Shown here piece by piece: positions 1-64,000 of a DNA stretch of 64,000 bases. Below the pieces are notes generated by a model, which saw only the letters and a list, made by a program, of their open reading frames with translations, made no database searches and had not been told where the DNA came from. Origin of the DNA: Natrinema pellirubrum DSM 15624 (lineage in GTDB: Archaea > Halobacteriota > Halobacteria > Halobacteriales > Natrialbaceae). The first letter of the stretch is position 1, and each line of letters begins with the position of its first letter. A program made the translations under genes and the position numbers. The stretch lies in the NCBI RefSeq assembly GCF_000230735.2, contig NC_019962.1, forward strand, positions 1,364,001-1,428,000, written 5' to 3'.

Positions 1-116
1 ACTAGTGGCCCGGAGGCCGTATCAGCCCACCGGTCGACCGAGCGGTTGCCGGAACCTCGGAGCGGCGAAACGGCGGCTCGCGGGCGAAACACGGATGGCA
101 AACGGGGACGGGACCG

Positions 117-1553
117 TCAGAACGAGAGCATCTCGGCGTCGACGGCGAAGTAGACGGCGAAGTAGGCGACGAAGGCGATCGCGAGTACCCACTGCCCGGT
201 CGAGACGTCGTCGGCCTCGCCCATCGCGCCTTTGACGAGCGGGTAGCTCATGATCCCGGCAGCGAGCCCGTTCGAGATCGACGCGGTCATGGGCATGACC
301 GTGATCGTCAGTCCGCCCGAGATCGCCCACGCGGGATGTTGCCAGTCGATGTCGGTGACGCCTTGCAGCATGATGATCCCGACGACGACCAGCGCCAGAT
401 AGGAGGCGTACTGTGGGATCGCGCTGATCAGCGGCACGAGCAGCAGCGACAGGAAAAACAGGCCCCCAACCACGAGCGCGGTGAAGCCGGTCCGGCCACC
501 CTCTTCGACACCGGTCGAGGACTCGATGTAGGTCGTCACCGTCGAGGTCCCGATCATCGCACCGACCGTGGTCCCGATCGCGTCGGCCATCAGCGGCCGC
601 TCGATTTCGGGGAGATCGCCGTTCTCGTCGAGGAAGCCGCCGATCTGGGAGACGCCGATGAGCGTCCCGGCCGTGTCGAAGAAATCGACGAAGAAGAACG
701 TAAACACGACGATCACGAAGACGAGCGGATCGTCGGAGATCATGCCGAGCCCGTCGATGAAGCCGGCGACCAGCGGCGTGAAGTCGTACTGGACGTTCGC
801 GATCAGGCTCAGCAGCCCCTCGTTCGTCATTCGTTCGTAACTCCCGGGCGGCGTCAGCGTCCCCGGCGAGACGACGTCGACGGCCGTCAGTAGCCAGCCG
901 GCGACGGCCGTGGCGATGATCCCGATGACGATCGACCCTCTGATACCGCGAGCGTGTAAGACGAGCATCAGCGCGAGCCCGGCGACCGACAGTGCCGCGA
1001 CGGCGCTGGTCGCGACGTTCCCCAACGAAACGAGCGTGTCCGGGTTGTCGACGACGAGTTGCATCTCCTGCAGGCCGAGAAAGAGCAGGTAGACGCCGAT
1101 CCCGGCCCCGACGGCGAACTTGACCGGTTCGGGGAACAGCTCGATGATATAGCGGCGCGCGCCGACCGCGGTCAGGAGGATGAAGACGATCCCCTCGACG
1201 AAGACGGCCGCGAGCGCGACCTGCCACGGGACGCCGAGCCCGAGGACGACCGTGTACGCGAAGAAGGCGTTCAGTCCCATCCCGGGCGCGAGGCCGAACG
1301 GCCGGTTCGCCCAGAACGCCATCACTAGCATGGCGACCACCGACGAAAGGATCGTCGCGACGGTGATCATCTGCGTGACCTCGCCCGAACTGTAGCCCTC
1401 GAGCGAGATCGCCTCGCCGAGGATGACCGGGTTGACGACGATGATGTACGACATCGCCAGGAACGTCGTCAGCCCCGCGATCGATTCCGTCTCGAGGTCG
1501 GTCTCGTGGTCGCCGAATCGGAAGTACGCTGCGAGCGAGTCGAGTGCCCCCAT
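117..1553 (-). CDS. NCS2-family purine permease (AzgA/COG2252-like)
   Basis: 478-aa polytopic membrane protein, very likely importing hypoxanthine, adenine or guanine by proton or ion symport. Seen: about 12 hydrophobic segments, the motif PGMGLNAFFAYTVV after TM2-3, and a conserved block reading DTAGTLIGVSQIGGF then STVTTYIESSTGV, which places it in the AzgA branch of NCS2 rather than the uracil/xanthine branch. I chose the ATG at 1553 (MGALDSLAAYF), although the frame stays open upstream, because a TATA-like element lies about 30 nt upstream at 1581-1588, as expected for a leaderless transcript. It is divergent from the TrkA-like gene. Exact substrate is not readable from sequence. Confidence 0.9.
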   Translation of the reverse strand: MGALDSLAAYFRFGDHETDLETESIAGLTTFLAMSYIIVVNPVILGEAISLEGYSSGEVTQMITVATILSSVVAMLVMAFWANRPFGLAPGMGLNAFFAYTVVLGLGVPWQVALAAVFVEGIVFILLTAVGARRYIIELFPEPVKFAVGAGIGVYLLFLGLQEMQLVVDNPDTLVSLGNVATSAVAALSVAGLALMLVLHARGIRGSIVIGIIATAVAGWLLTAVDVVSPGTLTPPGSYERMTNEGLLSLIANVQYDFTPLVAGFIDGLGMISDDPLVFVIVVFTFFFVDFFDTAGTLIGVSQIGGFLDENGDLPEIERPLMADAIGTTVGAMIGTSTVTTYIESSTGVEEGGRTGFTALVVGGLFFLSLLLVPLISAIPQYASYLALVVVGIIMLQGVTDIDWQHPAWAISGGLTITVMPMTASISNGLAAGIMSYPLVKGAMGEADDVSTGQWVLAIAFVAYFAVYFAVDAEMLSF

Positions 1554-1745
1554 ATTGGATGCTCGAGCATAACAACAGGGGTTAGTTAAGCGTTCTTGTC
1601 CGGATCGACGCGGAATGTGGCCACGTTCGTGCATAGTCACTCGAACCCGCCGGCCCACGGCCGCCGCGAGCGCCGCGGCATCGCGCCGCCTTGGGCAGCG
1701 ATGTCGGACGAACGTATTTCACCCCGGAGCGTGTATCCCGTTCAC

Positions 1746-2408
1746 ATGAGGTTTGTCATCGTGGGGTACGGCCGAGTCGGCTCCCGGACCGCGCGCATCC
1801 TCGCGGAGGAAGGCCACGACGTCGTCGTCGTCGACAACGACATGGACCGGATCGAGCGCGCCAGCGACGACGGGCTCGAGACGGTCCACGGCGACGGTGC
1901 CGACGAGGACGTCCTCGTCGACGCCGATATCGGGACCGCCGATGCGATCGGTGCGTTCACGCCCGATCTCAACGCCAACTTCGCGGCCTGTATGGTCGGG
2001 ACCCACCACGGCTGTCGGACTATCCTGCGGATCGACGAGGACTACCGTGAGGACATCTACGAGAAGTACGCCGAGGAGGTCGACGAGATCATCTACCCCG
2101 AGCGGCTGGGTGCGGCGGGTGCGAAGACGGCGCTTTTGGGCGGCGACTTCAACGTCGTCGCCGACCTCGCGGCGAACCTCCAACTGACCGTTCTCGAGAT
2201 CCGAGAGGGATCGCCCGCGGTCGGCAAGCGAATGAGCGAACTCGATCTGCCCGAGTCCGCGCGGATCTACGCCCATGGGCGCGCCCGCGAATCGCTGACC
2301 ATCCCGTTGCCCGGGACGGAACTCGCGGTCGGCGACGAGGTCGCGGTCATCACCGAGACCGACCACGCGGCCGACGTTCGGTCATCGCTGTTGCCTGCCG
2401 GTGCCTGA
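1746..2408 (+). CDS. TrkA-N/TrkA-C (RCK) potassium-uptake regulatory protein
   Basis: 220-aa cytoplasmic RCK protein. Residues 1-120 form a Rossmann TrkA_N domain starting MRFVIVGYGRVGSRTARIL, with the GxGxxG loop and the acidic end of beta-2 in VVVVDNDMDR. Residues about 135-215 form a TrkA_C ligand domain. Such proteins gate K+ channels or Trk transporters in response to NAD(H) or nucleotides. No channel or transporter gene is adjacent, so the partner must be elsewhere. The start at 1746 is supported by a TATA-like stretch around 1713-1720. The frame is open further upstream but reads as non-coding composition there. Confidence 0.88.
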   Translation: MRFVIVGYGRVGSRTARILAEEGHDVVVVDNDMDRIERASDDGLETVHGDGADEDVLVDADIGTADAIGAFTPDLNANFAACMVGTHHGCRTILRIDEDYREDIYEKYAEEVDEIIYPERLGAAGAKTALLGGDFNVVADLAANLQLTVLEIREGSPAVGKRMSELDLPESARIYAHGRARESLTIPLPGTELAVGDEVAVITETDHAADVRSSLLPAGA

Positions 2409-2567
2409 ACCTCGCGGTAGCGATCGGATCGAAAGGGGGGGGGAGAGGAACGGTAGCAGGCGCGCGGACGGACGGATGGGGGAGGGGTGGGGAGGCCGCC
2501 AGCGCGCCTGTTCGTTCCGACGGCTTCGAACCCAATAAAACTGCGTCAGACGATCGACTGACGACGG
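2409..2567. other. Convergent intergenic gap with G9 tract
   Basis: This gap separates the stop codons of the convergent TrkA-like and methyltransferase genes. It is purine-rich on the plus strand, with nine consecutive G residues at 2435-2443. No coding potential is visible. It may hold termination signals for both genes: read on the minus strand the tract is pyrimidine-rich. Confidence 0.5.
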
Positions 2568-3659
2568 TCAGTTGGCGTCCGAATCGTCGGCGGGTCGGAA
2601 GACGAGGACGTTCTGGTGGACCATCGACGGGACGAACGAGAACGGGTAGCCATAGACGTGGAGGTCCTTCGTCGGATCGTACCAGATCAGGGTCGCCGCC
2701 AGCGTCAGCGGTGCGGCGGCTTCGATCGCCTGCGCGAGTTCGGCGGAGAGGAACTCGTAGGACTGGTCGCGGTACATGTCGCCGATGAAGACGACGACGT
2801 GGCCGTCCGGTGCGACCGCGTCAGTAAAGCGGTCGAACTTCGTGGCCATATCGTCAAGCCAGTCGGCTTTCGTCTCCCACTCGCCGTCCGTCTCCCACTC
2901 TCGGCGGGACTCGGCGCCCGGCTCGTCGTCGCTCTCGTCGTCCACACCGTCGGCGTCCCGACCGCCGAACGAACCCAGACTGCTCTCACGGGTCCGGCGC
3001 TCGTTGCGCGTCTGCTCGAGTTCGTCCATGTGCCAGTAGGGGACGTCGGTCAACAGGAGGTCGATCGAGTCGTCGGGGACCTCCTCGATCAGGTCCGCAC
3101 AGTCGCCGTGGCGCATGTCCTGCTCGGCCAGCGGCGGGTCGCCGCGCTCGCGTCGCTCCTCGTTTTCCCGGACGAGGGCCGTCTCGTAGATCTCGACCCA
3201 TCGGCGCGTGCGCTCGAAGCCGATGGCCTCCCGCAGGCCGGTCCCCTCGTGTTCGCAGACGCTTGCGCCCAGTAAGGTGCCGCCGACGCCGGCGAAGGGA
3301 TCGAGGACGGTGTCGCCGGCCTTGCTGAACCGGCCGATCAACTCCGCACAGAGCCGCGGGGGCTTCTGGCCGCCGTGTTCGCCCCGCAGGTCGTGCTGGA
3401 GGGCCGGCGGATAGCCCTCGGCGATCACCGACTTGGTGGCGTACTTCCACTCCTTGCCGGTGAGGTCGTTGACCCGGTTGCGCTCGTCGTAGATCCCGCG
3501 GCCCTCGAGGTAGGTCTGGTGATCGGCCAACTCGTCGGTATCGATCACCTCGCCGTCCTCGACGGGCAGTGACTCCTCGCGTGCGCGCTCGGCGTCGAAC
3601 CCGCCGTCGTCGTCAGTGAACAGCCGGCTCTGGCGGTGCCGGCCCCCGTCGTCTGCCAT
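2568..3659 (-). CDS. Orphan SAM-dependent DNA methyltransferase (N4-C/N6-A class)
   Basis: 363-aa amino-methyltransferase. Motif X/I precedes motif IV: HGGQKPP near residues 95-101 leads into LDPFAGVGGT (119-128, SAM binding), and the catalytic motif IV reads TDVPYW (204-209), a variant of DPPY. A strongly acidic low-complexity insertion (about 222-262) separates motif IV from the rest. No restriction endonuclease or specificity gene is adjacent, so it looks like an orphan methylase; RNA or protein substrates cannot be excluded. The ATG at 3659 is preferred over a GTG at 3674 because a perfect TATTTAAA box (3683-3690) lies 27 nt upstream. Confidence 0.82.
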   Translation of the reverse strand: MADDGGRHRQSRLFTDDDGGFDAERAREESLPVEDGEVIDTDELADHQTYLEGRGIYDERNRVNDLTGKEWKYATKSVIAEGYPPALQHDLRGEHGGQKPPRLCAELIGRFSKAGDTVLDPFAGVGGTLLGASVCEHEGTGLREAIGFERTRRWVEIYETALVRENEERRERGDPPLAEQDMRHGDCADLIEEVPDDSIDLLLTDVPYWHMDELEQTRNERRTRESSLGSFGGRDADGVDDESDDEPGAESRREWETDGEWETKADWLDDMATKFDRFTDAVAPDGHVVVFIGDMYRDQSYEFLSAELAQAIEAAAPLTLAATLIWYDPTKDLHVYGYPFSFVPSMVHQNVLVFRPADDSDAN

Positions 3660-3682
3660 ACCTCGAGTGGTCACGCGACCCG

Positions 3683-3690
3683 TTTAAATA
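3683..3690 (-). promoter_or_regulatory. TATA box of the methyltransferase gene
   Basis: TATTTAAA on the minus strand, centred 27 nt upstream of the ATG at 3659. This is the classic leaderless haloarchaeal arrangement and decides the start codon. Confidence 0.7.
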
Positions 3691-3770
3691 CTCCTTTCGC
3701 GCTCCGCCCGCTCGAGCGTCCCGGTCGTCCCTGCCGTTTTTGCTTGCCCCCTCCAAAAGCGTCCGATACG

Positions 3771-4760
3771 ATGCTCCCCGTCGGAGACGTCGCTTCGCTG
3801 ATAGTCGGCGTTCTCGCTCTCTGGTTCGGCGCTCGCTTCCTCGTGACCGGTGCCTCGCGGATCGCCGGCGCAGCCGGGATCTCGGCGCTCGTCGTTGGAC
3901 TCACGGTGGTCGCCTTCGGCACGTCAGCCCCGGAGATCGTCGTCTCGACGGGGGCCGCCCTCGAGGGCCGGGGCGACGTCGCGGTCGGCAACGTCGTCGG
4001 CTCGAACGTGTTCAATCTGGGCGTGATCCTCGGGCTCGTCGCCGTCATCGCACCGTTTCGCGTTTCCGAGCCGCTGCTTCGCCGGGACGTACTGGCGATG
4101 GCCGCCTCGACGGTCGTCGCGGTCGCCGTCTTGGCGAACACCCTCGTCTCGCGGCTCGAGGGAGCGGTCCTCCTCGCGCTGCTGGCGGGCTATCTGGCGG
4201 CGCTCGTGATCGCGATCAAGAACGGGGACGAGGCGGCCGAACCGACGGGGGACTCGAGCGAGGCGACCGACGGCGGGACGGCACCCGCCGCGGCCGATGG
4301 CACTGGGCGGGACGTCCGGCTCGGGCTCGAGGCCGGCCGTACCGTGGCGGGACTCGCGATCGTGATCGTCGGTGGGCGCGTCCTGGTCGACGCCGCGGTC
4401 GGGCTGGCTCTCTCGGTGGGGATCTCCGAGTGGGTCGTCGGCGCGACGATCGTCGCGGCCGGTACGTCGCTGCCGGAGCTGGTGACATCCGTCGTCGCCG
4501 CCCGCCAGGGTGATACCGGAATCGCCGCGGGCAACGTCGTCGGCTCGAGCGTCTTCAACGTCCTCGGTGTACTGGGGCTGGCCGCCGCGGCTCGCCCGCT
4601 GGCCGTCGATCCGGCGGTCTTTCTCGCGCTCGGATGGCTCGCCGCCGTGACCGCGTTCGCAACGGTCGTCCTCGCGACGGGTCGGCAGCTGACTCGCCTC
4701 GAGGGAGCCGCGCTCGTCGCGTTCGGAACGGCCTACTGGGTCGGTAGCGCCATTCTCTGA
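3771..4760 (+). CDS. Sodium/calcium exchanger family membrane protein (CaCA)
   Basis: 329-aa inner-membrane antiporter with the two inverted alpha repeats that define CaCA exchangers. The first repeat holds AFGTSAPEIVVS and GNVVGSNVFNLGVILG; the second holds AAGTSLPELVTSV and GNVVGSSVFNVLGVLG. The acidic residues of the repeats (E in APEI and LPEL) are the expected cation ligands. A hydrophilic acidic loop (about residues 148-178) separates the halves. Ten TM segments fit the YrbG-type Na+/Ca2+ exchangers. The ATG at 3771 follows a T-rich box at 3736-3741. It is divergent from the methyltransferase gene. Confidence 0.9.
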   Translation: MLPVGDVASLIVGVLALWFGARFLVTGASRIAGAAGISALVVGLTVVAFGTSAPEIVVSTGAALEGRGDVAVGNVVGSNVFNLGVILGLVAVIAPFRVSEPLLRRDVLAMAASTVVAVAVLANTLVSRLEGAVLLALLAGYLAALVIAIKNGDEAAEPTGDSSEATDGGTAPAAADGTGRDVRLGLEAGRTVAGLAIVIVGGRVLVDAAVGLALSVGISEWVVGATIVAAGTSLPELVTSVVAARQGDTGIAAGNVVGSSVFNVLGVLGLAAAARPLAVDPAVFLALGWLAAVTAFATVVLATGRQLTRLEGAALVAFGTAYWVGSAIL

Positions 4761-4815
4761 GGCCGCGGCGTCGCCGATCGACGAGACCGGAACCGGGTGA
4801 CACGAGTGTTAGCGA

Positions 4816-4823
4816 GTATATAT
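4816..4823 (+). promoter_or_regulatory. TATA box of the GHR-like gene
   Basis: GTATATAT centred about 29 nt upstream of the ATG at 4849. It supports a leaderless or near-leaderless transcript from that start rather than from the upstream ATG at 4822. Confidence 0.6.
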
Positions 4824-4848
4824 GTGGGTCGCAGCCCTGAACGTGTGT

Positions 4849-5859
4849 ATGAACATGCTCGTCGACGGCGAGTGGCGAACCGACGCGTACGAGTCGACTG
4901 ACGACGACGGCTCGTTCGAGCGCCAGACGACGCCGTTCCGCGACGAAATCCGCGACGACCCCGACGCCCGATTCCAGCCGGCGGCCGGCCGGTATCACCT
5001 CTACGTTTCCGCCGCCTGCCCGTGGGCCCACCGGACGCTCGTGACGCGGGCGCTGAAGGGCCTCGAGGACGCGATCTCGGTGTCGGTCGTCGATCCCTAT
5101 CGGGGCGAGGACGGCTGGCAGTTCACCCCCGAGAAGGAGGGGTGTACGCGCGATCACGTCCACGACGCCGACTACCTGCGCGAGCTATACGTGAAAGCGG
5201 ATCCGGACGCGACCTGTCGCGTGACGGTGCCGGTCCTCTGGGACACCGAAGAGGGGACCATCGTCAACAACGAGTCCGAAGAAATCATGCGGATGCTCGA
5301 CACCGAGTTCGACGACTACGCTCGGCGGGACGTAGACCTCTACCCCGAAGGCTACCGCGACGAGGTCGACCGGATCATCGACGAGATCTACGAGCCGATC
5401 AACAACGGCGTCTACCGGGCCGGCTTCGCGACCAAGCAGGGGCCCTACGACGAGGCGGTCGACGACCTGTTCGCGGCGCTCGATCACTGGGACGAGGTGC
5501 TGGAGGAGCAGCGGTACCTCGCGGGCGACCGGCTGACCGAGGCCGATATCGCGATGTTCACGACGCTCGTCCGGTTCGACAACGTCTATCACACGCACTT
5601 CATGTGTAACGTCCAGTACATCCGCGAGTACGACAACCTCTGGCCCTATCTCCGGGATCTCTACCAGACGCCGGGGGTCGGCGAGACGGTGAACATGGAC
5701 CACATCAAAGAACACTACTACACGACCCACCCGGACGTCAACCCCCACCGGATCGTCGCCCGCGGACCCGATCTGGACTTCGAGAAACCCCACGACCGCG
5801 ACGAACTTCCCGGCGGTCCGCCGTCGGATCTGGTTGCGGCCGCCAGCGCCGACGACTAG
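4849..5859 (+). CDS. Glutathionyl-hydroquinone reductase-like GST (Xi class)
   Basis: 336-aa soluble thiol-transferase. The N-terminal thioredoxin-like domain carries AACPWAHRTLV with Cys57, the CPWA signature of glutathionyl-hydroquinone reductases (YqjG/ECM4/PcpF). The C-terminal all-helical GST domain includes TEADIAMFTTLVRFD. The family reduces thiol-conjugated hydroquinones through a mixed disulphide on the Cys. Haloarchaea use gamma-glutamylcysteine in place of glutathione, so the true co-substrate is probably that thiol (inference). It is monocistronic: the exchanger ends upstream at 4760 and the downstream gene is convergent. The start 4849 (MNMLVDGEWR) was chosen from the TATA position. 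Confidence 0.88.
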   Translation: MNMLVDGEWRTDAYESTDDDGSFERQTTPFRDEIRDDPDARFQPAAGRYHLYVSAACPWAHRTLVTRALKGLEDAISVSVVDPYRGEDGWQFTPEKEGCTRDHVHDADYLRELYVKADPDATCRVTVPVLWDTEEGTIVNNESEEIMRMLDTEFDDYARRDVDLYPEGYRDEVDRIIDEIYEPINNGVYRAGFATKQGPYDEAVDDLFAALDHWDEVLEEQRYLAGDRLTEADIAMFTTLVRFDNVYHTHFMCNVQYIREYDNLWPYLRDLYQTPGVGETVNMDHIKEHYYTTHPDVNPHRIVARGPDLDFEKPHDRDELPGGPPSDLVAAASADD

Positions 5860-5892
5860 GTCGTCCTCAAGCAGAAGAACGATGTCGCGGCG

Positions 5893-6216
5893 TCAGGACT
5901 CCGCAGCCGCCTGTTCGGTTTCGTCCTCGGACTCGGCATCGTCGGCCTCGGTGGCTTCCGTTTCGGCCGCCGCGAGTTCCGCCTCGGCGGCGGCCGCACG
6001 GTCATCTGGGGTACGGCCGGTGTCGCGCCGCCAGTCCTCGAAGCTGTGGCCGAACTCCTCCTCGGCGACGAACACTTTCCAGAGGATCCAGACCGGGACC
6101 AGGACCGGGATCAGTGGAAGCAAGACGATCACGAGTACCGCGGCCATGATATAGCCGAACAGGGACATCTGGGTGTTGGGTCCGTATCCCGTCGACTCGG
6201 ACACCTTGACTGACAT
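5893..6216 (-). CDS. Small haloarchaeal membrane protein, function unknown
   Basis: 107 aa starting MSVKVSESTGYG. One strongly hydrophobic segment (about residues 20-47, with LPLIPVLVPVWILW) is followed by a charged FGHSFEDWRRDTG motif and a long Ala/Glu-rich acidic tail (about 65-107) likely to be disordered or coiled in the cytoplasm. I do not recognise a characterised family. Codon use matches its neighbours, so it is a real gene. The start at 6216 is inferred; an internal Met (MSLFGYIM) is an alternative. Confidence 0.75.
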   Translation of the reverse strand: MSVKVSESTGYGPNTQMSLFGYIMAAVLVIVLLPLIPVLVPVWILWKVFVAEEEFGHSFEDWRRDTGRTPDDRAAAAEAELAAAETEATEADDAESEDETEQAAAES

Positions 6217-6281
6217 ATGGGTTCGTACGAACGTACCGGTGTTCGGTCTTTCGATTCGTCGGGTTCGTTGCCGTGGCTGTG

Positions 6282-7058
6282 CTAGTCGCCGGTCAGCACC
6301 ACCTCGGCGTCGTCCTGCGGTCGGTACGACAGCGCCTGCATGGTCTCGGACAGCGAGAGGAACCGCTCGGAGTTGTCGGAGATGCCGTGGGCGATCAGGG
6401 GAGCCCCCTCGAGCGTCGCCGTCGCAGCCGCAGTGAGCAGCCGTCGACAGTCGCCGGGGCTGAGCCACATCGCGCGGGCGTAGCGCTCGCCGGCCCCGTC
6501 GCGGTCACGGCACTCCGCGCGGAGTTCCTCGCGGGTGAGCAGCCAGCCGATCCGGAGGTTCACTACGTCGAACCCGTGGCGCGTCGCGTAGTACGACCCC
6601 ATCGCCTCGCCGAAGACCTTCGTGACGCCGTAGTAGGTGTCGGGATCGGTCGGATCCGACGGCCGGACGATCTCGGGCTTTCCGACCGTCGACTCCGGGC
6701 GGACCGCCGAGACGACGTTTCGCATGTTGACCGCGTGGTTCGAACTCGCGAAGACCACTCGCTCGAGATCGTTCTCCGCCGCGGCCTCGAAGGCGTTGTA
6801 GACGCCGTCGACGTTCGGTTCGCGTACCTCGTCCCACTCGGCCCGCGGGGAGGGGTTGGCCGCGAGGTGAATCAGGACGTCCTGACCCGCGAGCGCGTCG
6901 CTGAACGCGTCGTAATCGGCGATCTCGATCGGTTCGGACTCGAGGTCGTCGGTCTCGCTGTGGGTAAACAACGCGAGGTCGTGATCGCCGTCGGAGAACG
7001 CGGCGATTGCCTCCCGGCCGACGTTGCCCGCCGCGCCGGTGATGGCGATGTTCGTCAT
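6282..7058 (-). CDS. NAD-dependent sugar dehydrogenase/epimerase, Azf-like
   Basis: 258-aa extended short-chain dehydrogenase. It has an N-terminal NAD motif (MTNIAITGAAGNVGREA), FASSNHAV around the catalytic Ser, the YYGVTKVFGE catalytic Tyr-xxx-Lys, and the C-terminal AMWLSPGDCRRL and HGISDNS blocks. These last motifs match haloarchaeal Azf, the NAD-dependent glucose-6-phosphate dehydrogenase of the oxidative pentose phosphate pathway, and the related uronate dehydrogenases, so a sugar or uronate dehydrogenase is likely. Whether this copy is Azf itself cannot be settled by eye. The start 7058 has a TATA-like box at 7080-7087. Confidence 0.83.
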   Translation of the reverse strand: MTNIAITGAAGNVGREAIAAFSDGDHDLALFTHSETDDLESEPIEIADYDAFSDALAGQDVLIHLAANPSPRAEWDEVREPNVDGVYNAFEAAAENDLERVVFASSNHAVNMRNVVSAVRPESTVGKPEIVRPSDPTDPDTYYGVTKVFGEAMGSYYATRHGFDVVNLRIGWLLTREELRAECRDRDGAGERYARAMWLSPGDCRRLLTAAATATLEGAPLIAHGISDNSERFLSLSETMQALSYRPQDDAEVVLTGD

Positions 7059-7079
7059 ACGGAAGCGACGGTGACCGGC

Positions 7080-7087
7080 GCAAAATA
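7080..7087 (-). promoter_or_regulatory. TATA-like box of the Azf-like gene
   Basis: CTATTTTG on the minus strand, centred 26 nt upstream of the ATG at 7058. It fits a leaderless transcript. Confidence 0.55.
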
Positions 7088-7168
7088 GGTCGGGCCGGCG
7101 TCTTCTTGCCTCGTTGTGTGCGCCTGCGACCGGTGGTTCTATTTGATATGCACCGACGCGACGATCCT

Positions 7169-7283
7169 GAAAGCCCCTCGCGCTCTGGACTCTCAGGACT
7201 CGCTGTGCGCCTCGGTCGTTCGCTTCGCTCACTCCCTGCGGTGCTTGCGTCGCCCGGGTTCGTCCAGAGCGCGAGCCCCTTTC
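7169..7283. repeat. Long imperfect intergenic hairpin element
   Basis: Two 22-nt arms (7169-7190 and 7262-7283) are inverted repeats around an identical core TCGCGCTCTGGAC. Their outer ends both read AGCCCCT-like, so that short block is a direct rather than inverted match. The 71-nt loop contains CGTTCGCTTCGCTCACTCC, a sequence resembling the loop of the large repeat near 48.9 kb. No convincing ORF lies here. From memory, elements like this recur between genes in haloarchaea. It lies in a 287-bp gap upstream of the Azf-like gene and downstream of the alcohol dehydrogenase. Confidence 0.6.
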
Positions 7284-7345
7284 ATTCCCGCCCGGGCGGT
7301 GGACAAGTAGGGCGGCAGAAACGCGGCGGTCGTCGGGGTCGCGAA

Positions 7346-8359
7346 TTACGGCTCGACGACGATCTTGCCGACGCTCTCGCGGTCTTGCATCGCCGCGAAG
7401 GCCGCGTCGGTGTCCTCGAGCGCGTACGTCTCGTCGATCTCGGGCTCGAGATCTCCGTCGGCAGTCAGCTCGACGAGCCGCCGGAGGTCGTCCTGGGTCC
7501 CCATCGTGGAGCCGACGATGCGTTTGTGACCCAGAAAGAGGCTCGCGATATCGATCGTCGACTCGCCGCCCGCCGTGCGGCCACAGATCGCCATCGTCCC
7601 GCCGCGTCGCATGACCGACTGGCCGAGCCGCGTGAACTCGCCGCCGAGGTGGTTAATCACCGCGTCGGGCTCGCCGATTTCCGCGACCGCCTCGCGGATC
7701 TCGTCGATCTCGGCCGATTCGATGCCGTGATCGAGACCGAGTTCACGGACTCGCTCGAGCTTCGACGCCGACGTCGACGTGCCGATGGTTTCGGCACCGA
7801 ACACGGCCGACAGCTGGACCGCCGCGACGCCGACGCCGCCGGTCGCGCCGGGGACGAACACGAGGTCGCCGGGGCCGACCTCGGCCCGGCGGAGCATGTG
7901 GAAGGCGGTCATGTAGGCCGTCGGGATCGCGGCGGCGGTCGCCGCGTCCACGCCGTCGGGCAGTGGGATAAGCCGGTCGCCCTCGACGCACGCCGTCTCG
8001 GCCAGCCCGCCGTGATAGAGCGAGAACCGCTCGCAGGTGTTTTCCGGCCCCTCGCGGCAGAACCGACACTCGCCGCAGGTCTCGTTCGGACAGAGAACGA
8101 CTCGGTCGCCGGGCTCGACACCTCGAACGCCGTCGCCGACCTCGCTGACGACGCCCGCGACGTCCAGCCCCGTGACGAAGGGCAGATCGTCGGCATCGAC
8201 CATCGCCGAGTCCCCCTCGAGGATCCAGAGGTCGTGGCGATTGATCGCGCAGGCCGCGACGTCGACGGTGGCTTCGCCCGGGCCGGGCTCGGGCTCGTCG
8301 CGCTCGATCGTCCTCACTCCCTCGGGTCCGCTCAGGTCGGTGAAAGCTGCGGCTCGCAT
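7346..8359 (-). CDS. Zinc-dependent alcohol dehydrogenase (MDR superfamily)
   Basis: 337-aa medium-chain dehydrogenase/reductase. It shows the catalytic-zinc region (CAINRHDLWILEG, a Cys-to-His/Asp pattern), the structural zinc loop with four cysteines in CPNETCGECRFCREGPENTC, and a Rossmann motif GATGGVGVAAVQL. It probably oxidises an alcohol or reduces an aldehyde or quinone with NAD(P). I chose the ATG at 8359 (MRAAAFTDLSG), the usual N-terminus of this family; the frame is open far upstream but only as an antisense shadow. It is divergent from the ferredoxin gene. Confidence 0.9.
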   Translation of the reverse strand: MRAAAFTDLSGPEGVRTIERDEPEPGPGEATVDVAACAINRHDLWILEGDSAMVDADDLPFVTGLDVAGVVSEVGDGVRGVEPGDRVVLCPNETCGECRFCREGPENTCERFSLYHGGLAETACVEGDRLIPLPDGVDAATAAAIPTAYMTAFHMLRRAEVGPGDLVFVPGATGGVGVAAVQLSAVFGAETIGTSTSASKLERVRELGLDHGIESAEIDEIREAVAEIGEPDAVINHLGGEFTRLGQSVMRRGGTMAICGRTAGGESTIDIASLFLGHKRIVGSTMGTQDDLRRLVELTADGDLEPEIDETYALEDTDAAFAAMQDRESVGKIVVEP

Positions 8360-8482
8360 CGAGTTTCGGATCGATCCCGAGGACAAAGACCCTAGGGAAG
8401 GCGGAACCCCACGTCGAGCGCGGATCGGCGGGCTTGGGACCGCCGACCCAGCCCTTTTTCGCTGCCGGCCGTAGGTGTACCC

Positions 8483-8857
8483 GTGACAGCGTCCACGACG
8501 TGGGAGGTCGAACTCCGCGTGCCCGACGACGCCGACCTCGAGGCCGCCGGCGAGTCCCGGACCATCGCGGTCCGCGAAGACGAGGCGATCCTCGCGGCGG
8601 CCCGCCGGGCGGGACTGTGGCTCTCCGCGGACTGCCAGCAGGGGTGGTGTATCACCTGTGGCGCGCGACTGCTCGAGGGCGAAGTCGACCATAGCGACGC
8701 GAAGCGGTACTATCCCGAGGACGAAGCCGAGAACTTCGTGTTGACTTGCGTGGCCCAGCCCCGCGCCGACTGCGTCATCGTGGTCGAACAGTATGACGAA
8801 TTGCTTCGCCATCGGGCCGACCACGACAGGCCGCCGGGACGATCGAAACTCGGCTAA
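8483..8857 (+). CDS. 2Fe-2S ferredoxin (plant type)
   Basis: 124-aa soluble electron carrier. Cluster ligands are Cys51, Cys56, Cys59 and Cys89 in a C-x4-C-x2-C-x29-C pattern (ADCQQGWCITCG and LTC). Unlike the abundant haloarchaeal ferredoxins it lacks the long acidic N-terminal insertion, so it is probably an accessory ferredoxin serving a specific oxidoreductase. It starts with GTG at 8483; no in-frame ATG gives a complete domain. A T-rich stretch at 8453-8459 lies at promoter distance. The DCC protein follows 87 nt downstream. Confidence 0.88.
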   Translation: MTASTTWEVELRVPDDADLEAAGESRTIAVREDEAILAAARRAGLWLSADCQQGWCITCGARLLEGEVDHSDAKRYYPEDEAENFVLTCVAQPRADCVIVVEQYDELLRHRADHDRPPGRSKLG

Positions 8858-8944
8858 CCGAGGGGCGACGGCGGTCCGTCCGGATCCGACCGACCCGGCG
8901 ACTGCCCGCCGAACGTTTTCGGCCCCTGCGACGAAGGGGCCGAT

Positions 8945-9379
8945 ATGGCCCAGCCGCAGTTCACCGGCGTCCTGCTCTACGACGGCGACTGTCCGTTCTG
9001 TTCGGCCGCCTCGACCGCCGTGCGGCAGCTCGAGTCCGTCGGCGTCGTCGCGTGGTCGGAGCCGGTCGCACAGGCCTTTCTCGAGGCTCAATTCGGCGAG
9101 CCTCCGTTCGCGCTCTTTTTCGCGGATTGCGAGGCCGAGACCGTCTGGGCGGGCCGTGCGGCCGCAACCGAACTCTGCGAGCGGGCGGGGATGCCGGTGC
9201 TGGTTCGAGACATCGTCGGCGATAACTACGAACGACTCGCGGACGCCGTGCAGGTCGTCTCGGGAACCGACCGGGAGATCGATCCCTACCACGACGCATA
9301 TCCGATGGCCGGCGACGCCGCGGCGCTGTTCGATGAACTGGCGGCTAGCGCGGGCCGGACGCACGTTCCGAACACCTGA
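8945..9379 (+). CDS. DCC-family thiol-disulfide oxidoreductase (DUF393)
   Basis: 144-aa protein with the family-defining DGDCPFCS motif (Cys16 and Cys19) at the end of the first strand. DCC proteins have a thioredoxin-like fold and are presumed dithiol oxidoreductases; substrates are largely unknown. This copy has extra cysteines in FADCEAE and ELCERAG. It follows the ferredoxin in the same direction and may share its transcript. The next gene downstream is convergent, 40 bp away. Confidence 0.85.
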   Translation: MAQPQFTGVLLYDGDCPFCSAASTAVRQLESVGVVAWSEPVAQAFLEAQFGEPPFALFFADCEAETVWAGRAAATELCERAGMPVLVRDIVGDNYERLADAVQVVSGTDREIDPYHDAYPMAGDAAALFDELAASAGRTHVPNT

Positions 9380-9419
9380 ATCGAACGGCGAGCGTCGCTC
9401 CGACGCTCGCAACCGTCCG

Positions 9420-10814
9420 CTACTGCACCTCAAGCGCCCCCCGCATGGAACTCGGGTGGACCTGACAGTAGTACTCGGCCATCTCGTCGCTGGCGGTGAA
9501 TGTAACCGACTGAGTCGCCCCTTCTTCCCCGAGCAGGTCCGTCTCGAGTACGTCCGCCCCCGACTCGTCTTCGATCGCGAAATTGTGCTGGAGACCGTCG
9601 CCGTTCTCCCAGACGAGGGTGTACTCGGTCCCCGCCTCGAGCGACAGGGTCGGGTTTTCGGTCCCCGCGATGGTGTCGGGTGCGGCTCCCTGCCAGCCGG
9701 ACGTCTCACCGACGAGGCGGATGTCGGTCTGTGTATCGGTGCCGTCGTCCCCATCTGCCGGCGCCTCGCCGCCGTCGCCGGGGAACTCCCAGTCCGCGAA
9801 CGGCCCCTCGAGGATCTCGTCTTGTTCCCACATCGCGTGAATGAACGGCTGAGTCTCGCCGTTCGGGAGTTCGAACGCGGTCGGGACCGGATCATAGACG
9901 GGGCCGTCGGGTGTCGGCCTGATCGGCAAGACGACGCCGTGAGTGTGGTGGATCTGTCCGGCGATCGTCTCCGCGGGCGCGAGCGGCATCTCCTCGTCGA
10001 GGACCATCCGATACCGTTCGTCACGCACCGTCGCGGTCGTCATGAAGTGGACGACGCGCATCCCCTCCTCGGTGGCCCGCTCGCCGTTGACCTCGAGGTG
10101 GCCGACGCCCCAGGACGCGCCGTAGGTGTAGACCTGCGGGAACAGCGGCGAGCCGGTCCCCGTGATGCCGTGCAGCGACCCGTCGGTCAACACGCCGCCG
10201 CCGGTCTCGTAGCCGGGGATCGGCGGCTGGATGACGTGATCGTGGTCGATCCTGTACTCGTTGCCCCCCGGATCGGTGAACTGCGCCTCGAGGGCGACCG
10301 TGTCCGTCGTCTCGCCCGGCGCGCCGGGGAGGTCGTACGGCTGGTGATCTTCGTAGGTGATCTCGAACGAGCCGTCGGTCACCTCGGCCTCGTCGCTGTA
10401 CAGCGTCGGCTCGGTCAGTCGCTGCTGGGCGATCGAGTCGTCGTCTTCGATCGGTTCGCGGGCCTCGTCGGGTGCGGCGACGAGGAAGGGGAGGTCCTCG
10501 AGCAGCCCCGGCACTGCCTCGCCGAGCGGGTCGGGAAGCTGTCGCGCCTGTTCGATCCGCGCCTCGAGGAGGTCGGTCCCGCGTCGGGGGTTTTCCGCAG
10601 TCCCGAACACCGACGGACTCAGTCGCCGTTCGCCGGGCAACACCCAGTAGACGGCGTCGCCCGACTCCTGTCTGGCGGTAACGGTCACTTCGGGGTCGTC
10701 GCCCTCGTCGCCGTCGCCGTCGGATTGGGTCGCGCCGACGCCGGACGCGCTGGCCAGCCCGCCGATCGATGCCGCTGCCCCCAGTTCGAGGAATCGTCGT
10801 CGTGATGACGCCAT
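9420..10814 (-). CDS. Tat-exported protein with C-terminal cupredoxin domain
   Basis: 464 aa. The N-terminus SSRRRFLELGAAASIGGLA is a twin-arginine signal. Residues about 40-340 form a large domain I do not recognise. Residues about 364-464 form a cupredoxin: the copper ligands are readable as His410 (LQHNFAIED), Cys450, His453 and Met457 (YYCQVHPSSM), the type-1 blue-copper set. A low-complexity acidic linker (GDGGEAPADGDDGTDTQ) joins the two. It probably acts outside the membrane as an electron carrier linked to the unknown domain. A TATA-like box at 10836-10845 supports the start at 10814. The next gene upstream is another Tat substrate, the DyP-like peroxidase. Confidence 0.8.
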   Translation of the reverse strand: MASSRRRFLELGAAASIGGLASASGVGATQSDGDGDEGDDPEVTVTARQESGDAVYWVLPGERRLSPSVFGTAENPRRGTDLLEARIEQARQLPDPLGEAVPGLLEDLPFLVAAPDEAREPIEDDDSIAQQRLTEPTLYSDEAEVTDGSFEITYEDHQPYDLPGAPGETTDTVALEAQFTDPGGNEYRIDHDHVIQPPIPGYETGGGVLTDGSLHGITGTGSPLFPQVYTYGASWGVGHLEVNGERATEEGMRVVHFMTTATVRDERYRMVLDEEMPLAPAETIAGQIHHTHGVVLPIRPTPDGPVYDPVPTAFELPNGETQPFIHAMWEQDEILEGPFADWEFPGDGGEAPADGDDGTDTQTDIRLVGETSGWQGAAPDTIAGTENPTLSLEAGTEYTLVWENGDGLQHNFAIEDESGADVLETDLLGEEGATQSVTFTASDEMAEYYCQVHPSSMRGALEVQ

Positions 10815-10835
10815 AGCAATCGGACACCGAGGGTG

Positions 10836-10845
10836 CGGATAAAGC
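10836..10845 (-). promoter_or_regulatory. TATA-like box of the cupredoxin gene
   Basis: GCTTTATCCG on the minus strand, centred 26-27 nt upstream of the ATG at 10814. This gene can therefore be transcribed independently of the DyP-like gene behind it. Confidence 0.55.
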
Positions 10846-10962
10846 CCGACCCGGTGGTGTATCCCGGTCGAATAGCCATCGCTGCTGAAATCGAAGCTGC
10901 GCGGACAATCACGGCGAGCGAGATAGCGGCGACCGTCCGCGGCTAGCCGCGTTCGCGGACGC

Positions 10963-12246
10963 TCAGTCGCGTGTCGGCGCGGGCTCGGGCAAGGCCCGCT
11001 GCTCTCGAGGCGGCACGAGGTAGTTCGCCCGGTTCGCGACGGTGATGTACTGGAGGATGCCGTTGTTCGTTCGCTGGCCGACCGAGCCATCGGTGAGGTC
11101 GCCACCTGTCATGGCCGTCCGGGTCGTCACGAAGTCGTCGATCGAGCGCTGCAACGAGAGGAAGTGAAGGCCAGCCCGATCGTCGTCGGTCGAGTCGAAG
11201 TCCCGCCGGAGGACGATCGGTTCGCCGCCTTCGCGGGCGCGAGCGGTCTTCTGTGCGTGGCCGACGGTCCCCTTCCGCCGGGCAGCCTCGTCGGCCGCGT
11301 CGGCGACCTCGGTCACCCGACTCGAGTCGCCGAGATTGTGGCCGGCTCCCTCCACGAGCCCTTCCTCTGCGTGAGTCGGCGAGAACATCTTGGCGACGCG
11401 TTGCTCGCGGCTGTCTTGCTCGTACCACTGGTTTAGGTGCAGGTTGAGCTTCGAGAGGTGGATCGTGGTCCCGCCGGCGAACGGCCCCTCGTCGATCGTT
11501 ACGCGATCCTCGCTGGCCTGCGTGCGCCGGAAGCCGGACTTGAAGCCCATGAACATCGGCGCGTCCTCGGGGACCGGTTCGCCGTCGGGGATGCCGGCGA
11601 CGCCCGACTGTTTCTCGGCCGGGAGCCCACGGCCGATGAACCCCGTCCGGCGCTCGGCGCCCTCGAAGACACCCTCAAGCGTGCCCTCGACCGCGAGGCC
11701 GTTCAGGTCCTCGAGTTCGCCCTTCAGCGCCTCTTCGGCGCTCAAGGTGACGTGGCCGTAGTCGCTGGCCAGATGTACCAGCGCGTCGTACTCGTCGAGG
11801 GCGGGGTCTTCCAGCGCGGTCAGGGGCTCAGGATCGGGCAGTTCGACCCCCTCGAGATCGCTCTCGAACCGATCGAAGTACGCGGGCCCGTAGCCGACGG
11901 TAAAGGCGAGCCCCTCGTTGCCCCGTTTGTAGGCCCGCTCGAGCGTTTGGAACGCGGCCTCGAGCTGGTCGCGCTCGTCGGCGGCGTCTGCGGGGCCGTC
12001 GCCGACGTACTCGAGGGCCAACAGGAGGTGGTGGCGGGGCGGCACGTCGTTGCCGTGGTCGTCCGTCGAGAGGAACTCGTTCCAGGCGTGCTGGCGGCTC
12101 GGGAGTTCCTCGGGTGCGAGGGCGGCCTGTGGGACGTCTTCGGGCTCCTCGCGCTGGAGGCACGCGGCAAGCCCAGCGGCACCGCCGACGGCGACGGCGC
12201 GTTTGACGAACTCGCGACGCGGGAGTCCGCGGTCCGACCTGTCCAT
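10963..12246 (-). CDS. DyP-type peroxidase-like Tat lipoprotein
   Basis: 427 aa. The N-terminus has a twin-arginine motif (LPRREFVKRAV) followed by a lipobox (GLAAC), so it is probably exported folded and anchored by a lipid on the Cys. The remainder follows dye-decolourising peroxidase architecture: GFKSGF stands where the catalytic GxxDG motif is expected, SREQRVAKMF resembles the following block, GHAQKTAR fits the proximal heme His region, and GLHFLSLQRSIDDFV is the typical C-terminal motif. The canonical distal Asp is replaced, so activity may differ from true DyPs. The TATA at 12271-12279 supports the start at 12246. Confidence 0.78.
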   Translation of the reverse strand: MDRSDRGLPRREFVKRAVAVGGAAGLAACLQREEPEDVPQAALAPEELPSRQHAWNEFLSTDDHGNDVPPRHHLLLALEYVGDGPADAADERDQLEAAFQTLERAYKRGNEGLAFTVGYGPAYFDRFESDLEGVELPDPEPLTALEDPALDEYDALVHLASDYGHVTLSAEEALKGELEDLNGLAVEGTLEGVFEGAERRTGFIGRGLPAEKQSGVAGIPDGEPVPEDAPMFMGFKSGFRRTQASEDRVTIDEGPFAGGTTIHLSKLNLHLNQWYEQDSREQRVAKMFSPTHAEEGLVEGAGHNLGDSSRVTEVADAADEAARRKGTVGHAQKTARAREGGEPIVLRRDFDSTDDDRAGLHFLSLQRSIDDFVTTRTAMTGGDLTDGSVGQRTNNGILQYITVANRANYLVPPREQRALPEPAPTRD

Positions 12247-12270
12247 ACACGACTCTGGGGTGCTGACGAC

Positions 12271-12279
12271 TAAGGATAT
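12271..12279 (-). promoter_or_regulatory. TATA box of the DyP-like gene
   Basis: ATATCCTTA on the minus strand, centred about 29 nt upstream of the ATG at 12246, in the divergent region shared with the ferritin-like gene. Confidence 0.5.
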
Positions 12280-12375
12280 TGTGGTCCGACCGTTGAACCA
12301 CCGAGGGAGCAATAGACGGTTCTCGGCAATTGCAAGCAAAGTTTCATGCACCGAGTTATGGGAGTGGACCGGTGG

Positions 12376-13035
12376 ATGTCGGACGAGAAACCACACGCGG
12401 CAGGCGACGTCGACGCGGGTGACACGAGTGAGCGCGTCGGGATGGCAGTGCTTCGCGAACGCGGACTCGAGCCCGAGGAACTGCGCGAGAAACTGATCGA
12501 TGCGATCGGTGCTGAGTTCACGACCTATTACTACTACACCAATCTGCGAATGCATCTCGCCGGTCACGAGGACTACAAGGAGATCACCGAGGACGCCCGC
12601 CTCGAGGACCGGGCCCACTTCGAACTGGTCGCGCCGCGGGTGTACGAACTCGGCGGCGCACTGCCGAACGACATTCGGGACTTCGCCGATCGAGCGTCCT
12701 GTCCCGACGCCGAGGTTCCGACACCGATGGCTGGCGACGGGAGCTTCGACACCGAGTCACTCGACGCCGAGAGCATCCTCGAGGTACTGCTCGAGGCGGA
12801 ACGCTGTGCGATCCGGACGTGGTCGGAGGTCTGTGACATGACCCACGGGAAAGATCCCCGGACCTACGACATGGCCTCGCGCATCCTGCAAGAGGAGATC
12901 GAACACGAGGCCTGGTTCGTCGAACTCCTCTCGATGGAACGGGACGGCGAGATCAATCCGGCGGGCCACTTCGTCCGGGGCGAGCCCGGCGATGCACCGC
13001 TCTCGACGAACCGCCGGTTCAACGACAGCGCGTAG
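12376..13035 (+). CDS. Ferritin-like/Dps-like di-iron protein
   Basis: 219-aa four-helix-bundle protein. Iron ligands are visible as Glu/His pairs on helices: [38 protein letters not shown] and [15 protein letters not shown]. This is the pattern of archaeal Dps-like (DpsL) and ferritin-like stress proteins, which oxidise Fe(II) with peroxide and protect DNA. Its divergent neighbour is a peroxidase-like protein, which fits an oxidative-stress role. Three Met starts are in frame (12346, 12358, 12376). I chose 12376 ([10 protein letters not shown]) because a weak TATA-like CAAAGTTT lies at 12338-12345; this choice is uncertain. Confidence 0.83.
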
Positions 13036-13174
13036 CCGGGACGCGCCGGCGACCACGGCGTCGACCCCGAGTCCGACCTCGAGCGCTCGCGGGCCCCGGA
13101 CCTCGGCCCATCCCCATCGCGGCGCGCCCGCGATGACCGGCAGTGCCATCCGTCTTCGAGTGGTATTCGTTCCC

Positions 13175-13615
13175 ATGAACCAGATCGAGGCGTTCGTCGA
13201 GATCGACGCGCCACCCGATGTCGTCTGGGATGCGCTCATAGCGTTCGACACCTACCCGGAGTGGGACCCGCTCACGCGAACGATCGAGGGCGTCGCCGTC
13301 GACGCGACGGGCGGTTCCGAACGGAGCGACGCGTTCGCGTACCGCCCTCGGCCCATCGGGCCGACGGTCGTCGCCGCCGAGCCGCCGCGACGGCTCGCCT
13401 GGCACGACCGGCTCGTCGTGCCGTTCGCGTTCGATCGCTACCACGAGTTCCACCTCGAGCCGATCGAAAACGGCCGGCGAACCCGGCTGCTCCAGCGGGA
13501 GACGGTCCGGGGCGCGCTCGCCGGTCTGGCGTTCGACGAGGCACGTCTCGAACGGGCCTTCGTCGCGATGAACGAAGCGATCGCGACGCGGGCGGAGCGG
13601 CGGATCGCCGCCTAG
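13175..13615 (+). CDS. SRPBCC-family (START/Bet v1-like) protein
   Basis: 146 aa beginning MNQIEAFVEIDAPPDVVWDALIAFDTYPEWDPL, the typical opening of the polyketide-cyclase/SRPBCC ligand-binding fold. PPRRLAWHDRL and HEFHLEPIENGRRTRLLQRE form the later strands. Members bind hydrophobic ligands or act as cyclases and toxins; the ligand here is not predictable. The start at 13175 is inferred from the domain boundary. The upstream frame is open but compositionally non-coding. Confidence 0.82.
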   Translation: MNQIEAFVEIDAPPDVVWDALIAFDTYPEWDPLTRTIEGVAVDATGGSERSDAFAYRPRPIGPTVVAAEPPRRLAWHDRLVVPFAFDRYHEFHLEPIENGRRTRLLQRETVRGALAGLAFDEARLERAFVAMNEAIATRAERRIAA

Positions 13616-13881
13616 AACCGCCGAGAGCGACGCGAGCGATTCGATCCCGTGTGTCGGCCCGACCGGCAGTTCGTCGTCGGTGCGGTGGTCCAGCCGGCGG
13701 AAGTCGGCGGTAACGCGCCGCGGCGAGTGGACGCCGGGACGAACAGCGTCTCCACGTGACTCGAGGGTGGCTCGGCGAGGGTTCAAGTACGGACAAGCGG
13801 CGAGGGTCGCCGTGACCCGCTCTACCCGATGTCGTACGAGCCGTGAGCGAACCGCCCCGAGTCCACCAGCGAGGCACGCAC
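13616..13881. other. Intergenic region, nothing recognised
   Basis: 266 bp between the SRPBCC and DUF6735 genes. The minus strand stays open with haloarchaeal-like codons over about 13612-13786, but it merges into the antisense of the SRPBCC gene without a stop, so I do not call a gene. No tRNA fold fits the GGTTCAAGT-like stretch near 13778. Confidence 0.4.
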
Positions 13882-14562
13882 ATGGGACATAGAGCGCTGG
13901 TCGCCTACCGGCGGCCGGACCGGCTCTACGGACTGCGATACAGCCACTGGGGCGGCGAGGACCTCGCCCTCGCCGAAGCGATCACCCCGCGGACGCCGCT
14001 TGCCGACGGCGCGATCGACGGCGCGTTGCTCGCGGACTCGATCAGCCGCGACCGGATCCTGACCGATCACCTCGACCCGCGCGTCCACGAGGCGCTGTAT
14101 CTGGTCGATCCCGACGCCGGCTACGCGGTCGATCCCTACCGGGTCTGCTGGCTCGAGTGGGGCGACGGCCGCGACGGCGGGCGGGGCGCGATCGTCGCGA
14201 CGGAGCCGGCCGACGACCGCGCGGTCAGGGTCTGGTTTCGCGCGACCAAGACCGCGCTGGCCGACGTCATCGAGATGGGCGTCCTCTCCCGGCGGGCCGC
14301 ACAGACCTACCTCGAGGCCCGTGTCCACGAGGAGTGGGCCGGCCGGTGCTACACCTACGGCGACGCGCCGGCCGACGAGCCGGCTGGTGGCTACGATCCG
14401 CCCCTCGACCGGTGGCTCGGCGGCGCGGACGGGCCCGAGGAAGCCGACGGGAATCGCGGCGCTGACGGGGTCAGAACCGGCGAGAACGAGCGTGACGAGG
14501 GGAACAGATGGGACGGTAAGGGGAACGGACGGGAAGACGAGGGGAGCGGAGACGGAGACTGA
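13882..14562 (+). CDS. DUF6735-family haloarchaeal protein
   Basis: 226 aa starting MGHRALVAYRRPDRLYGLRY, followed by a characteristic HWGGEDLALAE motif. I recognise this as the haloarchaeal family DUF6735, which has no known function. The conserved domain covers about residues 1-175. The last 50 residues are a low-complexity Gly/Glu/Asn/Arg tail, probably disordered and variable between species. The start at 13882 matches the usual family N-terminus. It converges on the MutS-like gene with only 18 bp between stops. Confidence 0.82.
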   Translation: MGHRALVAYRRPDRLYGLRYSHWGGEDLALAEAITPRTPLADGAIDGALLADSISRDRILTDHLDPRVHEALYLVDPDAGYAVDPYRVCWLEWGDGRDGGRGAIVATEPADDRAVRVWFRATKTALADVIEMGVLSRRAAQTYLEARVHEEWAGRCYTYGDAPADEPAGGYDPPLDRWLGGADGPEEADGNRGADGVRTGENERDEGNRWDGKGNGREDEGSGDGD

Positions 14563-14580
14563 GAACGGGTTTGAACCGAT

Positions 14581-16356
14581 TCACTCGCCGGTCGTCCAGC
14601 GGGCGTCCGCGAGCGTCCGCTGGACGACATCGTTGCCGACCGCTTCCGCGAGCGTCTCGAAGCCGGCCCGCTCGCCGCGGTCGTCCGCGTTGGCGACCAG
14701 CCGCGAGACGATGAACTCCGGCGTCGACCGACCCACCGTATCGAAGCGGGGCTGGTAGTCGACGAGCAACTCGAGGTCGGGGTTCAGCCCCTCCGCGAAG
14801 ATGCCGTCGACGCGGGCCTCGGTCGGTAGCGGCTCCAGATCGTCCGCGAGGTGGGTGACGAAGACGCCCAGCGCCTCGCGGTCGACCGAGAGCGTGACCA
14901 GCCCGTGTAGCAGGTCCGCCGCGCTGCCCGGTTCGGTAATCGCCTCGAACTCGTCGACCAGCATCAGCGTGCGCCCGCCCGTCGAGAGCGGCGGGACGAT
15001 CGACTTGAGCGTCGACTCGAGGACGCCGGCGTTGAAACTCGCGTGGCGGCGGTGAAAGACCAGCGAGTCGACGGGCGTCACCTCGGCCCGGTCGGCCGGG
15101 ACGGGCAATCCCATCGTCGCCAGCAGGACGATCTGACACAGTGTCTCGAGCAGCGTGGTCTTCCCGCCGCTGTTGGCCCCGGTGAGGACCGCGACCCGCT
15201 GCTGGCCGGGGACCGAACCGACGCCCTCGGGGACGCTCGAGACGCCGTGATCACCGAGCCCGTAGGTCACCGGCTGGACCGACTCGTCGTCCCGCGCCGC
15301 GAGCGTGAGGTTGCGCGCGTTGACGACGGAGACGGCAGCCGATTCGTTCTCTACGAAGACGGGACGCGTACAGTCGTACTCGAGCGCGAAGCGGGCCAGC
15401 GACAGGTGCAAGGCGATGTCGTCGACCGCGTCGACGGCCCGGTCGACGGCCTCGCGGGCGTTGTCGAGGGTGTCCTCGAGGTCGCTCGCGACGGCCTGTT
15501 CGCGCTCGTCGACCGCTTCGGTCAGATCGGTTCGAAGGGTTCGCAACGTGGTACCGACGAAGTCCGTCGCGTCGGTGGCGTCGGTCGCCATCGCCGCCCG
15601 AACGCGGTCGATCGTCACGCCGGTCTCGGTCAGCAGGTGGTCCTCGAAGGACTGGCGAAAGCCCTCCACGTCGCGGACGCCCTCCGAGCGCAACTCCTCG
15701 ATCAGCTCGAGGGCGTTCGCGTCCATGTCCTCGATCGCCCCTAGCGTCTCCCGGAGCCGATCGAGTTCGTCGTCGGCCCCCTCGCGGACCCGACTCCCGT
15801 CGAGCGCCGCCAGCGCGTCGGCGGCGTCGGCGAGCCGGTCGCGTTCGAGGTCGGCGATCGCGGCGAAGGGGCCCGAATCGACGCCGGCCTCGAGCAGCGC
15901 CAGCGCGGCCTCGACGGCGGCGTACTCGCTGCCCTCGCGCTCGTCGTAGCGCTCGTAGGCCGCCAGGACCGCCTCACGCTCTTCCTCCTCGAGGGCGGCC
16001 CACGCGTCGCGAGCCGCGATCACGTCGTCGAGGCGAGAGTCCATCGCCTCGCGGGTGGCGAGCGGGGTCAGTACCCGGATGCGGTCCGCGGCCCGCTGCG
16101 TGACGGCGTGGTCGACCGCGAGATCCAGCAGTTCCTTGTAGGCCGACCGCGCGTCGCTGGTCGATAGGATGTCCATGCCGGCGCCGCCGGTCGCCCGCCG
16201 GAGGATCCGCGTCGCCCGACCGCGGGCGAGCCCGGCGTCGGCGAGCGCCCGAACGTCGCCGTTCTCGATCGCCCGAACCGCCGCTTCGTTCCCTAGTTCG
16301 TCGACCAACCGCTCGCGCGTCTTCGGGCCGACGCCCCAGTACTCCTCGAGTCGCAT
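14581..16356 (-). CDS. MutS-related ATPase with N-terminal helix-hairpin-helix domain
   Basis: 591 aa. An N-terminal HhH-like region (YWGVGPKTRERLVDELGNE, residues about 5-50) precedes a long helical, coiled-coil-rich middle (about 60-340) and a MutS-type ABC ATPase. That ATPase has Walker A GANSGGKTT (about 392-400), Walker B LMLVDEFEA and the later VTHLADDL switch. The mismatch-recognition domain I with its Phe-x-Glu motif is absent, so this is not canonical mismatch-repair MutS but a MutS5/MutS2-like protein, possibly acting on branched DNA. It lacks the C-terminal Smr nuclease of MutS2. The start at 16356 gives the intact HhH domain. Confidence 0.85.
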   Translation of the reverse strand: MRLEEYWGVGPKTRERLVDELGNEAAVRAIENGDVRALADAGLARGRATRILRRATGGAGMDILSTSDARSAYKELLDLAVDHAVTQRAADRIRVLTPLATREAMDSRLDDVIAARDAWAALEEEEREAVLAAYERYDEREGSEYAAVEAALALLEAGVDSGPFAAIADLERDRLADAADALAALDGSRVREGADDELDRLRETLGAIEDMDANALELIEELRSEGVRDVEGFRQSFEDHLLTETGVTIDRVRAAMATDATDATDFVGTTLRTLRTDLTEAVDEREQAVASDLEDTLDNAREAVDRAVDAVDDIALHLSLARFALEYDCTRPVFVENESAAVSVVNARNLTLAARDDESVQPVTYGLGDHGVSSVPEGVGSVPGQQRVAVLTGANSGGKTTLLETLCQIVLLATMGLPVPADRAEVTPVDSLVFHRRHASFNAGVLESTLKSIVPPLSTGGRTLMLVDEFEAITEPGSAADLLHGLVTLSVDREALGVFVTHLADDLEPLPTEARVDGIFAEGLNPDLELLVDYQPRFDTVGRSTPEFIVSRLVANADDRGERAGFETLAEAVGNDVVQRTLADARWTTGE

Positions 16357-16460
16357 ACGGTGGTGACTCGGGGCGACCGTCTTGAACACTGCGCCTCGCG
16401 GACTCGAGCCCGCCGTAGAACCGGGACGAACGCGTCGGCGCGGGGAGCGCCGAGCCCGCG

Positions 16461-19400
16461 TTACCGCGACGCGGCGTGTGCGAGCAGTTCGATCGGCGTC
16501 GGCGGCGACTCACCGTCCAGCGAGCCGCCGGCGAGCGAGCTGTCGGCCGGGACCGGCTCGACCTCGCTGTCGCCGAGTTGGGTCCGACAGGAGGTGCCCG
16601 GCGCGGCGACGACGTCGGCACCGCTGTCCTCTATCTGGCCGACGAGGATGTCGCCGATCGACTGGCTCAGCGAGTAGTGTTCGGCCTCGTAGCCAAACGT
16701 CCCGGCCATGCCACAACAGCCCGAGTCGAGCGGGTCGACCGCGTAGCCGGCCCGCCGGAGGACCCCCACCGCGTGGTGGTCTTTCTTCTCGGCTTTCTGG
16801 TGACAGTGGCCGTGGTAGACGATCGACTCGTCGGGCGCGGCCCAGTCGACGTTCTCGTCGAGCCGGAAGGTGTCGAGGTACTCACAGAGGCCGTAGGAGT
16901 TGGCGGCGAACCGCTCGACGGCCGTCCCCGAGCGCAGGTCCAGCGCGTCGGACTGGAACATGACCGCGTCGGAGGGCTCGGCGACGACGACGTCCCACCC
17001 CTCGCGGATCCGGGGCTCGAGTGCGGCCACGTTCGCCTCGATCGCATCGCGAGCGATATCGATAAAGCCCTTCGACAGCGCCGGTCGACCGCTGTCTGTC
17101 CGGTCGGCCACGTCGACGTGGACGCCTGCGGCCTCGAGGACGCGGACCGCCGCCTTGCCGACCTCGGGGTGGCTGTAGTTCGTGTAGGTGTCGGCGAACA
17201 GGACCGCTTTGCGCTCGGCATCGGCTTCGGAAACGCGCGCCCCGCCTCGCTTTGCTCGCGCCGCTGCCGCTCGCTTTTTCGAGGCGGCTGCGCCGCCTCG
17301 CTTCTCGAACCAGTCCTGTAACGTCTCCCGCTGGAACTCGGGCAGCGAGCGCTCGCTCGCGATCCCGACCGTCTTCTCGGCGATCGTGCCCGAGCCAGGC
17401 AGGGACTGCACGAGGTTCGACACCGGCGCGAGCGCGCTGCCGACGGCCGCGAGCGAATCGAAGTTAGCGAACAGCTTGTCGCGGAGGCTCGAGCCCTCCT
17501 CCTGGTGGCGCTCGTGCATGACCTCCGTCTTGAGTTTGGCCATGTCGACGCCGCTCGGACAGTCCCGTTTGCAGCCCTTACAGCCGATACAGAGGTCGAG
17601 TACCTCCTCGGCGAACTCGTCGTCGGTCGGGTCGTCCGGCAGGTCGCCGCTCATCGCCTGCCGGAGGAGGTTCGCCCGGCCGCGAGTGGCCGTGATCTCC
17701 TCGTCGGCGGCCCGGTAGGTCGGACACATCACGCCGCCGGTCGTCTCCTGGCTCCCGCGACAGCCCCCACAGCCGTGACAGAGTTCGACCATCCCCTGCA
17801 TCCCGTTCTCGTTGTCCCAGTGCAGCGACGGCTCGAGCCCGGCGTCGTACTCGTAGTCGTCGTCGTACCGGAGGTGGTCGGTCATGTCGTGGTCGCCACA
17901 GACGTTGCCGGGGTTGAGCAGCCAGTCGGGGTCGAACGCGGTCTTCAGGTCGCGGAAGGCCTGCCAGAGGTCGTCGCCGTAGAGCTTGTGGTTCCACTGG
18001 GTGCGCGCGCGGCCGTCGCCGTGTTCGCCGGAGACGCTGCCGCCGAACTCGACGACCATATCGGTGACCGCGTCGGCGATCGCGACCATCTCCTCGCAGT
18101 CGCGGTCGGCCTTCGTATCGACCAGCGGCCGGACGTGGAGGACGCCCGGGCCGGCGTGGGCGTAGAAGGCCGCATCGTTGTCCCGCCCCTTCTCGGTCAG
18201 CAGCGACTGGAACCGTTCGACGAACTCGGGCAGGTGTTCCGGCGGGATCGCACAGTCCTCGATGAAGCTGATGTGTTTCTCGTCGGAGGTTCGCGAGAGC
18301 AGGATCGGCAGGCCGGCCTTGCGCAGCGTCCAGAAGGTCTCGCGTTCGCCCTCGTCGTGGGCCTCGAGGCCGTCGAACGCGATCGTCTCGTCGATCGCCG
18401 GCCGGTCCTCGGGCGGAGTTGCCTCGGTGTCGCTGCCGGGCACTCTGTCGGCGAGCAAGCCGGCCGTCTGCTCGCGGCCGTGGTCGTCGTCCTCGGCGTA
18501 GAACTCGACCAGCAACGCCGCGTTCGCCGCGTCGGGGACCAGCGACGCCGCGTCCTCGAACTCCGTCGTGTCGCGGGCCAGCCCCAGCAACACGTCGTCG
18601 ATGAGTTCGACCGCCGCGGGCTCGTGGTCGAGGACGTGCTGGACGTCGGTGACCGCATCGAGGACGCTCTCGTAGAACAGCAGGGAGACGGCCTTGGTCT
18701 CGGGCACCGGCTCGAGTGCGACCTCGGCCTCGGTGACGACCGCCAGCGTCCCCTCGCTGCCGGCCAGCAGCCGCGCGAGGTTGACAGTCCCCGTCTCGGC
18801 CTCCTCGACGAGGACATCGAGGTTGTACCCCGAGACGTTGCGTTTCAGGTCGGGGAACCGCTCCCGGACCGCCTCGCCTTCCTCGTCGATGATCCGGACG
18901 ACTTCGGCGTGAATCCGCTCGAGGACGGAACCGTCGGGATCGGCGGACTCACGAAGGTCATCGACGGCGACCTCGCCGAGCGTGGCGACCGTGCCGTCGG
19001 CAAGCACCGCCTCACACTCCTCGACGTAGGCGTCTGTCTTGCCGTAGACAAGCGAGTGTGCGCCCGTCGAGTTGTTGCCGATCGCGCCGCCGATCGCGCT
19101 GCGGTCGCCGGCCGCGGGGTCGGGTGCGAACTTCAGGCCGTGGGGGGCCAGCACGTCGTTGAGTTCGCCCAGGACCGTCCCTGCCTCGACGCGCGCCCGG
19201 CGGTCCTCGGGATCGATCGAGACCACGCCGTCCATGTGGCGGGTGAAATCGAGGACGACGGCTTCGTTGACGGCCTGTCCCGCGAGGCTCGTCCCGCCGC
19301 CCCGTGGAAGGACGGGAATCCCCCGCTCGGCACAGTAGGCGACGGTCGCGGCGACGTCGTCGGTCGATTTCGGATAGACGACACCGATCGGCGTTAGCTC

Positions 19401-19589
19401 GTACGCGCTCGCGTCGGTGGCGTACAACTGTCGCGTGTAGGTGTCGAAGCGAACGTCCCCCGCGACGCGGTCGCGGATCTCGTCGACCAGCGCCGGTTGC
19501 GCGACGTCGTCGGAGACGAAATCGTACTCGGCCCGCCGGTCACCGGTTTCGGCCCCGCCGTCGAACGTCGTATTAGAGCTTGCAGTCAT
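16461..19589 (-). CDS. dld: FAD-linked oxidase/Fe-S (GlcD-GlpC type) fusion, D-lactate or D-2-hydroxyacid dehydrogenase
   Basis: 1042-aa fusion. Residues about 40-560 form a FAD-binding PCMH/GlcD oxidase (VLPRGGGTSLAGQAV and IGGAIGNNSTGAH flavin motifs, SGEHGDGRARTQW near the C-terminal lobe). Residues about 600-690 carry Fe-S cysteines (CHGCGGCRGS and CIGCKGCKRDCPSG). The C-terminal third has two CCG-type domains (YHGHCHQKAE and DSGCCGMAG). It probably oxidises D-lactate or a similar 2-hydroxyacid and passes electrons to quinone. Odd: a Lys/Ala/Arg-rich stretch after residue 763, encoded by a 51-bp repeat-flanked insertion (separate entry). The start is the ATG at 19589; a TTG four nt upstream is less likely. 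Confidence 0.9.
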   Translation of the reverse strand: MTASSNTTFDGGAETGDRRAEYDFVSDDVAQPALVDEIRDRVAGDVRFDTYTRQLYATDASAYELTPIGVVYPKSTDDVAATVAYCAERGIPVLPRGGGTSLAGQAVNEAVVLDFTRHMDGVVSIDPEDRRARVEAGTVLGELNDVLAPHGLKFAPDPAAGDRSAIGGAIGNNSTGAHSLVYGKTDAYVEECEAVLADGTVATLGEVAVDDLRESADPDGSVLERIHAEVVRIIDEEGEAVRERFPDLKRNVSGYNLDVLVEEAETGTVNLARLLAGSEGTLAVVTEAEVALEPVPETKAVSLLFYESVLDAVTDVQHVLDHEPAAVELIDDVLLGLARDTTEFEDAASLVPDAANAALLVEFYAEDDDHGREQTAGLLADRVPGSDTEATPPEDRPAIDETIAFDGLEAHDEGERETFWTLRKAGLPILLSRTSDEKHISFIEDCAIPPEHLPEFVERFQSLLTEKGRDNDAAFYAHAGPGVLHVRPLVDTKADRDCEEMVAIADAVTDMVVEFGGSVSGEHGDGRARTQWNHKLYGDDLWQAFRDLKTAFDPDWLLNPGNVCGDHDMTDHLRYDDDYEYDAGLEPSLHWDNENGMQGMVELCHGCGGCRGSQETTGGVMCPTYRAADEEITATRGRANLLRQAMSGDLPDDPTDDEFAEEVLDLCIGCKGCKRDCPSGVDMAKLKTEVMHERHQEEGSSLRDKLFANFDSLAAVGSALAPVSNLVQSLPGSGTIAEKTVGIASERSLPEFQRETLQDWFEKRGGAAASKKRAAAARAKRGGARVSEADAERKAVLFADTYTNYSHPEVGKAAVRVLEAAGVHVDVADRTDSGRPALSKGFIDIARDAIEANVAALEPRIREGWDVVVAEPSDAVMFQSDALDLRSGTAVERFAANSYGLCEYLDTFRLDENVDWAAPDESIVYHGHCHQKAEKKDHHAVGVLRRAGYAVDPLDSGCCGMAGTFGYEAEHYSLSQSIGDILVGQIEDSGADVVAAPGTSCRTQLGDSEVEPVPADSSLAGGSLDGESPPTPIELLAHAASR
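17242..17303 (-). repeat. 51-bp in-frame palindromic insertion inside dld
   Basis: The 11-mer AAGCGAGGCGG (gene sense) occurs at 17293-17303 and again at 17242-17252, exactly 51 bp apart. Between them sits a perfect 9-bp stem with a 3-nt loop (17280-17300). The insertion adds 17 codons in frame and duplicates the peptide KRGG. It looks like a small palindromic element that entered the gene with duplication of its flank. Confidence 0.6.
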
Positions 19590-19968
19590 CCTCAACTGAA
19601 CACGTTGGTTGATCCGTCACACGTTTCTCAACGATAAAGCGTTCGGACCACCGGCCGTTGCCGTCGGCGAACTGTTATGTGCCGGACACGACAGACCCCC
19701 AACGGCCGGATCCGGGCGGCTCCGATACCGGGTACGCACGCACTTGGGGTTCGACCCGCCACGAGACCCTCCCGACTGGGCAGGCAATCCGGCACGTCAT
19801 CACCGAGCGCGGGACCCGAGGTCAGTCGACCGTTCCCGCCGTGACGTGACAGGCCGTCACGCAGTCTTCGACGAGATATACACAAACGCGCATATAATTC
19901 TGGTCGATGGGGAGCCGAAGCACCACAAACACGGGGATTTTTATCGTCTCGGTGCCCTACGAACACCC
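19590..19968. promoter_or_regulatory. 379-bp divergent region between dld and purF
   Basis: No ORF with coding composition. It holds a perfect 7-bp stem with an 8-nt loop (CGTGACG at 19840-19846, CGTCACG at 19855-19861), and AT-rich promoter-like stretches at 19871-19878, 19891-19898 (CATATAAT) and 19938-19944. The length and the extra TATA-like sites suggest a regulated promoter or a short leader transcript ahead of purF. The regulator is unknown. Confidence 0.4.
19938..19944 (+). promoter_or_regulatory. TATA box of purF
   Basis: TTTTTAT centred 28 nt upstream of the ATG at 19969. It predicts a leaderless mRNA beginning at that ATG rather than at 20008. Confidence 0.55.
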
Positions 19969-21480
19969 ATGACTGATGGGCGGGGCGAGACTCCCCGGCG
20001 AACAGGAATGACCGAAAAGTGCGGCGTCGTCGGCGTCTCACTCGACGGTCGGGACGCGGCACGACCGTTGTACTACGCGCTGTACGCGCTCCAGCACCGC
20101 GGTCAGGAGTCCGCCGGTATCGTCACCCACGACGGGTTCCAGCAGCACAGCCACGTCGAAATGGGGCTCGTGGGTGACGCCTTCGGCGAGGGCGATCTCG
20201 ACGAACTGACCGGCGCTGCGGGGATCGGCCACGTCCGGTATCCGACGGCCGGCTCGGTCGACTCCTCGTGTGCCCAACCGTTCTCCGTCTCGTTCAAGAG
20301 CGGCTCGCTCGGCCTCTCACACAACGGCAACCTCGTCAACGCCGACGAGATCCGCGACGAACTCGCCGCCGCGGGTCATGCCTTCACCAGCGACGGCGAC
20401 ACCGAGGTCATCGCCCACGACCTCGCGCGCAACCTGCTCGAGGAGGACCTCGTCCGCGCGGTCAAGCACACGATGGGCCGGATCCACGGCTCGTACTCAC
20501 TGACGATCACCCACGACGATACCGTGCTGGGCGTACGCGACCCGCAGGGCAATCGCCCGCTCTGTATCGGGAAACTCGAGGACGGCTACATCCTCGCCTC
20601 GGAGTCGGCAGCGATCGACACACTCGACGGGGAACTCGTCCGCGACGTTCGGCCGGGCGAGCTGGTCGTTCTCCAGGAGGACGGCGAAGGCTTCGACTCC
20701 TACCAGCTCGTCGAGAACGAGAACACCGCCCACTGTTTCTTCGAACACGTTTACTTCGCCCGTCCCGACAGCGTCATCGACGACACGCTGGTCTACGAGG
20801 CCCGCCGGAACCTCGGGCGCAAGCTCTGGGAGGAAAGCGGCGTCGAGACCGACGTCGTGATGCCGGTCCCCGACTCCGGGCGCGCGTTCGCCTCCGGCTA
20901 CGCGGACGCGGCAGGCGAGACGACCGCCGACGGCGAGGCCCGCGACGCCGACGACGACGGCGTCGAGTTCGCCGAGGGACTGATGAAGAACCGTTACGTC
21001 GGCCGGACGTTCATTATGCCGACCCAGGACGAGCGCGAGCGTGCGGTGCGGCTCAAGCTCAACCCGATCAAGTCGACGATCGAGGGCAAGACCGTCACGG
21101 TCATTGACGACTCGATCGTCCGCGGGACGACCTCGACCCAGCTCGTTCAACTCCTCAAGGACTGCGGGGCCGAGGCGGTCCACGTCCGGATCGGCGCGCC
21201 CGCGATCGTCGCCCCCTGTTACATGGGGATCGACATGGCCACCCGCGAGGAACTCATCGCCGCGGACAAGTCCGTCGGCGAGATCCGCGACGAGATCGCC
21301 GCCGACAGTCTTGCCTACCTCTCGACCGACGCCGTCGCCGACGTCCTCGGGAAAGAGCGCATCGACCTCTGTCTAGGCTGTGTGACCGGCGAGTACCCCT
21401 ACGACATCGAGGGCGAGGAGACCGACCGCGACGTCAGCCGGCCCGACATCGGCGGCCAGCAGCTGGCCGCGGACGACTAA
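19969..21480 (+). CDS. purF: Amidophosphoribosyltransferase PurF
   Basis: 503 aa (490 if translation starts at 20008). It catalyses the first step of purine synthesis, glutamine plus PRPP to 5-phosphoribosylamine. The N-terminal Ntn-hydrolase glutaminase domain begins at the catalytic Cys in MTEKCGVVGV, with YALYALQHRGQESAG and LSHNGNLVN. The C-terminal phosphoribosyltransferase domain has the PRPP loop VTVIDDSIVRGTTS. The CLGC near the C-terminus resembles cluster ligands of Fe-S PurFs, but only part of the set is visible. The TATA position favours 19969, giving a 17-residue propeptide to be removed before Cys18; the shorter start would leave 4. Two hairpins follow the stop. Confidence 0.93.
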   Translation: MTDGRGETPRRTGMTEKCGVVGVSLDGRDAARPLYYALYALQHRGQESAGIVTHDGFQQHSHVEMGLVGDAFGEGDLDELTGAAGIGHVRYPTAGSVDSSCAQPFSVSFKSGSLGLSHNGNLVNADEIRDELAAAGHAFTSDGDTEVIAHDLARNLLEEDLVRAVKHTMGRIHGSYSLTITHDDTVLGVRDPQGNRPLCIGKLEDGYILASESAAIDTLDGELVRDVRPGELVVLQEDGEGFDSYQLVENENTAHCFFEHVYFARPDSVIDDTLVYEARRNLGRKLWEESGVETDVVMPVPDSGRAFASGYADAAGETTADGEARDADDDGVEFAEGLMKNRYVGRTFIMPTQDERERAVRLKLNPIKSTIEGKTVTVIDDSIVRGTTSTQLVQLLKDCGAEAVHVRIGAPAIVAPCYMGIDMATREELIAADKSVGEIRDEIAADSLAYLSTDAVADVLGKERIDLCLGCVTGEYPYDIEGEETDRDVSRPDIGGQQLAADD

Positions 21481-21531
21481 CAAACTTTTGCGCTGCGGGC
21501 GCGCCGGAGGCGCGCCCTCGGCAAAACTTTG
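21481..21531. repeat. Palindromic hairpin element after purF (terminator-like)
   Basis: A perfect 9-bp stem, GGGCGCGCC at 21497-21505 and GGCGCGCCC at 21509-21517, with GGA loop. It is nested inside an outer near-match CAAACTTTTGC (21481-21491) and GCAAAACTTTG (21521-21531). It directly abuts the purF stop codon and probably aids termination. I recall similar sequences recurring in haloarchaeal intergenic DNA. Confidence 0.6.
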
Positions 21532-21557
21532 ATGAAAAGCACTCTTCTTTCCCCTCC

Positions 21558-21576
21558 AGCCGCGCGATGCGCGGCT
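21558..21576. repeat. Second perfect hairpin, 8-bp stem
   Basis: AGCCGCGC (21558-21565) and GCGCGGCT (21569-21576) with a GAT loop, preceded by the pyrimidine run CTCTTCTTTCCCCTCC. It sits 40 bp beyond the first hairpin and just before the stop codon of the small minus-strand reading frame. Confidence 0.55.
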
Positions 21577-21582
21577 TCCGGG

Positions 21583-21744
21583 TCAGTCGTCGGCCCGCTC
21601 GCGCCGCCGGCGCTCGCGGTCGTAATCGGTGTCCTCCTGTACCGCTCCCTGAAACGCGTCCGCGAACTCCGTCGGGAGCGTTCGGATCTCGATCCCCCAC
21701 GCGATCGGGAGCCCACCCACCGCTGAACAGCAGGATGACGCCAT
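21583..21744 (-). pseudogene. Small acidic membrane-protein gene, possibly frameshifted
   Basis: From 21709 down to 21583 the minus strand reads as a convincing haloarchaeal protein end (GLPIAWGIEIRTLPTEFA, then an acidic/basic tail ending RRRRERADD) with high GC3. The ATG at 21744 is in that frame, but the first nine codons (MASSCCSAV) have atypical usage. Reading one base over through the GGTGGGTGGG run gives YGVILLFSGG, a typical membrane segment. Restoring frame by removing one G would yield YGVILLFSVGGLPIAWGIE, which looks natural. Either this is a real 53-aa gene, or a single-base insertion (mutation or sequencing error) broke a slightly longer one. Confidence 0.4.
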
Positions 21745-21808
21745 AGAATACCGATGCCGTTCGGCTCCCCGCCGGAACGCCCAAGCCCGTGGCCGGTCGA
21801 CTCGAGGT

Positions 21809-22198
21809 ATGCCGCTGTTGCAGTTCGACACGGCACTGTCGCTCTCGGACGAGGAAAAGACCGCTCTCGCCGACCGGGTGACGGAGCTGTACACCGACGA
21901 GATGGCGACGACGGCGGGGCACGTCGCCGTCTCGATCCGCGAGCGCGGGGCGGCCGACCTCCACCTCGGGCGCGCCGTCGACGGCCCGCTGCTCTTTCTC
22001 GACGCCGAGATCCGTCGCGGTCGGTCGTTCGAGCGAAAGCGCGCGTTCGGGCTCGAGACGATGGCGTACGTCGGCGAGACGTTCGACGTTCCCGAGTCGA
22101 ACATGAAGGTCGTCTTCACCGAACACCCCGGCGAGTCCATGATGGGCGTCGACCGGGTCGGCGGCGAATGGGACGGCGGGAACGAGGACGCGGAGTAG
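21809..22198 (+). CDS. Tautomerase-superfamily (4-OT/MIF-like) protein
   Basis: 129 aa with Pro2 after the initiator Met (MPLLQFDTALSLSDEEKTALADRV), the catalytic base of the tautomerase superfamily once Met is removed. Length and the beta-alpha-beta pattern (HVAVSIRE, then a second half ending NMKVVFTEHPGE) fit a fused two-repeat MIF/CHMI-like subunit. Substrate unknown. It is a single gene; the ArsA-like gene downstream is convergent. Confidence 0.8.
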   Translation: MPLLQFDTALSLSDEEKTALADRVTELYTDEMATTAGHVAVSIRERGAADLHLGRAVDGPLLFLDAEIRRGRSFERKRAFGLETMAYVGETFDVPESNMKVVFTEHPGESMMGVDRVGGEWDGGNEDAE

Positions 22199-22248
22199 CG
22201 GTCGCGAACAGGCGGCCGATCGGGTACCGGTTCGGCGGGGGCTGGCGA

Positions 22249-23463
22249 CTACCGCAGACAGGCGGCGACGACCTCGAGCATGCCCTCGCCCCGGACCTCA
22301 TCGGCGAACAGCGGCACGCGTCGAACGTCGGTGCCGCGGAACAGTTCCTGTGCCTCCGCGAGGGCACTCTGCTGGACGTCCCAGCGCCGTTGACAGAACT
22401 CACAGTCCTCGAGGTTCGGCTGGAGGAACTCGCCGTGGACGTCGTCGGTGACGTTCGACAGGGGTTCCATCACGCGGTTGACGACGACGGTACCGACCGG
22501 AATCCCGAACTCCTCGAGTTGCGCCCGCAGGCGCTTGGACTCGAAGACGCTCATCTCCTCGGGGACCATGACGATCCGGAAGTCCGTCCGCGTGGGGTCG
22601 CGCAGGGCCGCCCGCAGGCGCTCGATGCGCTCTCGCAGGACTTCGAGGTCCTCGAGGTCGTCGCCGTCGTCGGGCGCGTCGCCGCCGAACATCCCCTTGA
22701 CGCCCTCGAGCATCCCGCCGAGGCGCTGGCGGAGTTTCATGATGCGGCCCATCATCGTGTCCATGATCTCGGGGAGCTGCAGGAGCCGGAGGGTGTGGCC
22801 GGTCGGTGCCGTATCGACCACCACGCGCTCGAACCGCGGGTCGTCCATGTACTCGAGCAGGAGCTGCATGGCGGCGGCCTCGTCGGCACCGGGCATCGCG
22901 CCGCCGAAGAGGGCATCCATCGGCGACTCGCCGCCGAGCATGTCGCCGAGGCCACCGAGCGGCCCGCCCGCGTCCCCCTCGCCGCCGGGGAAGGGCGAGC
23001 CGCCCGCCTCGCCGCCAGCGAAGGGGTCCGTCTCGTCCGAACCCTCGCCCGTGCTGAAGGGCGTCTCTCCCTCCTCGAGGGCGGTTTCGGGATCGATCTC
23101 GGCCGCGTAGAGTGGGATATCGTCCCGGATTCGGCCGGGCTCGGCCGGAATCTCTGTCTCGAACGTGTCGGACAGCGAGTGGGCCGGGTCCGTCGAGACG
23201 ACCAGCGTCGACGTGCCGCCGCGGGCGCTGTCCAGCGCCGTCGCGGCCGCCATGGTCGTCTTCCCGACGCCGCCTTTCCCGCCGTAGAGGACGTAGTCGG
23301 GGCCGTCGATCGGCTCGTCGGACGGCTCGACGTCGACGGTCTCGCGCTCGGCTGGCTCCTCGTCGCCGACGGAGTCGGTCGGCGTTACCTCGATAGTGTG
23401 GTCGCCGTCGTCGCTTTTCCCCCGCTCCTCCTCGTCGACCGGTTCGACGTCGATGCCGCTCAT
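22249..23463 (-). CDS. ArsA/Get3 family ATPase
   Basis: 404-aa soluble deviant-Walker ATPase. It has a P-loop GGKGGVGKTT (61-70), switch I STDPAHSLSDTF, switch II VVVDTAPTGHTLRLLQLP, and a Cys354-x2-Cys357 pair (EDCEFC), which in Get3 binds the zinc bridging the dimer. By homology it targets tail-anchored membrane proteins or acts as a chaperone; arsenite transport is less likely without arsB nearby. Odd: a Gly/Pro/Met-rich insertion (about 132-192) sits where Get3 has its substrate-binding helices. An acidic, probably disordered N-terminus (1-55) precedes the domain. Confidence 0.87.
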   Translation of the reverse strand: MSGIDVEPVDEEERGKSDDGDHTIEVTPTDSVGDEEPAERETVDVEPSDEPIDGPDYVLYGGKGGVGKTTMAAATALDSARGGTSTLVVSTDPAHSLSDTFETEIPAEPGRIRDDIPLYAAEIDPETALEEGETPFSTGEGSDETDPFAGGEAGGSPFPGGEGDAGGPLGGLGDMLGGESPMDALFGGAMPGADEAAAMQLLLEYMDDPRFERVVVDTAPTGHTLRLLQLPEIMDTMMGRIMKLRQRLGGMLEGVKGMFGGDAPDDGDDLEDLEVLRERIERLRAALRDPTRTDFRIVMVPEEMSVFESKRLRAQLEEFGIPVGTVVVNRVMEPLSNVTDDVHGEFLQPNLEDCEFCQRRWDVQQSALAEAQELFRGTDVRRVPLFADEVRGEGMLEVVAACLR

Positions 23464-23530
23464 ACGCCGCCGTTCCCGGTCCCGACAGGAGTATTCGTCG
23501 GTCTCCCGCGGACGATCGTGCCGCCCTCGA

Positions 23531-24973
23531 TCAGTCCTTGGGCGTCACGTCGAACGTCGGGACGACGCCACGGACGGCGTCGGCGAGCGCCAGACAGATC
23601 GGGACGGCCCACAGCGTCGCGTACAGCGCCTGCGTGATCGGGTTCGAGACCAGCGAGTACCGGACCTGTTCCCACCGGCTGTCGAAGGCGATCGCCTCCC
23701 AGGCCGCGCGGTAGGACCGCCAGCTGTAGTAACACCAGACGACGCCGTTGAACGCGACGAGCGGGAGCAGCGACCCGGGGACGACGCCGGCCGAGCCGGT
23801 GAGGGTCAGCCAGAGGACAGCGAGCCCGACCGGCAGGCCAAGGACGTTCGTCACCGCCAGCAGCTGGGTCAACACGGTACCCGCCCAGAACCGGGCGCGC
23901 TCGAGCCCGGACCAGCCCGGCGTCAGCAGGTGCCGATACGGGCCGCGGACCCAGCGGCGTTTCTGCCGGATCCAGGCCTCGAGGTCGGCCGGACAGAGGT
24001 CCTGCACGTAGCGATCGATGATCCCGAGCGTACAGCCCCGTTCGTGGGCGGCGACGCCAAGCGCCATGTCCTCGGTCACTGCGTCGAGTTGCCATCGATC
24101 GAGGTCGTAGAGGACGCCGGCCGGGACGAAGTAGGCCTTCCCCAGCAGCTGGTAGGGGCCGTCGGCCGAGTTCGCGTAGATGAGGTCCGACCACGCTGCG
24201 ATCCCCATCGACTCGAGCAGCGGGAGGAAGCCGTCGTCGACGTTTCGCGCGGTCTGTTTTGCCTGCACGATATCGCACTCGGTGAGGCCGGCGGCGGCGA
24301 GTTCGAACGTATCGAGGGGCACCTGCGTGTCCGAGTCGAAGACCGTCACGACGTCGTCGGCCGAAAACGACAGCGTCGTGAAGGCGTAGGTCAGGGCGGC
24401 CGCTTTCGTCCGTGGGACGCCGGTCCCGCTGAACGTCCAGTCGCCGGGCGCGCGGTCGGCCGCGAGCGCCGCCCGGTCGACGGCGACGAACTCGACGGCG
24501 AGGTCGTCCTCGCGAGCCGTGACCGCCTCGCGGACCGCCGAGACGGTCGGATCGTCGGGCTCGTGGATGACGTAGACGGAGACGGCCGCGGTCGGATACC
24601 GCTGGGTGGCGATGTTATCCAGCGTCTCCGTGAGAACGGCCGGCGACTCGCGGTAGATCGGGACGAGAACGCGGAGCTGACGGACCGCCGACTGGGGGAG
24701 CCGACAGCCCGAACTGGCTGCGGTCGGCGGTCCGCTCGAGGGGCGCTCTTCGTCCGTCGACGGGACGTCGACCCCCGCGTTCCGTCCGCCATCGGGCCGT
24801 GCCAGCGGCCGCTCACGGTCGCGTTCGGCCGCCTCGGCGACGACCCGCTCTACGGTGCCGTCGTCGATCAGGGCGTCGGAGCGGCGAACGAGCAGCGTCA
24901 CCAGCGCACAGTTGCCGACGAAGTAGGCCACCTGAGTCAGGACGAACACGGCGACGACGGCCTCGAGCAGCAT
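23531..24973 (-). CDS. Membrane-bound processive glycosyltransferase family 2
   Basis: 480 aa with an N-terminal TM helix (about 4-26), a cytosolic GT-A domain and about four C-terminal TM helices. Catalytic motifs are LVPIYRES at the start of the fold, VFDSDTQV (DxD), the acceptor Asp in VTEDMALG, and QKRRWVRG (QxxRW) ahead of the TMs. This matches cellulose/hyaluronan synthase-like enzymes that polymerise and extrude a polysaccharide. A low-complexity stretch (about 45-85) precedes the catalytic domain. A TATA-like AAATACC near 25001-25009 supports the start at 24973. No other polysaccharide genes are adjacent. Confidence 0.85.
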   Translation of the reverse strand: MLLEAVVAVFVLTQVAYFVGNCALVTLLVRRSDALIDDGTVERVVAEAAERDRERPLARPDGGRNAGVDVPSTDEERPSSGPPTAASSGCRLPQSAVRQLRVLVPIYRESPAVLTETLDNIATQRYPTAAVSVYVIHEPDDPTVSAVREAVTAREDDLAVEFVAVDRAALAADRAPGDWTFSGTGVPRTKAAALTYAFTTLSFSADDVVTVFDSDTQVPLDTFELAAAGLTECDIVQAKQTARNVDDGFLPLLESMGIAAWSDLIYANSADGPYQLLGKAYFVPAGVLYDLDRWQLDAVTEDMALGVAAHERGCTLGIIDRYVQDLCPADLEAWIRQKRRWVRGPYRHLLTPGWSGLERARFWAGTVLTQLLAVTNVLGLPVGLAVLWLTLTGSAGVVPGSLLPLVAFNGVVWCYYSWRSYRAAWEAIAFDSRWEQVRYSLVSNPITQALYATLWAVPICLALADAVRGVVPTFDVTPKD

Positions 24974-25046
24974 TACGTGGTCGGTTGGCCGCCCGACGTA
25001 TTGGTATTTCGGCCGGACTATCGTCGCCGCCGAACGGTCGGCACGG

Positions 25047-26147
25047 TCAGTCGAAGTACGCCGCCAACCGCCGGGCTGCCTCCTCGACGCGCGGGGTCAC
25101 GAGGGCAAAGCGCAGCCACTCGGATCGGGAGTCCCCGAACGCCTCGCCGGGCATCCCCGCGACGCCGGCCTCGTCGATCAGGCGCTCGACGTTTGCGAGC
25201 GTCCCGGGGTAGCCGTCGAAGCGTGCCATCACGTAAAACGAGCCCTGTGGCGTCGTATACTCGGCACCGGCGGCCTCGAGCGCGTCGGTGAAGGTGTCGA
25301 CGCGCTCGCGGAGCAATTCACGATTGCGCTCGTAGTAGTCGGGGCCCGTCTCGCGGAAGGCCTTCAGGGCCGCGTACTGGCCGGGGCGGGTCGTGGCGAC
25401 GTTGACCAGCATGTGGCGGCTCTTGGCGTCCGCGACCAGTTCCGGCGGGAAGATCACGTAGCCGACCCGCAGACCGGTGACGGCCATCGATTTCGAGACG
25501 GCGTTCGTGACGATCCGGTGAGTCGATTCCGTCTCGAGCGCGCTCGCGAACTGGCCGGAGAGGTCGTAGTGGTCGTAGACCTCGTCGCTGATGAGAACGG
25601 CGTCGTGGTCCTCGGCGACGGCGACGAGTTCCCGCATCGTCTCGGCGGGGTAGACCGCGCCGGTGGGATTGTTCGGCGTGTTTACGACGATCGCGGCCGT
25701 CTCGTCGCTCGCGGCCGCGCGGACTGCCGCGGGATCGAGTTGTCCCTCCGCGCCGGCCGCGACGTACCGCTGGGTGCCCCCGAGCATCGTCGTCTTGCCC
25801 GGATAGTAGGAGTAGACGGGATCGGTCAGCAGGATTTCGTCCCCGGCGTCGCGCTCGAGGGCCCGCGCCATCGCGAGGTAGTTGGCCTCGCCCGCGCCGT
25901 TGGTGACGACGATCTGGGCGGCGTCGACGCCGCGCCGGGCGGCGATCTCCTCGCGCAGTTCGGACAGCCCCTCGCTGGCTGGATACTGGAACCGGTCGGG
26001 ATCGAAGTCGGCGTACTCGCGCAGGCCGTCCCGGAGCGCCTCCGGGGGCTCCCAGTCGGGGTTGCCGCTGACCATGTCGACCACGTCGCGGTCCGCCGCG
26101 TCCGCGTACTCCATCACGTGGAAGAAAAGCGGCGTTTCGTAGTCCAT
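25047..26147 (-). CDS. PLP-dependent aminotransferase, class I/II
   Basis: 366-aa fold-type I aminotransferase. Motifs include VVTNGAGEANYL (cofactor phosphate region), NTPNNPTGAVYP, ISDEVYDHYDL (the Asp that contacts the PLP nitrogen), the Schiff-base Lys in SKSMAVTGLRVGY, and LRFALVTPRVEEAARRL at the end. It resembles archaeal aspartate/aromatic aminotransferases; the amino acid cannot be assigned. The start at 26147 (MDYETPLFFHVMEY) is at the natural domain boundary. It is divergent from the CinA-C gene with 109 bp between starts. Confidence 0.88.
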   Translation of the reverse strand: MDYETPLFFHVMEYADAADRDVVDMVSGNPDWEPPEALRDGLREYADFDPDRFQYPASEGLSELREEIAARRGVDAAQIVVTNGAGEANYLAMARALERDAGDEILLTDPVYSYYPGKTTMLGGTQRYVAAGAEGQLDPAAVRAAASDETAAIVVNTPNNPTGAVYPAETMRELVAVAEDHDAVLISDEVYDHYDLSGQFASALETESTHRIVTNAVSKSMAVTGLRVGYVIFPPELVADAKSRHMLVNVATTRPGQYAALKAFRETGPDYYERNRELLRERVDTFTDALEAAGAEYTTPQGSFYVMARFDGYPGTLANVERLIDEAGVAGMPGEAFGDSRSEWLRFALVTPRVEEAARRLAAYFD

Positions 26148-26256
26148 GCGGCCCACTGGGGCGACGGCCACCGTTTGTCTTTCCGTTTCCGGCGGTACTC
26201 GCGAGGTGACGACCCGGACCCTCGCTTTGACAACGACCGCGTCCGTCGACCCGCAT

Positions 26257-26769
26257 ATGAACGACGACATCGACCGCGAGCTGCCGATGGCCGTCGGCGA
26301 CGCGCTTCGCGACCGCGAGGAGCTGCTCGCAGTCGCCGAGTCCTGTACCGGCGGGCTGATCGGCGCCGCGATCACGGCCGTGCCGGGCGCGAGCGACTAC
26401 TTCGATTCGGGGTTGACGACCTACGCCTACGACGCCAAGCGCCGCCATCTCGGCGTCAGTCGCGAGTCGCTCGACGACCACGGCGCGGTCTCGGAACCCG
26501 TCGCCCGCGAGATGGCACAGGGGATCCGGGACGTGACCGATGTCACCTGGGGCGTCGCGACGACCGGCGTCGCCGGTCCCACCGGCGGGACCGAGGCGAA
26601 CCCGGTCGGCACCGTCTACATCGGCGTCGCCCACGCCGCCCCGTGGGACAGCGGGGACTCCTACACCACCGTCTCCCGGTACGTCTTCGACGGCGACCGG
26701 GCCGAAATCCGCGCGAAGACCGTCGATCAAGCCCTCGAGGACCTGCTCGCCGAACTCGAGGCGCGGTGA
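26257..26769 (+). CDS. pncC: CinA C-terminal domain protein (nicotinamide-nucleotide amidase)
   Basis: 170-aa standalone CinA-C/PncC domain. It deamidates nicotinamide mononucleotide in pyridine nucleotide salvage. Diagnostic sequences are AESCTGGLIGAAIT with the catalytic Ser, SGLTTYAYDAKRRHLGV and GVATTGVAGPTGGT. Length is typical of the single-domain form. The ATG at 26257 follows a non-coding upstream frame. Its 3' end lies 109 bp before the DUF457-like gene. Confidence 0.88.
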   Translation: MNDDIDRELPMAVGDALRDREELLAVAESCTGGLIGAAITAVPGASDYFDSGLTTYAYDAKRRHLGVSRESLDDHGAVSEPVAREMAQGIRDVTDVTWGVATTGVAGPTGGTEANPVGTVYIGVAHAAPWDSGDSYTTVSRYVFDGDRAEIRAKTVDQALEDLLAELEAR

Positions 26770-26878
26770 TCGGCCCGCGAGTCGCCTCCGACGGCCCCGC
26801 GCCGACGCGAGATCGGTTCGCAAACCTGACAGTCTCGAGAGAAAGCTATTCCCGGGTCGGTTCCCCAGAGTCGGGTGA

Positions 26879-27364
26879 ATGAACAAGAAGGGACACGTGT
26901 TGAACGCCGTGCTGTTGAGCATCGGGCTGGGGTATCTGCTCGAGCCATCGGGGAGTCTGGAGACGTTCAGAACCATCGCGATGATCGGCGTGCCGGTGAC
27001 GCTGGGGGCGCTCTTTCCGGACGTCGACACCGCCTTCGGCAAACACCGGAAGACGCTGCACAACCTGCCGATCCTCCTTGGCTTTCTGGCCTTTCCGTAC
27101 GTCTTCGGGAACCTCGAGTACGTCTGGGTCGGCGTCCTGACCCATTACGTCCTCGACGTAGCGGGGAGCAAGCGCGGGATCGCGTTGTTTTATCCGCTCT
27201 GGAAGAAGGAGTTCGGGCTGCCCATCGGGGTCGCAGTCAGCAGCAAGCGCGCCGACCTCATGATGGTGATCGTCACCGTCGCCGAACTCGCACTGGTCGC
27301 GCTGGTCGTCTTTCGGGTTCCACAGTGGGGATTCGAGCTGGGTCGGCAGGGGCTCGGGCTGTAA
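26879..27364 (+). CDS. Membrane-bound metal-dependent hydrolase-like protein (YdjM/DUF457)
   Basis: 161 aa with about four TM segments. The opening NKKGHVLNAVLLSIGLGYL and the LGALFPDVDTAFGKHRKTLHN block carry the conserved His and Asp residues of the YdjM/DUF457 family of predicted membrane hydrolases. LTHYVLDV supplies a later His/Asp pair. Biochemical function is not established for the family. A second relative lies at 58055-58639. The stop is 19 bp from that of the convergent SMR gene. Confidence 0.82.
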   Translation: MNKKGHVLNAVLLSIGLGYLLEPSGSLETFRTIAMIGVPVTLGALFPDVDTAFGKHRKTLHNLPILLGFLAFPYVFGNLEYVWVGVLTHYVLDVAGSKRGIALFYPLWKKEFGLPIGVAVSSKRADLMMVIVTVAELALVALVVFRVPQWGFELGRQGLGL

Positions 27365-27383
27365 CGGGTTCGCTATCCCACTG

Positions 27384-27707
27384 TCACGGCCCGCCGCTGA
27401 CGAGATGGAGCCCGACGATCCCGACGACGATCAGGCCGATGAACCCGATTCTGGCGAGCGTCGCGGGCTCGTCGAAGAGGACGATTCCGAGCGATGCGGT
27501 CCCGACGGCCCCGATACCCGTCCAGACCGCATAGGCCGTCCCGACTGGAAGCTCTTCGACGGCCCGCGCGAGGAAGACGACGCTGACGAGCATCGCGACC
27601 CCGGTCACGAGCGTGGGCACTGGCCGCGAGAGGCCGTCGGAGTACGCGAGTCCGATCGCCCACGCGATCTCGAAACAACCGGCGACGAACAGGAGGGGCC
27701 ACGACAT
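27384..27707 (-). CDS. sugE: SMR-family exporter, SugE/Gdx-like
   Basis: 107-aa four-TM protein. Glu13 in AGCFEIAWAIGL is the essential proton/substrate-coupling residue, and PVGTAYAVWTGIGAVGTA matches the SugE/Gdx branch, whose members export guanidinium, more closely than the EmrE drug-efflux branch. The final TM ends VVGIVGLHLVSG. It functions as an antiparallel dimer in the family. No partner SMR subunit is adjacent, which suits a homodimeric Gdx. No guanidine riboswitch is visible upstream. Confidence 0.9.
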   Translation of the reverse strand: MSWPLLFVAGCFEIAWAIGLAYSDGLSRPVPTLVTGVAMLVSVVFLARAVEELPVGTAYAVWTGIGAVGTASLGIVLFDEPATLARIGFIGLIVVGIVGLHLVSGGP

Positions 27708-27773
27708 GCCATCGATGGTATCGATCCGCGGCGAGTATAGCTTCCGTTCTCGAGCGATGCGGCCGGGAGCGAG

Positions 27774-28742
27774 CTACCGGTTCGGCGTCCACTCCTCGCA
27801 GGCGTCCATGTCGTCCATGGCCGTCTCGTGGCGGGCACAGTAGGGGACCATCCCCTCCGAGGAGCGGACGTACTCGAAGTGTTCGCAGTTCCCGCAGTAG
27901 CGGTCCGTCGGCTCGGTCGGGCCCGCGGACTCGGATTCGACGATCTCGGCGTCGCCGCCCTCGAGCGGCGAGGAGATGTCCGAAGCCGCCGAGCCGCCGT
28001 CGCTGGTCGCAGCGCCGACGGTTCGCCCGGTGGCGCCGGTCGATCGCGATGCAGTCGCCGATCGGGTCGTGGTCCGGCCATCGGCCGGGGCCTCCTCGTA
28101 GGACAGCGACGTGCCGTCCGCGTCGGCATCCGCGTTGGTCTGTGTCTCGACGTCACCGTCGGGGGTCCCGCCGAGGAAGCCGATCCCGCCCAGACCGCCG
28201 TCATCGTTGCTCTCCTCGACCTCGAGGACGGTCCTGTTGTGGCGGGTGACGTTCATCTCGAGGTTCCCGCCGGGATCGTTGCGCCGTTTGAACGTAGCGA
28301 CGGCGGCGAACAGACACCAGATCGCGGGGAGGAGTCCGAGCAGGTAGACCACCGAGACCTCGAAGGTCAGTTGCTGGCCGTAGTTGCGCCAGTGGTGGGG
28401 GTAGGCGTACCAGAAGAGCGCGACCCCGAGCAGGCAGAGGCTCACGCTGATCGCGGCCGCGGCCTGGACGCGACGGCTGGCCGGCAATACGATGAAGACG
28501 CCGACGAGGGCCGTCGGGACGGCGAGGCCGGCCAACACCCCCGCGGCGCGGACGGTCGCGTACTGGGCCGCCATCCCGCTCGAGAGAGCAGCCGCGTATC
28601 CGCCGACGAGGTCGGTCGTGGCCGCAAGGACGGCCACGACGGCCAGGATCGCACCGAGGATCACGAGCGTCGTGCCGGCGTACAGCCGGCGACTCGTCAC
28701 CCCCGATGCGGTCCCGTCGTAGACCTCCGTCAGGCTAGTCAT
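27774..28742 (-). CDS. Four-TM haloarchaeal protein with C-terminal zinc-ribbon-like tail
   Basis: 322 aa. About four TM helices lie in residues 18-165. A long low-complexity Thr/Ser/Asp-rich cytosolic linker (about 190-275) follows, and then a Cys/His cluster: YCGNCEHFEYV, PYCARHETAMDDMDACEEW. The cluster looks like a small zinc-binding module. It resembles a haloarchaea-specific domain family of unknown function (I think DUF7139, unsure). The start at 28742 is inferred from the domain boundary; the next few upstream codons are open as well. Confidence 0.78.
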   Translation of the reverse strand: MTSLTEVYDGTASGVTSRRLYAGTTLVILGAILAVVAVLAATTDLVGGYAAALSSGMAAQYATVRAAGVLAGLAVPTALVGVFIVLPASRRVQAAAAISVSLCLLGVALFWYAYPHHWRNYGQQLTFEVSVVYLLGLLPAIWCLFAAVATFKRRNDPGGNLEMNVTRHNRTVLEVEESNDDGGLGGIGFLGGTPDGDVETQTNADADADGTSLSYEEAPADGRTTTRSATASRSTGATGRTVGAATSDGGSAASDISSPLEGGDAEIVESESAGPTEPTDRYCGNCEHFEYVRSSEGMVPYCARHETAMDDMDACEEWTPNR

Positions 28743-28978
28743 ACGAGCCCGTTCGATGTCCTCCCACAAAACGATACGTCAGACACCTTTCGGATCATAG
28801 AGGGATCGAGGGTCGTCGACGGATCGGCGGGTATTGTACGGGGTGGGTATCCAGCCGGGTCGCCAGGTGGCCATCCCGATCGCACCGCGTTCTGTCGACC
28901 ACCCATTACGGCCGTGTACCCGCTCCCGTGATCCGTGGAAGCGAAAGCTTGAATCACTGCGCTCGCAAACGACTGGCC

Positions 28979-29266
28979 ATGAGCGACGACGACGAGGACG
29001 CGGAGCCAGCCGTCGAACTCGGATCACACACGCCCGTCGAGGGCGCACCGCTTGCCCGCGTGAGTTCGCGGCTGACCTGGCCCAAGGAGAAAAGCGAGGT
29101 GGAGCGAATGGAGGGCGAGTCGGTCCTTCGGACGCCGGACGGTCCCCGCGAGCTATCGACGATCCTCGAGTCGGTCGACGAAACGTACTTCCAGCGCAAA
29201 CGGGAGTTCGAGGGCCACGTCCGGGACGTGATCGGGACCGGCCCGATTCCGACCGCCGACGAGTAA
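28979..29266 (+). CDS. DUF5789-family small haloarchaeal protein
   Basis: 95-aa acidic protein. An N-terminal MSDDDEDAEPAVELG leads to RLTWPKEKSEVERM, VLRTPDGPRELSTILES, YFQRKREFEGHVRDVIG and TGPIPTAD, the block order of the haloarchaeal family DUF5789. Function unknown. The CPBP-like gene starts 4 nt after its stop, so the two are co-transcribed. The start at 28979 fits the family N-terminus; the upstream ATG at 28928 adds codons of poor composition. Confidence 0.8.
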   Translation: MSDDDEDAEPAVELGSHTPVEGAPLARVSSRLTWPKEKSEVERMEGESVLRTPDGPRELSTILESVDETYFQRKREFEGHVRDVIGTGPIPTADE

Positions 29267-29270
29267 CACC

Positions 29271-29966
29271 GTGGGATCCGAGTCGGATCGACGCGCTGTG
29301 CGCTGGCTTCGCCAGCGGTTGAGCCTCTCCTGGGTACAGAAGTCGTTACTGCTCGGAGCGCTCCTGACGGCCCTGTGGATGCGGTTCGTCCCCGACAGGC
29401 TGGACGATCGACTCCTCGTGGACGGCATCCTCCTGATCGGCGGGCCGCTCGCACTGGGGCTGTCCCACGGACGACACGTCGGGTGGCGGGTCGACCGGAC
29501 AGCGGTCAGGAACGCGGCCCTGCTCGGACTGTTCGTGTTGCCGTTCTATCTCGTCGGCTCGACGTTGCCGACGATCCGCGCGTACTACCCGATCTGGGAG
29601 ACGTCGGCCGCGCCGGCCGCGTTCGTCCCCCACGCGATCAAGCTGTTCGTCCTCGCACTGGCCGCCGAGACCTACTATCGGGGGCTGTTGTGTGTCGGGG
29701 TCAGGGAACTGGGCTTCGGCGCGGTGTTTATCAGCCCCGTCGTCTACATGCTTCACCACACGTCGAAGCCGCCGATCGAGTTCCTGCTGTCGGGGCCGAC
29801 CGACGTCCTGTTCGGTGCCGTCGACTACACCTCAGACTCGATTCTCCCCTCCGTGGTCGCCCACGGCGGCGGGCTCGTCTTACTGGACTGGTTGGTGATT
29901 CACGAGCCGCTGTTCGATCCGGCCCCGGTCCTGCACGTCCTCGAGGCACTCCCGCTCCCGATCTAA
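29271..29966 (+). CDS. CPBP-family intramembrane protease-like protein (variant motif)
   Basis: 231 aa with about six TM helices and a GTG start at 29271, immediately after the DUF5789 gene. CPBP (CAAX protease/bacteriocin-processing) motifs are recognisable but altered: AETYYRGLL replaces the usual EExxxR, VYMLHHTSK takes the FxxxH place, and VVAHGGGLVLLDW the HxxxB place. An ordered loop PPIEFLLSGPTDVLFGAVDY sits between the last two. It is probably a membrane protease or a non-catalytic relative; coupling to the DUF5789 protein is suggested by the 4-nt spacing. Confidence 0.75.
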   Translation: MGSESDRRAVRWLRQRLSLSWVQKSLLLGALLTALWMRFVPDRLDDRLLVDGILLIGGPLALGLSHGRHVGWRVDRTAVRNAALLGLFVLPFYLVGSTLPTIRAYYPIWETSAAPAAFVPHAIKLFVLALAAETYYRGLLCVGVRELGFGAVFISPVVYMLHHTSKPPIEFLLSGPTDVLFGAVDYTSDSILPSVVAHGGGLVLLDWLVIHEPLFDPAPVLHVLEALPLPI

Positions 29967-30004
29967 CGATCCTTTCGCCGCGGCTAACAGTATAGAATAC
30001 CAAC

Positions 30005-30011
30005 ACTTATG
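30005..30011 (+). promoter_or_regulatory. TATA-like box of the AI-2E family transporter gene
   Basis: ACTTATG centred 27 nt upstream of the ATG at 30035. It supports leaderless initiation at that Met instead of the one 6 nt upstream. Confidence 0.55.
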
Positions 30012-30034
30012 GCCGCCAGCCGTGAGGATTGCGT

Positions 30035-31111
30035 ATGGACGCCCGGACGTCGTTTTTCGCCCTCCTCGTCTCCGTCCTCGCCGGCGTCGCCGCCCTGTTG
30101 GTCCGCCCGCTGCTCGAGTACGTCCTCGGTGCCTGCCTGCTCGCGGTCGTCCTCCGACCCGCGTACGAACGGCTAGCACCGCGGCTCGGCGAGCGTCTCG
30201 CCGCGCTCGCACTGACCGCCTTCGTGATCGTCGCCGGCCTCGTGCCGCTCGCGCTCGTCTCGCTCATCGTCGTTCGAACGACTGCCTCGACGCTCGAGAA
30301 CGTCTCGATCGAGGGGATCACCGCGTACGGGAGCGAGGTGGCACGTACCGAACTCGGTATCGAAGCGGAGTCGGTGGCAGTCGTCGAATCGGCACTGCAG
30401 GCACGGGTCCAGGAGATGGGGTCTAATGTCGTAGACGTTACGCTCGAACAGTCGGTCTGGCTCCTCTCGACGGCCGTCGACGTCGCGATCGGAACGGTCG
30501 CGTTCGTGTTTTTGCTGTACTATCTGCTCGTCGACGGGCCCGCATTGCTCGCCTGGCTGCGCCGGACGGTCCCGCTCGAGGCGGCCGTCCTCGACGAGTT
30601 GTTCGCTGAGGTCCACACGGTCACGTGGGCAGTGCTTCGCAGTCACGTTCTCGTGGCGGTGGTGCAGGGAACGCTCGGCGGGATCGGATTGGCTCTGCTC
30701 GGCGTGCCCTCCGCGACCGTCTTGGCGGTGGTCCTGTTGTTCGCGTCGTTCCTGCCGACGGTCGGTGTCTGGCTCGTCTGGGGACCGGTTACGATCGCCC
30801 ACGCGACCGCGGACGGGCCGGCGAGCGGGGCCGTCCTGCTCGGCTATGGGCTCGTCGTGCTGGCCGTCGCCGACTACTACCTCCGATCGATCCTCGTCGA
30901 TCGCCGGTCCGGGCTCCATCCGGCCCTGGCCTTGCTCGGCGTCATCGGCGGGGTTTCGCTCTTTGGCATCGTCGGCCTGTTCGCCGGCCCGGTGATCCTC
31001 GGGGCGTTCGTCGCCGCGTTGCGGGTCGCGAACCGCCGTCTCGAGCCGGTCTCGACCGAGTCGGGAACCGAGATCGAACGGGACTCCCCGATCGTCGAGA
31101 CGGAGCGATAA
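30035..31111 (+). CDS. AI-2E/PerM family membrane transporter
   Basis: 358 aa with seven to eight TM helices in the family pattern: an N-terminal pair, a soluble middle (about 100-150) and a C-terminal bundle ending GIVGLFAGPVILGAFVAALRVA. The central PSATVLAVVLLFASFLPTVGVWLVWGP-type region matches the PF01594 signature. Members include the TqsA quorum-signal exporter and Na+/H+ antiporters of the UPF0118 group. In haloarchaea the cargo is unknown and an ion-transport role is plausible. It converges on nhaC, with only 6 bp between stops. Confidence 0.85.
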   Translation: MDARTSFFALLVSVLAGVAALLVRPLLEYVLGACLLAVVLRPAYERLAPRLGERLAALALTAFVIVAGLVPLALVSLIVVRTTASTLENVSIEGITAYGSEVARTELGIEAESVAVVESALQARVQEMGSNVVDVTLEQSVWLLSTAVDVAIGTVAFVFLLYYLLVDGPALLAWLRRTVPLEAAVLDELFAEVHTVTWAVLRSHVLVAVVQGTLGGIGLALLGVPSATVLAVVLLFASFLPTVGVWLVWGPVTIAHATADGPASGAVLLGYGLVVLAVADYYLRSILVDRRSGLHPALALLGVIGGVSLFGIVGLFAGPVILGAFVAALRVANRRLEPVSTESGTEIERDSPIVETER

Positions 31112-31117
31112 ACGCGC

Positions 31118-32554
31118 TCAGTCGGCGTAGTTGGGCTGCTCGCGCCGACTCGTCGTCGGCACGCCCAGACCGGAAAACGCCATCACGAACAGCACGAGCG
31201 GCGACAACAGCCCGAACAGGTAAAACGGCGCGTACTCGAGGGTGGGGACGCCGGTCGCGGAGGCCATGAAGACGCCGCCGGCGTGCCAGGGGAGCAAGGC
31301 ACCGGTCGGCGTCCCGGCGGCCTCGACGGCCCGCGAGAGTTCCTCGCTGTCGAGGTCGAACTCTTCGTAGAGGTTCCGCAGCGTCAGCCCCGGCAGGACG
31401 ATGCTCATGTACTGTTGTGCGGTCAGCACGTTGACGAGGATCGCCGACGCGCCGGTGCCGGCGATCAGGCTCCCGGAACTGCGGACGCCCTGCGAGAGGC
31501 GATGGGCCAGCACCGCCAGGACGCCGGTCCGCTCGAGGAGGCCGCCGAGCGAGAGCGCGGCGACGACGACGGTGATCGTCCAGGCCGAGCCGGTGAGCCC
31601 GCCGGTCGCGAGGAGGTCGTTCACGAGGTCGGTCCCGGTTTCGGGAGCGGTTCCGCTCATGAAGACTTCCCAGGCGGCGACGAAGCCAGTGCCCTGCACC
31701 GCGATCGAGGTGATGACGCCGGCGAAGACGCCGGCGACGAGCGTCGGGAGCGCGGGGTAGCCATAGAGGGCCAGTCCGAAGGTGACCACGAGCGGCAGGA
31801 AGACGAGGACCGAGAGGTCGTACGCGCCCGCGATCGCGGTCTGGATCTCGACGACGCGGTCGGTCGGAATCTCGCCGGCGGCCTGCAGTCCGAGAACGGC
31901 GAACCCGGCCACGGAGAGGCCAAAGGCGACGGCCGTTCCCGTTCGCATGCGACGGATGTGGTCGTACAGCGGCGTGTTCGTCACGCCGGCCGCGAGGTTG
32001 GTCGTGTCCGACAGCGGCGACTGCTTGTCGCCGGCGTAGGCACCCGAAATGACCGCGCCGACGGTCATCGGTGCGGGAACGCCCAGCCCCGCGCCGATTC
32101 CCACGAACGCGACCCCGAGCGTCCCGACCGTGGTCCACGAGGAGCCGATCGAGAACGCCACGACAGCTGCCAGTATCGCCGCGACGGGCAGGAAGACCGA
32201 TGGCGTGAGCAGTTCGAGGCCGTAGTACATCATCGCCGGGATCGTTCCCGCCTCGACCCAGGTGGCGATCAGCGCGTAGATCGTAAAGATGATCAAAAGC
32301 GCCTGGATCCCCATCAGGAGGCCGTTTGCGACGCCGTCGGAGAGTTCGGGCCAGTCGTAGCCGAGATAGATGCCGAACGCGCCGACGAAGACGATACTCC
32401 ACAGCAGCGGGACGTGCGGATCGAGCCCGAGGACGGCCGATCCGACCCCGAGGAAGGCGACGACTGCGAAGACCGGAACGAGCGCGAGCGCGAACGACGG
32501 CCGCCGTTCGGGCGCTATGTCGTCGATCGTCGTCGGTGTGAAGTCGAATGTCAT
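31118..32554 (-). CDS. nhaC: NhaC-family Na+/H+ antiporter
   Basis: 478-aa antiporter with about twelve TM helices. The core reads GSSWTTVGTLGVAFVGIG followed by ISGAYAGDKQSPLSDTTNLA, the hallmark NhaC/ion-transporter motif with the conserved Asp/Ser cluster. TPTGALLPWHAGGVFMA is a second typical block. It exports Na+ using the proton gradient, a core salt-tolerance function. A TATA box (32577-32584) 26-27 nt upstream supports the start at 32554. The convergent AI-2E gene ends almost at its stop, so read-through antisense RNA is possible. Confidence 0.9.
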   Translation of the reverse strand: MTFDFTPTTIDDIAPERRPSFALALVPVFAVVAFLGVGSAVLGLDPHVPLLWSIVFVGAFGIYLGYDWPELSDGVANGLLMGIQALLIIFTIYALIATWVEAGTIPAMMYYGLELLTPSVFLPVAAILAAVVAFSIGSSWTTVGTLGVAFVGIGAGLGVPAPMTVGAVISGAYAGDKQSPLSDTTNLAAGVTNTPLYDHIRRMRTGTAVAFGLSVAGFAVLGLQAAGEIPTDRVVEIQTAIAGAYDLSVLVFLPLVVTFGLALYGYPALPTLVAGVFAGVITSIAVQGTGFVAAWEVFMSGTAPETGTDLVNDLLATGGLTGSAWTITVVVAALSLGGLLERTGVLAVLAHRLSQGVRSSGSLIAGTGASAILVNVLTAQQYMSIVLPGLTLRNLYEEFDLDSEELSRAVEAAGTPTGALLPWHAGGVFMASATGVPTLEYAPFYLFGLLSPLVLFVMAFSGLGVPTTSRREQPNYAD

Positions 32555-32576
32555 CGGCCGAGTTATGCATTTGGGG

Positions 32577-32584
32577 CATAAAAG
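32577..32584 (-). promoter_or_regulatory. TATA box of nhaC
   Basis: CTTTTATG on the minus strand, centred 26-27 nt upstream of the start at 32554. Fits a leaderless mRNA. Confidence 0.6.
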
Positions 32585-32739
32585 CTGAACGATTCATTAC
32601 TACAGAGCATGCACAGTGGTACCAGCGACCACATTCAGCAGCGGCTATATATCGCGCTCACAGTCACTTTTGGGGCGGCGGATCGAACGATGGAATCGTG
32701 TGCGTTCGCTCACACTGATCCGAAAACCGTCCCGTGATC

Positions 32740-32765
32740 GACCGCCGGTCGAAAACCGGCCGGTC
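32740..32765 (-). terminator. Hairpin 3' of nreA, terminator-like
   Basis: GACCGCCGG (32740-32748) pairs with CCGGCCGGTC (32756-32765), leaving one bulged C and the loop TCGAAAA. On the minus strand it is followed by GGACGGTTTTCG, a short T run. It sits 5 bp beyond the nreA stop. The wider 216-bp gap to nhaC also contains a plus-strand TATA-like CTATATATC at 32648-32656 with no gene behind it. Confidence 0.45.
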
Positions 32766-32770
32766 GGCGC

Positions 32771-34072
32771 TCAGGTTCGACTCGAGAAGGCGCTCAGGTT
32801 CGCCTGCAGTCCGGCCGCGAGTTCGGACTTGCGGCGCAGTCGGGCGAGCGGCACCGGCAACTGCGTCGCGACCTCCGAGACCGCGTCGTGGAAGGTTTCG
32901 GCCTCGCCGTACTGGCCCTCGAAGGCGTTGCGGACGCTCTCGCGGACCTGCCAGACGCCGACGGGAGCCCAGTAGTCATCGCTTACCTCCCGCAGGACGA
33001 GACACTTCGCCTGCCGGCCGATCGACTCGAGATACTCCAACACGCCCAGCCGGGCCGCGTAGTAGGCACCGGCGGTCTCCTCGACGTAGCTCGAGCGGCC
33101 CTCATAGCCCTCCGAGGCGCTGGCCATCCAGAGGTCGTCTTCGGGGTTTGGGTTCCAGATGCTGCCCGGCGCTTTCATTTCGACGAGTTCGAACTCCCAG
33201 TTGCCCGGCGCCAGGACGATCCAGTAGCGGTTACCGACGTATTCGTTGGCCCAGACCTGCACCTCGTCGATGCTGGGCGCGTTCCGAATGGACCCGCGCA
33301 GGAACTTCCCGACGGTGTCGTCGACGGCCGTGATCGACCACCGCGTCGGGACGAGCCGGCGCTGTTTCGTCTGTCCGAGCGCACCCGCGGAGAGGATCGA
33401 ATTGATCTCGTAGACGTCGAAGCCACGGCGATAGAGATAGGTCATCGCGCCCTCGGCCTGCCAGTCGTCGTCCTCTAAGGTCTTCTTGACCGGCCGCGGG
33501 ACGTGGGGGTTCTCGGTGAGGTCCGCGTTCCGGGCGTTGGCTCGAGGGCCCCGGGGCGTCGCAACGTCCGTTCCCGCGTCCAGTCCGAGGTCGGGCGTGT
33601 CGTCCAGCCCGATCTCTAAGTCGACCGGGCGATCGGCGATGGCGACCTCGCGCTGGACGCCGACGAAGCCGTCCCACGTGTCGTGGACCGAGGGGGTCAG
33701 CCGGCTCGCGATCGACGGCGAGTCGACGTTGGCCCGTTTGTTGGAGTTCAGGAGGCCGGTCCGGCGCTGGAGGACGTCGTCGATCGCGTACCCCTGTCGA
33801 TACCAGTCGCCATCGGTGACGTACTCTTCGGCGTCGCTTTCGTTGCCGACGGGCGAGAGCAGCCCGACGGGGATATCGGGGTAGTTCGACCGCCCGACGA
33901 AGATCGAGGGCGCGGTCGAGCCGACGAGCGTATCGCCGCTCAAGGCGTCGTCGAACTGCCGTTCGAACTCCTCCAAGTGGTCCGTGATCGCGTAGGATTT
34001 CTCCTTCGCGAGGCGGCGACGCTCGGCCTCCTCGTCGGGCTCTAACTCCTCGATGTAGTCGTCGAGGCGCAT
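32771..34072 (-). CDS. nreA: DNA repair protein NreA
   Basis: 433-aa archaeal Nre-family repair protein, reported in Haloferax to act with UvrABC on mitomycin C damage through PCNA. Signatures are PSIFVGRSNYPDIPVGLLSP (residues about 55-75), RRGFDVYEINSILSAGALGQ, RRLVPTRWSITAVDD and WQVRESVRNAFEG. The C-terminus contains QANLSAF (Gln423, Leu426, Phe429), a PCNA-interacting PIP box. The start at 34072 (MRLDDYIEELEPDEE) matches the haloarchaeal N-terminus. Its ATG follows directly on the stop of a 43-codon ORF that carries the only good promoter. Confidence 0.93.
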   Translation of the reverse strand: MRLDDYIEELEPDEEAERRRLAKEKSYAITDHLEEFERQFDDALSGDTLVGSTAPSIFVGRSNYPDIPVGLLSPVGNESDAEEYVTDGDWYRQGYAIDDVLQRRTGLLNSNKRANVDSPSIASRLTPSVHDTWDGFVGVQREVAIADRPVDLEIGLDDTPDLGLDAGTDVATPRGPRANARNADLTENPHVPRPVKKTLEDDDWQAEGAMTYLYRRGFDVYEINSILSAGALGQTKQRRLVPTRWSITAVDDTVGKFLRGSIRNAPSIDEVQVWANEYVGNRYWIVLAPGNWEFELVEMKAPGSIWNPNPEDDLWMASASEGYEGRSSYVEETAGAYYAARLGVLEYLESIGRQAKCLVLREVSDDYWAPVGVWQVRESVRNAFEGQYGEAETFHDAVSEVATQLPVPLARLRRKSELAAGLQANLSAFSSRT

Positions 34073-34204
34073 TCAGTCGACGTAGGGCCGGCACGGGTTT
34101 GAATGTTCGTCGTTCGGGCCGGCGGTCGGCACGCTCTCGGAGGCGAGTCCGAACAGAATGTCAGAGGCAGAGGTTCGGTCGGGCGTCGAGTAACCGAACC
34201 TCAT
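34073..34204 (-). CDS. Putative 43-aa micro-protein leading the nreA transcript
   Basis: ORF starting MRFGYSTPDRTSASDILFGL and ending CRPYVD, with its stop in TGAATG, where the ATG is nreA's start. A TATA box (34224-34231) lies 24-27 nt upstream of its ATG, so a leaderless mRNA would begin at this ORF. The peptide is hydrophilic, Ser/Pro-rich, has one Cys, and matches nothing I know. Alternatives: it is simply a 132-nt nreA 5' leader (unusual in haloarchaea), or a regulatory uORF whose translation delivers ribosomes to nreA. Confidence 0.45.
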   Translation of the reverse strand: MRFGYSTPDRTSASDILFGLASESVPTAGPNDEHSNPCRPYVD

Positions 34205-34223
34205 CCCAACCATCACACGGGGA

Positions 34224-34231
34224 CATAAAAT
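34224..34231 (-). promoter_or_regulatory. TATA box upstream of the micro-ORF and nreA
   Basis: TATTTTAT on the minus strand, centred about 24 nt from the ATG at 34204 and 156 nt from the nreA ATG. No comparable box lies closer to nreA. Confidence 0.6.
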
Positions 34232-34349
34232 AGCCGCCAGCGTATTTTCAGGATCGGAAAACGCTACGGCGGGGGTCGGACGCCGTTCCAACCCGATTTG
34301 TGGGTAATGGTACCGATTGCCAGTCATTGGGGAACGTGGAAAGACAACC

Positions 34350-34357
34350 GTTAAAAA
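34350..34357 (+). promoter_or_regulatory. TATA-like box of the zinc-finger/ef1b operon
   Basis: GTTAAAAA centred 26-27 nt upstream of the ATG at 34380. It decides the start at MSTTDDRE over in-frame Met codons further upstream. Confidence 0.6.
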
Positions 34358-34379
34358 CGGCGGGCGGGAAAGAATGGAT

Positions 34380-34559
34380 ATGAGTACGACCGACGACCGA
34401 GAGACGCGTTCCTGCGTCTCCTGTGGGCTCAACATCGCGGGCACGAACGCCGCCGCGTTCAAATGCCCCGACTGCGGCGAGCAGATCTACCGCTGTGCCA
34501 AGTGTCGCAAGCAGAGCAACCTCTACGAGTGCCCCGACTGCGGGTTCATGGGTCCGTAA
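34380..34559 (+). CDS. Double zinc-finger micro-protein (HVO_2753-like)
   Basis: 59 aa with four C(P)xCG-type pairs: CVSCG, CPDCG, CAKCR and CPDCG, ending [10 protein letters not shown]. It is near-identical in length and layout to Haloferax volcanii HVO_2753, a micro-protein with two zinc-binding pockets whose deletion affects biofilm formation and swarming. As there, it sits directly ahead of the aEF1-beta gene (2-nt gap), so the pair forms a conserved operon. Partner and molecular role are not known. Confidence 0.92.
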
Positions 34560-34561
34560 CA

Positions 34562-34828
34562 ATGGGTAAGGTAGCCGCCAAAATCAAGGTCATGCCGGAC
34601 AGCCCCGAAATCGATCTGGACGCGCTTCAGGAGCGCCTCGAGAGTGCCCTCCCCGAGGGTGCGAAGATCAACGGCGTCGAACGCGACGATGTCGCGTTCG
34701 GGCTCGTCGCGCTCTACCCCACCGTGATCGTCCCTGACGGTTCGGGCGGCACGGAGACCGTCGAGGAGAACTTCGGCGACGTCGACGGCGTCGAAAGCGT
34801 CGAAGTCGAAAACGTCGGCCGAATATAA
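34562..34828 (+). CDS. ef1b: Translation elongation factor 1-beta (aEF1B)
   Basis: 88-aa guanine-nucleotide exchange factor for aEF1A, restoring the GTP form during elongation. It starts [20 protein letters not shown] and has [20 protein letters not shown] and VENVGRI at the end, the compact archaeal form with only the catalytic alpha-beta domain. It is co-transcribed with the zinc-finger micro-protein, its start lying 2 nt after that stop. Confidence 0.93.
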
Positions 34829-34985
34829 CCAGTCACTGGCCGATTTTCGGCTGTTTTTGTCAGTCGTGAGCCACGGCACCGTCGATTGCTCCGTCCGAGA
34901 CGGGGACCGGCAACGCTCGAGCCGACGTCGGCGAAAACGGCGTGAAAACGGATGACAGCGGAGCGGCAGTGCCGGGTTCGACCGC

Positions 34986-35420
34986 TTACTGCTCCTGCTC
35001 GCGGTTCGCACCGAGATCGGCCTCCGAGACGATCTCCGCGCCGATCGGCGAGAGGTCGACGGTCACGTCCTCGGTGACGGCCTTGCTGATCTCGTCTAGG
35101 TTCCCCGCGAGGACGGTCAACACGTCGTCGGGGTTCGCATAGAGCAGCATGTTCCCGTCTTGGCCCTCCGCGACGAGTTGCGTGTCGTTCAACACGACCT
35201 GATCGTTCTGGAGCGTCGCCGAGACGACCGGCAGCGCCGCGGGTTTGCCCGGTTCGTCGTCTTTGACTCTGCGGATGTGGACTTCGTCGAGGTCGATGAC
35301 CTCCTTGTGTTTCTTGATCTGTTCGGCGCAGTTTACCATATCGTTGAGCAGGGCCGTCCGCTTCTCGTTGCCGTGATCGCCGTCGAGACAGTGCTGGCAG
35401 ACGCGGAGTTCGAGTCGCAT
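34986..35420 (-). CDS. Conserved haloarchaeal protein of unknown function
   Basis: 144 aa beginning MRLELRVCQHCLDGDHGNEK. The Cys-x2-Cys plus nearby His suggests a metal site at the N-terminus. Helical segments (LLNDMVNCAEQIKKHKEVID) and a beta-rich acidic second half (DQVVLNDTQLVAEG) follow. I do not recognise the family. Codon use is typical. It is downstream of and convergent with ef1b, and about 90 bp before the convergent MBL-fold gene's stop. Confidence 0.75.
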   Translation of the reverse strand: MRLELRVCQHCLDGDHGNEKRTALLNDMVNCAEQIKKHKEVIDLDEVHIRRVKDDEPGKPAALPVVSATLQNDQVVLNDTQLVAEGQDGNMLLYANPDDVLTVLAGNLDEISKAVTEDVTVDLSPIGAEIVSEADLGANREQEQ

Positions 35421-35512
35421 TGGCCGTCCCTACGCGACCGACACCGATGAGAATTCCGCTTCGGTCCCTCGAGCCCCGTGTAACGACCCGATTCGGGTCC
35501 GGCGCGGTCGCC

Positions 35513-36199
35513 TTACGCTCGCAGCTCCTCGTGGATCTCTCGAATCCGCTCGGACCCCCGATCCACGTAACCGCCGTGAAAGCACACCACGTGATCGATC
35601 TCGCGATCGGCCAGTCGCCCGACCGATTCGGTCGCCTGCTCCATCTCCGGCGTGAAGTGGGGTTTTGGCCCGGATAGCGGCTCGTCACCGTCCGCGACGA
35701 GCGCGTCGCCGGCGATCAGCAGGTTCCCCTCGGGGAGGTATAGCGAGACGTGGCCAGGTGCGTGTCCCGGTGTCGCCACGACCTCCATCGGCCCGGCCAG
35801 CGTCGGGAACCGAACGCCAGCTGCTAGTTCGATGTCGACAGCAGCCGGCGGATACCGGTCGCCGTCGCCCTTGATCGGTTCGCGCTCGCCGCGCACGTAC
35901 GGCGCTTCCGCCCGATGGGTCGCGACGACTGCATCGACGTCTTCGAGCAAGGCCGCGAGGCCGCCGGCGTGATCGCCGTCGTGGTGCGTAATCAGAATCA
36001 GCCACACGTCCGTCAGTTCGTAGCCGAGCGACCGCAGGTGCGTTCGAATCCCCTCGCGGGCCCCCTCCGGGCCGGCGTCGATCAGGATCGGGCCGCGCTC
36101 GGTCTCGACGAGCGTCGGCGTGATGGTTATCTCTCGACCGCCGTACTCCACCGTCAGCGGCAGCACGTGGACGCCCGCGTCGCGTTCATCAGTCGCCAT
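35513..36199 (-). CDS. Metallo-beta-lactamase-fold hydrolase
   Basis: 228 aa with the binuclear metal signature THHDGDHAGGL (HxxxDH, here HHDGDH), GHAPGHVSLYL (third His), GDALVADG (bridging Asp) and CFHGG (last His). This is the glyoxalase II-like/general MBL hydrolase group; the substrate may be a thioester or other ester. I chose the start at 36199 (MATDERDAGVHVLPL). It is divergent from the terpene-synthase-like gene, with an AT-rich region between them. Confidence 0.88.
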   Translation of the reverse strand: MATDERDAGVHVLPLTVEYGGREITITPTLVETERGPILIDAGPEGAREGIRTHLRSLGYELTDVWLILITHHDGDHAGGLAALLEDVDAVVATHRAEAPYVRGEREPIKGDGDRYPPAAVDIELAAGVRFPTLAGPMEVVATPGHAPGHVSLYLPEGNLLIAGDALVADGDEPLSGPKPHFTPEMEQATESVGRLADREIDHVVCFHGGYVDRGSERIREIHEELRA

Positions 36200-36290
36200 G
36201 CTCGAGCCGTCGACGCCGACCACGAAAGATCGTTCGCCTCTGACCGCCACGGCGTCCGTCACTCAAAAAGATACTATAATGATTTGCAAT

Positions 36291-36301
36291 AAAATACTTT
36301 T
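36291..36301 (+). promoter_or_regulatory. AT-rich promoter of the terpene-synthase-like gene
   Basis: AAAATACTTTT lies 25-35 nt upstream of the ATG at 36326. The surrounding 36265-36325 is unusually AT-rich for this genome and contains further TATA-like sites (ACTATAAT), which may drive either of the two divergent genes. Confidence 0.5.
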
Positions 36302-36325
36302 TCTCGGGAGACAAAACTATCGATA

Positions 36326-37327
36326 ATGGCACTCGAATCGAGAGGTTCGCCCCTCGAGGTCGAATCGGACCCGTTCTCGAACGCATCACAGCGGACCCTT
36401 TCGGAGACGGTACAGCCGCTGGCCGACGCTTACGACGAGCGGATCGGCGACCGTGACCGGTCGACGTGGCTGTGGTTCGACGCGGTCGAACCGGCGTTCC
36501 GACTGTCCTGTGTCGACGATGGGGCCGAACAGCGCGTCCACGATGCGAAGGTCCTCGCGACGATGTTCATCACGGTCATCGACGACATCGCCGAACGCCA
36601 CGGCGACCGCGCGACCCTCGAGGAACTCCGCATCGTACCGTTCGACGCCCGCGCGGCCGATCCGACGCGAGCGGGCGTCGACGGCGAGTACGTCCGGTTC
36701 CAGCGGGAGCTCTGGGACGCGCTCTGCGAGCAGTTTCGGGCGGGTCCGCGCGCCGCCGAGTTCGAGGCTCTGTTTCGGTTCGACGTTCGACAGGCGCTCC
36801 AGTCGGTCGACTACTCGGCGCTGCTGGCCCGCCAACCCGGCCTCGCGAGCGAGCGCGAACTCCTGACCTACGACGTCTACAACATGATGCTCTTTCCGTT
36901 CGCCGATATCGACATCGCGAACGCGAGCGCGTTCGATCCGCGCGACCTCTCGACGCTCCGGACCGTCGTCGATCACGGCCAGCGGATGGCACGAATCGGC
37001 AACTGGCTCGCCACCTGGGAGCGGGAACTCGTCGAGGGTGATTACAGCTCCGGCGTCGCCGTTCGGGCCCTCGAGTCCGGACTCGTCTCACCCGCGGAGC
37101 TTCGGGCGCTCCGGAACGAACCGACCGACGTGGCCGTCGCGGACGTGATCGAGCGGATCCGCGAGTCCGGCATCGAGACCACCTTCGTCGAACGGTGGGA
37201 GCGCGAGTTCGAAACCGCAATCGACGCCTGCGGCGACGGCGAATCGTTCGACGTACGCGCCTATCTCGAGGGGTTCGAACCGATCTTCCGCTCGCAACTC
37301 GCACGACGGGCCCGGACCGGGGAGTAG
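36326..37327 (+). CDS. Class I terpene-synthase-like protein
   Basis: 333-aa all-helical protein. Two metal motifs of class I terpene synthases appear at the right spacing: an aspartate-rich FITVIDDIAERHGD (Asp86, Asp87, Glu90) and an NSE-type triad IGNWLATWERELVEGD (Asn226, Thr230, Glu234, the N-xxx-T-xxx-E pattern). The length suits a single-domain cyclase. It would bind three Mg2+ and ionise a prenyl diphosphate to a cyclic or linear terpene; product unknown. No prenyltransferase or P450 is adjacent. It converges on metB with 4 bp between stops. Alternatives: a prenyl-chain enzyme of related fold, or a non-catalytic homologue. Confidence 0.6.
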   Translation: MALESRGSPLEVESDPFSNASQRTLSETVQPLADAYDERIGDRDRSTWLWFDAVEPAFRLSCVDDGAEQRVHDAKVLATMFITVIDDIAERHGDRATLEELRIVPFDARAADPTRAGVDGEYVRFQRELWDALCEQFRAGPRAAEFEALFRFDVRQALQSVDYSALLARQPGLASERELLTYDVYNMMLFPFADIDIANASAFDPRDLSTLRTVVDHGQRMARIGNWLATWERELVEGDYSSGVAVRALESGLVSPAELRALRNEPTDVAVADVIERIRESGIETTFVERWEREFETAIDACGDGESFDVRAYLEGFEPIFRSQLARRARTGE

Positions 37328-37331
37328 CTAC

Positions 37332-38498
37332 TCAAGCGAGTGCGGCGTCGATTGCCTGCTCGAGGTCGGCGATCAGGTCATCGACGTGTTCGATTCCCAC
37401 GGAGACGCGGATCAGGCTGTCCGAGAGGCCGGCCGCGAGCCGCTCCTCCCGTGGAATGGCGGCGTGGGTCATCGGCGCTGGCTGTTCGATCAGGCTCTCG
37501 ACGCCGCCGAGGCTCTCCGCGAGCGTGAAGATCTCGGTGTTCGAGACGACCTCGCTCGCTTGCTCGAGACTCGCGTCGAGTTCGAAGCTCAGCATGCCGC
37601 CGAAGTCGTCCATCTGCTCGGCGGCGATCTCGTGGCCGGGGTGGGACTCGAGGCCGGGATAGTAGACCCGCTCGACGTCGGGGTGGTCGGCGAGCCACTC
37701 GGCGATCGCGCGGGCGTTTTCGCAGTGTCGATCCATCCGGACGGGCAGGGTCTTGGTGCCCCGGAGGACGAGAAAGGACTCGAAGGGGCCGGGCGTCGCG
37801 CCGACGGAGTTCTGGTAGAAGCCGAGTCGCTCGTCGAGTGCCCCGTCGTTGGTCAGGAGGGCTCCGCCGACGACGTCGGAGTGGCCGCCGAGGTACTTCG
37901 TCAGGGAGTGGGAGACGATGTCGGCACCGAGATCGAGCGGCCGCTGGAGGTACGGCGTCGCGAACGTGTTGTCGATCGCACACAGCGCGTCGTGATCGTG
38001 GGCGATCTCGGCCGCCCCCTCGATGTCGACGATCGACATGAGCGGGTTCGTCGGCGTCTCGAGCCAGAGCAGTGCCGTCTCCTCTCGGAACGCCGCCTCG
38101 ATCTCGTCGAGGTCGGTCATATCGACGAAGGAAAACTCGAGGTCGTAGTCCTCGTAGACCTGCGTGAAGATGCGGTGGGTGCCGCCGTAGACGTCGTTGC
38201 CGGTGACGACGTGGTCGCCGGCCTCGAGCAGGTTCAGGACGGTGTTGATCGCGGCCATCCCGCTGGCGAAGGCCCGGCCGTATTCGGCGTTCTCGAGGCT
38301 CGCGAGGTTTTCCTCGAGATCGGTACGCGTGGGGTTCCCGGTACGGGAGTACTCGTAGCCGCGGTGATCCCCCGGGGCGTCCTGCTTGTACGTGGAGTTC
38401 GCGTGAATCGGCGTCATCAGTGCGCCCGTCTCGGAATCGGGCTCCTGACCGGCGTGGATGGATCTAGTCTCGATCCGACTGTCGTGGTCGTCGTCCAT
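37332..38498 (-). CDS. metB: Cystathionine gamma-synthase/lyase family PLP enzyme
   Basis: 388-aa Cys/Met-metabolism PLP enzyme. Conserved blocks are [57 protein letters not shown], the PLP-lysine motif [14 protein letters not shown], and [17 protein letters not shown]. The family includes cystathionine gamma-synthase, gamma-lyase and homocysteine-forming sulfhydrylases, which cannot be separated by eye. The nearby metE pair makes a methionine-biosynthetic role reasonable. The start at 38498 follows a minus-strand TATA-like CCATAACAG near 38527-38535. Confidence 0.87.
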
Positions 38499-38636
38499 AC
38501 TCCTACGAGTGCCCCGCGGTCGGATCACTGTTATGGACGCCGTTGCTCGCAGTCACAGTCGGTTGCAGAAGCGAGGTCGCTTGTCCGCTCGCGGCTGCTC
38601 GAGGCGGTGACGATCCACAGAACCAACGCTACCGGC

Positions 38637-39233
38637 TTACTGGTTTTGCTCCTGTTCGCGTCGTCCCACGAACGTCTGGTATTTGAGATCGTCGTCACGC
38701 AGTTCCTCGAGGATACGCTCGACGAGGATCTCGTCGGGATCGTGCAGCCCCGAGACGCGCTCGGACAGTTCCTCGAAGCTCTCGAAGGGTTTGCGCTTTC
38801 GCTCGTCCAAGATGCCGTTGCGGAGTTTCTTCCCGATCCCCGGCAGCAGGTTCAGCTGGTGGAGTCGCAGCGTGATCGGCTGGGCGTCGTTGTAGAAGTC
38901 GACGAACCGCTGTTCGTTCTCCTCGACCAGATCCTGGACGACGTACTCGAGTTCCGACTGCGCGCCCGAGGAGAGGTCCTCGTACTCGACCCGGTGACAC
39001 TCGGTGACGATGTCGCGCTCGGCGGCCGGTTCGACGACGACCTCGCTGCCGATCGTGAGCCGTTCGTCCTCGTCGAAGGCGACCTGATAGAGCTGAAAGT
39101 CCTCGATTCCGACGGCGTACCCTGCCGGAGACTTGGCGTACTGCGGTCGGCCGTCGTCCGACAGCCCGTGTGCGAGGTAGTCCAACACGACCGCCCGACG
39201 AACGTCCATCTCATCGCGATCAGCTTCGCTCAT
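38637..39233 (-). CDS. DUF655 protein of the rpoF-rsmA gene string
   Basis: 198 aa. An N-terminal OB-like beta-barrel half (about 10-100, VVLDYLAHGLSDDGRPQYA) and a helix-hairpin-helix region (LHQLNLLPGIGKKLRNGILDERKRKPF, HhH at about 127-155) suggest nucleic-acid binding. DUF655 is almost universal in archaea, normally right between rpoF and rsmA, implying a role in RNA processing or ribosome biogenesis. Here it is cut off from rpoF by a permease and from rsmA by orientation. It has its own TATA box (39256-39263). Confidence 0.9.
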   Translation of the reverse strand: MSEADRDEMDVRRAVVLDYLAHGLSDDGRPQYAKSPAGYAVGIEDFQLYQVAFDEDERLTIGSEVVVEPAAERDIVTECHRVEYEDLSSGAQSELEYVVQDLVEENEQRFVDFYNDAQPITLRLHQLNLLPGIGKKLRNGILDERKRKPFESFEELSERVSGLHDPDEILVERILEELRDDDLKYQTFVGRREQEQNQ

Positions 39234-39255
39234 TGGTTTACGGTACGGCGAGGTC

Positions 39256-39263
39256 GTACTTAA
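39256..39263 (-). promoter_or_regulatory. TATA box of the DUF655 gene
   Basis: CTTTAAGT on the minus strand, centred 27 nt upstream of the ATG at 39233. It indicates independent transcription, consistent with its separation from rpoF. Confidence 0.6.
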
Positions 39264-39349
39264 AGAGTCGGCCCACTTTCACGACGTTGCTCGGGGGAAC
39301 GGAAGGCACGTGACGTCGCGGTCGGGGTCGCGGTGCGACGCCGTCGCGG

Positions 39350-40813
39350 TCAGTCGATGACGCCGAACCAGAGGACGATCCCGACGACGACGGCCAGCGT
39401 CCCCAGCGCCAAACTCGTCAGTTCGACGCTCGCTAGCAGCGCGAGGTTCGAGCCGATCGCGAGCAGCGGTACCCAGGGCACGCCCGGGACCCTGAACCGC
39501 CGCTCCCGGTCGGGTTCCTTCCGGCGAGACCGAATCAACGCGATGTTGACGAACACCAGCCCGCCCAGGAGCATGACGTCCGCGAAGTGAGCCAGCGACT
39601 CGAGGCCGAGCAGGGGGTCGTGGGCACCGCCGCCCCCGCCCGGAGACGCGCCGAAGACGACGCCGAACAGCAGGAAGAAAACGAGGATGAGACAGCCGGT
39701 CAGCACCACCGCGACCGTCGGGACGCCGGACTGTGGGTTGATCCGCTGGACCCGCTCCGGAAGGTGATCGCGTCTGGCCATCGCCAACTTCACTCGAGAG
39801 CCGGCCAGCACGGTCGCGTTGGCGGCCGAGATCATCGACAGCAACGCGCCGACGATGAAGACGTAGAAGCCGGCGTCGCCGAGGTAATACTGGGCCGCCC
39901 GCGCCATCGCGACCTCGCCGCGTTCGGCGACGAACCCCGTGGCAGCGCCGGACGACGACAGCCCGGCTCGCTCGGCGAGAAACGAGAGGAAGCTGCCGTC
40001 GTTGATCGCAAGCACCACCACGACGATTACCAGGACATAGAGGACGGTGACGACGGCGATGCTCAGGAAAATCGCCCGGGGAACGGTCCGCTCGGGCGCT
40101 TCGATCTCGCCTTCGCTCGTGGCGATCGCTTCGAACCCGAAGAACGTGATGAACACGAGCGCCGAGGTCAGAGCGATGTCGTCGAACTGCGTGGCGTTCG
40201 CCGTGAGCGACGACGCAACGACGTCCGCGTCGAACGCGCTGAGGCCGCCGACCAGGAACAGCCCGATGAGCGCGATCTTCAGCCCGGTCACGACGATCTG
40301 GAATCGACCCGTCTCCTCGGCACCGGCGAGGTTGACTCCGACGAGAATCGCGAGGACGACGACCCCCGGGATCCAGTACGGGAGCGCCTCGGGGAGCGCG
40401 ATCTCGGGCCGTACGAATCGGGCGAACCAGTTGGCGAAACTCGCGAGGTAGAAGGCCGCGCTCGCGGGGTAGCCCAGAATCAGTAACCAGCCGACCACGT
40501 ACGACCAGTCAGAATCGAACACCTCGGCCACGTAGGCGTAGCCGCCGCCGTCGACCGTGTAGATGGTCGCGAACTCGGCGTAGGTCAGCGCGGTGAACGA
40601 CGCCACGATCGCCGCCAGCCCGAACGAGACGATCGCCGCCGCGCCGACGTTTGCGACGGCGAGTCCCGAGAGGACGAAGATACCGCCGGCGATCATCGTT
40701 CCCGTTCCGATCGCCGTGGCTCCGAGAAGGCCGATGTCCCGTTCGAGCGCGTCGGTTCCGTGTGTCCCTATCGGTTCGGTCTCCGCCTCAGCGCTGTCCA
40801 CGACTGACACCAC
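39350..40813 (-). CDS. Amino acid/polyamine permease (APC superfamily)
   Basis: 487 aa with about twelve TM helices. GLLGATAIGTGTMIAGGIFVLSG is the TM1 unwound-helix motif (GxG) of APC transporters, and FFGFEAIATSEGEIEAPERTVPRAI the TM6 equivalent. A hydrophilic loop with a poly-Gly stretch (ASPGGGGGAHDP) lies late. It probably imports an amino acid. It is inserted between rpoF and the DUF655 gene on the same strand. Tandem GTG codons serve as start (40813 or 40810); no ATG gives the full N-terminus, so the start is uncertain. The 178-bp gap upstream shows no clear TATA. Confidence 0.85.
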   Translation of the reverse strand: MVSVVDSAEAETEPIGTHGTDALERDIGLLGATAIGTGTMIAGGIFVLSGLAVANVGAAAIVSFGLAAIVASFTALTYAEFATIYTVDGGGYAYVAEVFDSDWSYVVGWLLILGYPASAAFYLASFANWFARFVRPEIALPEALPYWIPGVVVLAILVGVNLAGAEETGRFQIVVTGLKIALIGLFLVGGLSAFDADVVASSLTANATQFDDIALTSALVFITFFGFEAIATSEGEIEAPERTVPRAIFLSIAVVTVLYVLVIVVVVLAINDGSFLSFLAERAGLSSSGAATGFVAERGEVAMARAAQYYLGDAGFYVFIVGALLSMISAANATVLAGSRVKLAMARRDHLPERVQRINPQSGVPTVAVVLTGCLILVFFLLFGVVFGASPGGGGGAHDPLLGLESLAHFADVMLLGGLVFVNIALIRSRRKEPDRERRFRVPGVPWVPLLAIGSNLALLASVELTSLALGTLAVVVGIVLWFGVID

Positions 40814-40991
40814 CTACCCGGATTCCTCGTCCCCCTTTCACGGAAAGGCGACGGGAAATGCCAGTCGACGGTAGTTACACGAGAATTGAAAACGACGCGG
40901 AAACGCGGCCTCGAGCGCTGACGCTAGTCGTGATCGTCGAACGCCGGTCGTCGCTGGTGGGACCGCTCCGAACGGAAACGGCGAACTGCGT

Positions 40992-41348
40992 TCAGGCGTA
41001 CTGCGCGACGACGTTGAGAATCTCGTCGAGTTCGTCCCCCGACAGCGAGTAGCGCTGCTTTGCGTATACCGACCGGAGTTCGTCCCGGTCGCGCGGCAGG
41101 AGGTTGGCGATCTTGTACGCGGTCGGCTCGTCGACCTTCTCTAAGTCCTGCAGGTCATCGACCAGGGCCTGCGCCTCGTCGGGCTCGAGGACGGCAAACC
41201 GGTTTGCGTGTTCGATCGCTCGCGCGAGTTCGTACCGCAGCTCGCGGTCCTCGTCCATCGCGCGTTCGGCTTCGATGTCGGCGAGCAGCTCCTTCGTCTC
41301 CGAGACCGTCAGGAACTCCTCGTCGACGATCTCTTTGAAGATCGTCAT
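40992..41348 (-). CDS. rpoF: RNA polymerase subunit F (Rpo4/Rpb4)
   Basis: 118-aa stalk subunit of the archaeal RNA polymerase, partner of RpoE (Rpo7). The N-terminus MTIFKEIVDEEFLTVSETKELL and the HRDC-like region (YKIANLLPRDRDELRSVYAKQRY) are diagnostic. The start is 5 nt downstream of the L21e stop, so it belongs to the L21e transcript, as in most archaea. Confidence 0.92.
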   Translation of the reverse strand: MTIFKEIVDEEFLTVSETKELLADIEAERAMDEDRELRYELARAIEHANRFAVLEPDEAQALVDDLQDLEKVDEPTAYKIANLLPRDRDELRSVYAKQRYSLSGDELDEILNVVAQYA

Positions 41349-41353
41349 CCTGC

Positions 41354-41662
41354 TTAGATCCGGCTCTTTTCCTGGTTCTGTGCGCGCATGTGGGCCGCGG
41401 CGACGAGCAGGGTCTTGTCCTTGCCGCCGTCGTTGATCGCGACCTTGAAGACGCTACCCTGTTTGCCGACGACTTCGCCGGTGCGACCGTCGAATCGCGG
41501 GTGGAAGCGACCGTCGGCGACGCTTGGGTCGATCTTCAGGTGGACTTTCTCACCCTCCTCGTACTCCTGAATCGCGCGCTGTGGCGGCGACGTGCCGCGG
41601 TCTCGAGGATCGTTCGCGAGCTTTTTCCGGGTTCCCTGACGGGGGCCATTAGATTTCGGCAT
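41354..41662 (-). CDS. rpl21e: Large ribosomal subunit protein L21e (eL21)
   Basis: 102 aa starting [23 protein letters not shown], with [23 protein letters not shown] and the KOW-like [15 protein letters not shown]. This is the standard archaeal eL21, a 60S-type component of the ribosome. It heads a transcript with rpoF (5-nt gap). A TATA box at 41691-41698 gives a very short leader. It is divergent from rsmA, whereas in most archaea rsmA follows in the same direction. Confidence 0.93.
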
Positions 41663-41690
41663 AGTCGTACGCCCGCTTTGTCCGGTGACG

Positions 41691-41698
41691 GTTATAAA
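41691..41698 (-). promoter_or_regulatory. TATA box of the rpl21e-rpoF operon
   Basis: TTTATAAC on the minus strand, about 32 nt upstream of the start at 41662, predicting a leader of roughly 5 nt. Confidence 0.6.
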
Positions 41699-41839
41699 AC
41701 ACACGTATTCCACCCACCGGTGTTCTCGAGCCGCGGTCGACGGCGCTGTCCGCGAACCCCGCCCGTTCACGGGCCGCCGGCCCGTTGCACGTCAAGTGGG
41801 TCCGTTTTCCGCACTGCCAACGGACGGCCGAGGCGGTGC

Positions 41840-41847
41840 GTTTACAC
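41840..41847 (+). promoter_or_regulatory. TATA-like box of rsmA
   Basis: GTTTACAC centred 27 nt upstream of the ATG at 41871, consistent with a leaderless transcript. Confidence 0.5.
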
Positions 41848-41870
41848 CCGGCCCGACCGAAGCGCCGGCA

Positions 41871-42707
41871 ATGAGAGACCCAGACGGGCTGATCGCCCGA
41901 GCGGGCGTGCGGGGCGATCCGGACCGCGATCAACACTTCCTCGTCGACGATCGGGTACTGGACCGGCTGCCGACCTACCTGGAAGCGATCGATGCGGACA
42001 CGAGTCACCTGCTCGAGATCGGTGGCGGGACGGGCGCGTTGACCGACCGACTGCTCGCGGTCGGCGACGAGGTGACCGTCGTCGAACGCGACCGCGACCT
42101 CGCCGAATTCCTGCGCGAGGAGTTCGCCGACGAGATCGCGGCCGGTGAACTGACCGTGATCGAGGGCGACGCCCTCGCGGTCGACCTCCCCGACTTTACC
42201 GCGTCGGTCTCGAACCTCCCCTACGGCGTCTCGAGCGAGATCGCGTTTCGGCTCTTTCCGGAGAAAAAGCCCCTCGTGTTGATGTTCCAGCAGGAGTTCG
42301 CCGAGCGGATGGTCGCCGAGCCCGGAACGTCGGAGTACGGCCGGCTCTCGGTCTCGAGCCAGCACTACGCCGATGTCGAACTCGTCGAGTCGATCCCCAA
42401 AGAGGCGTTCGACCCACAGCCCGCCGTCCAGAGCGCGGTGGTCCGGGCGGTCCCACGCGAGCCCGACTACACGGTCGCGGACGAGGACTTCTTCCTGCGG
42501 TTCGTCAAGGCCGTCTTCACCCAGCGCCGGAAGACGGTCCGCAATGCGATCCGGAACACGGCCCACATCTCCGGGCTCGGCGAGCCGGACGCGGTCGTCG
42601 AGGCGGCCGACGAGGAACTGCTCCGCAAACGGCCCGACGCGATGGCACCGGCGGAGTTCGCCGTACTGGCCGGGCTCGCGTGGGACGTCGGTGAACCGGA
42701 GACGTAG
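41871..42707 (+). CDS. rsmA: 16S rRNA dimethyladenosine transferase RsmA/KsgA
   Basis: 278-aa SAM-dependent enzyme that dimethylates two adjacent adenosines in helix 45 of 16S rRNA during small-subunit maturation. Motifs: DQHFLVDDRVLDRL at the N-terminus, LLEIGGGTGALTDRLL (SAM, motif I), VVERDRDL, the catalytic SNLPYGVSSEIAF (NLPY), and FDPQPAVQSAVVR. The C-terminal lobe has VKAVFTQRRKTVRNAI. It sits divergent from rpl21e, with mscS following 140 bp downstream. Confidence 0.93.
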   Translation: MRDPDGLIARAGVRGDPDRDQHFLVDDRVLDRLPTYLEAIDADTSHLLEIGGGTGALTDRLLAVGDEVTVVERDRDLAEFLREEFADEIAAGELTVIEGDALAVDLPDFTASVSNLPYGVSSEIAFRLFPEKKPLVLMFQQEFAERMVAEPGTSEYGRLSVSSQHYADVELVESIPKEAFDPQPAVQSAVVRAVPREPDYTVADEDFFLRFVKAVFTQRRKTVRNAIRNTAHISGLGEPDAVVEAADEELLRKRPDAMAPAEFAVLAGLAWDVGEPET

Positions 42708-42847
42708 CCGGGTGCGAGAGCGAGACGTAACGTCGGACGAGGCGGCTCGAGTCGGCCGTTCGGTGGGCCTACAGTGGCCCCGCGACCGGGGCGAAGTAAC
42801 CAACGAATACTCAAAGCTGCACGGCCGAGAACTCGGGAGACGAACGC

Positions 42848-43987
42848 ATGTCTGTACTGACGCGGCTCGACTGGCTCTCGGAAGTGTTTCCGACAGTCCC
42901 GCTTCGGCTCGCGGTGTCCCTCGTCGCAGTCGGGCTCGTCTTCGCCGTCCTGCTCTCGTACCGGCGGCTACACGGGCGCGTGGCCGAGCGAACGCGACCG
43001 CTCTATGCGGACGTCGTCTCAGTGGCAGTACTGATCGGGGCCTGTGCGGTCAGTGCCGGCGTTGTTCTGGGCGTCTGGGACCGCACCGACGAGGTCCGTC
43101 AGCTCTTCGTGGGGCTCGACCCGGGTGGCGACACCGTTCCGCGGGCGGTCTTTTCGTTCATCCTGCTCGTACTGACCGTCATCGTCACGCGGTTCGTCCG
43201 ACGGATCATCGAGGAGGTGATGGACTCGACGGCCGCGGTCACCGAACACCAGCGCCAGATCACCCATCGACTCTCGCAGGTGATCATCTGGACCGTCTCG
43301 CTGGTCGTGATCCTCGGTATCTGGATCGAGGATCTGGGCAGCCTGCTCGTCGGGGCCGGCTTCCTTGGGATCGTGCTGGGCATGGCGGCCCGCCAGACGC
43401 TGGGGACGATGCTGTCGGGGTTCGTCCTGATGTTCGCCCGACCGTTCGAGATCGGTGACTGGATCGAGGTCGAAGGCGACGAGGGGATCGTCACCGACAT
43501 CTCGATCGTCAACACCCGCATCCGGTCGTTCGACGGCGAGTACATCATGATCCCCAACGACGTCATCGCCTCGAGCATGGTGACCAACCGCTCGAAGCGG
43601 GGCCGCCTGCGGATCGAGGTCGAGGTCGGCGTCGACTACGGGACCGACGTGGACCGGGCCGCAAAGCTGGCAGAGGAGGCGCTCGCGGAGGTCGACGAGG
43701 TGCTGACCGCGCCGTCGCCGCAGGTGGTCGGGAAGTCCTTCGGCGACTCGGCGGTGATCCTCGGCGTGCGCTTTTGGATCGACAAGCCGAGCGCCAGACG
43801 CTACTGGACGGCCCGGACCGCCGCCATCGACGCGATCAAGCGAGCCTTCGAGGACGAGGGGATCAAGATCCCGTTCCCGCAGCGGGAACTCTCGGGCCGC
43901 GCCGAGACCGGCGGGTTCCGAATCGCCGACGACGCCGACCGTGAACGGAGCGAGGAACACCGTATGCAAACACCGGAGGAACGATAG
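42848..43987 (+). CDS. mscS: MscS-family mechanosensitive ion channel
   Basis: 379 aa with four N-terminal TM helices and the pore-lining TM3 equivalent (LLVGAGFLGIVLGMAARQTLG). The beta domain follows with RPFEIGDWIEVEGDEGIVTDISIVNTRI, IPNDVIASSMVTN, then the C-terminal alpha-beta vestibule. It opens on hypo-osmotic shock to release solutes, a clear need for a halophile on dilution. Its stop codon abuts the ATG of the HemK-like gene (no gap), so the two are translationally linked. Confidence 0.9.
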   Translation: MSVLTRLDWLSEVFPTVPLRLAVSLVAVGLVFAVLLSYRRLHGRVAERTRPLYADVVSVAVLIGACAVSAGVVLGVWDRTDEVRQLFVGLDPGGDTVPRAVFSFILLVLTVIVTRFVRRIIEEVMDSTAAVTEHQRQITHRLSQVIIWTVSLVVILGIWIEDLGSLLVGAGFLGIVLGMAARQTLGTMLSGFVLMFARPFEIGDWIEVEGDEGIVTDISIVNTRIRSFDGEYIMIPNDVIASSMVTNRSKRGRLRIEVEVGVDYGTDVDRAAKLAEEALAEVDEVLTAPSPQVVGKSFGDSAVILGVRFWIDKPSARRYWTARTAAIDAIKRAFEDEGIKIPFPQRELSGRAETGGFRIADDADRERSEEHRMQTPEER

Positions 43988-44560
43988 ATGGGACTCGAGG
44001 AGCAACGCGACGTCGAAACGGACGTCTACCAACCGGCCGAGGACTCGCAACTACTCGCCGACGCAGTCTGTGAGCGCCTCGAGGGGGCCGAGCGCGTCCT
44101 CGAGGTCGGCACCGGCTCGGGCTTCGTCGCCGGGCGGATCGCCGCCGAAACCGACGCCCGCGTGATCGCGTCGGACCTAAATCCCCACGCCGTCCGGCAA
44201 GCCCGGGGCAAAGGCGTCGAGACGGTACGTGCGGATCTCGTCTCGCCGTTCCGCGACGGCAGTTTCGACGCGGTCGCGTTCAACCCGCCCTACCTGCCGA
44301 CCGATCCGGAAAACGAGTGGGACGATTGGATGGAACACGCCCTCTCCGGCGGCGAGGACGGCCGGGCGGTCATCGATCCGTTCCTCGAGGCGGTCGGGCG
44401 GGTCCTCGCACCCGACGGCAGCGTCTACTTGCTCGTGAGCAGCCTCACCGGCGTCGACGAGGTCGTCGAACAGGCCGGCGAAGCGGGTTTCAGCGCCGTC
44501 GCCGTCGCCGACGAGTCGTTCCCCTTCGAGACGCTGACGGTACTCGAGTTGCTTCGGTAA
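43988..44560 (+). CDS. HemK2/Mtq2-like protein-glutamine N5-methyltransferase
   Basis: 190-aa class I methyltransferase. The N-terminal YQPAEDSQLLADAV is the hallmark of Mtq2/HemK2, VLEVGTGSGFVAGRI binds SAM, and FNPPYLPTDPE (NPPY at 99-102) positions the target glutamine. The archaeal enzyme methylates the GGQ of release factor aRF1, with a Trm112 partner encoded elsewhere. It is immediately downstream of mscS and upstream of the metE pair; in other haloarchaea I recall the same neighbourhood. Confidence 0.88.
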   Translation: MGLEEQRDVETDVYQPAEDSQLLADAVCERLEGAERVLEVGTGSGFVAGRIAAETDARVIASDLNPHAVRQARGKGVETVRADLVSPFRDGSFDAVAFNPPYLPTDPENEWDDWMEHALSGGEDGRAVIDPFLEAVGRVLAPDGSVYLLVSSLTGVDEVVEQAGEAGFSAVAVADESFPFETLTVLELLR

Positions 44561-44706
44561 TCGCGACCGGCGTTCTCCCACTGTGCCGGCTGTTGACGCG
44601 CCCCTTGGAGCGAACGCTCGAGCGTCCGGAAACCCGGGAAAATTACTGTAGTGCATTAGTGTGGATGGAAAATATTAAGCGTCGGTATAGCCTAGTCGGG
44701 GCTACG

Positions 44707-45711
44707 ATGACTGAGTACGTTTCGACCACGCCGGGGCTGTATCCGCTCCCGGACTGGGCGAAAGACGATCTCTCGGATCTCAAGGGACACCAGAAACACG
44801 ACCTCATCAGCGGCGACGAGGGTGAGGAAATCACCGCGGCCTACGAGGAGGCCCGCGAGGAGGTCATCGGCGTCCAGACCGAAGCCGGCCTCGATCGGAT
44901 CGTCGAGGGCCAGCTGCGCTGGGACGACATGCTCGCCCATCCGCTGGCCGTCGCCGACGCCGTCGAGACCCGCGGGATCGTCCGCTACTACGACAACAAC
45001 AACTTCTACCGGGAGCCGGTCGTCACCGACGACCTCGAGCCCACCGGCGACGTCGCCGCGGAACTCGAGGCGGCAACCCAGCTGACGAGCGGCGAGGACC
45101 TGCAGGCCGTCCTCCCCGGTCCGTACTCGCTGTTCGATCTCGCGACCGACGAACAGTACGGCGACGACGCCGACTTCCTCGCCGCGATCGCCGACTTCCT
45201 CGCGGGCGAGGTCGAGACCTTCCCCGATGTCGAGACGCTGTTCTTGCTCGAGCCCTCGCTGGTCGAGTCCGCTCCCGCGGATGGGCTTGACGAACGCGCC
45301 AGCGAGGCGATAGATCAGGTCGCGAGCGCGACCGACGCCGACGTGGTCGTTCAGCCCTACTGGGGCGCACTCGAGGAGAAGGTCTACGCACACCTGCTCG
45401 ACGCCGATATCGACGCGGTCGGCTTCGACTTCGTCGCGAACCAGGACGACAACGTCTACAACCTCCAAGAGTACGGCGCGACCGACGACGTCGCGCTCGG
45501 GCTCGCCGACGGCCAGAACACGCTCGTCGAGGACCCCGAAGCGATCCGTGACCGGGTCGAGTGGGTCGAGGGCCAGCTCGGGGTCACCGACTTCGAGACG
45601 GTCTACCTGACGACCAACACCGAGACGTTCTACCTGCCCTACGGCAAGTACGTGGAGAAACTCGAGGTCCTTGCCGAAGCCGCGGACCTCGCGGAGGTGA
45701 CCGCAGCATGA
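44707..45711 (+). CDS. MetE-like methionine synthase, N-terminal-type subunit
   Basis: 334 aa starting MTEYVSTTPGLYPLPDWAKDD. It is a UROD/MetE-like TIM barrel (LRWDDMLAHPLAVAD, LPGPYSLFDLATDE, LLEPSLVESAPADG, VQPYWGALEEKVY). It lacks the His-x-Cys zinc ligands present in the next gene, so it resembles the non-catalytic half of split archaeal methionine synthases. A TATA-like TATTAA at 44673-44678 gives a start at 44707 with a short leader. Its stop overlaps the next gene's ATG (ATGA), so the two products probably form a complex. Confidence 0.83.
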   Translation: MTEYVSTTPGLYPLPDWAKDDLSDLKGHQKHDLISGDEGEEITAAYEEAREEVIGVQTEAGLDRIVEGQLRWDDMLAHPLAVADAVETRGIVRYYDNNNFYREPVVTDDLEPTGDVAAELEAATQLTSGEDLQAVLPGPYSLFDLATDEQYGDDADFLAAIADFLAGEVETFPDVETLFLLEPSLVESAPADGLDERASEAIDQVASATDADVVVQPYWGALEEKVYAHLLDADIDAVGFDFVANQDDNVYNLQEYGATDDVALGLADGQNTLVEDPEAIRDRVEWVEGQLGVTDFETVYLTTNTETFYLPYGKYVEKLEVLAEAADLAEVTAA

Positions 45712-46781
45712 CCAACGAGAACAAAGATCAGTTCCGACCGGCCGACCACGAGAACGACCACTTCCTGCTGACGACCGTCGTCGGCTCCTACCCCAAGCCC
45801 AAGTGGCTCAACCGCGCGAAGGACCGCTTCGAGGACGAGGACAGCGACTTCGACGAGGACAACTGGCAGGAAGCCAAAGACGACGCCGCCCGCCTGATTA
45901 CGGCCGAACACGAACGCGCCGGCTTGGACGTCGTCGTCGACGGCGAAATGCGGCGCAACGAGATGGTCGAGTTCTTCGCCGACCGGATCGAGGGCTACGA
46001 GTTCAACGGCCCCGTCAAGGTCTGGGGCCACAACTACTTCGACAAGCCAAGCGTCGTCAGCGAGGTCGAGTACGACGACTCCTGGCTCGTCGACGAGTAC
46101 GAGTTCACCGCCGACGCCACCGACCGACCGGTCAAGGTCCCGATCACGGGCCCCTACACGCTCGCGAACTGGTCCTTTAACGAGGCCTACGAGGACGACG
46201 ACGAACTCACCCTCGAGCTGGCTGACCTCGTCAACGAGGAGATCGAGAAGCTCGTCGACGCCGGCGCGCGCTACATCCAGATCGACGAGCCCGCGCTCGC
46301 GACCACGCCGGACGACCACGCCATCGTCGGCGAGGCGCTGGAACACATCGTCGCCGACATCCCCGAGGAGGTCCGTATCGGCCTCCACGTCTGTTACGGC
46401 GACTACTCCCGGATCTACCCCGAGATCCTCGAGTTCCCCGTCGACGAGTTCGACCTCGAGCTTGCAAACGGCGACTACGAACAGCTGGACGTCTTCAAGG
46501 ACCCCGAGTTCTCGAAGGACCTGGCGCTGGGCGTCACCGACGCCCACGTCGCCGAGGTCGAATCGGTCGAGCAGATCGAGGAAAACATTTTGAAGGGGCT
46601 CGAGGTCGTCCCGCCGGAGCAACTCGTCGTCTCGCCGGACTGCGGCGTGAAGCTGCTGCCGCGTGACGTCGCCTACGGTAAGATGGCGAACATGGTGCAG
46701 GCGGCCCGCAACGTCGAGGAAGACCTCGACGAGGGCAACATCGATATCGAGCGCGGCGCGCCGACGCCGGCCGACGACTGA
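45708..46781 (+). CDS. metE: Cobalamin-independent methionine synthase, catalytic subunit (MetE-like)
   Basis: 357 aa. The opening TTVVGSYPKPKWL, IDEPAL around Glu194, LHVCYGD (His227, Cys229) and SPDCGVKLLPR (Cys312) form the zinc and homocysteine site of MetE C-terminal domains. Archaeal core MetE uses methylcobalamin or a small methyl carrier rather than the triglutamyl folate. It overlaps the preceding MetE-like gene by 4 nt. This catalyses the last step of methionine synthesis and pairs functionally with metB at 37.3 kb. Confidence 0.9.
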   Translation: MTNENKDQFRPADHENDHFLLTTVVGSYPKPKWLNRAKDRFEDEDSDFDEDNWQEAKDDAARLITAEHERAGLDVVVDGEMRRNEMVEFFADRIEGYEFNGPVKVWGHNYFDKPSVVSEVEYDDSWLVDEYEFTADATDRPVKVPITGPYTLANWSFNEAYEDDDELTLELADLVNEEIEKLVDAGARYIQIDEPALATTPDDHAIVGEALEHIVADIPEEVRIGLHVCYGDYSRIYPEILEFPVDEFDLELANGDYEQLDVFKDPEFSKDLALGVTDAHVAEVESVEQIEENILKGLEVVPPEQLVVSPDCGVKLLPRDVAYGKMANMVQAARNVEEDLDEGNIDIERGAPTPADD

Positions 46782-46864
46782 CACCTCGGCCGAACCGCGC
46801 CCCGTCTGTTTCCGCCGTCTCTCGTCCAGTCGAGGCCACCGGCATGGATCTCCGACCCTTCCGA

Positions 46865-47458
46865 TCAGGGGAGATCGATACCGGTGAGCCCCTCACTGCT
46901 CCCGACGACGATCGTCCCATCGCGGCGCACGACGATCCCGTAGCCGAACAGGGTCAGCTCGAAGACCACGTCATTGGCCTCTCCTCCGTCGCTCCTGAGC
47001 GGTTCCTCGACGGCGAACGTGGCCGATTCGATCCCCGGCGCGTCGTCCACGATCGCCGCGAGCGTCGCGGGCGGCACGTCCCGGATCGCACCCTCGACGG
47101 TAAACGCGAGGACGTCGGGTCGCACGTCGGCCCCGTCGGGGTCGTCGTTCGCCGACGGCCGGAGCGCGTCGACCCCGTCCGTGATATCGTCCGGGTCCGG
47201 CGTCGCGACGCCGACGTCGACGTCCTCGAGCCGGAGCGCCGCCGACGCCGTCAGATCGATCTCGACGGGATCGCCGTCGGCCGACACGGCGATGCGGACG
47301 GGGTTCAACGTCGCGCCTTCGAACTGGGCGAGCAGCGCCTCGGTCATCGTCAGTCGCCCACGCAGCGTAAACTCGAGTCGGTCGGGCGGGACCGTTTCGA
47401 CGGCGTTCGCCGTCAGTCTGATGCTCTCGGCGTCGGCGAGCCGGACTGTGACACTCAT
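46865..47458 (-). CDS. Conserved haloarchaeal protein of unknown function
   Basis: 197 aa starting MSVTVRLADAESIRLTANAVE. It is mostly beta-strand and acidic, with Asp-rich turns (LEDVDVGVATPDPDDITDGV) and a C-terminal GYGIVVRRDGTIVVGSS hairpin. There are no TM segments, signal peptide or Cys clusters. I do not recognise it. Its codon usage is that of its neighbours. It is divergent from the Gfo/Idh gene (114 bp), with which it may share a regulatory region. Confidence 0.7.
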   Translation of the reverse strand: MSVTVRLADAESIRLTANAVETVPPDRLEFTLRGRLTMTEALLAQFEGATLNPVRIAVSADGDPVEIDLTASAALRLEDVDVGVATPDPDDITDGVDALRPSANDDPDGADVRPDVLAFTVEGAIRDVPPATLAAIVDDAPGIESATFAVEEPLRSDGGEANDVVFELTLFGYGIVVRRDGTIVVGSSEGLTGIDLP

Positions 47459-47572
47459 GCACCCGGTACGGGACGGATCGAGGAAACCGTATCGTGCGGC
47501 GTGGAAGTAATCGGTCCCGTCACTGCCGACCCACGGCAAAGCGCTAACTATCGGGCCGATGAACGGCCGTCC

Positions 47573-48748
47573 ATGACTCTCGAGGTCGGCGTCCTCGGCT
47601 ATCGGTTCATGGGGAAAGCACACGCGAACGCGATGGCGCGGCTCCCGATGTTCTTCCCCGACGCACCGGCGATCGAACGCAGCGTGCTGGTCGGCCGCGA
47701 CGAGGACGCACTGGAAGACGCCGCCGAACGGCTCGGCTTCGACTCGATCGCAACTGACTGGCGCGACGTCGTCGCCGACGTCGACGTCTTCTACAACCTC
47801 GGCCCGAACCACGTTCACGCCGAGCCGTCGATCGCCGCCCTCGAGGCTGGGACGCCGGTCTTCTGCGAGAAACCGCTCGCGCCGACGCTGGACGACGCCG
47901 AGGCGATGGCCACAGCGGCTAGCGAAGCCGGCGACGACGTGCCCGCCGGCTGTGCGTTCAACTACCGGTTCGTGCCCGCGATCCAGTACGCCAAGACGTT
48001 GCTCGAGGCGGGCGACCTCGGTGAGATCCATCACGTTCGCGGGCAGTACTTACAGGATTGGCTGGTCGATCCCGACGCGCCGTGGTCGTGGCGTAACGAC
48101 GAAGAAATGGCCGGGTCGGGGGCGCTGGGCGACCTCGGGGCGCACACCGTCGACCTCCTGCGCTTTCTCGTAGGTGAGGACGACCTCGCGGGCGAAATCG
48201 AGCGGGTCAGCGGCCACCTGGAGACGTTCGTCGAGGAACGGCCGGTCGAAGGGAGCGAGGCTCCGGCGGAGCCTCGAGAGAACGAAGACGGCGACGCCGT
48301 CGAGGACGACGAAACCCGCCCCGTCACCGTCGACGACGCCTACACCGCCCAACTCGCGTTCGCAAACGGTGCGATGGGCACCCTCGAGGGGTCGCGCTTC
48401 GCGACGGGGCACAAGAACGACCACACCATCGAGATCCACGGCTCGAGGGGAAGCCTGCGGTTCTCGATCGAGCGGTTGAACGAACTCGAGGTCCTCCGGG
48501 CGGGCGATCGGGGCTACGAGACGATCCTCGTCACGGACGAGGACGACCCCTACGTCGACCACTGGTGGCCGCCGGGCCACGTGCTGGGCTGGGAACACAC
48601 CTTCGTCCACGAGAACTACGAGTTCCTGAGTGCGGTCGCGGACGGCGAGTCGTTCGCGCCGAATTTCGCGGATGGGCTCGCCGCTCAGCGAGTTCTCGAC
48701 GCGATCGAACGCAGCGACGAGCGGGGGGAATGGGTCGCGCTCGAGTGA
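47573..48748 (+). CDS. Gfo/Idh/MocA-family oxidoreductase
   Basis: 391 aa. The N-terminal Rossmann domain starts VGVLGYRFMGKAHANA; the family motif EKPLAPTLDDAE (Glu-Lys-Pro) and the GDLGAHTVDLLRFLVG His mark the active site at the junction with the C-terminal alpha-beta domain. It probably oxidises an inositol, sugar or sugar-derived alcohol with NAD(P). An acidic loop at about residues 222-248 is encoded by a perfect 9-bp palindrome with flanking low-complexity sequence (48256-48276). The start at 47573 (MTLEVGVLG) is the natural N-terminus. Confidence 0.88.
   Translation: MTLEVGVLGYRFMGKAHANAMARLPMFFPDAPAIERSVLVGRDEDALEDAAERLGFDSIATDWRDVVADVDVFYNLGPNHVHAEPSIAALEAGTPVFCEKPLAPTLDDAEAMATAASEAGDDVPAGCAFNYRFVPAIQYAKTLLEAGDLGEIHHVRGQYLQDWLVDPDAPWSWRNDEEMAGSGALGDLGAHTVDLLRFLVGEDDLAGEIERVSGHLETFVEERPVEGSEAPAEPRENEDGDAVEDDETRPVTVDDAYTAQLAFANGAMGTLEGSRFATGHKNDHTIEIHGSRGSLRFSIERLNELEVLRAGDRGYETILVTDEDDPYVDHWWPPGHVLGWEHTFVHENYEFLSAVADGESFAPNFADGLAAQRVLDAIERSDERGEWVALE
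48256..48276. repeat. Perfect 9-bp palindrome inside the Gfo/Idh gene
   Basis: CGAGGCTCC (48256-48264) and GGAGCCTCG (48268-48276) with loop GGC. It encodes part of an acidic surface loop (SEAPAEPRE). Same 3-nt-loop design as the hairpins at 17.3, 21.5 and 55.7 kb. Confidence 0.5.
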
Positions 48749-48839
48749 GTTCGGCCCCGGTCGGTTCCGCGTGCGATTCGGGAGGCGGTCGGACTCGAGA
48801 GAGGCACGTTGTGTTTTGGGTCAGGCCGCCACAGACGAC

Positions 48840-49160
48840 GTGCGGTGGCGCACGCTGTCGACTGCTCGAGTGAGAACGAGAGCAGTCGACGATACCGTGC
48901 GAGGGATGAGTGAACGCCGCCAGGCGTGAACGAATCGGTTGGGGAGGGTGTGGAGACGCCGTGCAGCCACGATAGCAGAACGACCCTGTTCTTCCCACCA
49001 TCGCAGTCGATACGGACGTCCCTGCTATCGTGGCAACGGGGAATGGCCACGTCCTCCCCAGCCGATTCGCTCTCTCCGTTCAGTCGGTCGCTCATCCCTC
49101 GCGCAGCGTCGTGTCGCGGTTCGTTACTCACTCACCGCGACACAGCGCGCGCCACCGCAC
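48840..49160. repeat. Large structured inverted repeat (2 x 139 bp, 43-bp centre)
   Basis: Left arm 48840-48978 and right arm 49022-49160 are both 139 bp and imperfect reverse complements: identical at the outer GTGCGGTGGCG and inner CCACGATAGCAG ends, diverged in between with small indels. Each arm carries its own hairpin 15-18 nt inside its outer edge: left stem GTCGACTGCTC (48857-48867/48880-48890), right stem GTGTCGCGG (49111-49119/49135-49143). The stems differ in sequence but both pair perfectly, and the loops share GAGTGAG and AACGA. It fills most of a 552-bp gap; no convincing ORF. Possibly a non-autonomous mobile element or structured RNA. Confidence 0.7.
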
Positions 49161-49300
49161 ACCGTGTGGTCGGTTCGGCACGAGACGTCGCCCGGGGGCT
49201 TCGAAACCGGCAGTTCGAATCGTCCGCCGACGACCTGCGTAACTCGAGCGGCCGACCGAGTTCGCAACGTATTCGCCGTGGCACCACCTCACACTGATCG

Positions 49301-49693
49301 ATGGCGGCCTACGAGACGACGATCGACGTCAGGACCGACGACCTCGGGCGCAGCGGCCACGTCAACAACTCGAAGTTCGTCGCTTACACCGACCTCGCGC
49401 GGGACCGCTACCTCGCGAGCCACGGCTACGGCCCTGACGACCTCGATCATCTGGTCGTCCGCCTCGAGGTCGAGTACGAGCGGGCGCTCGCGTCGCTGGC
49501 CCCGGTTACCGTCGGAATCGACGTGACCGACGTCGGCGAGACGAGTGTCACCCTCGAGTACGAACTCCGGGACGCGGAGGGGGTCGTCGCGACGGTCACC
49601 ACGGTGGCCGTCACGGTCGACGCGGACGGCCCGACGCCGCTCCCGGACGCGCTGCGCGAGGCGGTGGTGGCCGACCTCGAGGGAACGACCTGA
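49301..49693 (+). CDS. Hotdog-fold acyl-CoA thioesterase (4HBT)
   Basis: 130 aa. RTDDLGRSGHVNNSKFVAYTDLARDRYL is the 4-hydroxybenzoyl-CoA thioesterase motif: the catalytic Asp usually lies in D-xxG-HVNN, here DDLGRSGHVNN. LEVEYERALASLAPVTVG and the later strands complete one hotdog domain. It hydrolyses an acyl-CoA, chain length unknown. A weak TATA (GTATTC near 49268) supports the ATG at 49301. Confidence 0.87.
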   Translation: MAAYETTIDVRTDDLGRSGHVNNSKFVAYTDLARDRYLASHGYGPDDLDHLVVRLEVEYERALASLAPVTVGIDVTDVGETSVTLEYELRDAEGVVATVTTVAVTVDADGPTPLPDALREAVVADLEGTT

Positions 49694-49732
49694 TACCGGC
49701 CACTGCGGGGCTCGATTGGTTTGTGGCCCGTC

Positions 49733-49990
49733 TCAGCGGTGACTATCGCTCTCGATCGTCCCGACCGTGTGGATCTCGTCGTAGCGGACACTGCCTGCAT
49801 CGAGCGACTGGCCGTCGATCTCGAGATAGCCCGGTTCGAACCCGGTCACGTCGCCGACGACATCGGTCCCGTGGTCCTCGGTCCGTTCCTCGCTCCGGAC
49901 CGCGACGGTGTCACCGATCTCGAGGTGGTCCTGCACGAGGGCTTTGATGCGATCCGTGTCGGCGTCCGAGGGAATCGTCAGGTCGGTCAT
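49733..49990 (-). CDS. Small acidic haloarchaeal protein, function unknown
   Basis: 85 aa starting MTDLTIPSDADTDRIKALVQ. A helix (IKALVQDHL) is followed by beta-strands with IGDTVAVRSEE, DVVGDVTGFEPGYLEIDG and SVRYDEIHTVGTIES, resembling a small SH3/KOW-like barrel. No motif allows a function. Haloarchaeal codon use and a clean ATG support it as real. It is divergent from the HD-domain gene. Confidence 0.65.
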   Translation of the reverse strand: MTDLTIPSDADTDRIKALVQDHLEIGDTVAVRSEERTEDHGTDVVGDVTGFEPGYLEIDGQSLDAGSVRYDEIHTVGTIESDSHR

Positions 49991-50120
49991 CGTCCGTCGA
50001 GACGCCGACGGCCACGCGGGTAGTCGTTACACCGGTATTCGCAACCCCGCTTGCGGCGTCCGGGCGGCTGTCGGGGGCCGGACGACCGTTTTTGTACGTT
50101 CGGGCCGAACTCTCGCGCCA

Positions 50121-51353
50121 ATGAAGACGATCAAGGACAGCGTTCACGACCATATCCGGATCGACGGCGTCGCCCGCGATCTGCTGGACACGCCGGCACT
50201 CCAACGGCTGCGACGTATCAGCCAACTGGGCACCGTCTCGCTGGTCTACCCCTCGGCCAACCACACCCGCTTCGAACACAGCCTCGGCGTCTACCACCTC
50301 GCCTGCGAGGCCCTCGAGCAACTCGGCGTCGAGGGCCGGGAGGCCCAGCGGGTTCACGCTGCCGCCATGCTCCACGACGTCGGTCACGGGCCATTTAGCC
50401 ACAACCTCGAGTCGCTGACCCACCGTCGGACGGGCCGGTATCACGACGATGTCCACGACCTGCTGGCCAACGGGCGGGTCGGGGCGGTGTTGCGATCACA
50501 CGGCTTAGAGCCCGATCGGGTCGCAGATCTGGTCGCCGGCGAGGGGCGGTTCGGGCAACTCGTTTCCGGGGAACTCGACGTCGACCGGATGGACTATCTG
50601 GTACGGGACGCCCACCACACGGGGGTGCCCTACGGGACGATCGACCACGGCCGGCTGGTCCGGGAGCTGACCTTCGTCGACGGCGAACTCGTCCTCGCGG
50701 AAGGCAACGTCCAGACCGCCGAGAGCCTGTTGGTCGCCCGGGCGCTGATGAACCCGACGGTCTACAGCCACAGCGTCGCCCGCATCGGCAAGGCGATGCT
50801 CCGCCGGGCGGCCGAACGGTTGCTCGAGTCGCCCGAAACCGATGTCGATGCGACGACACTCCAGCGGATGGACGATCCGGATCTGCTCGTGGCGTTGCGC
50901 TCGTGTCCGGCGACGAGCGAGTTCTCCCGCCGCCTCGATCAGCGTGATTTGTTCAAGCGGGCGGTGTGGGCGGAGATGGACGACGTGCCCGGCGGGATCA
51001 TCGAGGCCGATCACGGGACGATCCGAGCGTTCGAACGCGAGATCAGCGACCGGGCCGGCGTCGACCCGGAGCGGGTCATCCTCGACGTGCCGAGTCGCCC
51101 CTCGATGACCGAGTCCACCTCGCGGGTGATGGTCAACGGCGAAATCAGGCGGCTGGACGAGCAGTCGCCGCTGGTCGCGGCCCTGCGGGCGTCCCAGTAC
51201 TCCCAGTGGCGGCTCGGAGTGTACTCGCCGGCCGACCTGCGCGACCGGGTCGGCCGGGCCGCCGTCGACGTTCTCGGGCTCGACATCGACGGTGCCTTGG
51301 TCAGCGAGGTCCGGAACGGCGTGGACGCGACGCTGGATCAGTTCGTCGACTAG
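50121..51353 (+). CDS. HD-domain phosphohydrolase (dNTPase/YdhJ-like)
   Basis: 410-aa metal-dependent phosphohydrolase. It starts MKTIKDSVHDHIRIDGVARDLLDTPALQRLRRISQL, then HTRFEHSLGVYHLA (His of motif 1), AAMLHDVGHGPFSH (HD pair) and SGELDVDRMDYLVRDAHHTG (later Asp), the arrangement of SAMHD1/dGTPase-like HD proteins such as COG1078. It probably cleaves deoxynucleotides or a nucleotide signal. A TATA-like TTTTGTAC near 50092-50099 precedes the ATG at 50121. It stands alone. Confidence 0.87.
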   Translation: MKTIKDSVHDHIRIDGVARDLLDTPALQRLRRISQLGTVSLVYPSANHTRFEHSLGVYHLACEALEQLGVEGREAQRVHAAAMLHDVGHGPFSHNLESLTHRRTGRYHDDVHDLLANGRVGAVLRSHGLEPDRVADLVAGEGRFGQLVSGELDVDRMDYLVRDAHHTGVPYGTIDHGRLVRELTFVDGELVLAEGNVQTAESLLVARALMNPTVYSHSVARIGKAMLRRAAERLLESPETDVDATTLQRMDDPDLLVALRSCPATSEFSRRLDQRDLFKRAVWAEMDDVPGGIIEADHGTIRAFEREISDRAGVDPERVILDVPSRPSMTESTSRVMVNGEIRRLDEQSPLVAALRASQYSQWRLGVYSPADLRDRVGRAAVDVLGLDIDGALVSEVRNGVDATLDQFVD

Positions 51354-51436
51354 GGTCCCACGGTCAGTACAGGACGTGTACGTACCGCTTATTTCGGTAT
51401 AGCGTAGCAGCTCGTCGGCACTATGCGTACCCGCAC

Positions 51437-51943
51437 TCATGAGGAGGTGACCGTCCGCTCGAACTCCTGAATTGCATCGTCGCTCCCCGCGACGATCACT
51501 TTGTCGTCGGTTTCAATGGTGGTCCGTTCGTCGGTACGGATAGTACCGCCCCGTGAGACGCCGATCACGGTCCATCCACGCTCTGGATTACGACGGGTGT
51601 CTCCCAGTGACTCGCCGGCAAACGGGGCTGCGTCGGCCCGAATCAGGCGGATTTGGCTTGTTGGAGACATGACCCGTTCACCGTGAACCTCCGCTGCGAC
51701 CAGTCGGGCGGACACTTGTTGGATGGAGAGAACGTAGTCAGCGCCCGCTCTAAATGCCGCCCTCGTCTTCTCGCTTGTCGATAGCGTCTCCGATCCATTA
51801 AGTGACCGGCTTTGCTGGAACGGCTGTTGGCACCGCGTATCGGCCCTCGAGCGCGAGCGCTGCGATGCCTGCAAATCGCTCCCTGACAGCGTCGATACAA
51901 TCACCGGCAGCAACGACTGTAATCGGTCGATCGGGACACGCCA
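51437..51943 (-). pseudogene. Remnant of a TrkA-N/TrkA-C potassium-channel-type protein
   Basis: Residues from 51782 to 51437 read as an intact RCK/TrkA_C end (RAGADYVLSIQQVSARLVAA, HGERVMSPTSQIRLIRAD, GWTVIGVSRGGTIRTDERTT, ending AIQEFERTVTSS). The preceding NAD-binding domain is almost entirely missing. An ATG at 51943 opens a different frame (MACPDRPITVVAAGDCIDAV) that resembles the start of such a domain and stops after about 48 codons near 51799. So a larger gene has suffered a deletion and frameshift. It lies back-to-back with khtT, whose TATA box overlaps the remnant's start region. Confidence 0.65.
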
Positions 51944-51951
51944 TTTATTAT
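51944..51951 (+). promoter_or_regulatory. TATA box of khtT-khtU
   Basis: TTTATTAT centred 26-27 nt upstream of the ATG at 51974; it predicts a leaderless khtT mRNA. It touches the ATG of the divergent pseudogene. Confidence 0.65.
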
Positions 51952-51973
51952 CACGCCTTCGCTTTGGTGACGT

Positions 51974-52468
51974 ATGACCGTCTACGAGAGCGACCTCCCC
52001 GGCGTCGGGAAGAAGTTCGAGATCGAACTCGATGATGGGGAGCGCCTCGTCATCGTGACCCACAACACGGGGAAACGAGAGGTGTACCTGAAAGCGGACG
52101 CGGATGCAGACAGCGAGAAGGTATTCGAGGCGTCGGATCGACTGGCCCGGAAAATCGGTACGATTCTGGAGGGGGCGTACTTCCAGCCGGTGCAGGCCGA
52201 ACAGGTGGAAACGATGCTCTCCGACGACACCTACCTCGAGTGGTACGGCGTCTCCGAGACCGCCGAGGTCGCCGGCCAGACCCTCGCCGAGGCGAACATC
52301 CGCGACGAAACCGGCGTCTCCGTTGTCGCCATTCAGCGCGGCGAGGAGTTGATCTCGCCGCCGACGCCGGAGACGGTCCTCGAGGTCGGTGACACGCTGG
52401 TCGTCATCGGCGACCGCGAGGACTGCGCCGAGTTCGAGGAACTGCTCGGCGCCGGACTCGACGAGTGA
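51974..52468 (+). CDS. khtT: KhtT-like regulatory subunit of a K+/H+ antiporter
   Basis: 164 aa. Residues 1-70 (MTVYESDLPGVGKKFEIELDDGE, IVTHNTGKREVYL) match the KhtT N-terminal domain. Residues about 80-160 form a TrkA_C/RCK_C domain (LEWYGVSETAEVAGQTLAEANI, LEVGDTLVVIGDREDCAEFEEL). In bacilli KhtT gates the KhtU antiporter in response to c-di-AMP and pH; haloarchaea also make c-di-AMP. The transporter gene follows 34 bp downstream, forming one operon. Confidence 0.9.
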   Translation: MTVYESDLPGVGKKFEIELDDGERLVIVTHNTGKREVYLKADADADSEKVFEASDRLARKIGTILEGAYFQPVQAEQVETMLSDDTYLEWYGVSETAEVAGQTLAEANIRDETGVSVVAIQRGEELISPPTPETVLEVGDTLVVIGDREDCAEFEELLGAGLDE

Positions 52469-52502
52469 TCGAAACGACCCTTCCTGCACGAGGTGAGCGC
52501 TA

Positions 52503-53834
52503 GTGGCGACTGAAACGGCGCTCGTCGATGTCGGTATTCTCTTTACTGCGGTCGCCATCGCTGGCGTCCTCTCGAGTCGGATCAAGCAATCGGTGATCCC
52601 GTTTTATATTATCATCGGGGTGGTGCTGGGATCGAACGTACTGGGCGCGCTCCCTGCACTCGCCGGCAACGAGGTCGGTGTCGGTGCCATTGCCGTCACC
52701 GTTCCCGAGGTGACGATCGGCGGCGTCGATCTCCTGGCCGCAGTCGGCGGACTCGCACTCGGCGAAACTGACTTCATCGTCGTCGGTGCGGAGATCGGGA
52801 TCGTCCTCCTCCTGTTCTTTCTCGGCCTCGAGTTCAACCTGAGCCGACTGATCGCGAGCAAAGACCGGATCGGCAAAGCGGGATCCGTCGATCTGGTCAT
52901 CAACTTCGGTATCGGACTGCTCTTCGGCTATCTCGTCTTCGGAAGCTTCCTCGCGGCCTTCCTGACGGCGGGCATCGTCTACATCTCCTCGAGCGCGATC
53001 ATCACCAAATCACTGATCGATCTGGGCTGGATCGCCAACGACGAGTCCGAACCGATGCTCGGCACGCTCGTCTACGAGGATCTGTTCATCGCGGTCTACC
53101 TGGCGATCGCGTCCGCACTGGTCTTGGGCGGCGGTGATATCGGGGAAGCCGTCGGTCAGATCGGGATCGCGGTCGGGTTCATCCTCGTGTTGCTCGGGCT
53201 CGTCACCTTCGGGACCGGCTTCTTTCAGCGCTTTCTCGACGCCGACACGAACGAGTTCATCGTCGTCCGGGCACTCGGCGTCACGATCCTCGTCGCCGGG
53301 ATCGCGCTTGCGCTGGGCGTCAGCGAGGCAGTCGCCGCCTTCTTCGTCGGCATGGCCTTCTCGTCGACCGATCACGTCCATGACTTAGAGCGACTGCTCG
53401 AGCCGTTGCGAGACGCCTTCGCCGCGATTTTCTTCTTCTGGATCGGCCTCGTCACTGATCCGGGACTGTTCACGCTTTCGATCCTCGGGGTGATCGTCGC
53501 TGCGGTGATCGTGACGACGCCGACGAAGATTATCAGTGGCTACCTCGGTGGGCGGATCTACGGCCTCGACGACCGTCGGTCACTTCGGGTCGGCTTCGGG
53601 ATGGCCACCCGCGGCGAGTTCTCACTGATCATCGCGAGTCTCGCTCTCTCTGGGGCCGGCAGCGGCATGGCGGCGGAAACCGCACAGACGATCTACGCTT
53701 TCACGGTGGGTTACGTGCTGGTTATGAGCATTCTCGGCACCTCGCTCATGCAGTATTCGAGCCGGATCGAACCCACCGCTGTCTCGCTATTCGAGCGGGC
53801 TCGCAGCGGAACGACACGGCTGACCGATACTTGA
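52503..53834 (+). CDS. khtU: KhtU-like CPA2 K+(Na+)/H+ antiporter
   Basis: 443 aa with about thirteen TM helices and a GTG start at 52503. LLFFLGLEFNLSRLI, GIVYISSSAIITKSLIDLGW and MATRGEFSLIIASLAL are typical of Kef-type CPA2 exchangers. There is no fused TrkA_N/C domain, consistent with regulation by the separate KhtT protein encoded just upstream. It probably expels K+ (or Na+) in exchange for H+ under alkaline or high-K+ stress. Confidence 0.9.
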   Translation: MATETALVDVGILFTAVAIAGVLSSRIKQSVIPFYIIIGVVLGSNVLGALPALAGNEVGVGAIAVTVPEVTIGGVDLLAAVGGLALGETDFIVVGAEIGIVLLLFFLGLEFNLSRLIASKDRIGKAGSVDLVINFGIGLLFGYLVFGSFLAAFLTAGIVYISSSAIITKSLIDLGWIANDESEPMLGTLVYEDLFIAVYLAIASALVLGGGDIGEAVGQIGIAVGFILVLLGLVTFGTGFFQRFLDADTNEFIVVRALGVTILVAGIALALGVSEAVAAFFVGMAFSSTDHVHDLERLLEPLRDAFAAIFFFWIGLVTDPGLFTLSILGVIVAAVIVTTPTKIISGYLGGRIYGLDDRRSLRVGFGMATRGEFSLIIASLALSGAGSGMAAETAQTIYAFTVGYVLVMSILGTSLMQYSSRIEPTAVSLFERARSGTTRLTDT

Positions 53835-53921
53835 ACGCCACAAACGAGCGCCTCGAGCCATACCGTCTACTGTCGCCCGTCGGTCGCAACGATTGAAAAG
53901 ACGGCCCACGAACGGCTCGGT

Positions 53922-54974
53922 ATGGAACGAACGGGAACGATCCTCCGCGGCCGCGAGTTCGAGCCCGTCGAGGGGCGGGTCGTGATCGACGACGACGGCC
54001 GCATCGAGGCCGTCGAGGAGACGGCAGTCGAGAGCGACGATATCATTCTGCCGGCCTTCGTCAACGCTCACACCCACATCGGCGACTCGATCGCCAAGGA
54101 GGCCGGCGGCGGCCTCTCGCTCGAGGAGTTGGTCGCGCCGCCGGACGGGCTGAAACACCGACTCCTGCGGGCGGCCTCGCAGGACGAACTCGCCACCGCG
54201 ATGCGACGGTCGCTGGGGTTCATGCAGCGGGGCGGCACGGCGGCCTGTCTGGAGTTTCGCGAGGGCGGCGTCGAGGGGGTTCGGACGCTCGAGCGGGCGG
54301 TCGAGGGCCTTTCGATCGACGCGCTGTCGTTCGCGCGGGGATCGATCGACGCGATGCATGCGGGCGATGGCTTCGGGGCCAGCGGGGCCAACGACGACAG
54401 CTTCGATCGGGAACGGACGGCGACCCGCAAGGCGGGCAAGCCCTTCGGCATCCACGCCGGCGAGGTCGATTCGAGCGACATCAACCCGGCGCTAGATCTC
54501 GATCCCGACTTTCTGGTCCATATGGTCCATCCCGAACCGGTCCACCTCGACCGGCTCGCGGACAGTGAGATTCCGGTCGTCGTCTGCCCGCGGTCGAACC
54601 TCGTCACAGACGTGGGGCTGTCGCCCTACGCGGAACTCAACGAGCGGACGACGCTCGCGCTGGGGACGGACAACGTGATGCTGAACTCGCCGTCGATGTT
54701 CCGTGAGATGGAGTTCCTCGCGAAGCTGTCGGAGCTGCCTGCCGCCGAGATCCTCCGGATGGCGACGGTCAACGGGGCCGAGATCGCGGATCTGGAGTAC
54801 GGACTGGTCGAGCCCGGGCGGGAGGCCCGCCTGCTGGTGCTGGACGGCGACTCCGATAACCTCGCGGGCGCTCTCGATCCGGTTCGAGCCGTGGTCCGGC
54901 GGGCCGGCGTCGACGACGTGCGGGAGGTTCTCTACGGTACGGGCGCGACCGCGGCCGGCGACGGCGACCGCTGA
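53922..54974 (+). CDS. Amidohydrolase-superfamily deaminase-like enzyme
   Basis: 350 aa. VNAHTHIGDS (HxH metal ligands), GIHAGEVDS (third His), MVHPEPVHL (fourth His region) and LGTDNVMLNSP (metal Asp) define an amidohydrolase TIM barrel of the cytosine/adenosine deaminase (TRZ/ATZ, MtaD) group. NGAEIADLEYGLVEPGREA is the C-terminal composite domain. Substrate is probably a nucleobase or nucleoside; it is shorter than MtaD, lacking part of the N-terminal sandwich. It converges with the gamma-CA gene, 7 bp apart. Confidence 0.85.
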   Translation: MERTGTILRGREFEPVEGRVVIDDDGRIEAVEETAVESDDIILPAFVNAHTHIGDSIAKEAGGGLSLEELVAPPDGLKHRLLRAASQDELATAMRRSLGFMQRGGTAACLEFREGGVEGVRTLERAVEGLSIDALSFARGSIDAMHAGDGFGASGANDDSFDRERTATRKAGKPFGIHAGEVDSSDINPALDLDPDFLVHMVHPEPVHLDRLADSEIPVVVCPRSNLVTDVGLSPYAELNERTTLALGTDNVMLNSPSMFREMEFLAKLSELPAAEILRMATVNGAEIADLEYGLVEPGREARLLVLDGDSDNLAGALDPVRAVVRRAGVDDVREVLYGTGATAAGDGDR

Positions 54975-54981
54975 GGGACGG

Positions 54982-55482
54982 TCAGTCCAGCCGTTCCGAC
55001 GTCTCGGCGTGTTCCGACGCGAGTTCGACGTACCGGTCGGCCGTCGCTTGCAGGTGGGCGTCCTCGATCTCGGTCTTCGGCTCCGCGGGGGTGCCGGCGA
55101 CCAGCGTCGACTCGGGGATCTCGGTGCCTTCGGTGACGACGCTGCCGGCGGCGACGACCGATCCCTCGCCGACGTGGGCGCCGTCCAAGACGACCGCGTT
55201 CATGCCGACCAGCGCACGCTCGGCGACGGTCGCGGCGTGGACGATGGCGCTGTGGCCGACCGTCGAGTACGGCGCGAGTTCGGCGTCCTCGTGGAGGACG
55301 GCGTTGTCCTGGACGTTCGCCCCCTCGCCGACGACGATCCGGCCGTGATCCCCGCGGATCGTAACGTTCGGCCAGACGCTCGCCTCTTCCTCGATGACGA
55401 CGTCGCCGATGACGACCGCCGCGTCGTCGACGTACGCCGAGTCGGCGACCTGTGGTTCGGTCCCGTCAAACGATCGTAACAT
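54982..55482 (-). CDS. Gamma-class carbonic anhydrase family protein
   Basis: 166-aa left-handed beta-helix protein. Hexapeptide repeats run from about 11 to 130. Metal ligands are visible as His64 (AVLHED), His77 (TVGHSA) and His82 (IVHAAT), with the RGD turn and Asn57/Gln58 typical of Cam/CamH. The proton-shuttle acidic loop of Cam is absent, so it is the CamH-like form. It is trimeric in the family. It may hydrate CO2 or act as an acyl-CoA-binding relative. Confidence 0.87.
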   Translation of the reverse strand: MLRSFDGTEPQVADSAYVDDAAVVIGDVVIEEEASVWPNVTIRGDHGRIVVGEGANVQDNAVLHEDAELAPYSTVGHSAIVHAATVAERALVGMNAVVLDGAHVGEGSVVAAGSVVTEGTEIPESTLVAGTPAEPKTEIEDAHLQATADRYVELASEHAETSERLD

Positions 55483-55790
55483 GGCCGTTCCTGTCTCGAG
55501 GACGGTCTTCAACCTGCCCATCCCGACTCGCACACACGCCGTCGACTCGAGCGATCGGTTCCGGGCGTTCAGCGCCGGAAGGGGGACGATGCTGCCGACT
55601 CCTGGATTCGTTCGTCGCGAGGCCCAATACGTTTTGGCAGTAGGGCTAATGCAGAGACCTCCCAACGTGGGGATGGCGACACGCCATCGTCGCACTGACG
55701 GCCGCGTGTCGCCTGTCATCCCCCCGAACCCACCCGCGGTTCGGTCTTCCCCTTTCCGTTTCGTCCCCTCCACTCACCCGTCCGCTGGCG
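55483..55790. other. 308-bp gap with one perfect hairpin
   Basis: No coding composition is visible. GATGGCG (55672-55678) and CGCCATC (55682-55688) form a 7-bp stem with ACA loop. The rest holds the gamma-CA promoter region and the 3' flank of the DUF3006 gene, and is pyrimidine-rich near 55750-55790. Confidence 0.45.
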
Positions 55791-56135
55791 CTACTCGTCG
55801 GGCAACCGCTCGGAGAGTCGGTCGAACCGCTCCCGGGCGGACTCCCGACGCTCCCCTTCCGCGTCCGCTCGGTAGGTCGCCTCGAGCAGCGTTCCGTCCG
55901 TCTCGACTCGAACGTCGAAGACGGCCCCCTCGTGGCGGCCCGCGGCCGGCAGGGCGTCGACGCCGACGACGAGTTCGTCGACGACTGTCGGCCGTCCGCC
56001 CGCCGTTCTGTCCCTGGGCGCCTCGCCAGACACGTTCTCGGCCGCCCCGTCGTCGTCCCCATCGTCCTCGAGCAACAGCACCGCTTGCTCCCCGTCGACG
56101 ATGCGGTCGAGGACCCCGGTGTAGGTTTCGCTCAT
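55791..56135 (-). CDS. DUF3006 domain protein
   Basis: 114 aa. YTGVLDRIVDGEQAVLLLEDDGDD is the DUF3006 opening, a small beta barrel with a Glu/Asp-rich strand, and the tail ESARERFDRLSERLPDE is the usual C-terminal helix. In haloarchaea and firmicutes DUF3006 is typically paired with a ComEC-like MBL protein, as here: its ATG overlaps the stop of that gene by 4 nt. An acidic insertion (DDDGAAENVSGEAPRDR) breaks the barrel. Function unknown, probably partner of the MBL protein. Confidence 0.85.
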   Translation of the reverse strand: MSETYTGVLDRIVDGEQAVLLLEDDGDDDGAAENVSGEAPRDRTAGGRPTVVDELVVGVDALPAAGRHEGAVFDVRVETDGTLLEATYRADAEGERRESARERFDRLSERLPDE

Positions 56136-57178
56136 CGGGGGAGCGTACGGGCGGGAGTGCTATCAAACGAGGGCCGGACTTCGTCGGCGCGTGGGCGCTC
56201 GCCCCCGTTCGGTTCTGTCGCGAGCGACGACTGCGCATCGGCTTTCCGCTCGAGTAGCGCTTCGGGATCGGTCGGCCCCTCGCGTTCGGTCGCAACGTCG
56301 ATCTCACTGCCGTCGGTCGCAAGAACGACGGTTCCGTGGACGCCGGTCCAGTAGGTCTCGACGCCACGGTCGGCAAAGGCCGAAAGCACCTCGTCGTGGG
56401 GGTGGCCGTACCGCGAGTCGAGCGGGCTCGAGACGACGGCCACCTCGGGGGCGACCGCGTCGAGGAACGGATCGGTCGAAGAGGTCGAGGAGCCGTGATG
56501 GCCCGCCTGATAGGCGTCGGCCGCGAGGTCCTCGCCGCGTGTTTCGACCAGTCGGCGTTCGGCCCGCTCGGCGATGTCACCGGTTGTCAGGTAGGAAAAA
56601 TCACCGTACTCGAGCGCGAGGACGACGCTGTTGGCGTCGATGTCGTCACCGGTCCCGTCTTCGGGCGGGTTCAGGACGGTCGCCTCGAGGCCGTCGCTCT
56701 CGAGCGGGAGGCGATCGCCCGCGGCGACTTCGTACAGCGTCACGTTGTAGGCCTCGACCGCGTCGAGATACTCGTCGTAGGTCGCGGTCGTGTGCGGAAC
56801 CCCGGAGTCGTAGACTGCACCGACGCCGTCGCCGTTCGTCTCGAGGGACTCGATGACCGTGGGGTGGCCGCCGACGTGGTCGGCGTGACTGTGGGTCGTG
56901 ACCAAGTGGTCGATCCGGTCGATGTCGTGGGCCTCGAGGTAGTCGACGACCGTCGCACCGTCGTCGCGATAGTCGCCGGTGTCGATCAGGATCGTCTCGT
57001 TCGACGGCGTGACCACGAGCGTCGAATCGGCCTGTCCGACGTCGATGTGGTGGATCTCGAGGTCGCCGCCGGGACCGGCCGTGGCGGTCCCGTCGCCGTC
57101 CACGCCGCCGAACCCGCCGCTACACCCGGCGAGAACGAGCAGTCCCGCGACCACGACGACCGTGCTGGTTCGACCCAT
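56132..57178 (-). CDS. ComEC/Rec2-like metallo-beta-lactamase-fold lipoprotein
   Basis: 348 aa. The N-terminus has a short hydrophobic signal ending LVLAGCSGG, a lipobox with Cys19, so it is anchored outside the membrane. The catalytic domain opens EIHHIDVGQADSTLVV, has THSHADHVGGH (HxHxDH) and YQAGHHGSSTSS, the DNA-internalisation-type MBL signature, but none of ComEC's channel TMs. It could cleave a nucleic acid or nucleotide outside the cell. The first residues were fixed at 57178 (MGRTSTVVVVAGL). It overlaps DUF3006. Confidence 0.87.
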   Translation of the reverse strand: MGRTSTVVVVAGLLVLAGCSGGFGGVDGDGTATAGPGGDLEIHHIDVGQADSTLVVTPSNETILIDTGDYRDDGATVVDYLEAHDIDRIDHLVTTHSHADHVGGHPTVIESLETNGDGVGAVYDSGVPHTTATYDEYLDAVEAYNVTLYEVAAGDRLPLESDGLEATVLNPPEDGTGDDIDANSVVLALEYGDFSYLTTGDIAERAERRLVETRGEDLAADAYQAGHHGSSTSSTDPFLDAVAPEVAVVSSPLDSRYGHPHDEVLSAFADRGVETYWTGVHGTVVLATDGSEIDVATEREGPTDPEALLERKADAQSSLATEPNGGERPRADEVRPSFDSTPARTLPR

Positions 57179-57319
57179 TCGTATCGTGACGGACGGCTGC
57201 GGGGACAATGTGCGTTCGGACCCCTCCGATCACGGAACTGCTTGGACGGCTGACCGGAACGAGCAAGCGCCGACGGCGGCGGAACGAGGTCGACGGCGGT
57301 GGACCGTCGAACACAGTCC

Positions 57320-57715
57320 TCAGAACGCGTCGCCCTTGAAGCTCGTCTCCGCGTGCAGCCCGTCTTTGAGCGCGTCGTGGACCTTGCAGAGTTCGAAGGC
57401 CCGCTCGAGGATCTCTTCGCCGGTGTCGTCGTCGACGTCGGCCGCGACGCGGATATCGAAGCTGATCGACTCGAGTTTGTCGTCGTCGTTGAGGTCGCCG
57501 TCGATGTCGATCTCGATCCGGCCGAGATCGTCGGCCCCGCGCTGCTGGCCGCCGACCCGCAGCGCCGGGACGTAACAGGAGCCGTAGGCCGCAAGCAGCG
57601 TCTCGAGGGTGTCGGGGGCCGCCTCGCCGTTGGCGTCGATGGTCGTCTCGAAGTCGCGGATCTCGTTGGTCGCGCTGTACCCCTCGTCGGAAACGGTGGT
57701 GACCTGCTTCGCCAT
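57320..57715 (-). CDS. OsmC-family peroxiredoxin-like protein
   Basis: 131 aa. Two cysteines at the expected places, AAYGSCYVPAL and FELCKVHDAL, form the OsmC/Ohr thiol pair, and the first beta-rich half (TTVSDEGYSATNEIRDFETTID) is typical. It reduces organic or lipid hydroperoxides, in some organisms with dihydrolipoamide. The start at 57715 (MAKQVTTVSDEG) is at the domain boundary. Upstream frames are open but without coding character. Confidence 0.87.
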   Translation of the reverse strand: MAKQVTTVSDEGYSATNEIRDFETTIDANGEAAPDTLETLLAAYGSCYVPALRVGGQQRGADDLGRIEIDIDGDLNDDDKLESISFDIRVAADVDDDTGEEILERAFELCKVHDALKDGLHAETSFKGDAF

Positions 57716-57848
57716 AGCACTCGAGTCGTCTACGAGCGATGGTGTAAACGTTTGGTCGGTGGCTCCGTGAGTCGGAATCGCGGCGTCTGGCCTGCACCTG
57801 CAGCGTGGTTCGACTTGCCGGTCGCGGGCCAACGTCCGCGGACGAACG

Positions 57849-58043
57849 ATGGTGTCTCTCGACAGACGGTCGATCAACAGGCTCAGCGTCCTCTCGACGC
57901 TGATCGACAGCGCGCTGGAGTTTCGACGGGGGCGGCCGAAGAGCGGATTCCTGCTTTTCGGCGCTGCCGCGCTCTCCGCACGGCTCCCGGGCATCGGAAC
58001 GGGCGCGTCGCTGGCCCTTCGAGCAATGCGGCGGCTCCGCTAG
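57849..58043 (+). CDS. Possible 64-aa haloarchaeal membrane-associated protein
   Basis: MVSLDRRSINRLSVLSTLID begins a short basic protein with one hydrophobic segment (GFLLFGAAALSARLPGIGTG) and a basic end (RAMRRLR). The basic charge is unusual for this proteome. It lies 11 bp ahead of the DUF457-like gene and may be its operon partner. No TATA box is clear. I judge it plausible but not certain. Confidence 0.45.
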   Translation: MVSLDRRSINRLSVLSTLIDSALEFRRGRPKSGFLLFGAAALSARLPGIGTGASLALRAMRRLR

Positions 58044-58054
58044 CGGGTGATTCG

Positions 58055-58639
58055 ATGGTCGATGTCACCGGTCACCTCGCGATGGCGCTGTTGTTCGCTG
58101 CCCCAGCGTGGCTCGTCTGGGGTCGCCGAGCGGCGCTTGTGTTCGCCAGCTTCACGCTGGTGACGGCCATGCTCCCGGACACCGATCTCGTCTTGCAGGG
58201 CGTTCTTCCGATCAGCCATCACGGCGTGACCCATACCGTGCTGTTCGTGGCGCTGAGTAGCGTCCTCGCCGGCGCGGTCGCGGCCCGGTATCTCACCGAC
58301 TGGTTCAACGCTACCCGCTGGATCCGAAGCACCGACATCGGGAGCGAGGCGGTCTTCGTGTTCGCGACAGCGGGGCTGCTTACCGGCGGTATCAGCCATC
58401 TGTTTGCCGATATCCTCTCCGCGCCTGACATCGCGCCTCCGCTCTCGCCGTTCTGGCCCGTCTATTCCGACCCGGTGATCGTCGACGTCATCTACTACGA
58501 TTCACCGGTGTGGAACTTCGGCCTGTTCGGCGTCGCCGTCGCCCTCCACTTGCTGCTCGTCTGGAACGATCGGTATCCGCTCGAGACGCGCTACCGAATC
58601 GGAAGCACCGAGCCGTCCGCTACCGGTACTGACGACTGA
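58055..58639 (+). CDS. Membrane-bound metal-dependent hydrolase-like protein (DUF457)
   Basis: 194 aa with about four TM segments. VDVTGHLAMALLFAAPAWL, VTAMLPDTDLVLQGVLPISHHGVTHTV and TGGISHLFADILSAPDI carry the conserved His/Asp residues of the DUF457/YdjM family. It is a distant paralogue of the gene at 26879-27364. No known reaction. The start at 58055 follows the 64-aa ORF closely. Confidence 0.83.
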   Translation: MVDVTGHLAMALLFAAPAWLVWGRRAALVFASFTLVTAMLPDTDLVLQGVLPISHHGVTHTVLFVALSSVLAGAVAARYLTDWFNATRWIRSTDIGSEAVFVFATAGLLTGGISHLFADILSAPDIAPPLSPFWPVYSDPVIVDVIYYDSPVWNFGLFGVAVALHLLLVWNDRYPLETRYRIGSTEPSATGTDD

Positions 58640-58708
58640 TCGCTCGGCCGGGCCAAGAAAAGGCGATCGCGAGTTACATCGACCGACTCGCCCGTCGCGG
58701 ACCTCCGC

Positions 58709-59437
58709 TCAGCCCTCGAGTTCGAACGGCTCGTCGGCCTCGATCGTGTGGACCTCGGCGTCGCTCCCGGTTCCGCGGACCTCGCTGGCGAAGTCCTCGG
58801 GGTCCTGCTCGATCGGTGGGAACGTATCGTAGTGCTGCGGGAAGGCGTGGTCGACGTCGAGCCAGTCGACGGCGACGGCGGCCTGCATCGGCCCCATCGT
58901 GAAGTGGTCGCCGATCGGGACGATCGCCGCGTCGGGCTCGAGATAGGGGCCGATGACGTCTTTCATCTCGCTCATCAGGCTGGTGTCACCGGCGTTGTAG
59001 ATCGTCGTTGACTCCTCATCTGCGACCTGGGTCGGCTTCGTGTCCGAGATGACGAACCCGGCCGGCATGCCGGCGCTTTTCTCGTTCTCGGTCATGATCC
59101 CGTTCGTGTGGTCGGCACGGGTCATGGTGACGTAGGCGTCGCCACACTCGACGGTGCCGCCGAGGTTCATCCCCATCCCGCCGACGGCGTCCTCGAAGCC
59201 GAACTCCTCCTCGCAGTAGGAAACGAGTTCCGGCGTCGCGACCAGCGTCGCGTCCGAGAACTCGCCCGCGTGAGCGATGTGGTCGGCGTGGCCGTGTGTC
59301 AACAGCACGTAGTCAGGCTGATCGACGTCTGCCGGCTCCAGATCCGTCTTCGGGTTGTCGAAGAACGGATCGATCAGCAGCTCCGTCTCCCCCACGGTGA
59401 CGTGCCACGTCGAGTGGCCGTGCCAGGTAAGTTCCAT
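58709..59437 (-). CDS. UPF0173 metal-dependent hydrolase (MBL fold)
   Basis: 242 aa starting [25 protein letters not shown], with [15 protein letters not shown] (HxHxDH), [18 protein letters not shown] (metal Asp), [10 protein letters not shown] and [13 protein letters not shown]. This is the UPF0173/YtkL family of beta-lactamase-fold hydrolases related to UlaG; substrate unknown. A TATA-like CTTTTAAG at 59464-59471 lies about 30 nt upstream of the start, giving a leader of only a few nucleotides. Confidence 0.88.
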
Positions 59438-59463
59438 AGCATCCGCTCGGTTCGGGCGAATGC

Positions 59464-59471
59464 AACTTAAA
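59464..59471 (-). promoter_or_regulatory. TATA box of the UPF0173 gene
   Basis: ACTTTTAA-type AT-rich box on the minus strand, centred 30 nt upstream of the ATG at 59437. Confidence 0.5.
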
Positions 59472-59585
59472 AGTGGGCGAGGCGGACGACCACTCGAGCT
59501 GACGGCGTCAGGATGTCGCGGTCAACGGGTACCTGACCCACCATCGGGGACCGTCGGCCCGCCGTCCCCGAAGTGGACGATCACC

Positions 59586-59595
59586 ATAATTTATG
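59586..59595 (+). promoter_or_regulatory. Orphan TATA-like element
   Basis: ATAATTTATG is a strong promoter-like sequence in a GC-rich gap, 250 nt away from either flanking gene's start. On the plus strand it predicts transcription from about 59618 toward the large hairpin at 59705-59784. Both flanking genes have their own closer TATA boxes. A 7-bp stem (CGGGGAC 59545-59551, GTCCCCG 59564-59570) lies just upstream. Confidence 0.4.
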
Positions 59596-59704
59596 CCTCA
59601 GCTCTTGCTACGCCAGCAAGCCGCAGGCGAACTGACACACCACGCATGCGGCGGTGGTCCCCGTGGCCGGCCTTGACAGGTCGTTGCGGGGATCACTGGC
59701 TTTC

Positions 59705-59784
59705 TAGTGGCTCTTGAAACGATTCACACACCGATCGCAACGCTGCCCTGCGATCGGGTGTACATTGACTTTCAAGAGCTACTA
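59705..59784. repeat. 80-nt near-perfect hairpin (MITE-like or RNA end)
   Basis: The ends TAGTGGCTCTTGAAA (59705-59719) and TTTCAAGAGCTACTA (59770-59784) pair with a single G-T position, which as RNA is a G-U wobble. An inner stem ACACCGATCGCA (59728-59739) pairs with TGCGATCGGGTGT (59749-59761) leaving one bulge and a 9-nt loop. No ORF lies inside. It resembles a miniature inverted-repeat element or the terminal fold of a small RNA from the orphan promoter. No clear target duplication is seen. Confidence 0.6.
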
Positions 59785-59819
59785 TAGGCAGCCGCCGGTC
59801 GACCGGCGATGCCGTGGCG

Positions 59820-59826
59820 TTTTTTA
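59820..59826 (+). promoter_or_regulatory. TATA-like box of the 87-aa gene
   Basis: TTTTTTA centred 25 nt upstream of the ATG at 59848, supporting that start over an upstream in-frame ATG at 59809. Confidence 0.55.
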
Positions 59827-59847
59827 GCTCCGGTTCGTACGGCGACT

Positions 59848-60111
59848 ATGCTCGCGCTTACGCTCGAGGAGTTCATGGTAGAATTGAACGACGGTGCGAT
59901 CAAGAACGTCGGACCGAACAACAAGGCGGCGACGGCCAAGCTGTTCGACGTGGAGTCGGCGGAAGCGCGGGAGTTCGGCGACAAGCGCGTCAAGTTCGTC
60001 TTCGAGGACGAGGACGACAACGAGATCCAGATCTCGCTGTTCCCGGAGGACGTCCGTAAGCTGGTCGACGACGTCGAGGCCCTCGAGGAGGAGTCGCCGG
60101 TTTTCGACTGA
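59848..60111 (+). CDS. Small acidic haloarchaeal protein, function unknown
   Basis: 87 aa starting MLALTLEEFMVELNDGAIKN. An alpha-beta pattern (KLFDVESAEAREFGDKRVKF, then FEDEDDNEIQISLFPEDVRK, a final helix VRKLVDDVEALEEES) with very high Asp/Glu content. No Cys or His clusters, no TM. I do not recognise the family. A good TATA box and clean codon usage make it a real gene. It is separated from the RecJ-like gene by 158 bp. Confidence 0.75.
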   Translation: MLALTLEEFMVELNDGAIKNVGPNNKAATAKLFDVESAEAREFGDKRVKFVFEDEDDNEIQISLFPEDVRKLVDDVEALEEESPVFD

Positions 60112-60238
60112 GCGGTTTGCCGTCCCGATTTCCCGGTGGGACCGCAGGGCGGTCGCGGTCCCACTGGCAATGACGGACAGCAGACCGATGACGCCGGCCC
60201 GCGGACCGGGTTCGGCTGGCGAACGCATTCCGACAACC

Positions 60239-60246
60239 GTTTTAGG
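60239..60246 (+). promoter_or_regulatory. TATA-like box of the RecJ-like gene
   Basis: GTTTTAGG centred 27 nt upstream of the ATG at 60270; leaderless geometry. Confidence 0.55.
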
Positions 60247-60269
60247 GCGAAACTGCTTGGTCCGAGTAG

Positions 60270-62489
60270 ATGGGTAACTGTATCATCTGCGGCACACCCG
60301 TTGATGGCGAGATCTGCGAGAGCCACGAGGAGGACGCCGTATTCGAATTCCGCGGCACCGCCGCCTCACAGCTCACCCCCGGTCGGTACTACCGGGGTAC
60401 CGTCGACGGCTACGCCGACTTCGGTGTCTTCGTCGACATCGGAGATCACGTCACCGGACTGTTGCATAGAAGCGAACTCGACCAGCGACTCGAGAGTCTC
60501 GACTGGGAACCGGGCGACGACGTCTTCGTTCAGGTCCTCGACGTTCGGGACAACGGCAACGTCGACCTCGGCTGGTCGATCCGCCAGCGCGAACGCGAGT
60601 TCCGCGGCAAACTGATCGAAACCGAGGACGACGAGTTCCAGCCCGACGACCTCGAGGACGATGCCGACGCCGAGACTGGCGACGCCGGCGCGACCGAGTC
60701 GTCGACCGACGACGCCGACGCCGCCGAGGAGACAGAAGCGACGACGACCGACGACCGCGACGCGAAGGCCGGCGAGTTGCAAGCCGCCGCCGAGGAGACC
60801 GAAACCGAAGCCGAAACGGTCGACGAGCAGCCCGCGGCCGCCGAGGCCGCCGGCGCTGTCACGAGCAGCGGCTCGGTCGCGACCGAGTCCGCCGCCGCCT
60901 CGACCCCCGCCACCGACGACGCGGCCGACGCCGAACCCGAGGCCGAGGACGAGCCCGCACTCAAGCGGACGACCGTCGAGGCCATCGAGAACCAGGTCGG
61001 TAGCGTCGTCCGCCTCGAGGGCGAAATCACCGGCGTTCGACAGACGAGCGGTCCGACGGTGTTCGAACTGACGGACGAAACCGGCAGCGTCGAGTGTGCG
61101 GCCTTCGAGGAGGCCGGCGTTCGCGCCTACCCCAACGTCGAGATCGACGACGTCGTCGCTCTCGAGGGCGAGGTCGAACACCACCACGGCGATCTGCAGG
61201 TCGAGACCGAATCCCTCGACGTTCTCGAAGGCGACGACCGCGAGCGCGTCGTCGACCGCCTCGAGACGGCGATCGAACGCGAGGCCCGTCCGGCCGACGT
61301 CGCGCCGCTTGCCGACCACGAGGCCGTCGCGGCCGTCGAGGACGGCGTTGCCGACGCGGCGACCGCGATCCGACGTGCCGTCATGGAGGCGCGTCCGATC
61401 GTCGTCCGCCACGGTGCGACCGCCGACGGCTACGTCGCCGGTGCAGCGATCGAACGCGCCGTCCTTCCGCTGATCCGGGAGAAACACACCCGCGACGACG
61501 CCGAGTATCACTACTTCGAGCGCCGACCGCTCGACGGTCGCGTCTACGACATGGACGCCGCCACGGGCGATGTCACCTCGATGCTCGAGGCCCGCGACCG
61601 CCACGGCGAGCAGCTGCCCTTAGTCGTACTGGTCGACGCCGGCTCGACCGTCGAGTCCGTCGACGGCTACGACCTGCTCTCGCTGTACGACGCCGACTCG
61701 CTCGTGATCGACGACAGCCGAGCCGACGAGGAGGTCACCGACGCCGTCGACCTCGCCGTCGCGCCCTCGCTTGCCGGCGTCGACGTCTCGGACGTGACCT
61801 CGACGGCGCTGGCGGCCAACGTCGCCGCCCACGTCAACGACGACGTCCGGGCCGACCTCGAACACCTCCCCGCGGTCAGCTACTGGGAGGACACCCCCGA
61901 GGCCTACCTCGAACTCGCCCGCGAGGCCGGCTACGACGAGACCGGCATCTCCGAGCGCCGCGAGGCCGTCGCCTTGCAGGCCTACTACCAGTCCTACAAG
62001 GACAAGCGCGAACTCATCATCGACCTGCTGTTCGGCGACGGGGACACCGAGCGCCCCCGCGACGGCGACCTCGCCGCTCACGTCTCCGAACAGTTCCGCG
62101 ACAAACTCGAGACCGAACTCGAGACGGCCCGCGAGAACCTCTCCGTGCGGGGCGTCGACGGGGTTACCGTCTCCGTTCTCGACACCGACGCCTTCACGCA
62201 CCGGTACAACTTCCCGACCACGATCTTGCTGCTGGACGCGCTCCACCGCAGCGAACGCGACCGTGCCGACCCGCCGGTCGTCACGCTCGGCGTCGGCGAC
62301 GACGAACTCCACGTCCGTGCGAGCGAACCGGTCGACGTCCGCGAACTCGGCGACGCCATCGCCGAGGCAGTTCCCAACGGCGGCGTCACCGTCGTCGGCG
62401 GTCAGGACGGCCACGTCGAGTTCCTGCCCGGCGAACGCGATGCGGTTCGTGAGGCCGCGCTCGAGGCGCTCGGCGAGACGCTCGCGTAA
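60270..62489 (+). CDS. RecJ-like DHH-fold protein with S1 and OB domains (degenerate catalytic motif)
   Basis: 739 aa. Order: an N-terminal Cys/His zinc site (CIICG, CESH; Cys4, Cys7, Cys16, His19), an S1 RNA-binding barrel (about 36-115, YRGTVDGYADFGVFVDIGDHV), an acidic low-complexity linker (about 120-230), an OB fold (about 245-320, VRLEGEITGVRQTSGPTVFEL), a DHH phosphoesterase fold (about 350-600) and a DHHA1-like C-terminus. The DHH motif reads VIDDSRAD, and the first metal motif HGATADGYVAG lacks the usual DxDG pair. It is therefore probably a non-catalytic RecJ relative, comparable to Cdc45/GAN-associated RecJ proteins, binding RNA or ssDNA. Confidence 0.82.
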   Translation: MGNCIICGTPVDGEICESHEEDAVFEFRGTAASQLTPGRYYRGTVDGYADFGVFVDIGDHVTGLLHRSELDQRLESLDWEPGDDVFVQVLDVRDNGNVDLGWSIRQREREFRGKLIETEDDEFQPDDLEDDADAETGDAGATESSTDDADAAEETEATTTDDRDAKAGELQAAAEETETEAETVDEQPAAAEAAGAVTSSGSVATESAAASTPATDDAADAEPEAEDEPALKRTTVEAIENQVGSVVRLEGEITGVRQTSGPTVFELTDETGSVECAAFEEAGVRAYPNVEIDDVVALEGEVEHHHGDLQVETESLDVLEGDDRERVVDRLETAIEREARPADVAPLADHEAVAAVEDGVADAATAIRRAVMEARPIVVRHGATADGYVAGAAIERAVLPLIREKHTRDDAEYHYFERRPLDGRVYDMDAATGDVTSMLEARDRHGEQLPLVVLVDAGSTVESVDGYDLLSLYDADSLVIDDSRADEEVTDAVDLAVAPSLAGVDVSDVTSTALAANVAAHVNDDVRADLEHLPAVSYWEDTPEAYLELAREAGYDETGISERREAVALQAYYQSYKDKRELIIDLLFGDGDTERPRDGDLAAHVSEQFRDKLETELETARENLSVRGVDGVTVSVLDTDAFTHRYNFPTTILLLDALHRSERDRADPPVVTLGVGDDELHVRASEPVDVRELGDAIAEAVPNGGVTVVGGQDGHVEFLPGERDAVREAALEALGETLA

Positions 62490-62635
62490 GCCCCGTTCTT
62501 CCTCCGTCGTCCGCTTTCACCACGAGCGACAGCGACGCCGTTCCGTGACCGACCGATCGGGAGTCCGTTCGGCTCGCCGATCGACGATCCCCTCGGACCA
62601 CCAACGTATTTCCGCTCCACATCGAATGTATCCGT

Positions 62636-63112
62636 ATGAGCGGACTCGAGGGGAGCAGCCACAAACCGGGCGACGACGATCCGTGGACCCGACTCCGTGA
62701 GAACGCCACCGGGATCGTCTCGTTGCTCGTGACGGCGATCTGGATGGGAGCGATGTTCACCGGTCAGGACTGGTGGCTCGCGGCGTTGCTCGTCGGCTAT
62801 ATCGCCGTCGTCCCGGTCGTCGCGATCCTGTTCGGCGACGAGGATGACATCGAGGAGTGGGCCGACGAGTTCCGCTCGTCGGCGGGGACCGAACGAACCG
62901 AGGCGACGACCGACACCGCGACGGACTCGCGTGACGCCCTCGAGACGCTGCGCGAGCGCTACGCCGCGGGTGAGTTGAGCGACGAGCAGTTCGAGCGCAA
63001 ACTCGAGCGCCTGCTGGACACGGAGTCGCTCGAGGACGCCCGGGAGTGGACACGAGAGCGCGACCGGACCGGCAACGGGGTTCCTGAACGGGACCTCGAG
63101 TACGACCGGTGA
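62636..63112 (+). CDS. SHOCT-domain two-TM membrane protein
   Basis: 158 aa. Two TM helices (about 26-43 and 46-65) after a short acidic N-terminus, then a Thr/Glu-rich linker and a C-terminal SHOCT module, DALETLRERYAAGELSDEQFERKLERLL (about 99-126). SHOCT is a short oligomerisation domain common in haloarchaeal membrane proteins. Function unknown. A TATA-like GTATTTCC at 62606-62613 precedes the ATG at 62636. It converges on mnhG. Confidence 0.85.
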   Translation: MSGLEGSSHKPGDDDPWTRLRENATGIVSLLVTAIWMGAMFTGQDWWLAALLVGYIAVVPVVAILFGDEDDIEEWADEFRSSAGTERTEATTDTATDSRDALETLRERYAAGELSDEQFERKLERLLDTESLEDAREWTRERDRTGNGVPERDLEYDR

Positions 63113-63193
63113 CGGTACGGACGGCTGACAGTCGCTTTCGGGCCGTCCGCGACGTCCTGCGATCGTACTGGGGACCCGTTCTAACGGTCCGGC

Positions 63194-63568
63194 TCAGTCG
63201 TCGGTCGGTTCGGCGTCGTCCGTTCGCTCGACGCGGTCGGGGCGTTCGACGGCGTCGGGATCGGGCCAGGTGACGCTTCCGAGGAACGGCACGCCGATCT
63301 GTTCGGCGGCCCGGGCGATCATGTGGGTGCCCGTCGGCACCGTCAGGAACAAGAAGCCGATCCCGATAAGGGCGGTCAGCCCCTCCGATCCGGGGCCGAA
63401 CTCGACGAAGCCGGCCAGGAAGATCGCGGCGGTGCCAAGCGTCGTGGGCTTGCTCGTGGCGTGCATCCGGTTGTAGACGTTGGGCAGGCGAAGCAGCCCG
63501 ATCGTCCCGACGGTTAGGAAGAAGACCCCGATGGCGATCAGGCCGACGACGACGGCGGTGTGGATCAT
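63194..63568 (-). CDS. mnhG: Mrp antiporter subunit G (MnhG/MrpG)
   Basis: 124 aa with three TM helices. GVFFLTVGTIGLLRLPNVYNRMHATSKPTTLG is the diagnostic MnhG motif. It is part of the multisubunit Na+/H+ antiporter used for sodium extrusion. Its ATG overlaps the mnhF stop by 4 nt. It ends the operon here: the next gene on the left is convergent, so subunits A-D lie elsewhere or beyond the right edge. Confidence 0.92.
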   Translation of the reverse strand: MIHTAVVVGLIAIGVFFLTVGTIGLLRLPNVYNRMHATSKPTTLGTAAIFLAGFVEFGPGSEGLTALIGIGFLFLTVPTGTHMIARAAEQIGVPFLGSVTWPDPDAVERPDRVERTDDAEPTDD

Positions 63569-63855
63569 TCGATCACCTCCCCGTCGGTGACGAACTTGGC
63601 GACGGCGACGGTCGCGATGAAGCCGATGATCGCCAGCACGAGGCTCACCGTGATGAAGAGGCCCCGACCGGTCAGCAGCGCAAAGAGGACGGCAATCGCG
63701 ATGACGTTGGTCGCGATGGCATCGAGCGCGACCACTCGATCCGGGTTCGTCGGCCCGCGGATCACCCGGTAGCCACAGGCGACACAGAGGCCACTGACGA
63801 CCACGAGCGCGGCCCGGATCGCCGTCTCGAGGACGGCGGGATCGCTTTCAGTCAT
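63565..63855 (-). CDS. mnhF: Mrp antiporter subunit F (MnhF/MrpF)
   Basis: 96 aa with three TM helices; YRVIRGPTNPDRVVALDAIATNVIA is the MrpF signature. The ATG at 63855 overlaps the end of mnhE (8 nt), and the stop overlaps mnhG. An in-frame GTG at 63870 is an alternative start. Confidence 0.9.
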   Translation of the reverse strand: MTESDPAVLETAIRAALVVVSGLCVACGYRVIRGPTNPDRVVALDAIATNVIAIAVLFALLTGRGLFITVSLVLAIIGFIATVAVAKFVTDGEVIE

Positions 63856-64000
63856 CGCCGACACCTCCACGTTGGCGGTCCGCCGTACTGTCTCTTTCCC
63901 CGCCGGAGACGACGATCGGCCGCGGCTCGTCGTCGGGCGAGGCGTCCTCGGCGAATATCTCGAGGGCGTAGTCCTCCCAGGTACGGATCGGCTCGGCGAT
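63848..64000 (-). CDS. mnhE: Mrp antiporter subunit E, C-terminal fragment (cut by window edge)
   Basis: The last 50 codons of a gene that continues beyond 64000. The visible end reads IAEPIRTWEDYALEIFAEDA followed by an acidic tail ending RGGVGDD. The I-x-TWEDYA segment and its position directly upstream of and overlapping mnhF identify it as MnhE. The tail is longer than in bacterial MrpE, as is usual in haloarchaea. Confidence 0.8.
   Translation of the reverse strand: MAEPIRTWEDYALEIFAEDASPDDEPRPIVVSGGERDSTADRQRGGVGDD

Follow-up and report, generated by a model that had tools for sequence, protein, structure and literature searches.

A dispersed haloarchaeal repeat with a covarying, probably single-strand fold, found at an inverted pair in Natrinema pellirubrum

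An intergenic region of Natrinema pellirubrum DSM 15624 contains an inverted repeat whose two arms carry hairpins of different sequence. This raises the questions of what kind of element the repeat represents, whether its structure is under selection and, if so, in which molecule. We analyzed it within a window of 64,000 nucleotides (positions 1,364,001 to 1,428,000 of NC_019962.1), to which the coordinates refer unless another contig is named, and together with related sequences from other genomes.

The inverted pair and its surroundings

The inverted repeat consists of two copies of one unit of about 137 nt, which flank a 43-bp spacer with their 3′ ends facing each other. The left unit (5′ GCGGTGGCGC ... 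GCCACGATAGCAG 3′; 48842..48978, + strand) was recognized by the covariance model R1 with 140.0 bits (E 1.7e-32) and the right unit, which belongs to the same family and points with its 3′ end toward that of the left one (49022..49158, - strand), with 142.1 bits (E 5.4e-33). The spacer between them (48979..49021) is not conserved in sequence among doublets. The arms are 70% identical across ~139 aligned columns, which confirmed the two opposite 139-bp arms described in the first-pass annotation, and the outer repeat of the pair extends to 48832-49168.

In the left unit, the 5′ side of helix P1 (GUGGC, 48845..48849, +) has its partner GCCAC at 48966-48970. It is followed by hairpin A (48856..48893, +), which has a variable stem with double changes in its pairs and a tandem-GA apical part, by hairpin B (48905..48936, +; GAU-GA-GU-GA ... 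GA-AC-GA-AUC), which has double changes as well as kept GA/GA steps, and by the short helix P4 (48946..48959, +), some pairs of which are non-standard in this copy. P4 corresponds to columns 108-110/122-124 of alignment A2, which comprises 22 units of the N. pellirubrum genome and was not fitted to the model. In the right unit, A2 and R1 place hairpin A at 49110..49144 (-) and hairpin B at 49064..49096 (-). The stem of hairpin A is GTCGACTGCTC/GAGCAGTCGAC in the left arm and the unrelated GTGTCGCGG/CCGCGACAC in the right arm, both fully paired, and in the hairpins of both arms GAGTGAG..AACGA lies between the stem sides. The earlier description of hairpins at the same offset, with different and yet perfect stems and a kept loop, therefore holds for both arms. 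Within the window, matches to the loop word GAGTGAGN{0,4}AACGA are confined to these two arms (two versus 0.08 expected). Similar loop words had also been claimed for a 7.2-kb element in the window, which could not be substantiated: R1 recognized the two units only, and its next matches had E values of 0.13 and 0.21. The 354-nt strand over the pair folds 12 standard deviations below shuffled sequences, as any long inverted repeat would.

Both neighboring ORFs lie outside the element. The upstream ORF (46844..48748, +), whose product we take by eye to be an oxidoreductase-like protein of the Gfo/Idh/MocA type, ends 93 bp ahead of the left unit; its true start likely lies further in, and orthologues were present in 29/29 Natrinema genomes searched. 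The downstream ORF (49301..49693, +), by eye presumably thioesterase-like, has kept its position in close relatives.

Copy number, distribution and genomic context

R1 identified about 46 units in the N. pellirubrum genome, 45 of them on the main replicon, and a DNA search of the same genome gave 79 local matches. The majority of the units are single, and several form pairs with their 3′ ends facing at a distance of roughly 40-95 bp. The common layout is GCGGTGGCGCGCGCTG - hairpin A - CTGCGCGAGGGATGAG - hairpin B - CGAATCGGYTGGGGAGGRCGTGG - N - GCCACGATAGCAG. Hairpins A and B may be enlarged by extra, nested perfect hairpins (L019, L024, L029, L080 and also L324) whose stems differ from each other (e.g., GGAAGACGCGAAGCGTCTTCC, GCGGGACCTGCGGTCCCGC) and which resemble small palindromic insertions added as a layer of their own. 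On contig C1 of genome G000, five units, two of them paired, lie within 13 kb (441922-454747), far denser than elsewhere, with further units at 470-487, 525 and 597 kb. Downstream of a unit of Halopiger goleimassiliensis (L083), the 3′-end words ATAGCAGGACGCTTCAGTTCA are present in two copies at a distance of ~38 nt, and a weaker copy follows the units of L318 and L320. Two pairs in Haladaptatus (L141, 4274-4589; L186, 692-987) have their 5′ ends facing, i.e., the opposite polarity to the Natrinema pairs.

Of the 146 Halobacteriales genomes sampled, 65 contained units recognized by R1, as did 30 of 56 genera; many genomes had at least 20. With stricter filters, R1 found no unit outside Halobacteriales in 295 genomes of the phylum. 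A pattern scan of GTDB gave only haloarchaea among the matches listed, including Natrinema, Haloterrigena, Natronococcus, Natronorubrum, Halopiger, Halosimplex, Haladaptatus, Halolamina, Halogranum, Halococcus, Salinibaculum and others. The same pattern detected no unit in 2.9 million viral contigs, nor was one found in the phage records searched. In Rfam 15, the window had no match above the gathering threshold, and a tRNA was the only match at 20 loci from other genomes. Matches at loose E values were at chance level and due to the long hairpin, the best being a miRNA model with 39.9 bits versus 137. No earlier description of the family was found in the openly available journal papers searched.

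The neighbors of the units are ordinary chromosomal genes. In the named genomes with both neighbors assigned, convergent intergenes accounted for 30/99 units versus 56/331 other intergenes and divergent ones for 15/99 versus 92/331, the genes being called by an acidity rule and not by an annotation pipeline. The orientation of units relative to neighboring genes is weakly biased, and many units are antisense to both. A promoter of their own was rejected, as a TATA-like word at -45..-15 was present in only 1/36 units. For an intrinsic terminator the signal was weak, with TTTT in the downstream 40 nt of 5/37 units versus 2/36 in the upstream 40-nt stretch. We found no ORF family that recurrently overlaps the units, which speaks against coding-gene fragments in general and against the fragments of a known transposase that the first-pass annotation had named as a possible counter-explanation. 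At six loci (L153, L165, L191, L207, L227, L257), a helicase-like protein, by eye presumably Hel308-like, is encoded within a few kb of a unit, which is above expectation and may reflect an old shared site.

Fold, strand and constraint at orthologous loci

The aligned units support a four-helix fold, for which the covariation is strong. In A2, 94.6% of the cells of a 33-pair structure were paired versus 80.5% after shuffling, and 112 cells showed double changes versus 39; pairing collapsed once the partners were slid. In alignment A3, which comprises 87 units of other genomes and genera and, being fitted to R1, leans toward the structure, 93.4% of the cells were paired versus 72.1% after shuffling, with 515 double changes versus 140 and the same collapse on sliding. 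The double changes of A3 fell in 27/33 pairs and touched all eight helices. P1 was paired in 99.1% of the cells in Natrinema and in 88%, with double changes, in other genera. Hairpin A has a conserved GCGC base and above it a freely changing stem, with double changes in 9/11 pairs in A2 and 11/11 in A3. In hairpin B, Watson-Crick pairs alternate with tandem G.A pairs; double changes occurred in 5/7 pairs (A2), and both tandem GA/GA steps were kept in 21/22 units of A2 and in 86/87 and 82/87 units of A3, where the outer step was partly fixed by the search pattern and the inner one was not. P4 showed G-C/A-U covariation at A2 columns 110/122. The unpaired joints GAGGG and CGGYUGGGGAGG are conserved. 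The collection of homologues and the covariation analysis of the stems, which had been proposed as a check, thus revealed covariation in all helices across genera, in support of the earlier idea of a dispersed structured family between haloarchaeal genes.

The first-pass annotation had left it open whether the structure would be selected as RNA or as extruded DNA. G-U cells outnumbered A-C cells by 75 to 10 in A2 and by 310 to 25 in A3, and by 80 to 13 after restriction to pairs with a Watson-Crick share of 80% or more. The reverse strand as functional RNA was rejected, since alifold gave -39.7 for the forward versus -21.7 for the reverse strand and all tested units folded better forward. A duplex cruciform is a poor explanation, because its complement strand would carry C-A and TC/TC mismatches. 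Judged from these pairing patterns, the fold belongs to one strand, either as RNA or as single-stranded DNA, so that this part of the earlier proposal stood and the extruded duplex became disfavored. Folding of one DNA strand (e.g., lagging-strand ssDNA) would predict a similar but weaker excess of G-T over A-C.

At the window locus, 17/274 unit columns varied among four Natrinema species versus 35/239 in the spacer and intergenic flanks, and the hairpin A stems were without any change. In pairwise comparisons at the window locus, L056 and L077, divergence was roughly 2-5-fold lower in the units than in the rest of the intergene, significantly so in 9/10 comparisons, not all of which are independent. 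Single changes between orthologues at paired positions kept pairing in 30 cases and broke it in 11, with ~37% expected to keep it; stems that mutate without regard to pairing, the outcome that would have spoken against a selected structure, were thus not seen. G-C to G-U steps dominated among these changes, which argues against an arm-correcting mutation as their cause.

Individual copies do turn over. The pair at the window locus persists in G047, G155, G156 and G161, the last of these with differing stems; G164 has a single unit, the units are decayed in G163, G166 and G167, and they are absent in several genomes, e.g., G055. The copies syntenic with a N. mahii-like contig are present there too, one with a rebuilt hairpin B. 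No copy is essential by itself, since some decay and a given one is missing from many species. Sister species also differ by flips of the pair (L348-L353, L113), with breakpoints in arm-identical stretches. Between G166 and G167, hairpins A match in place (95%, 93%), whereas each 3′ half matches that of the opposite side (99%, 97%) and the spacer runs the other way, with 87% identity when inverted and 59% when compared directly. Between G155 and G156, hairpins A have swapped sides (93%, 95% crosswise), and in the sister species G164 the window spacer reappears reversed, attached to the single unit. An inverted pair of units thus becomes a recurrent inversion site. The spacer of L353 (G166, locus of L005) contains CTGTCTCTTATACACATCT, a Nextera adapter, followed by N, an artefact that arose in the assembly of a long inverted repeat.

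Possible explanations and comparison with known elements

We favor, at a probability of roughly 55%, the reading that the window pair is one doublet of a repeat that is dispersed in haloarchaea and specific to them, and that selection maintains a one-strand fold of its ~140-nt unit, most likely as RNA. As the strongest rival we consider a non-autonomous mobile element on whose folded single-stranded DNA a transposase acts in trans (IS200/IS605-type, as for PATEs or REPIN/RAYT). Selection would then concern the ssDNA fold, for the sake of mobility, instead of an RNA; we regard this reading as rather unlikely. A dispersed, non-coding, multicopy unit with singles, inverted doublets and a strand-specific fold would suit such an element, as would sites that hold a unit in only part of the Natrinema genomes. 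In the L056 intergene, for instance, nine retrieved Natrinema sequences have the unit and several others are closed to 7-68 bp, so a unit was gained or lost there. No mobilizer and no recent insertion was found. The empty sites known are all in relatives whose flanks are ~80% identical, where the ends are not readable to the base, and no target duplication was found at this level of identity. Copies checked in close relatives occupy the same place. Across 146 genomes, Y1 (RAYT) transposases showed no association with units (odds ratio 1.15, p 0.74), and 16 genomes with at least 10 units have no Y1. A TnpB guide RNA or ends shared with IS605 were rejected too: 0/27 TnpB loci of the genome carry a unit (best 15.9 bits, E 0.04), and 16/27 TnpB-type genes lie on the 288-kb replicon C3 whereas 45/46 units lie on the chromosome. 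An all-against-all comparison of flanking ORFs for a protein partner gave only housekeeping or large multigene families, and the viral and phage collections, as described above, gave no matches. The main argument against the mobile element is the purifying constraint at resident loci, which is unexpected for dead insertions.

Perfect stems could also arise without selection if template switching at quasi-palindromes corrects one arm to the other. The stem of hairpin A is indeed replaced wholesale among copies and sometimes among orthologues with pairing kept (L113, L119), and the extra perfect hairpins within A or B point the same way. Template switching may contribute to the turnover of the hairpin A stem. 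As the whole explanation it is improbable, because it would convert the GA/GA steps to Watson-Crick pairs, yet these steps are almost invariant; an excess of G-U over A-C would not be expected from it, and the differences between orthologues are single G-C/G-U steps; and it leaves the conserved unpaired joints and the low divergence at orthologous loci unexplained. Still less probable appears a function of the inverted doublet itself as a phase switch or invertible segment whose units serve as recombination arms. The inner part inverted between G166 and G167 (hairpin B, 3′ half and spacer, with the breakpoint between A and B), the hairpins A exchanged between G155 and G156 and the inverted spacer in G164 would agree with such a switch. 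Most units are single, however, the doublet spacers compared have no common sequence or promoter, the breakpoints lie in any arm-identical stretch, as general recombination would give, and the Haladaptatus pairs have the opposite polarity.

Returning to a repeat selected for a one-strand fold, most likely as RNA, the unit folds with P1 as closing helix, hairpins A and B, the short P4 and the joints GAGGG and CGGYUGGGGAGG. On transcription, a protein partner, an effect on neighboring mRNAs and the mode of spread we infer the following. Lying in intergenic regions, preferentially at convergent gene ends and with no recognizable promoter of their own, the units would form part of read-through transcripts, in which a protein or the decay or termination machinery may be bound by the fold together with its conserved joints. 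They would have spread through haloarchaeal chromosomes in the past, probably by a trans-acting route, and would now be inherited vertically. More tentatively, and with clearly less confidence, the units might be a haloarchaea-wide class of functional RNA with dozens of copies per chromosome, in which the joints and the tandem-GA hairpin come together in a tertiary core that is catalytic or has a dedicated protein as its ligand, and hairpin A is a copy-specific tag unchanged within a locus. The family occurs widely among haloarchaea, well-cultured genera included, has no entry in Rfam and combines RNA-type covariation with constraint at orthologous sites. It is thus a concrete target for studying RNA-binding proteins, 3′-end control or a possible mobility system in haloarchaea. 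To our knowledge, few dispersed structured RNA repeat families have been described in archaea.

Several known kinds of repeat resemble the unit in part. Prokaryotic MITEs, usually taken to include ERIC and Correia elements, are typically AT-rich and have terminal inverted repeats related to resident IS (PMC10969869). The unit is likewise short, non-coding, multicopy, intergenic and able to fold, but it is GC-rich, has near its ends only the 5-bp GTGGC/GCCAC, which is P1, and is missing from TnpB loci. PATE and SMR of Haloquadratum walsbyi are small hairpin-bearing repeats without transposase; the ends of PATEs are also found on IS605-type elements, and most SMR-A elements lie inside either of these (PMC3119063). 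They have in common with the unit that they are haloarchaeal, small, transposase-free and hairpin-bearing, whereas the unit has no TnpB link and lies between ordinary chromosomal genes, a distinction drawn from the published descriptions. REPIN/REP doublets with their RAYT transposase also occur as folded singlets and inverted doublets, but are 20-40 nt long, in contrast to a multi-helix unit of 140 nt that shows no correlation with Y1 (PMC3116915, PMC2817692). The tests run do not support membership of the unit in MITEs, PATEs or REPINs. Candidate RNA motifs of the Rfam type (PMC2864571) share the covarying multi-helix fold and the conserved unpaired joints, but the unit has dozens of copies per genome and is tied to no gene family. 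The closest known kind are the bacterial small interspersed repeats (BOX, ERIC, Correia/NEMIS). In Streptococcus pneumoniae, BOX, RUP and SPRITE are mostly shorter than 200 bp, intergenic and dispersed in one lineage with a low current insertion rate; BOX is modular and folds strongly when transcribed, and terminal repeats and target duplications are features of BOX and RUP, which are almost confined to pneumococcus and S. mitis (PMC3049150). The haloarchaeal unit differs from BOX and RUP in being GC-rich and present in at least 30 genera, in its strand-specific covariation and constraint at orthologous loci, and in its ends, where only the 5-bp P1 was found as a repeat. Like small interspersed repeats in general, the units are short, multicopy, intergenic and folded; like structured RNAs, they display covariation beyond shuffled and slid controls and strand-specific wobble pairing.
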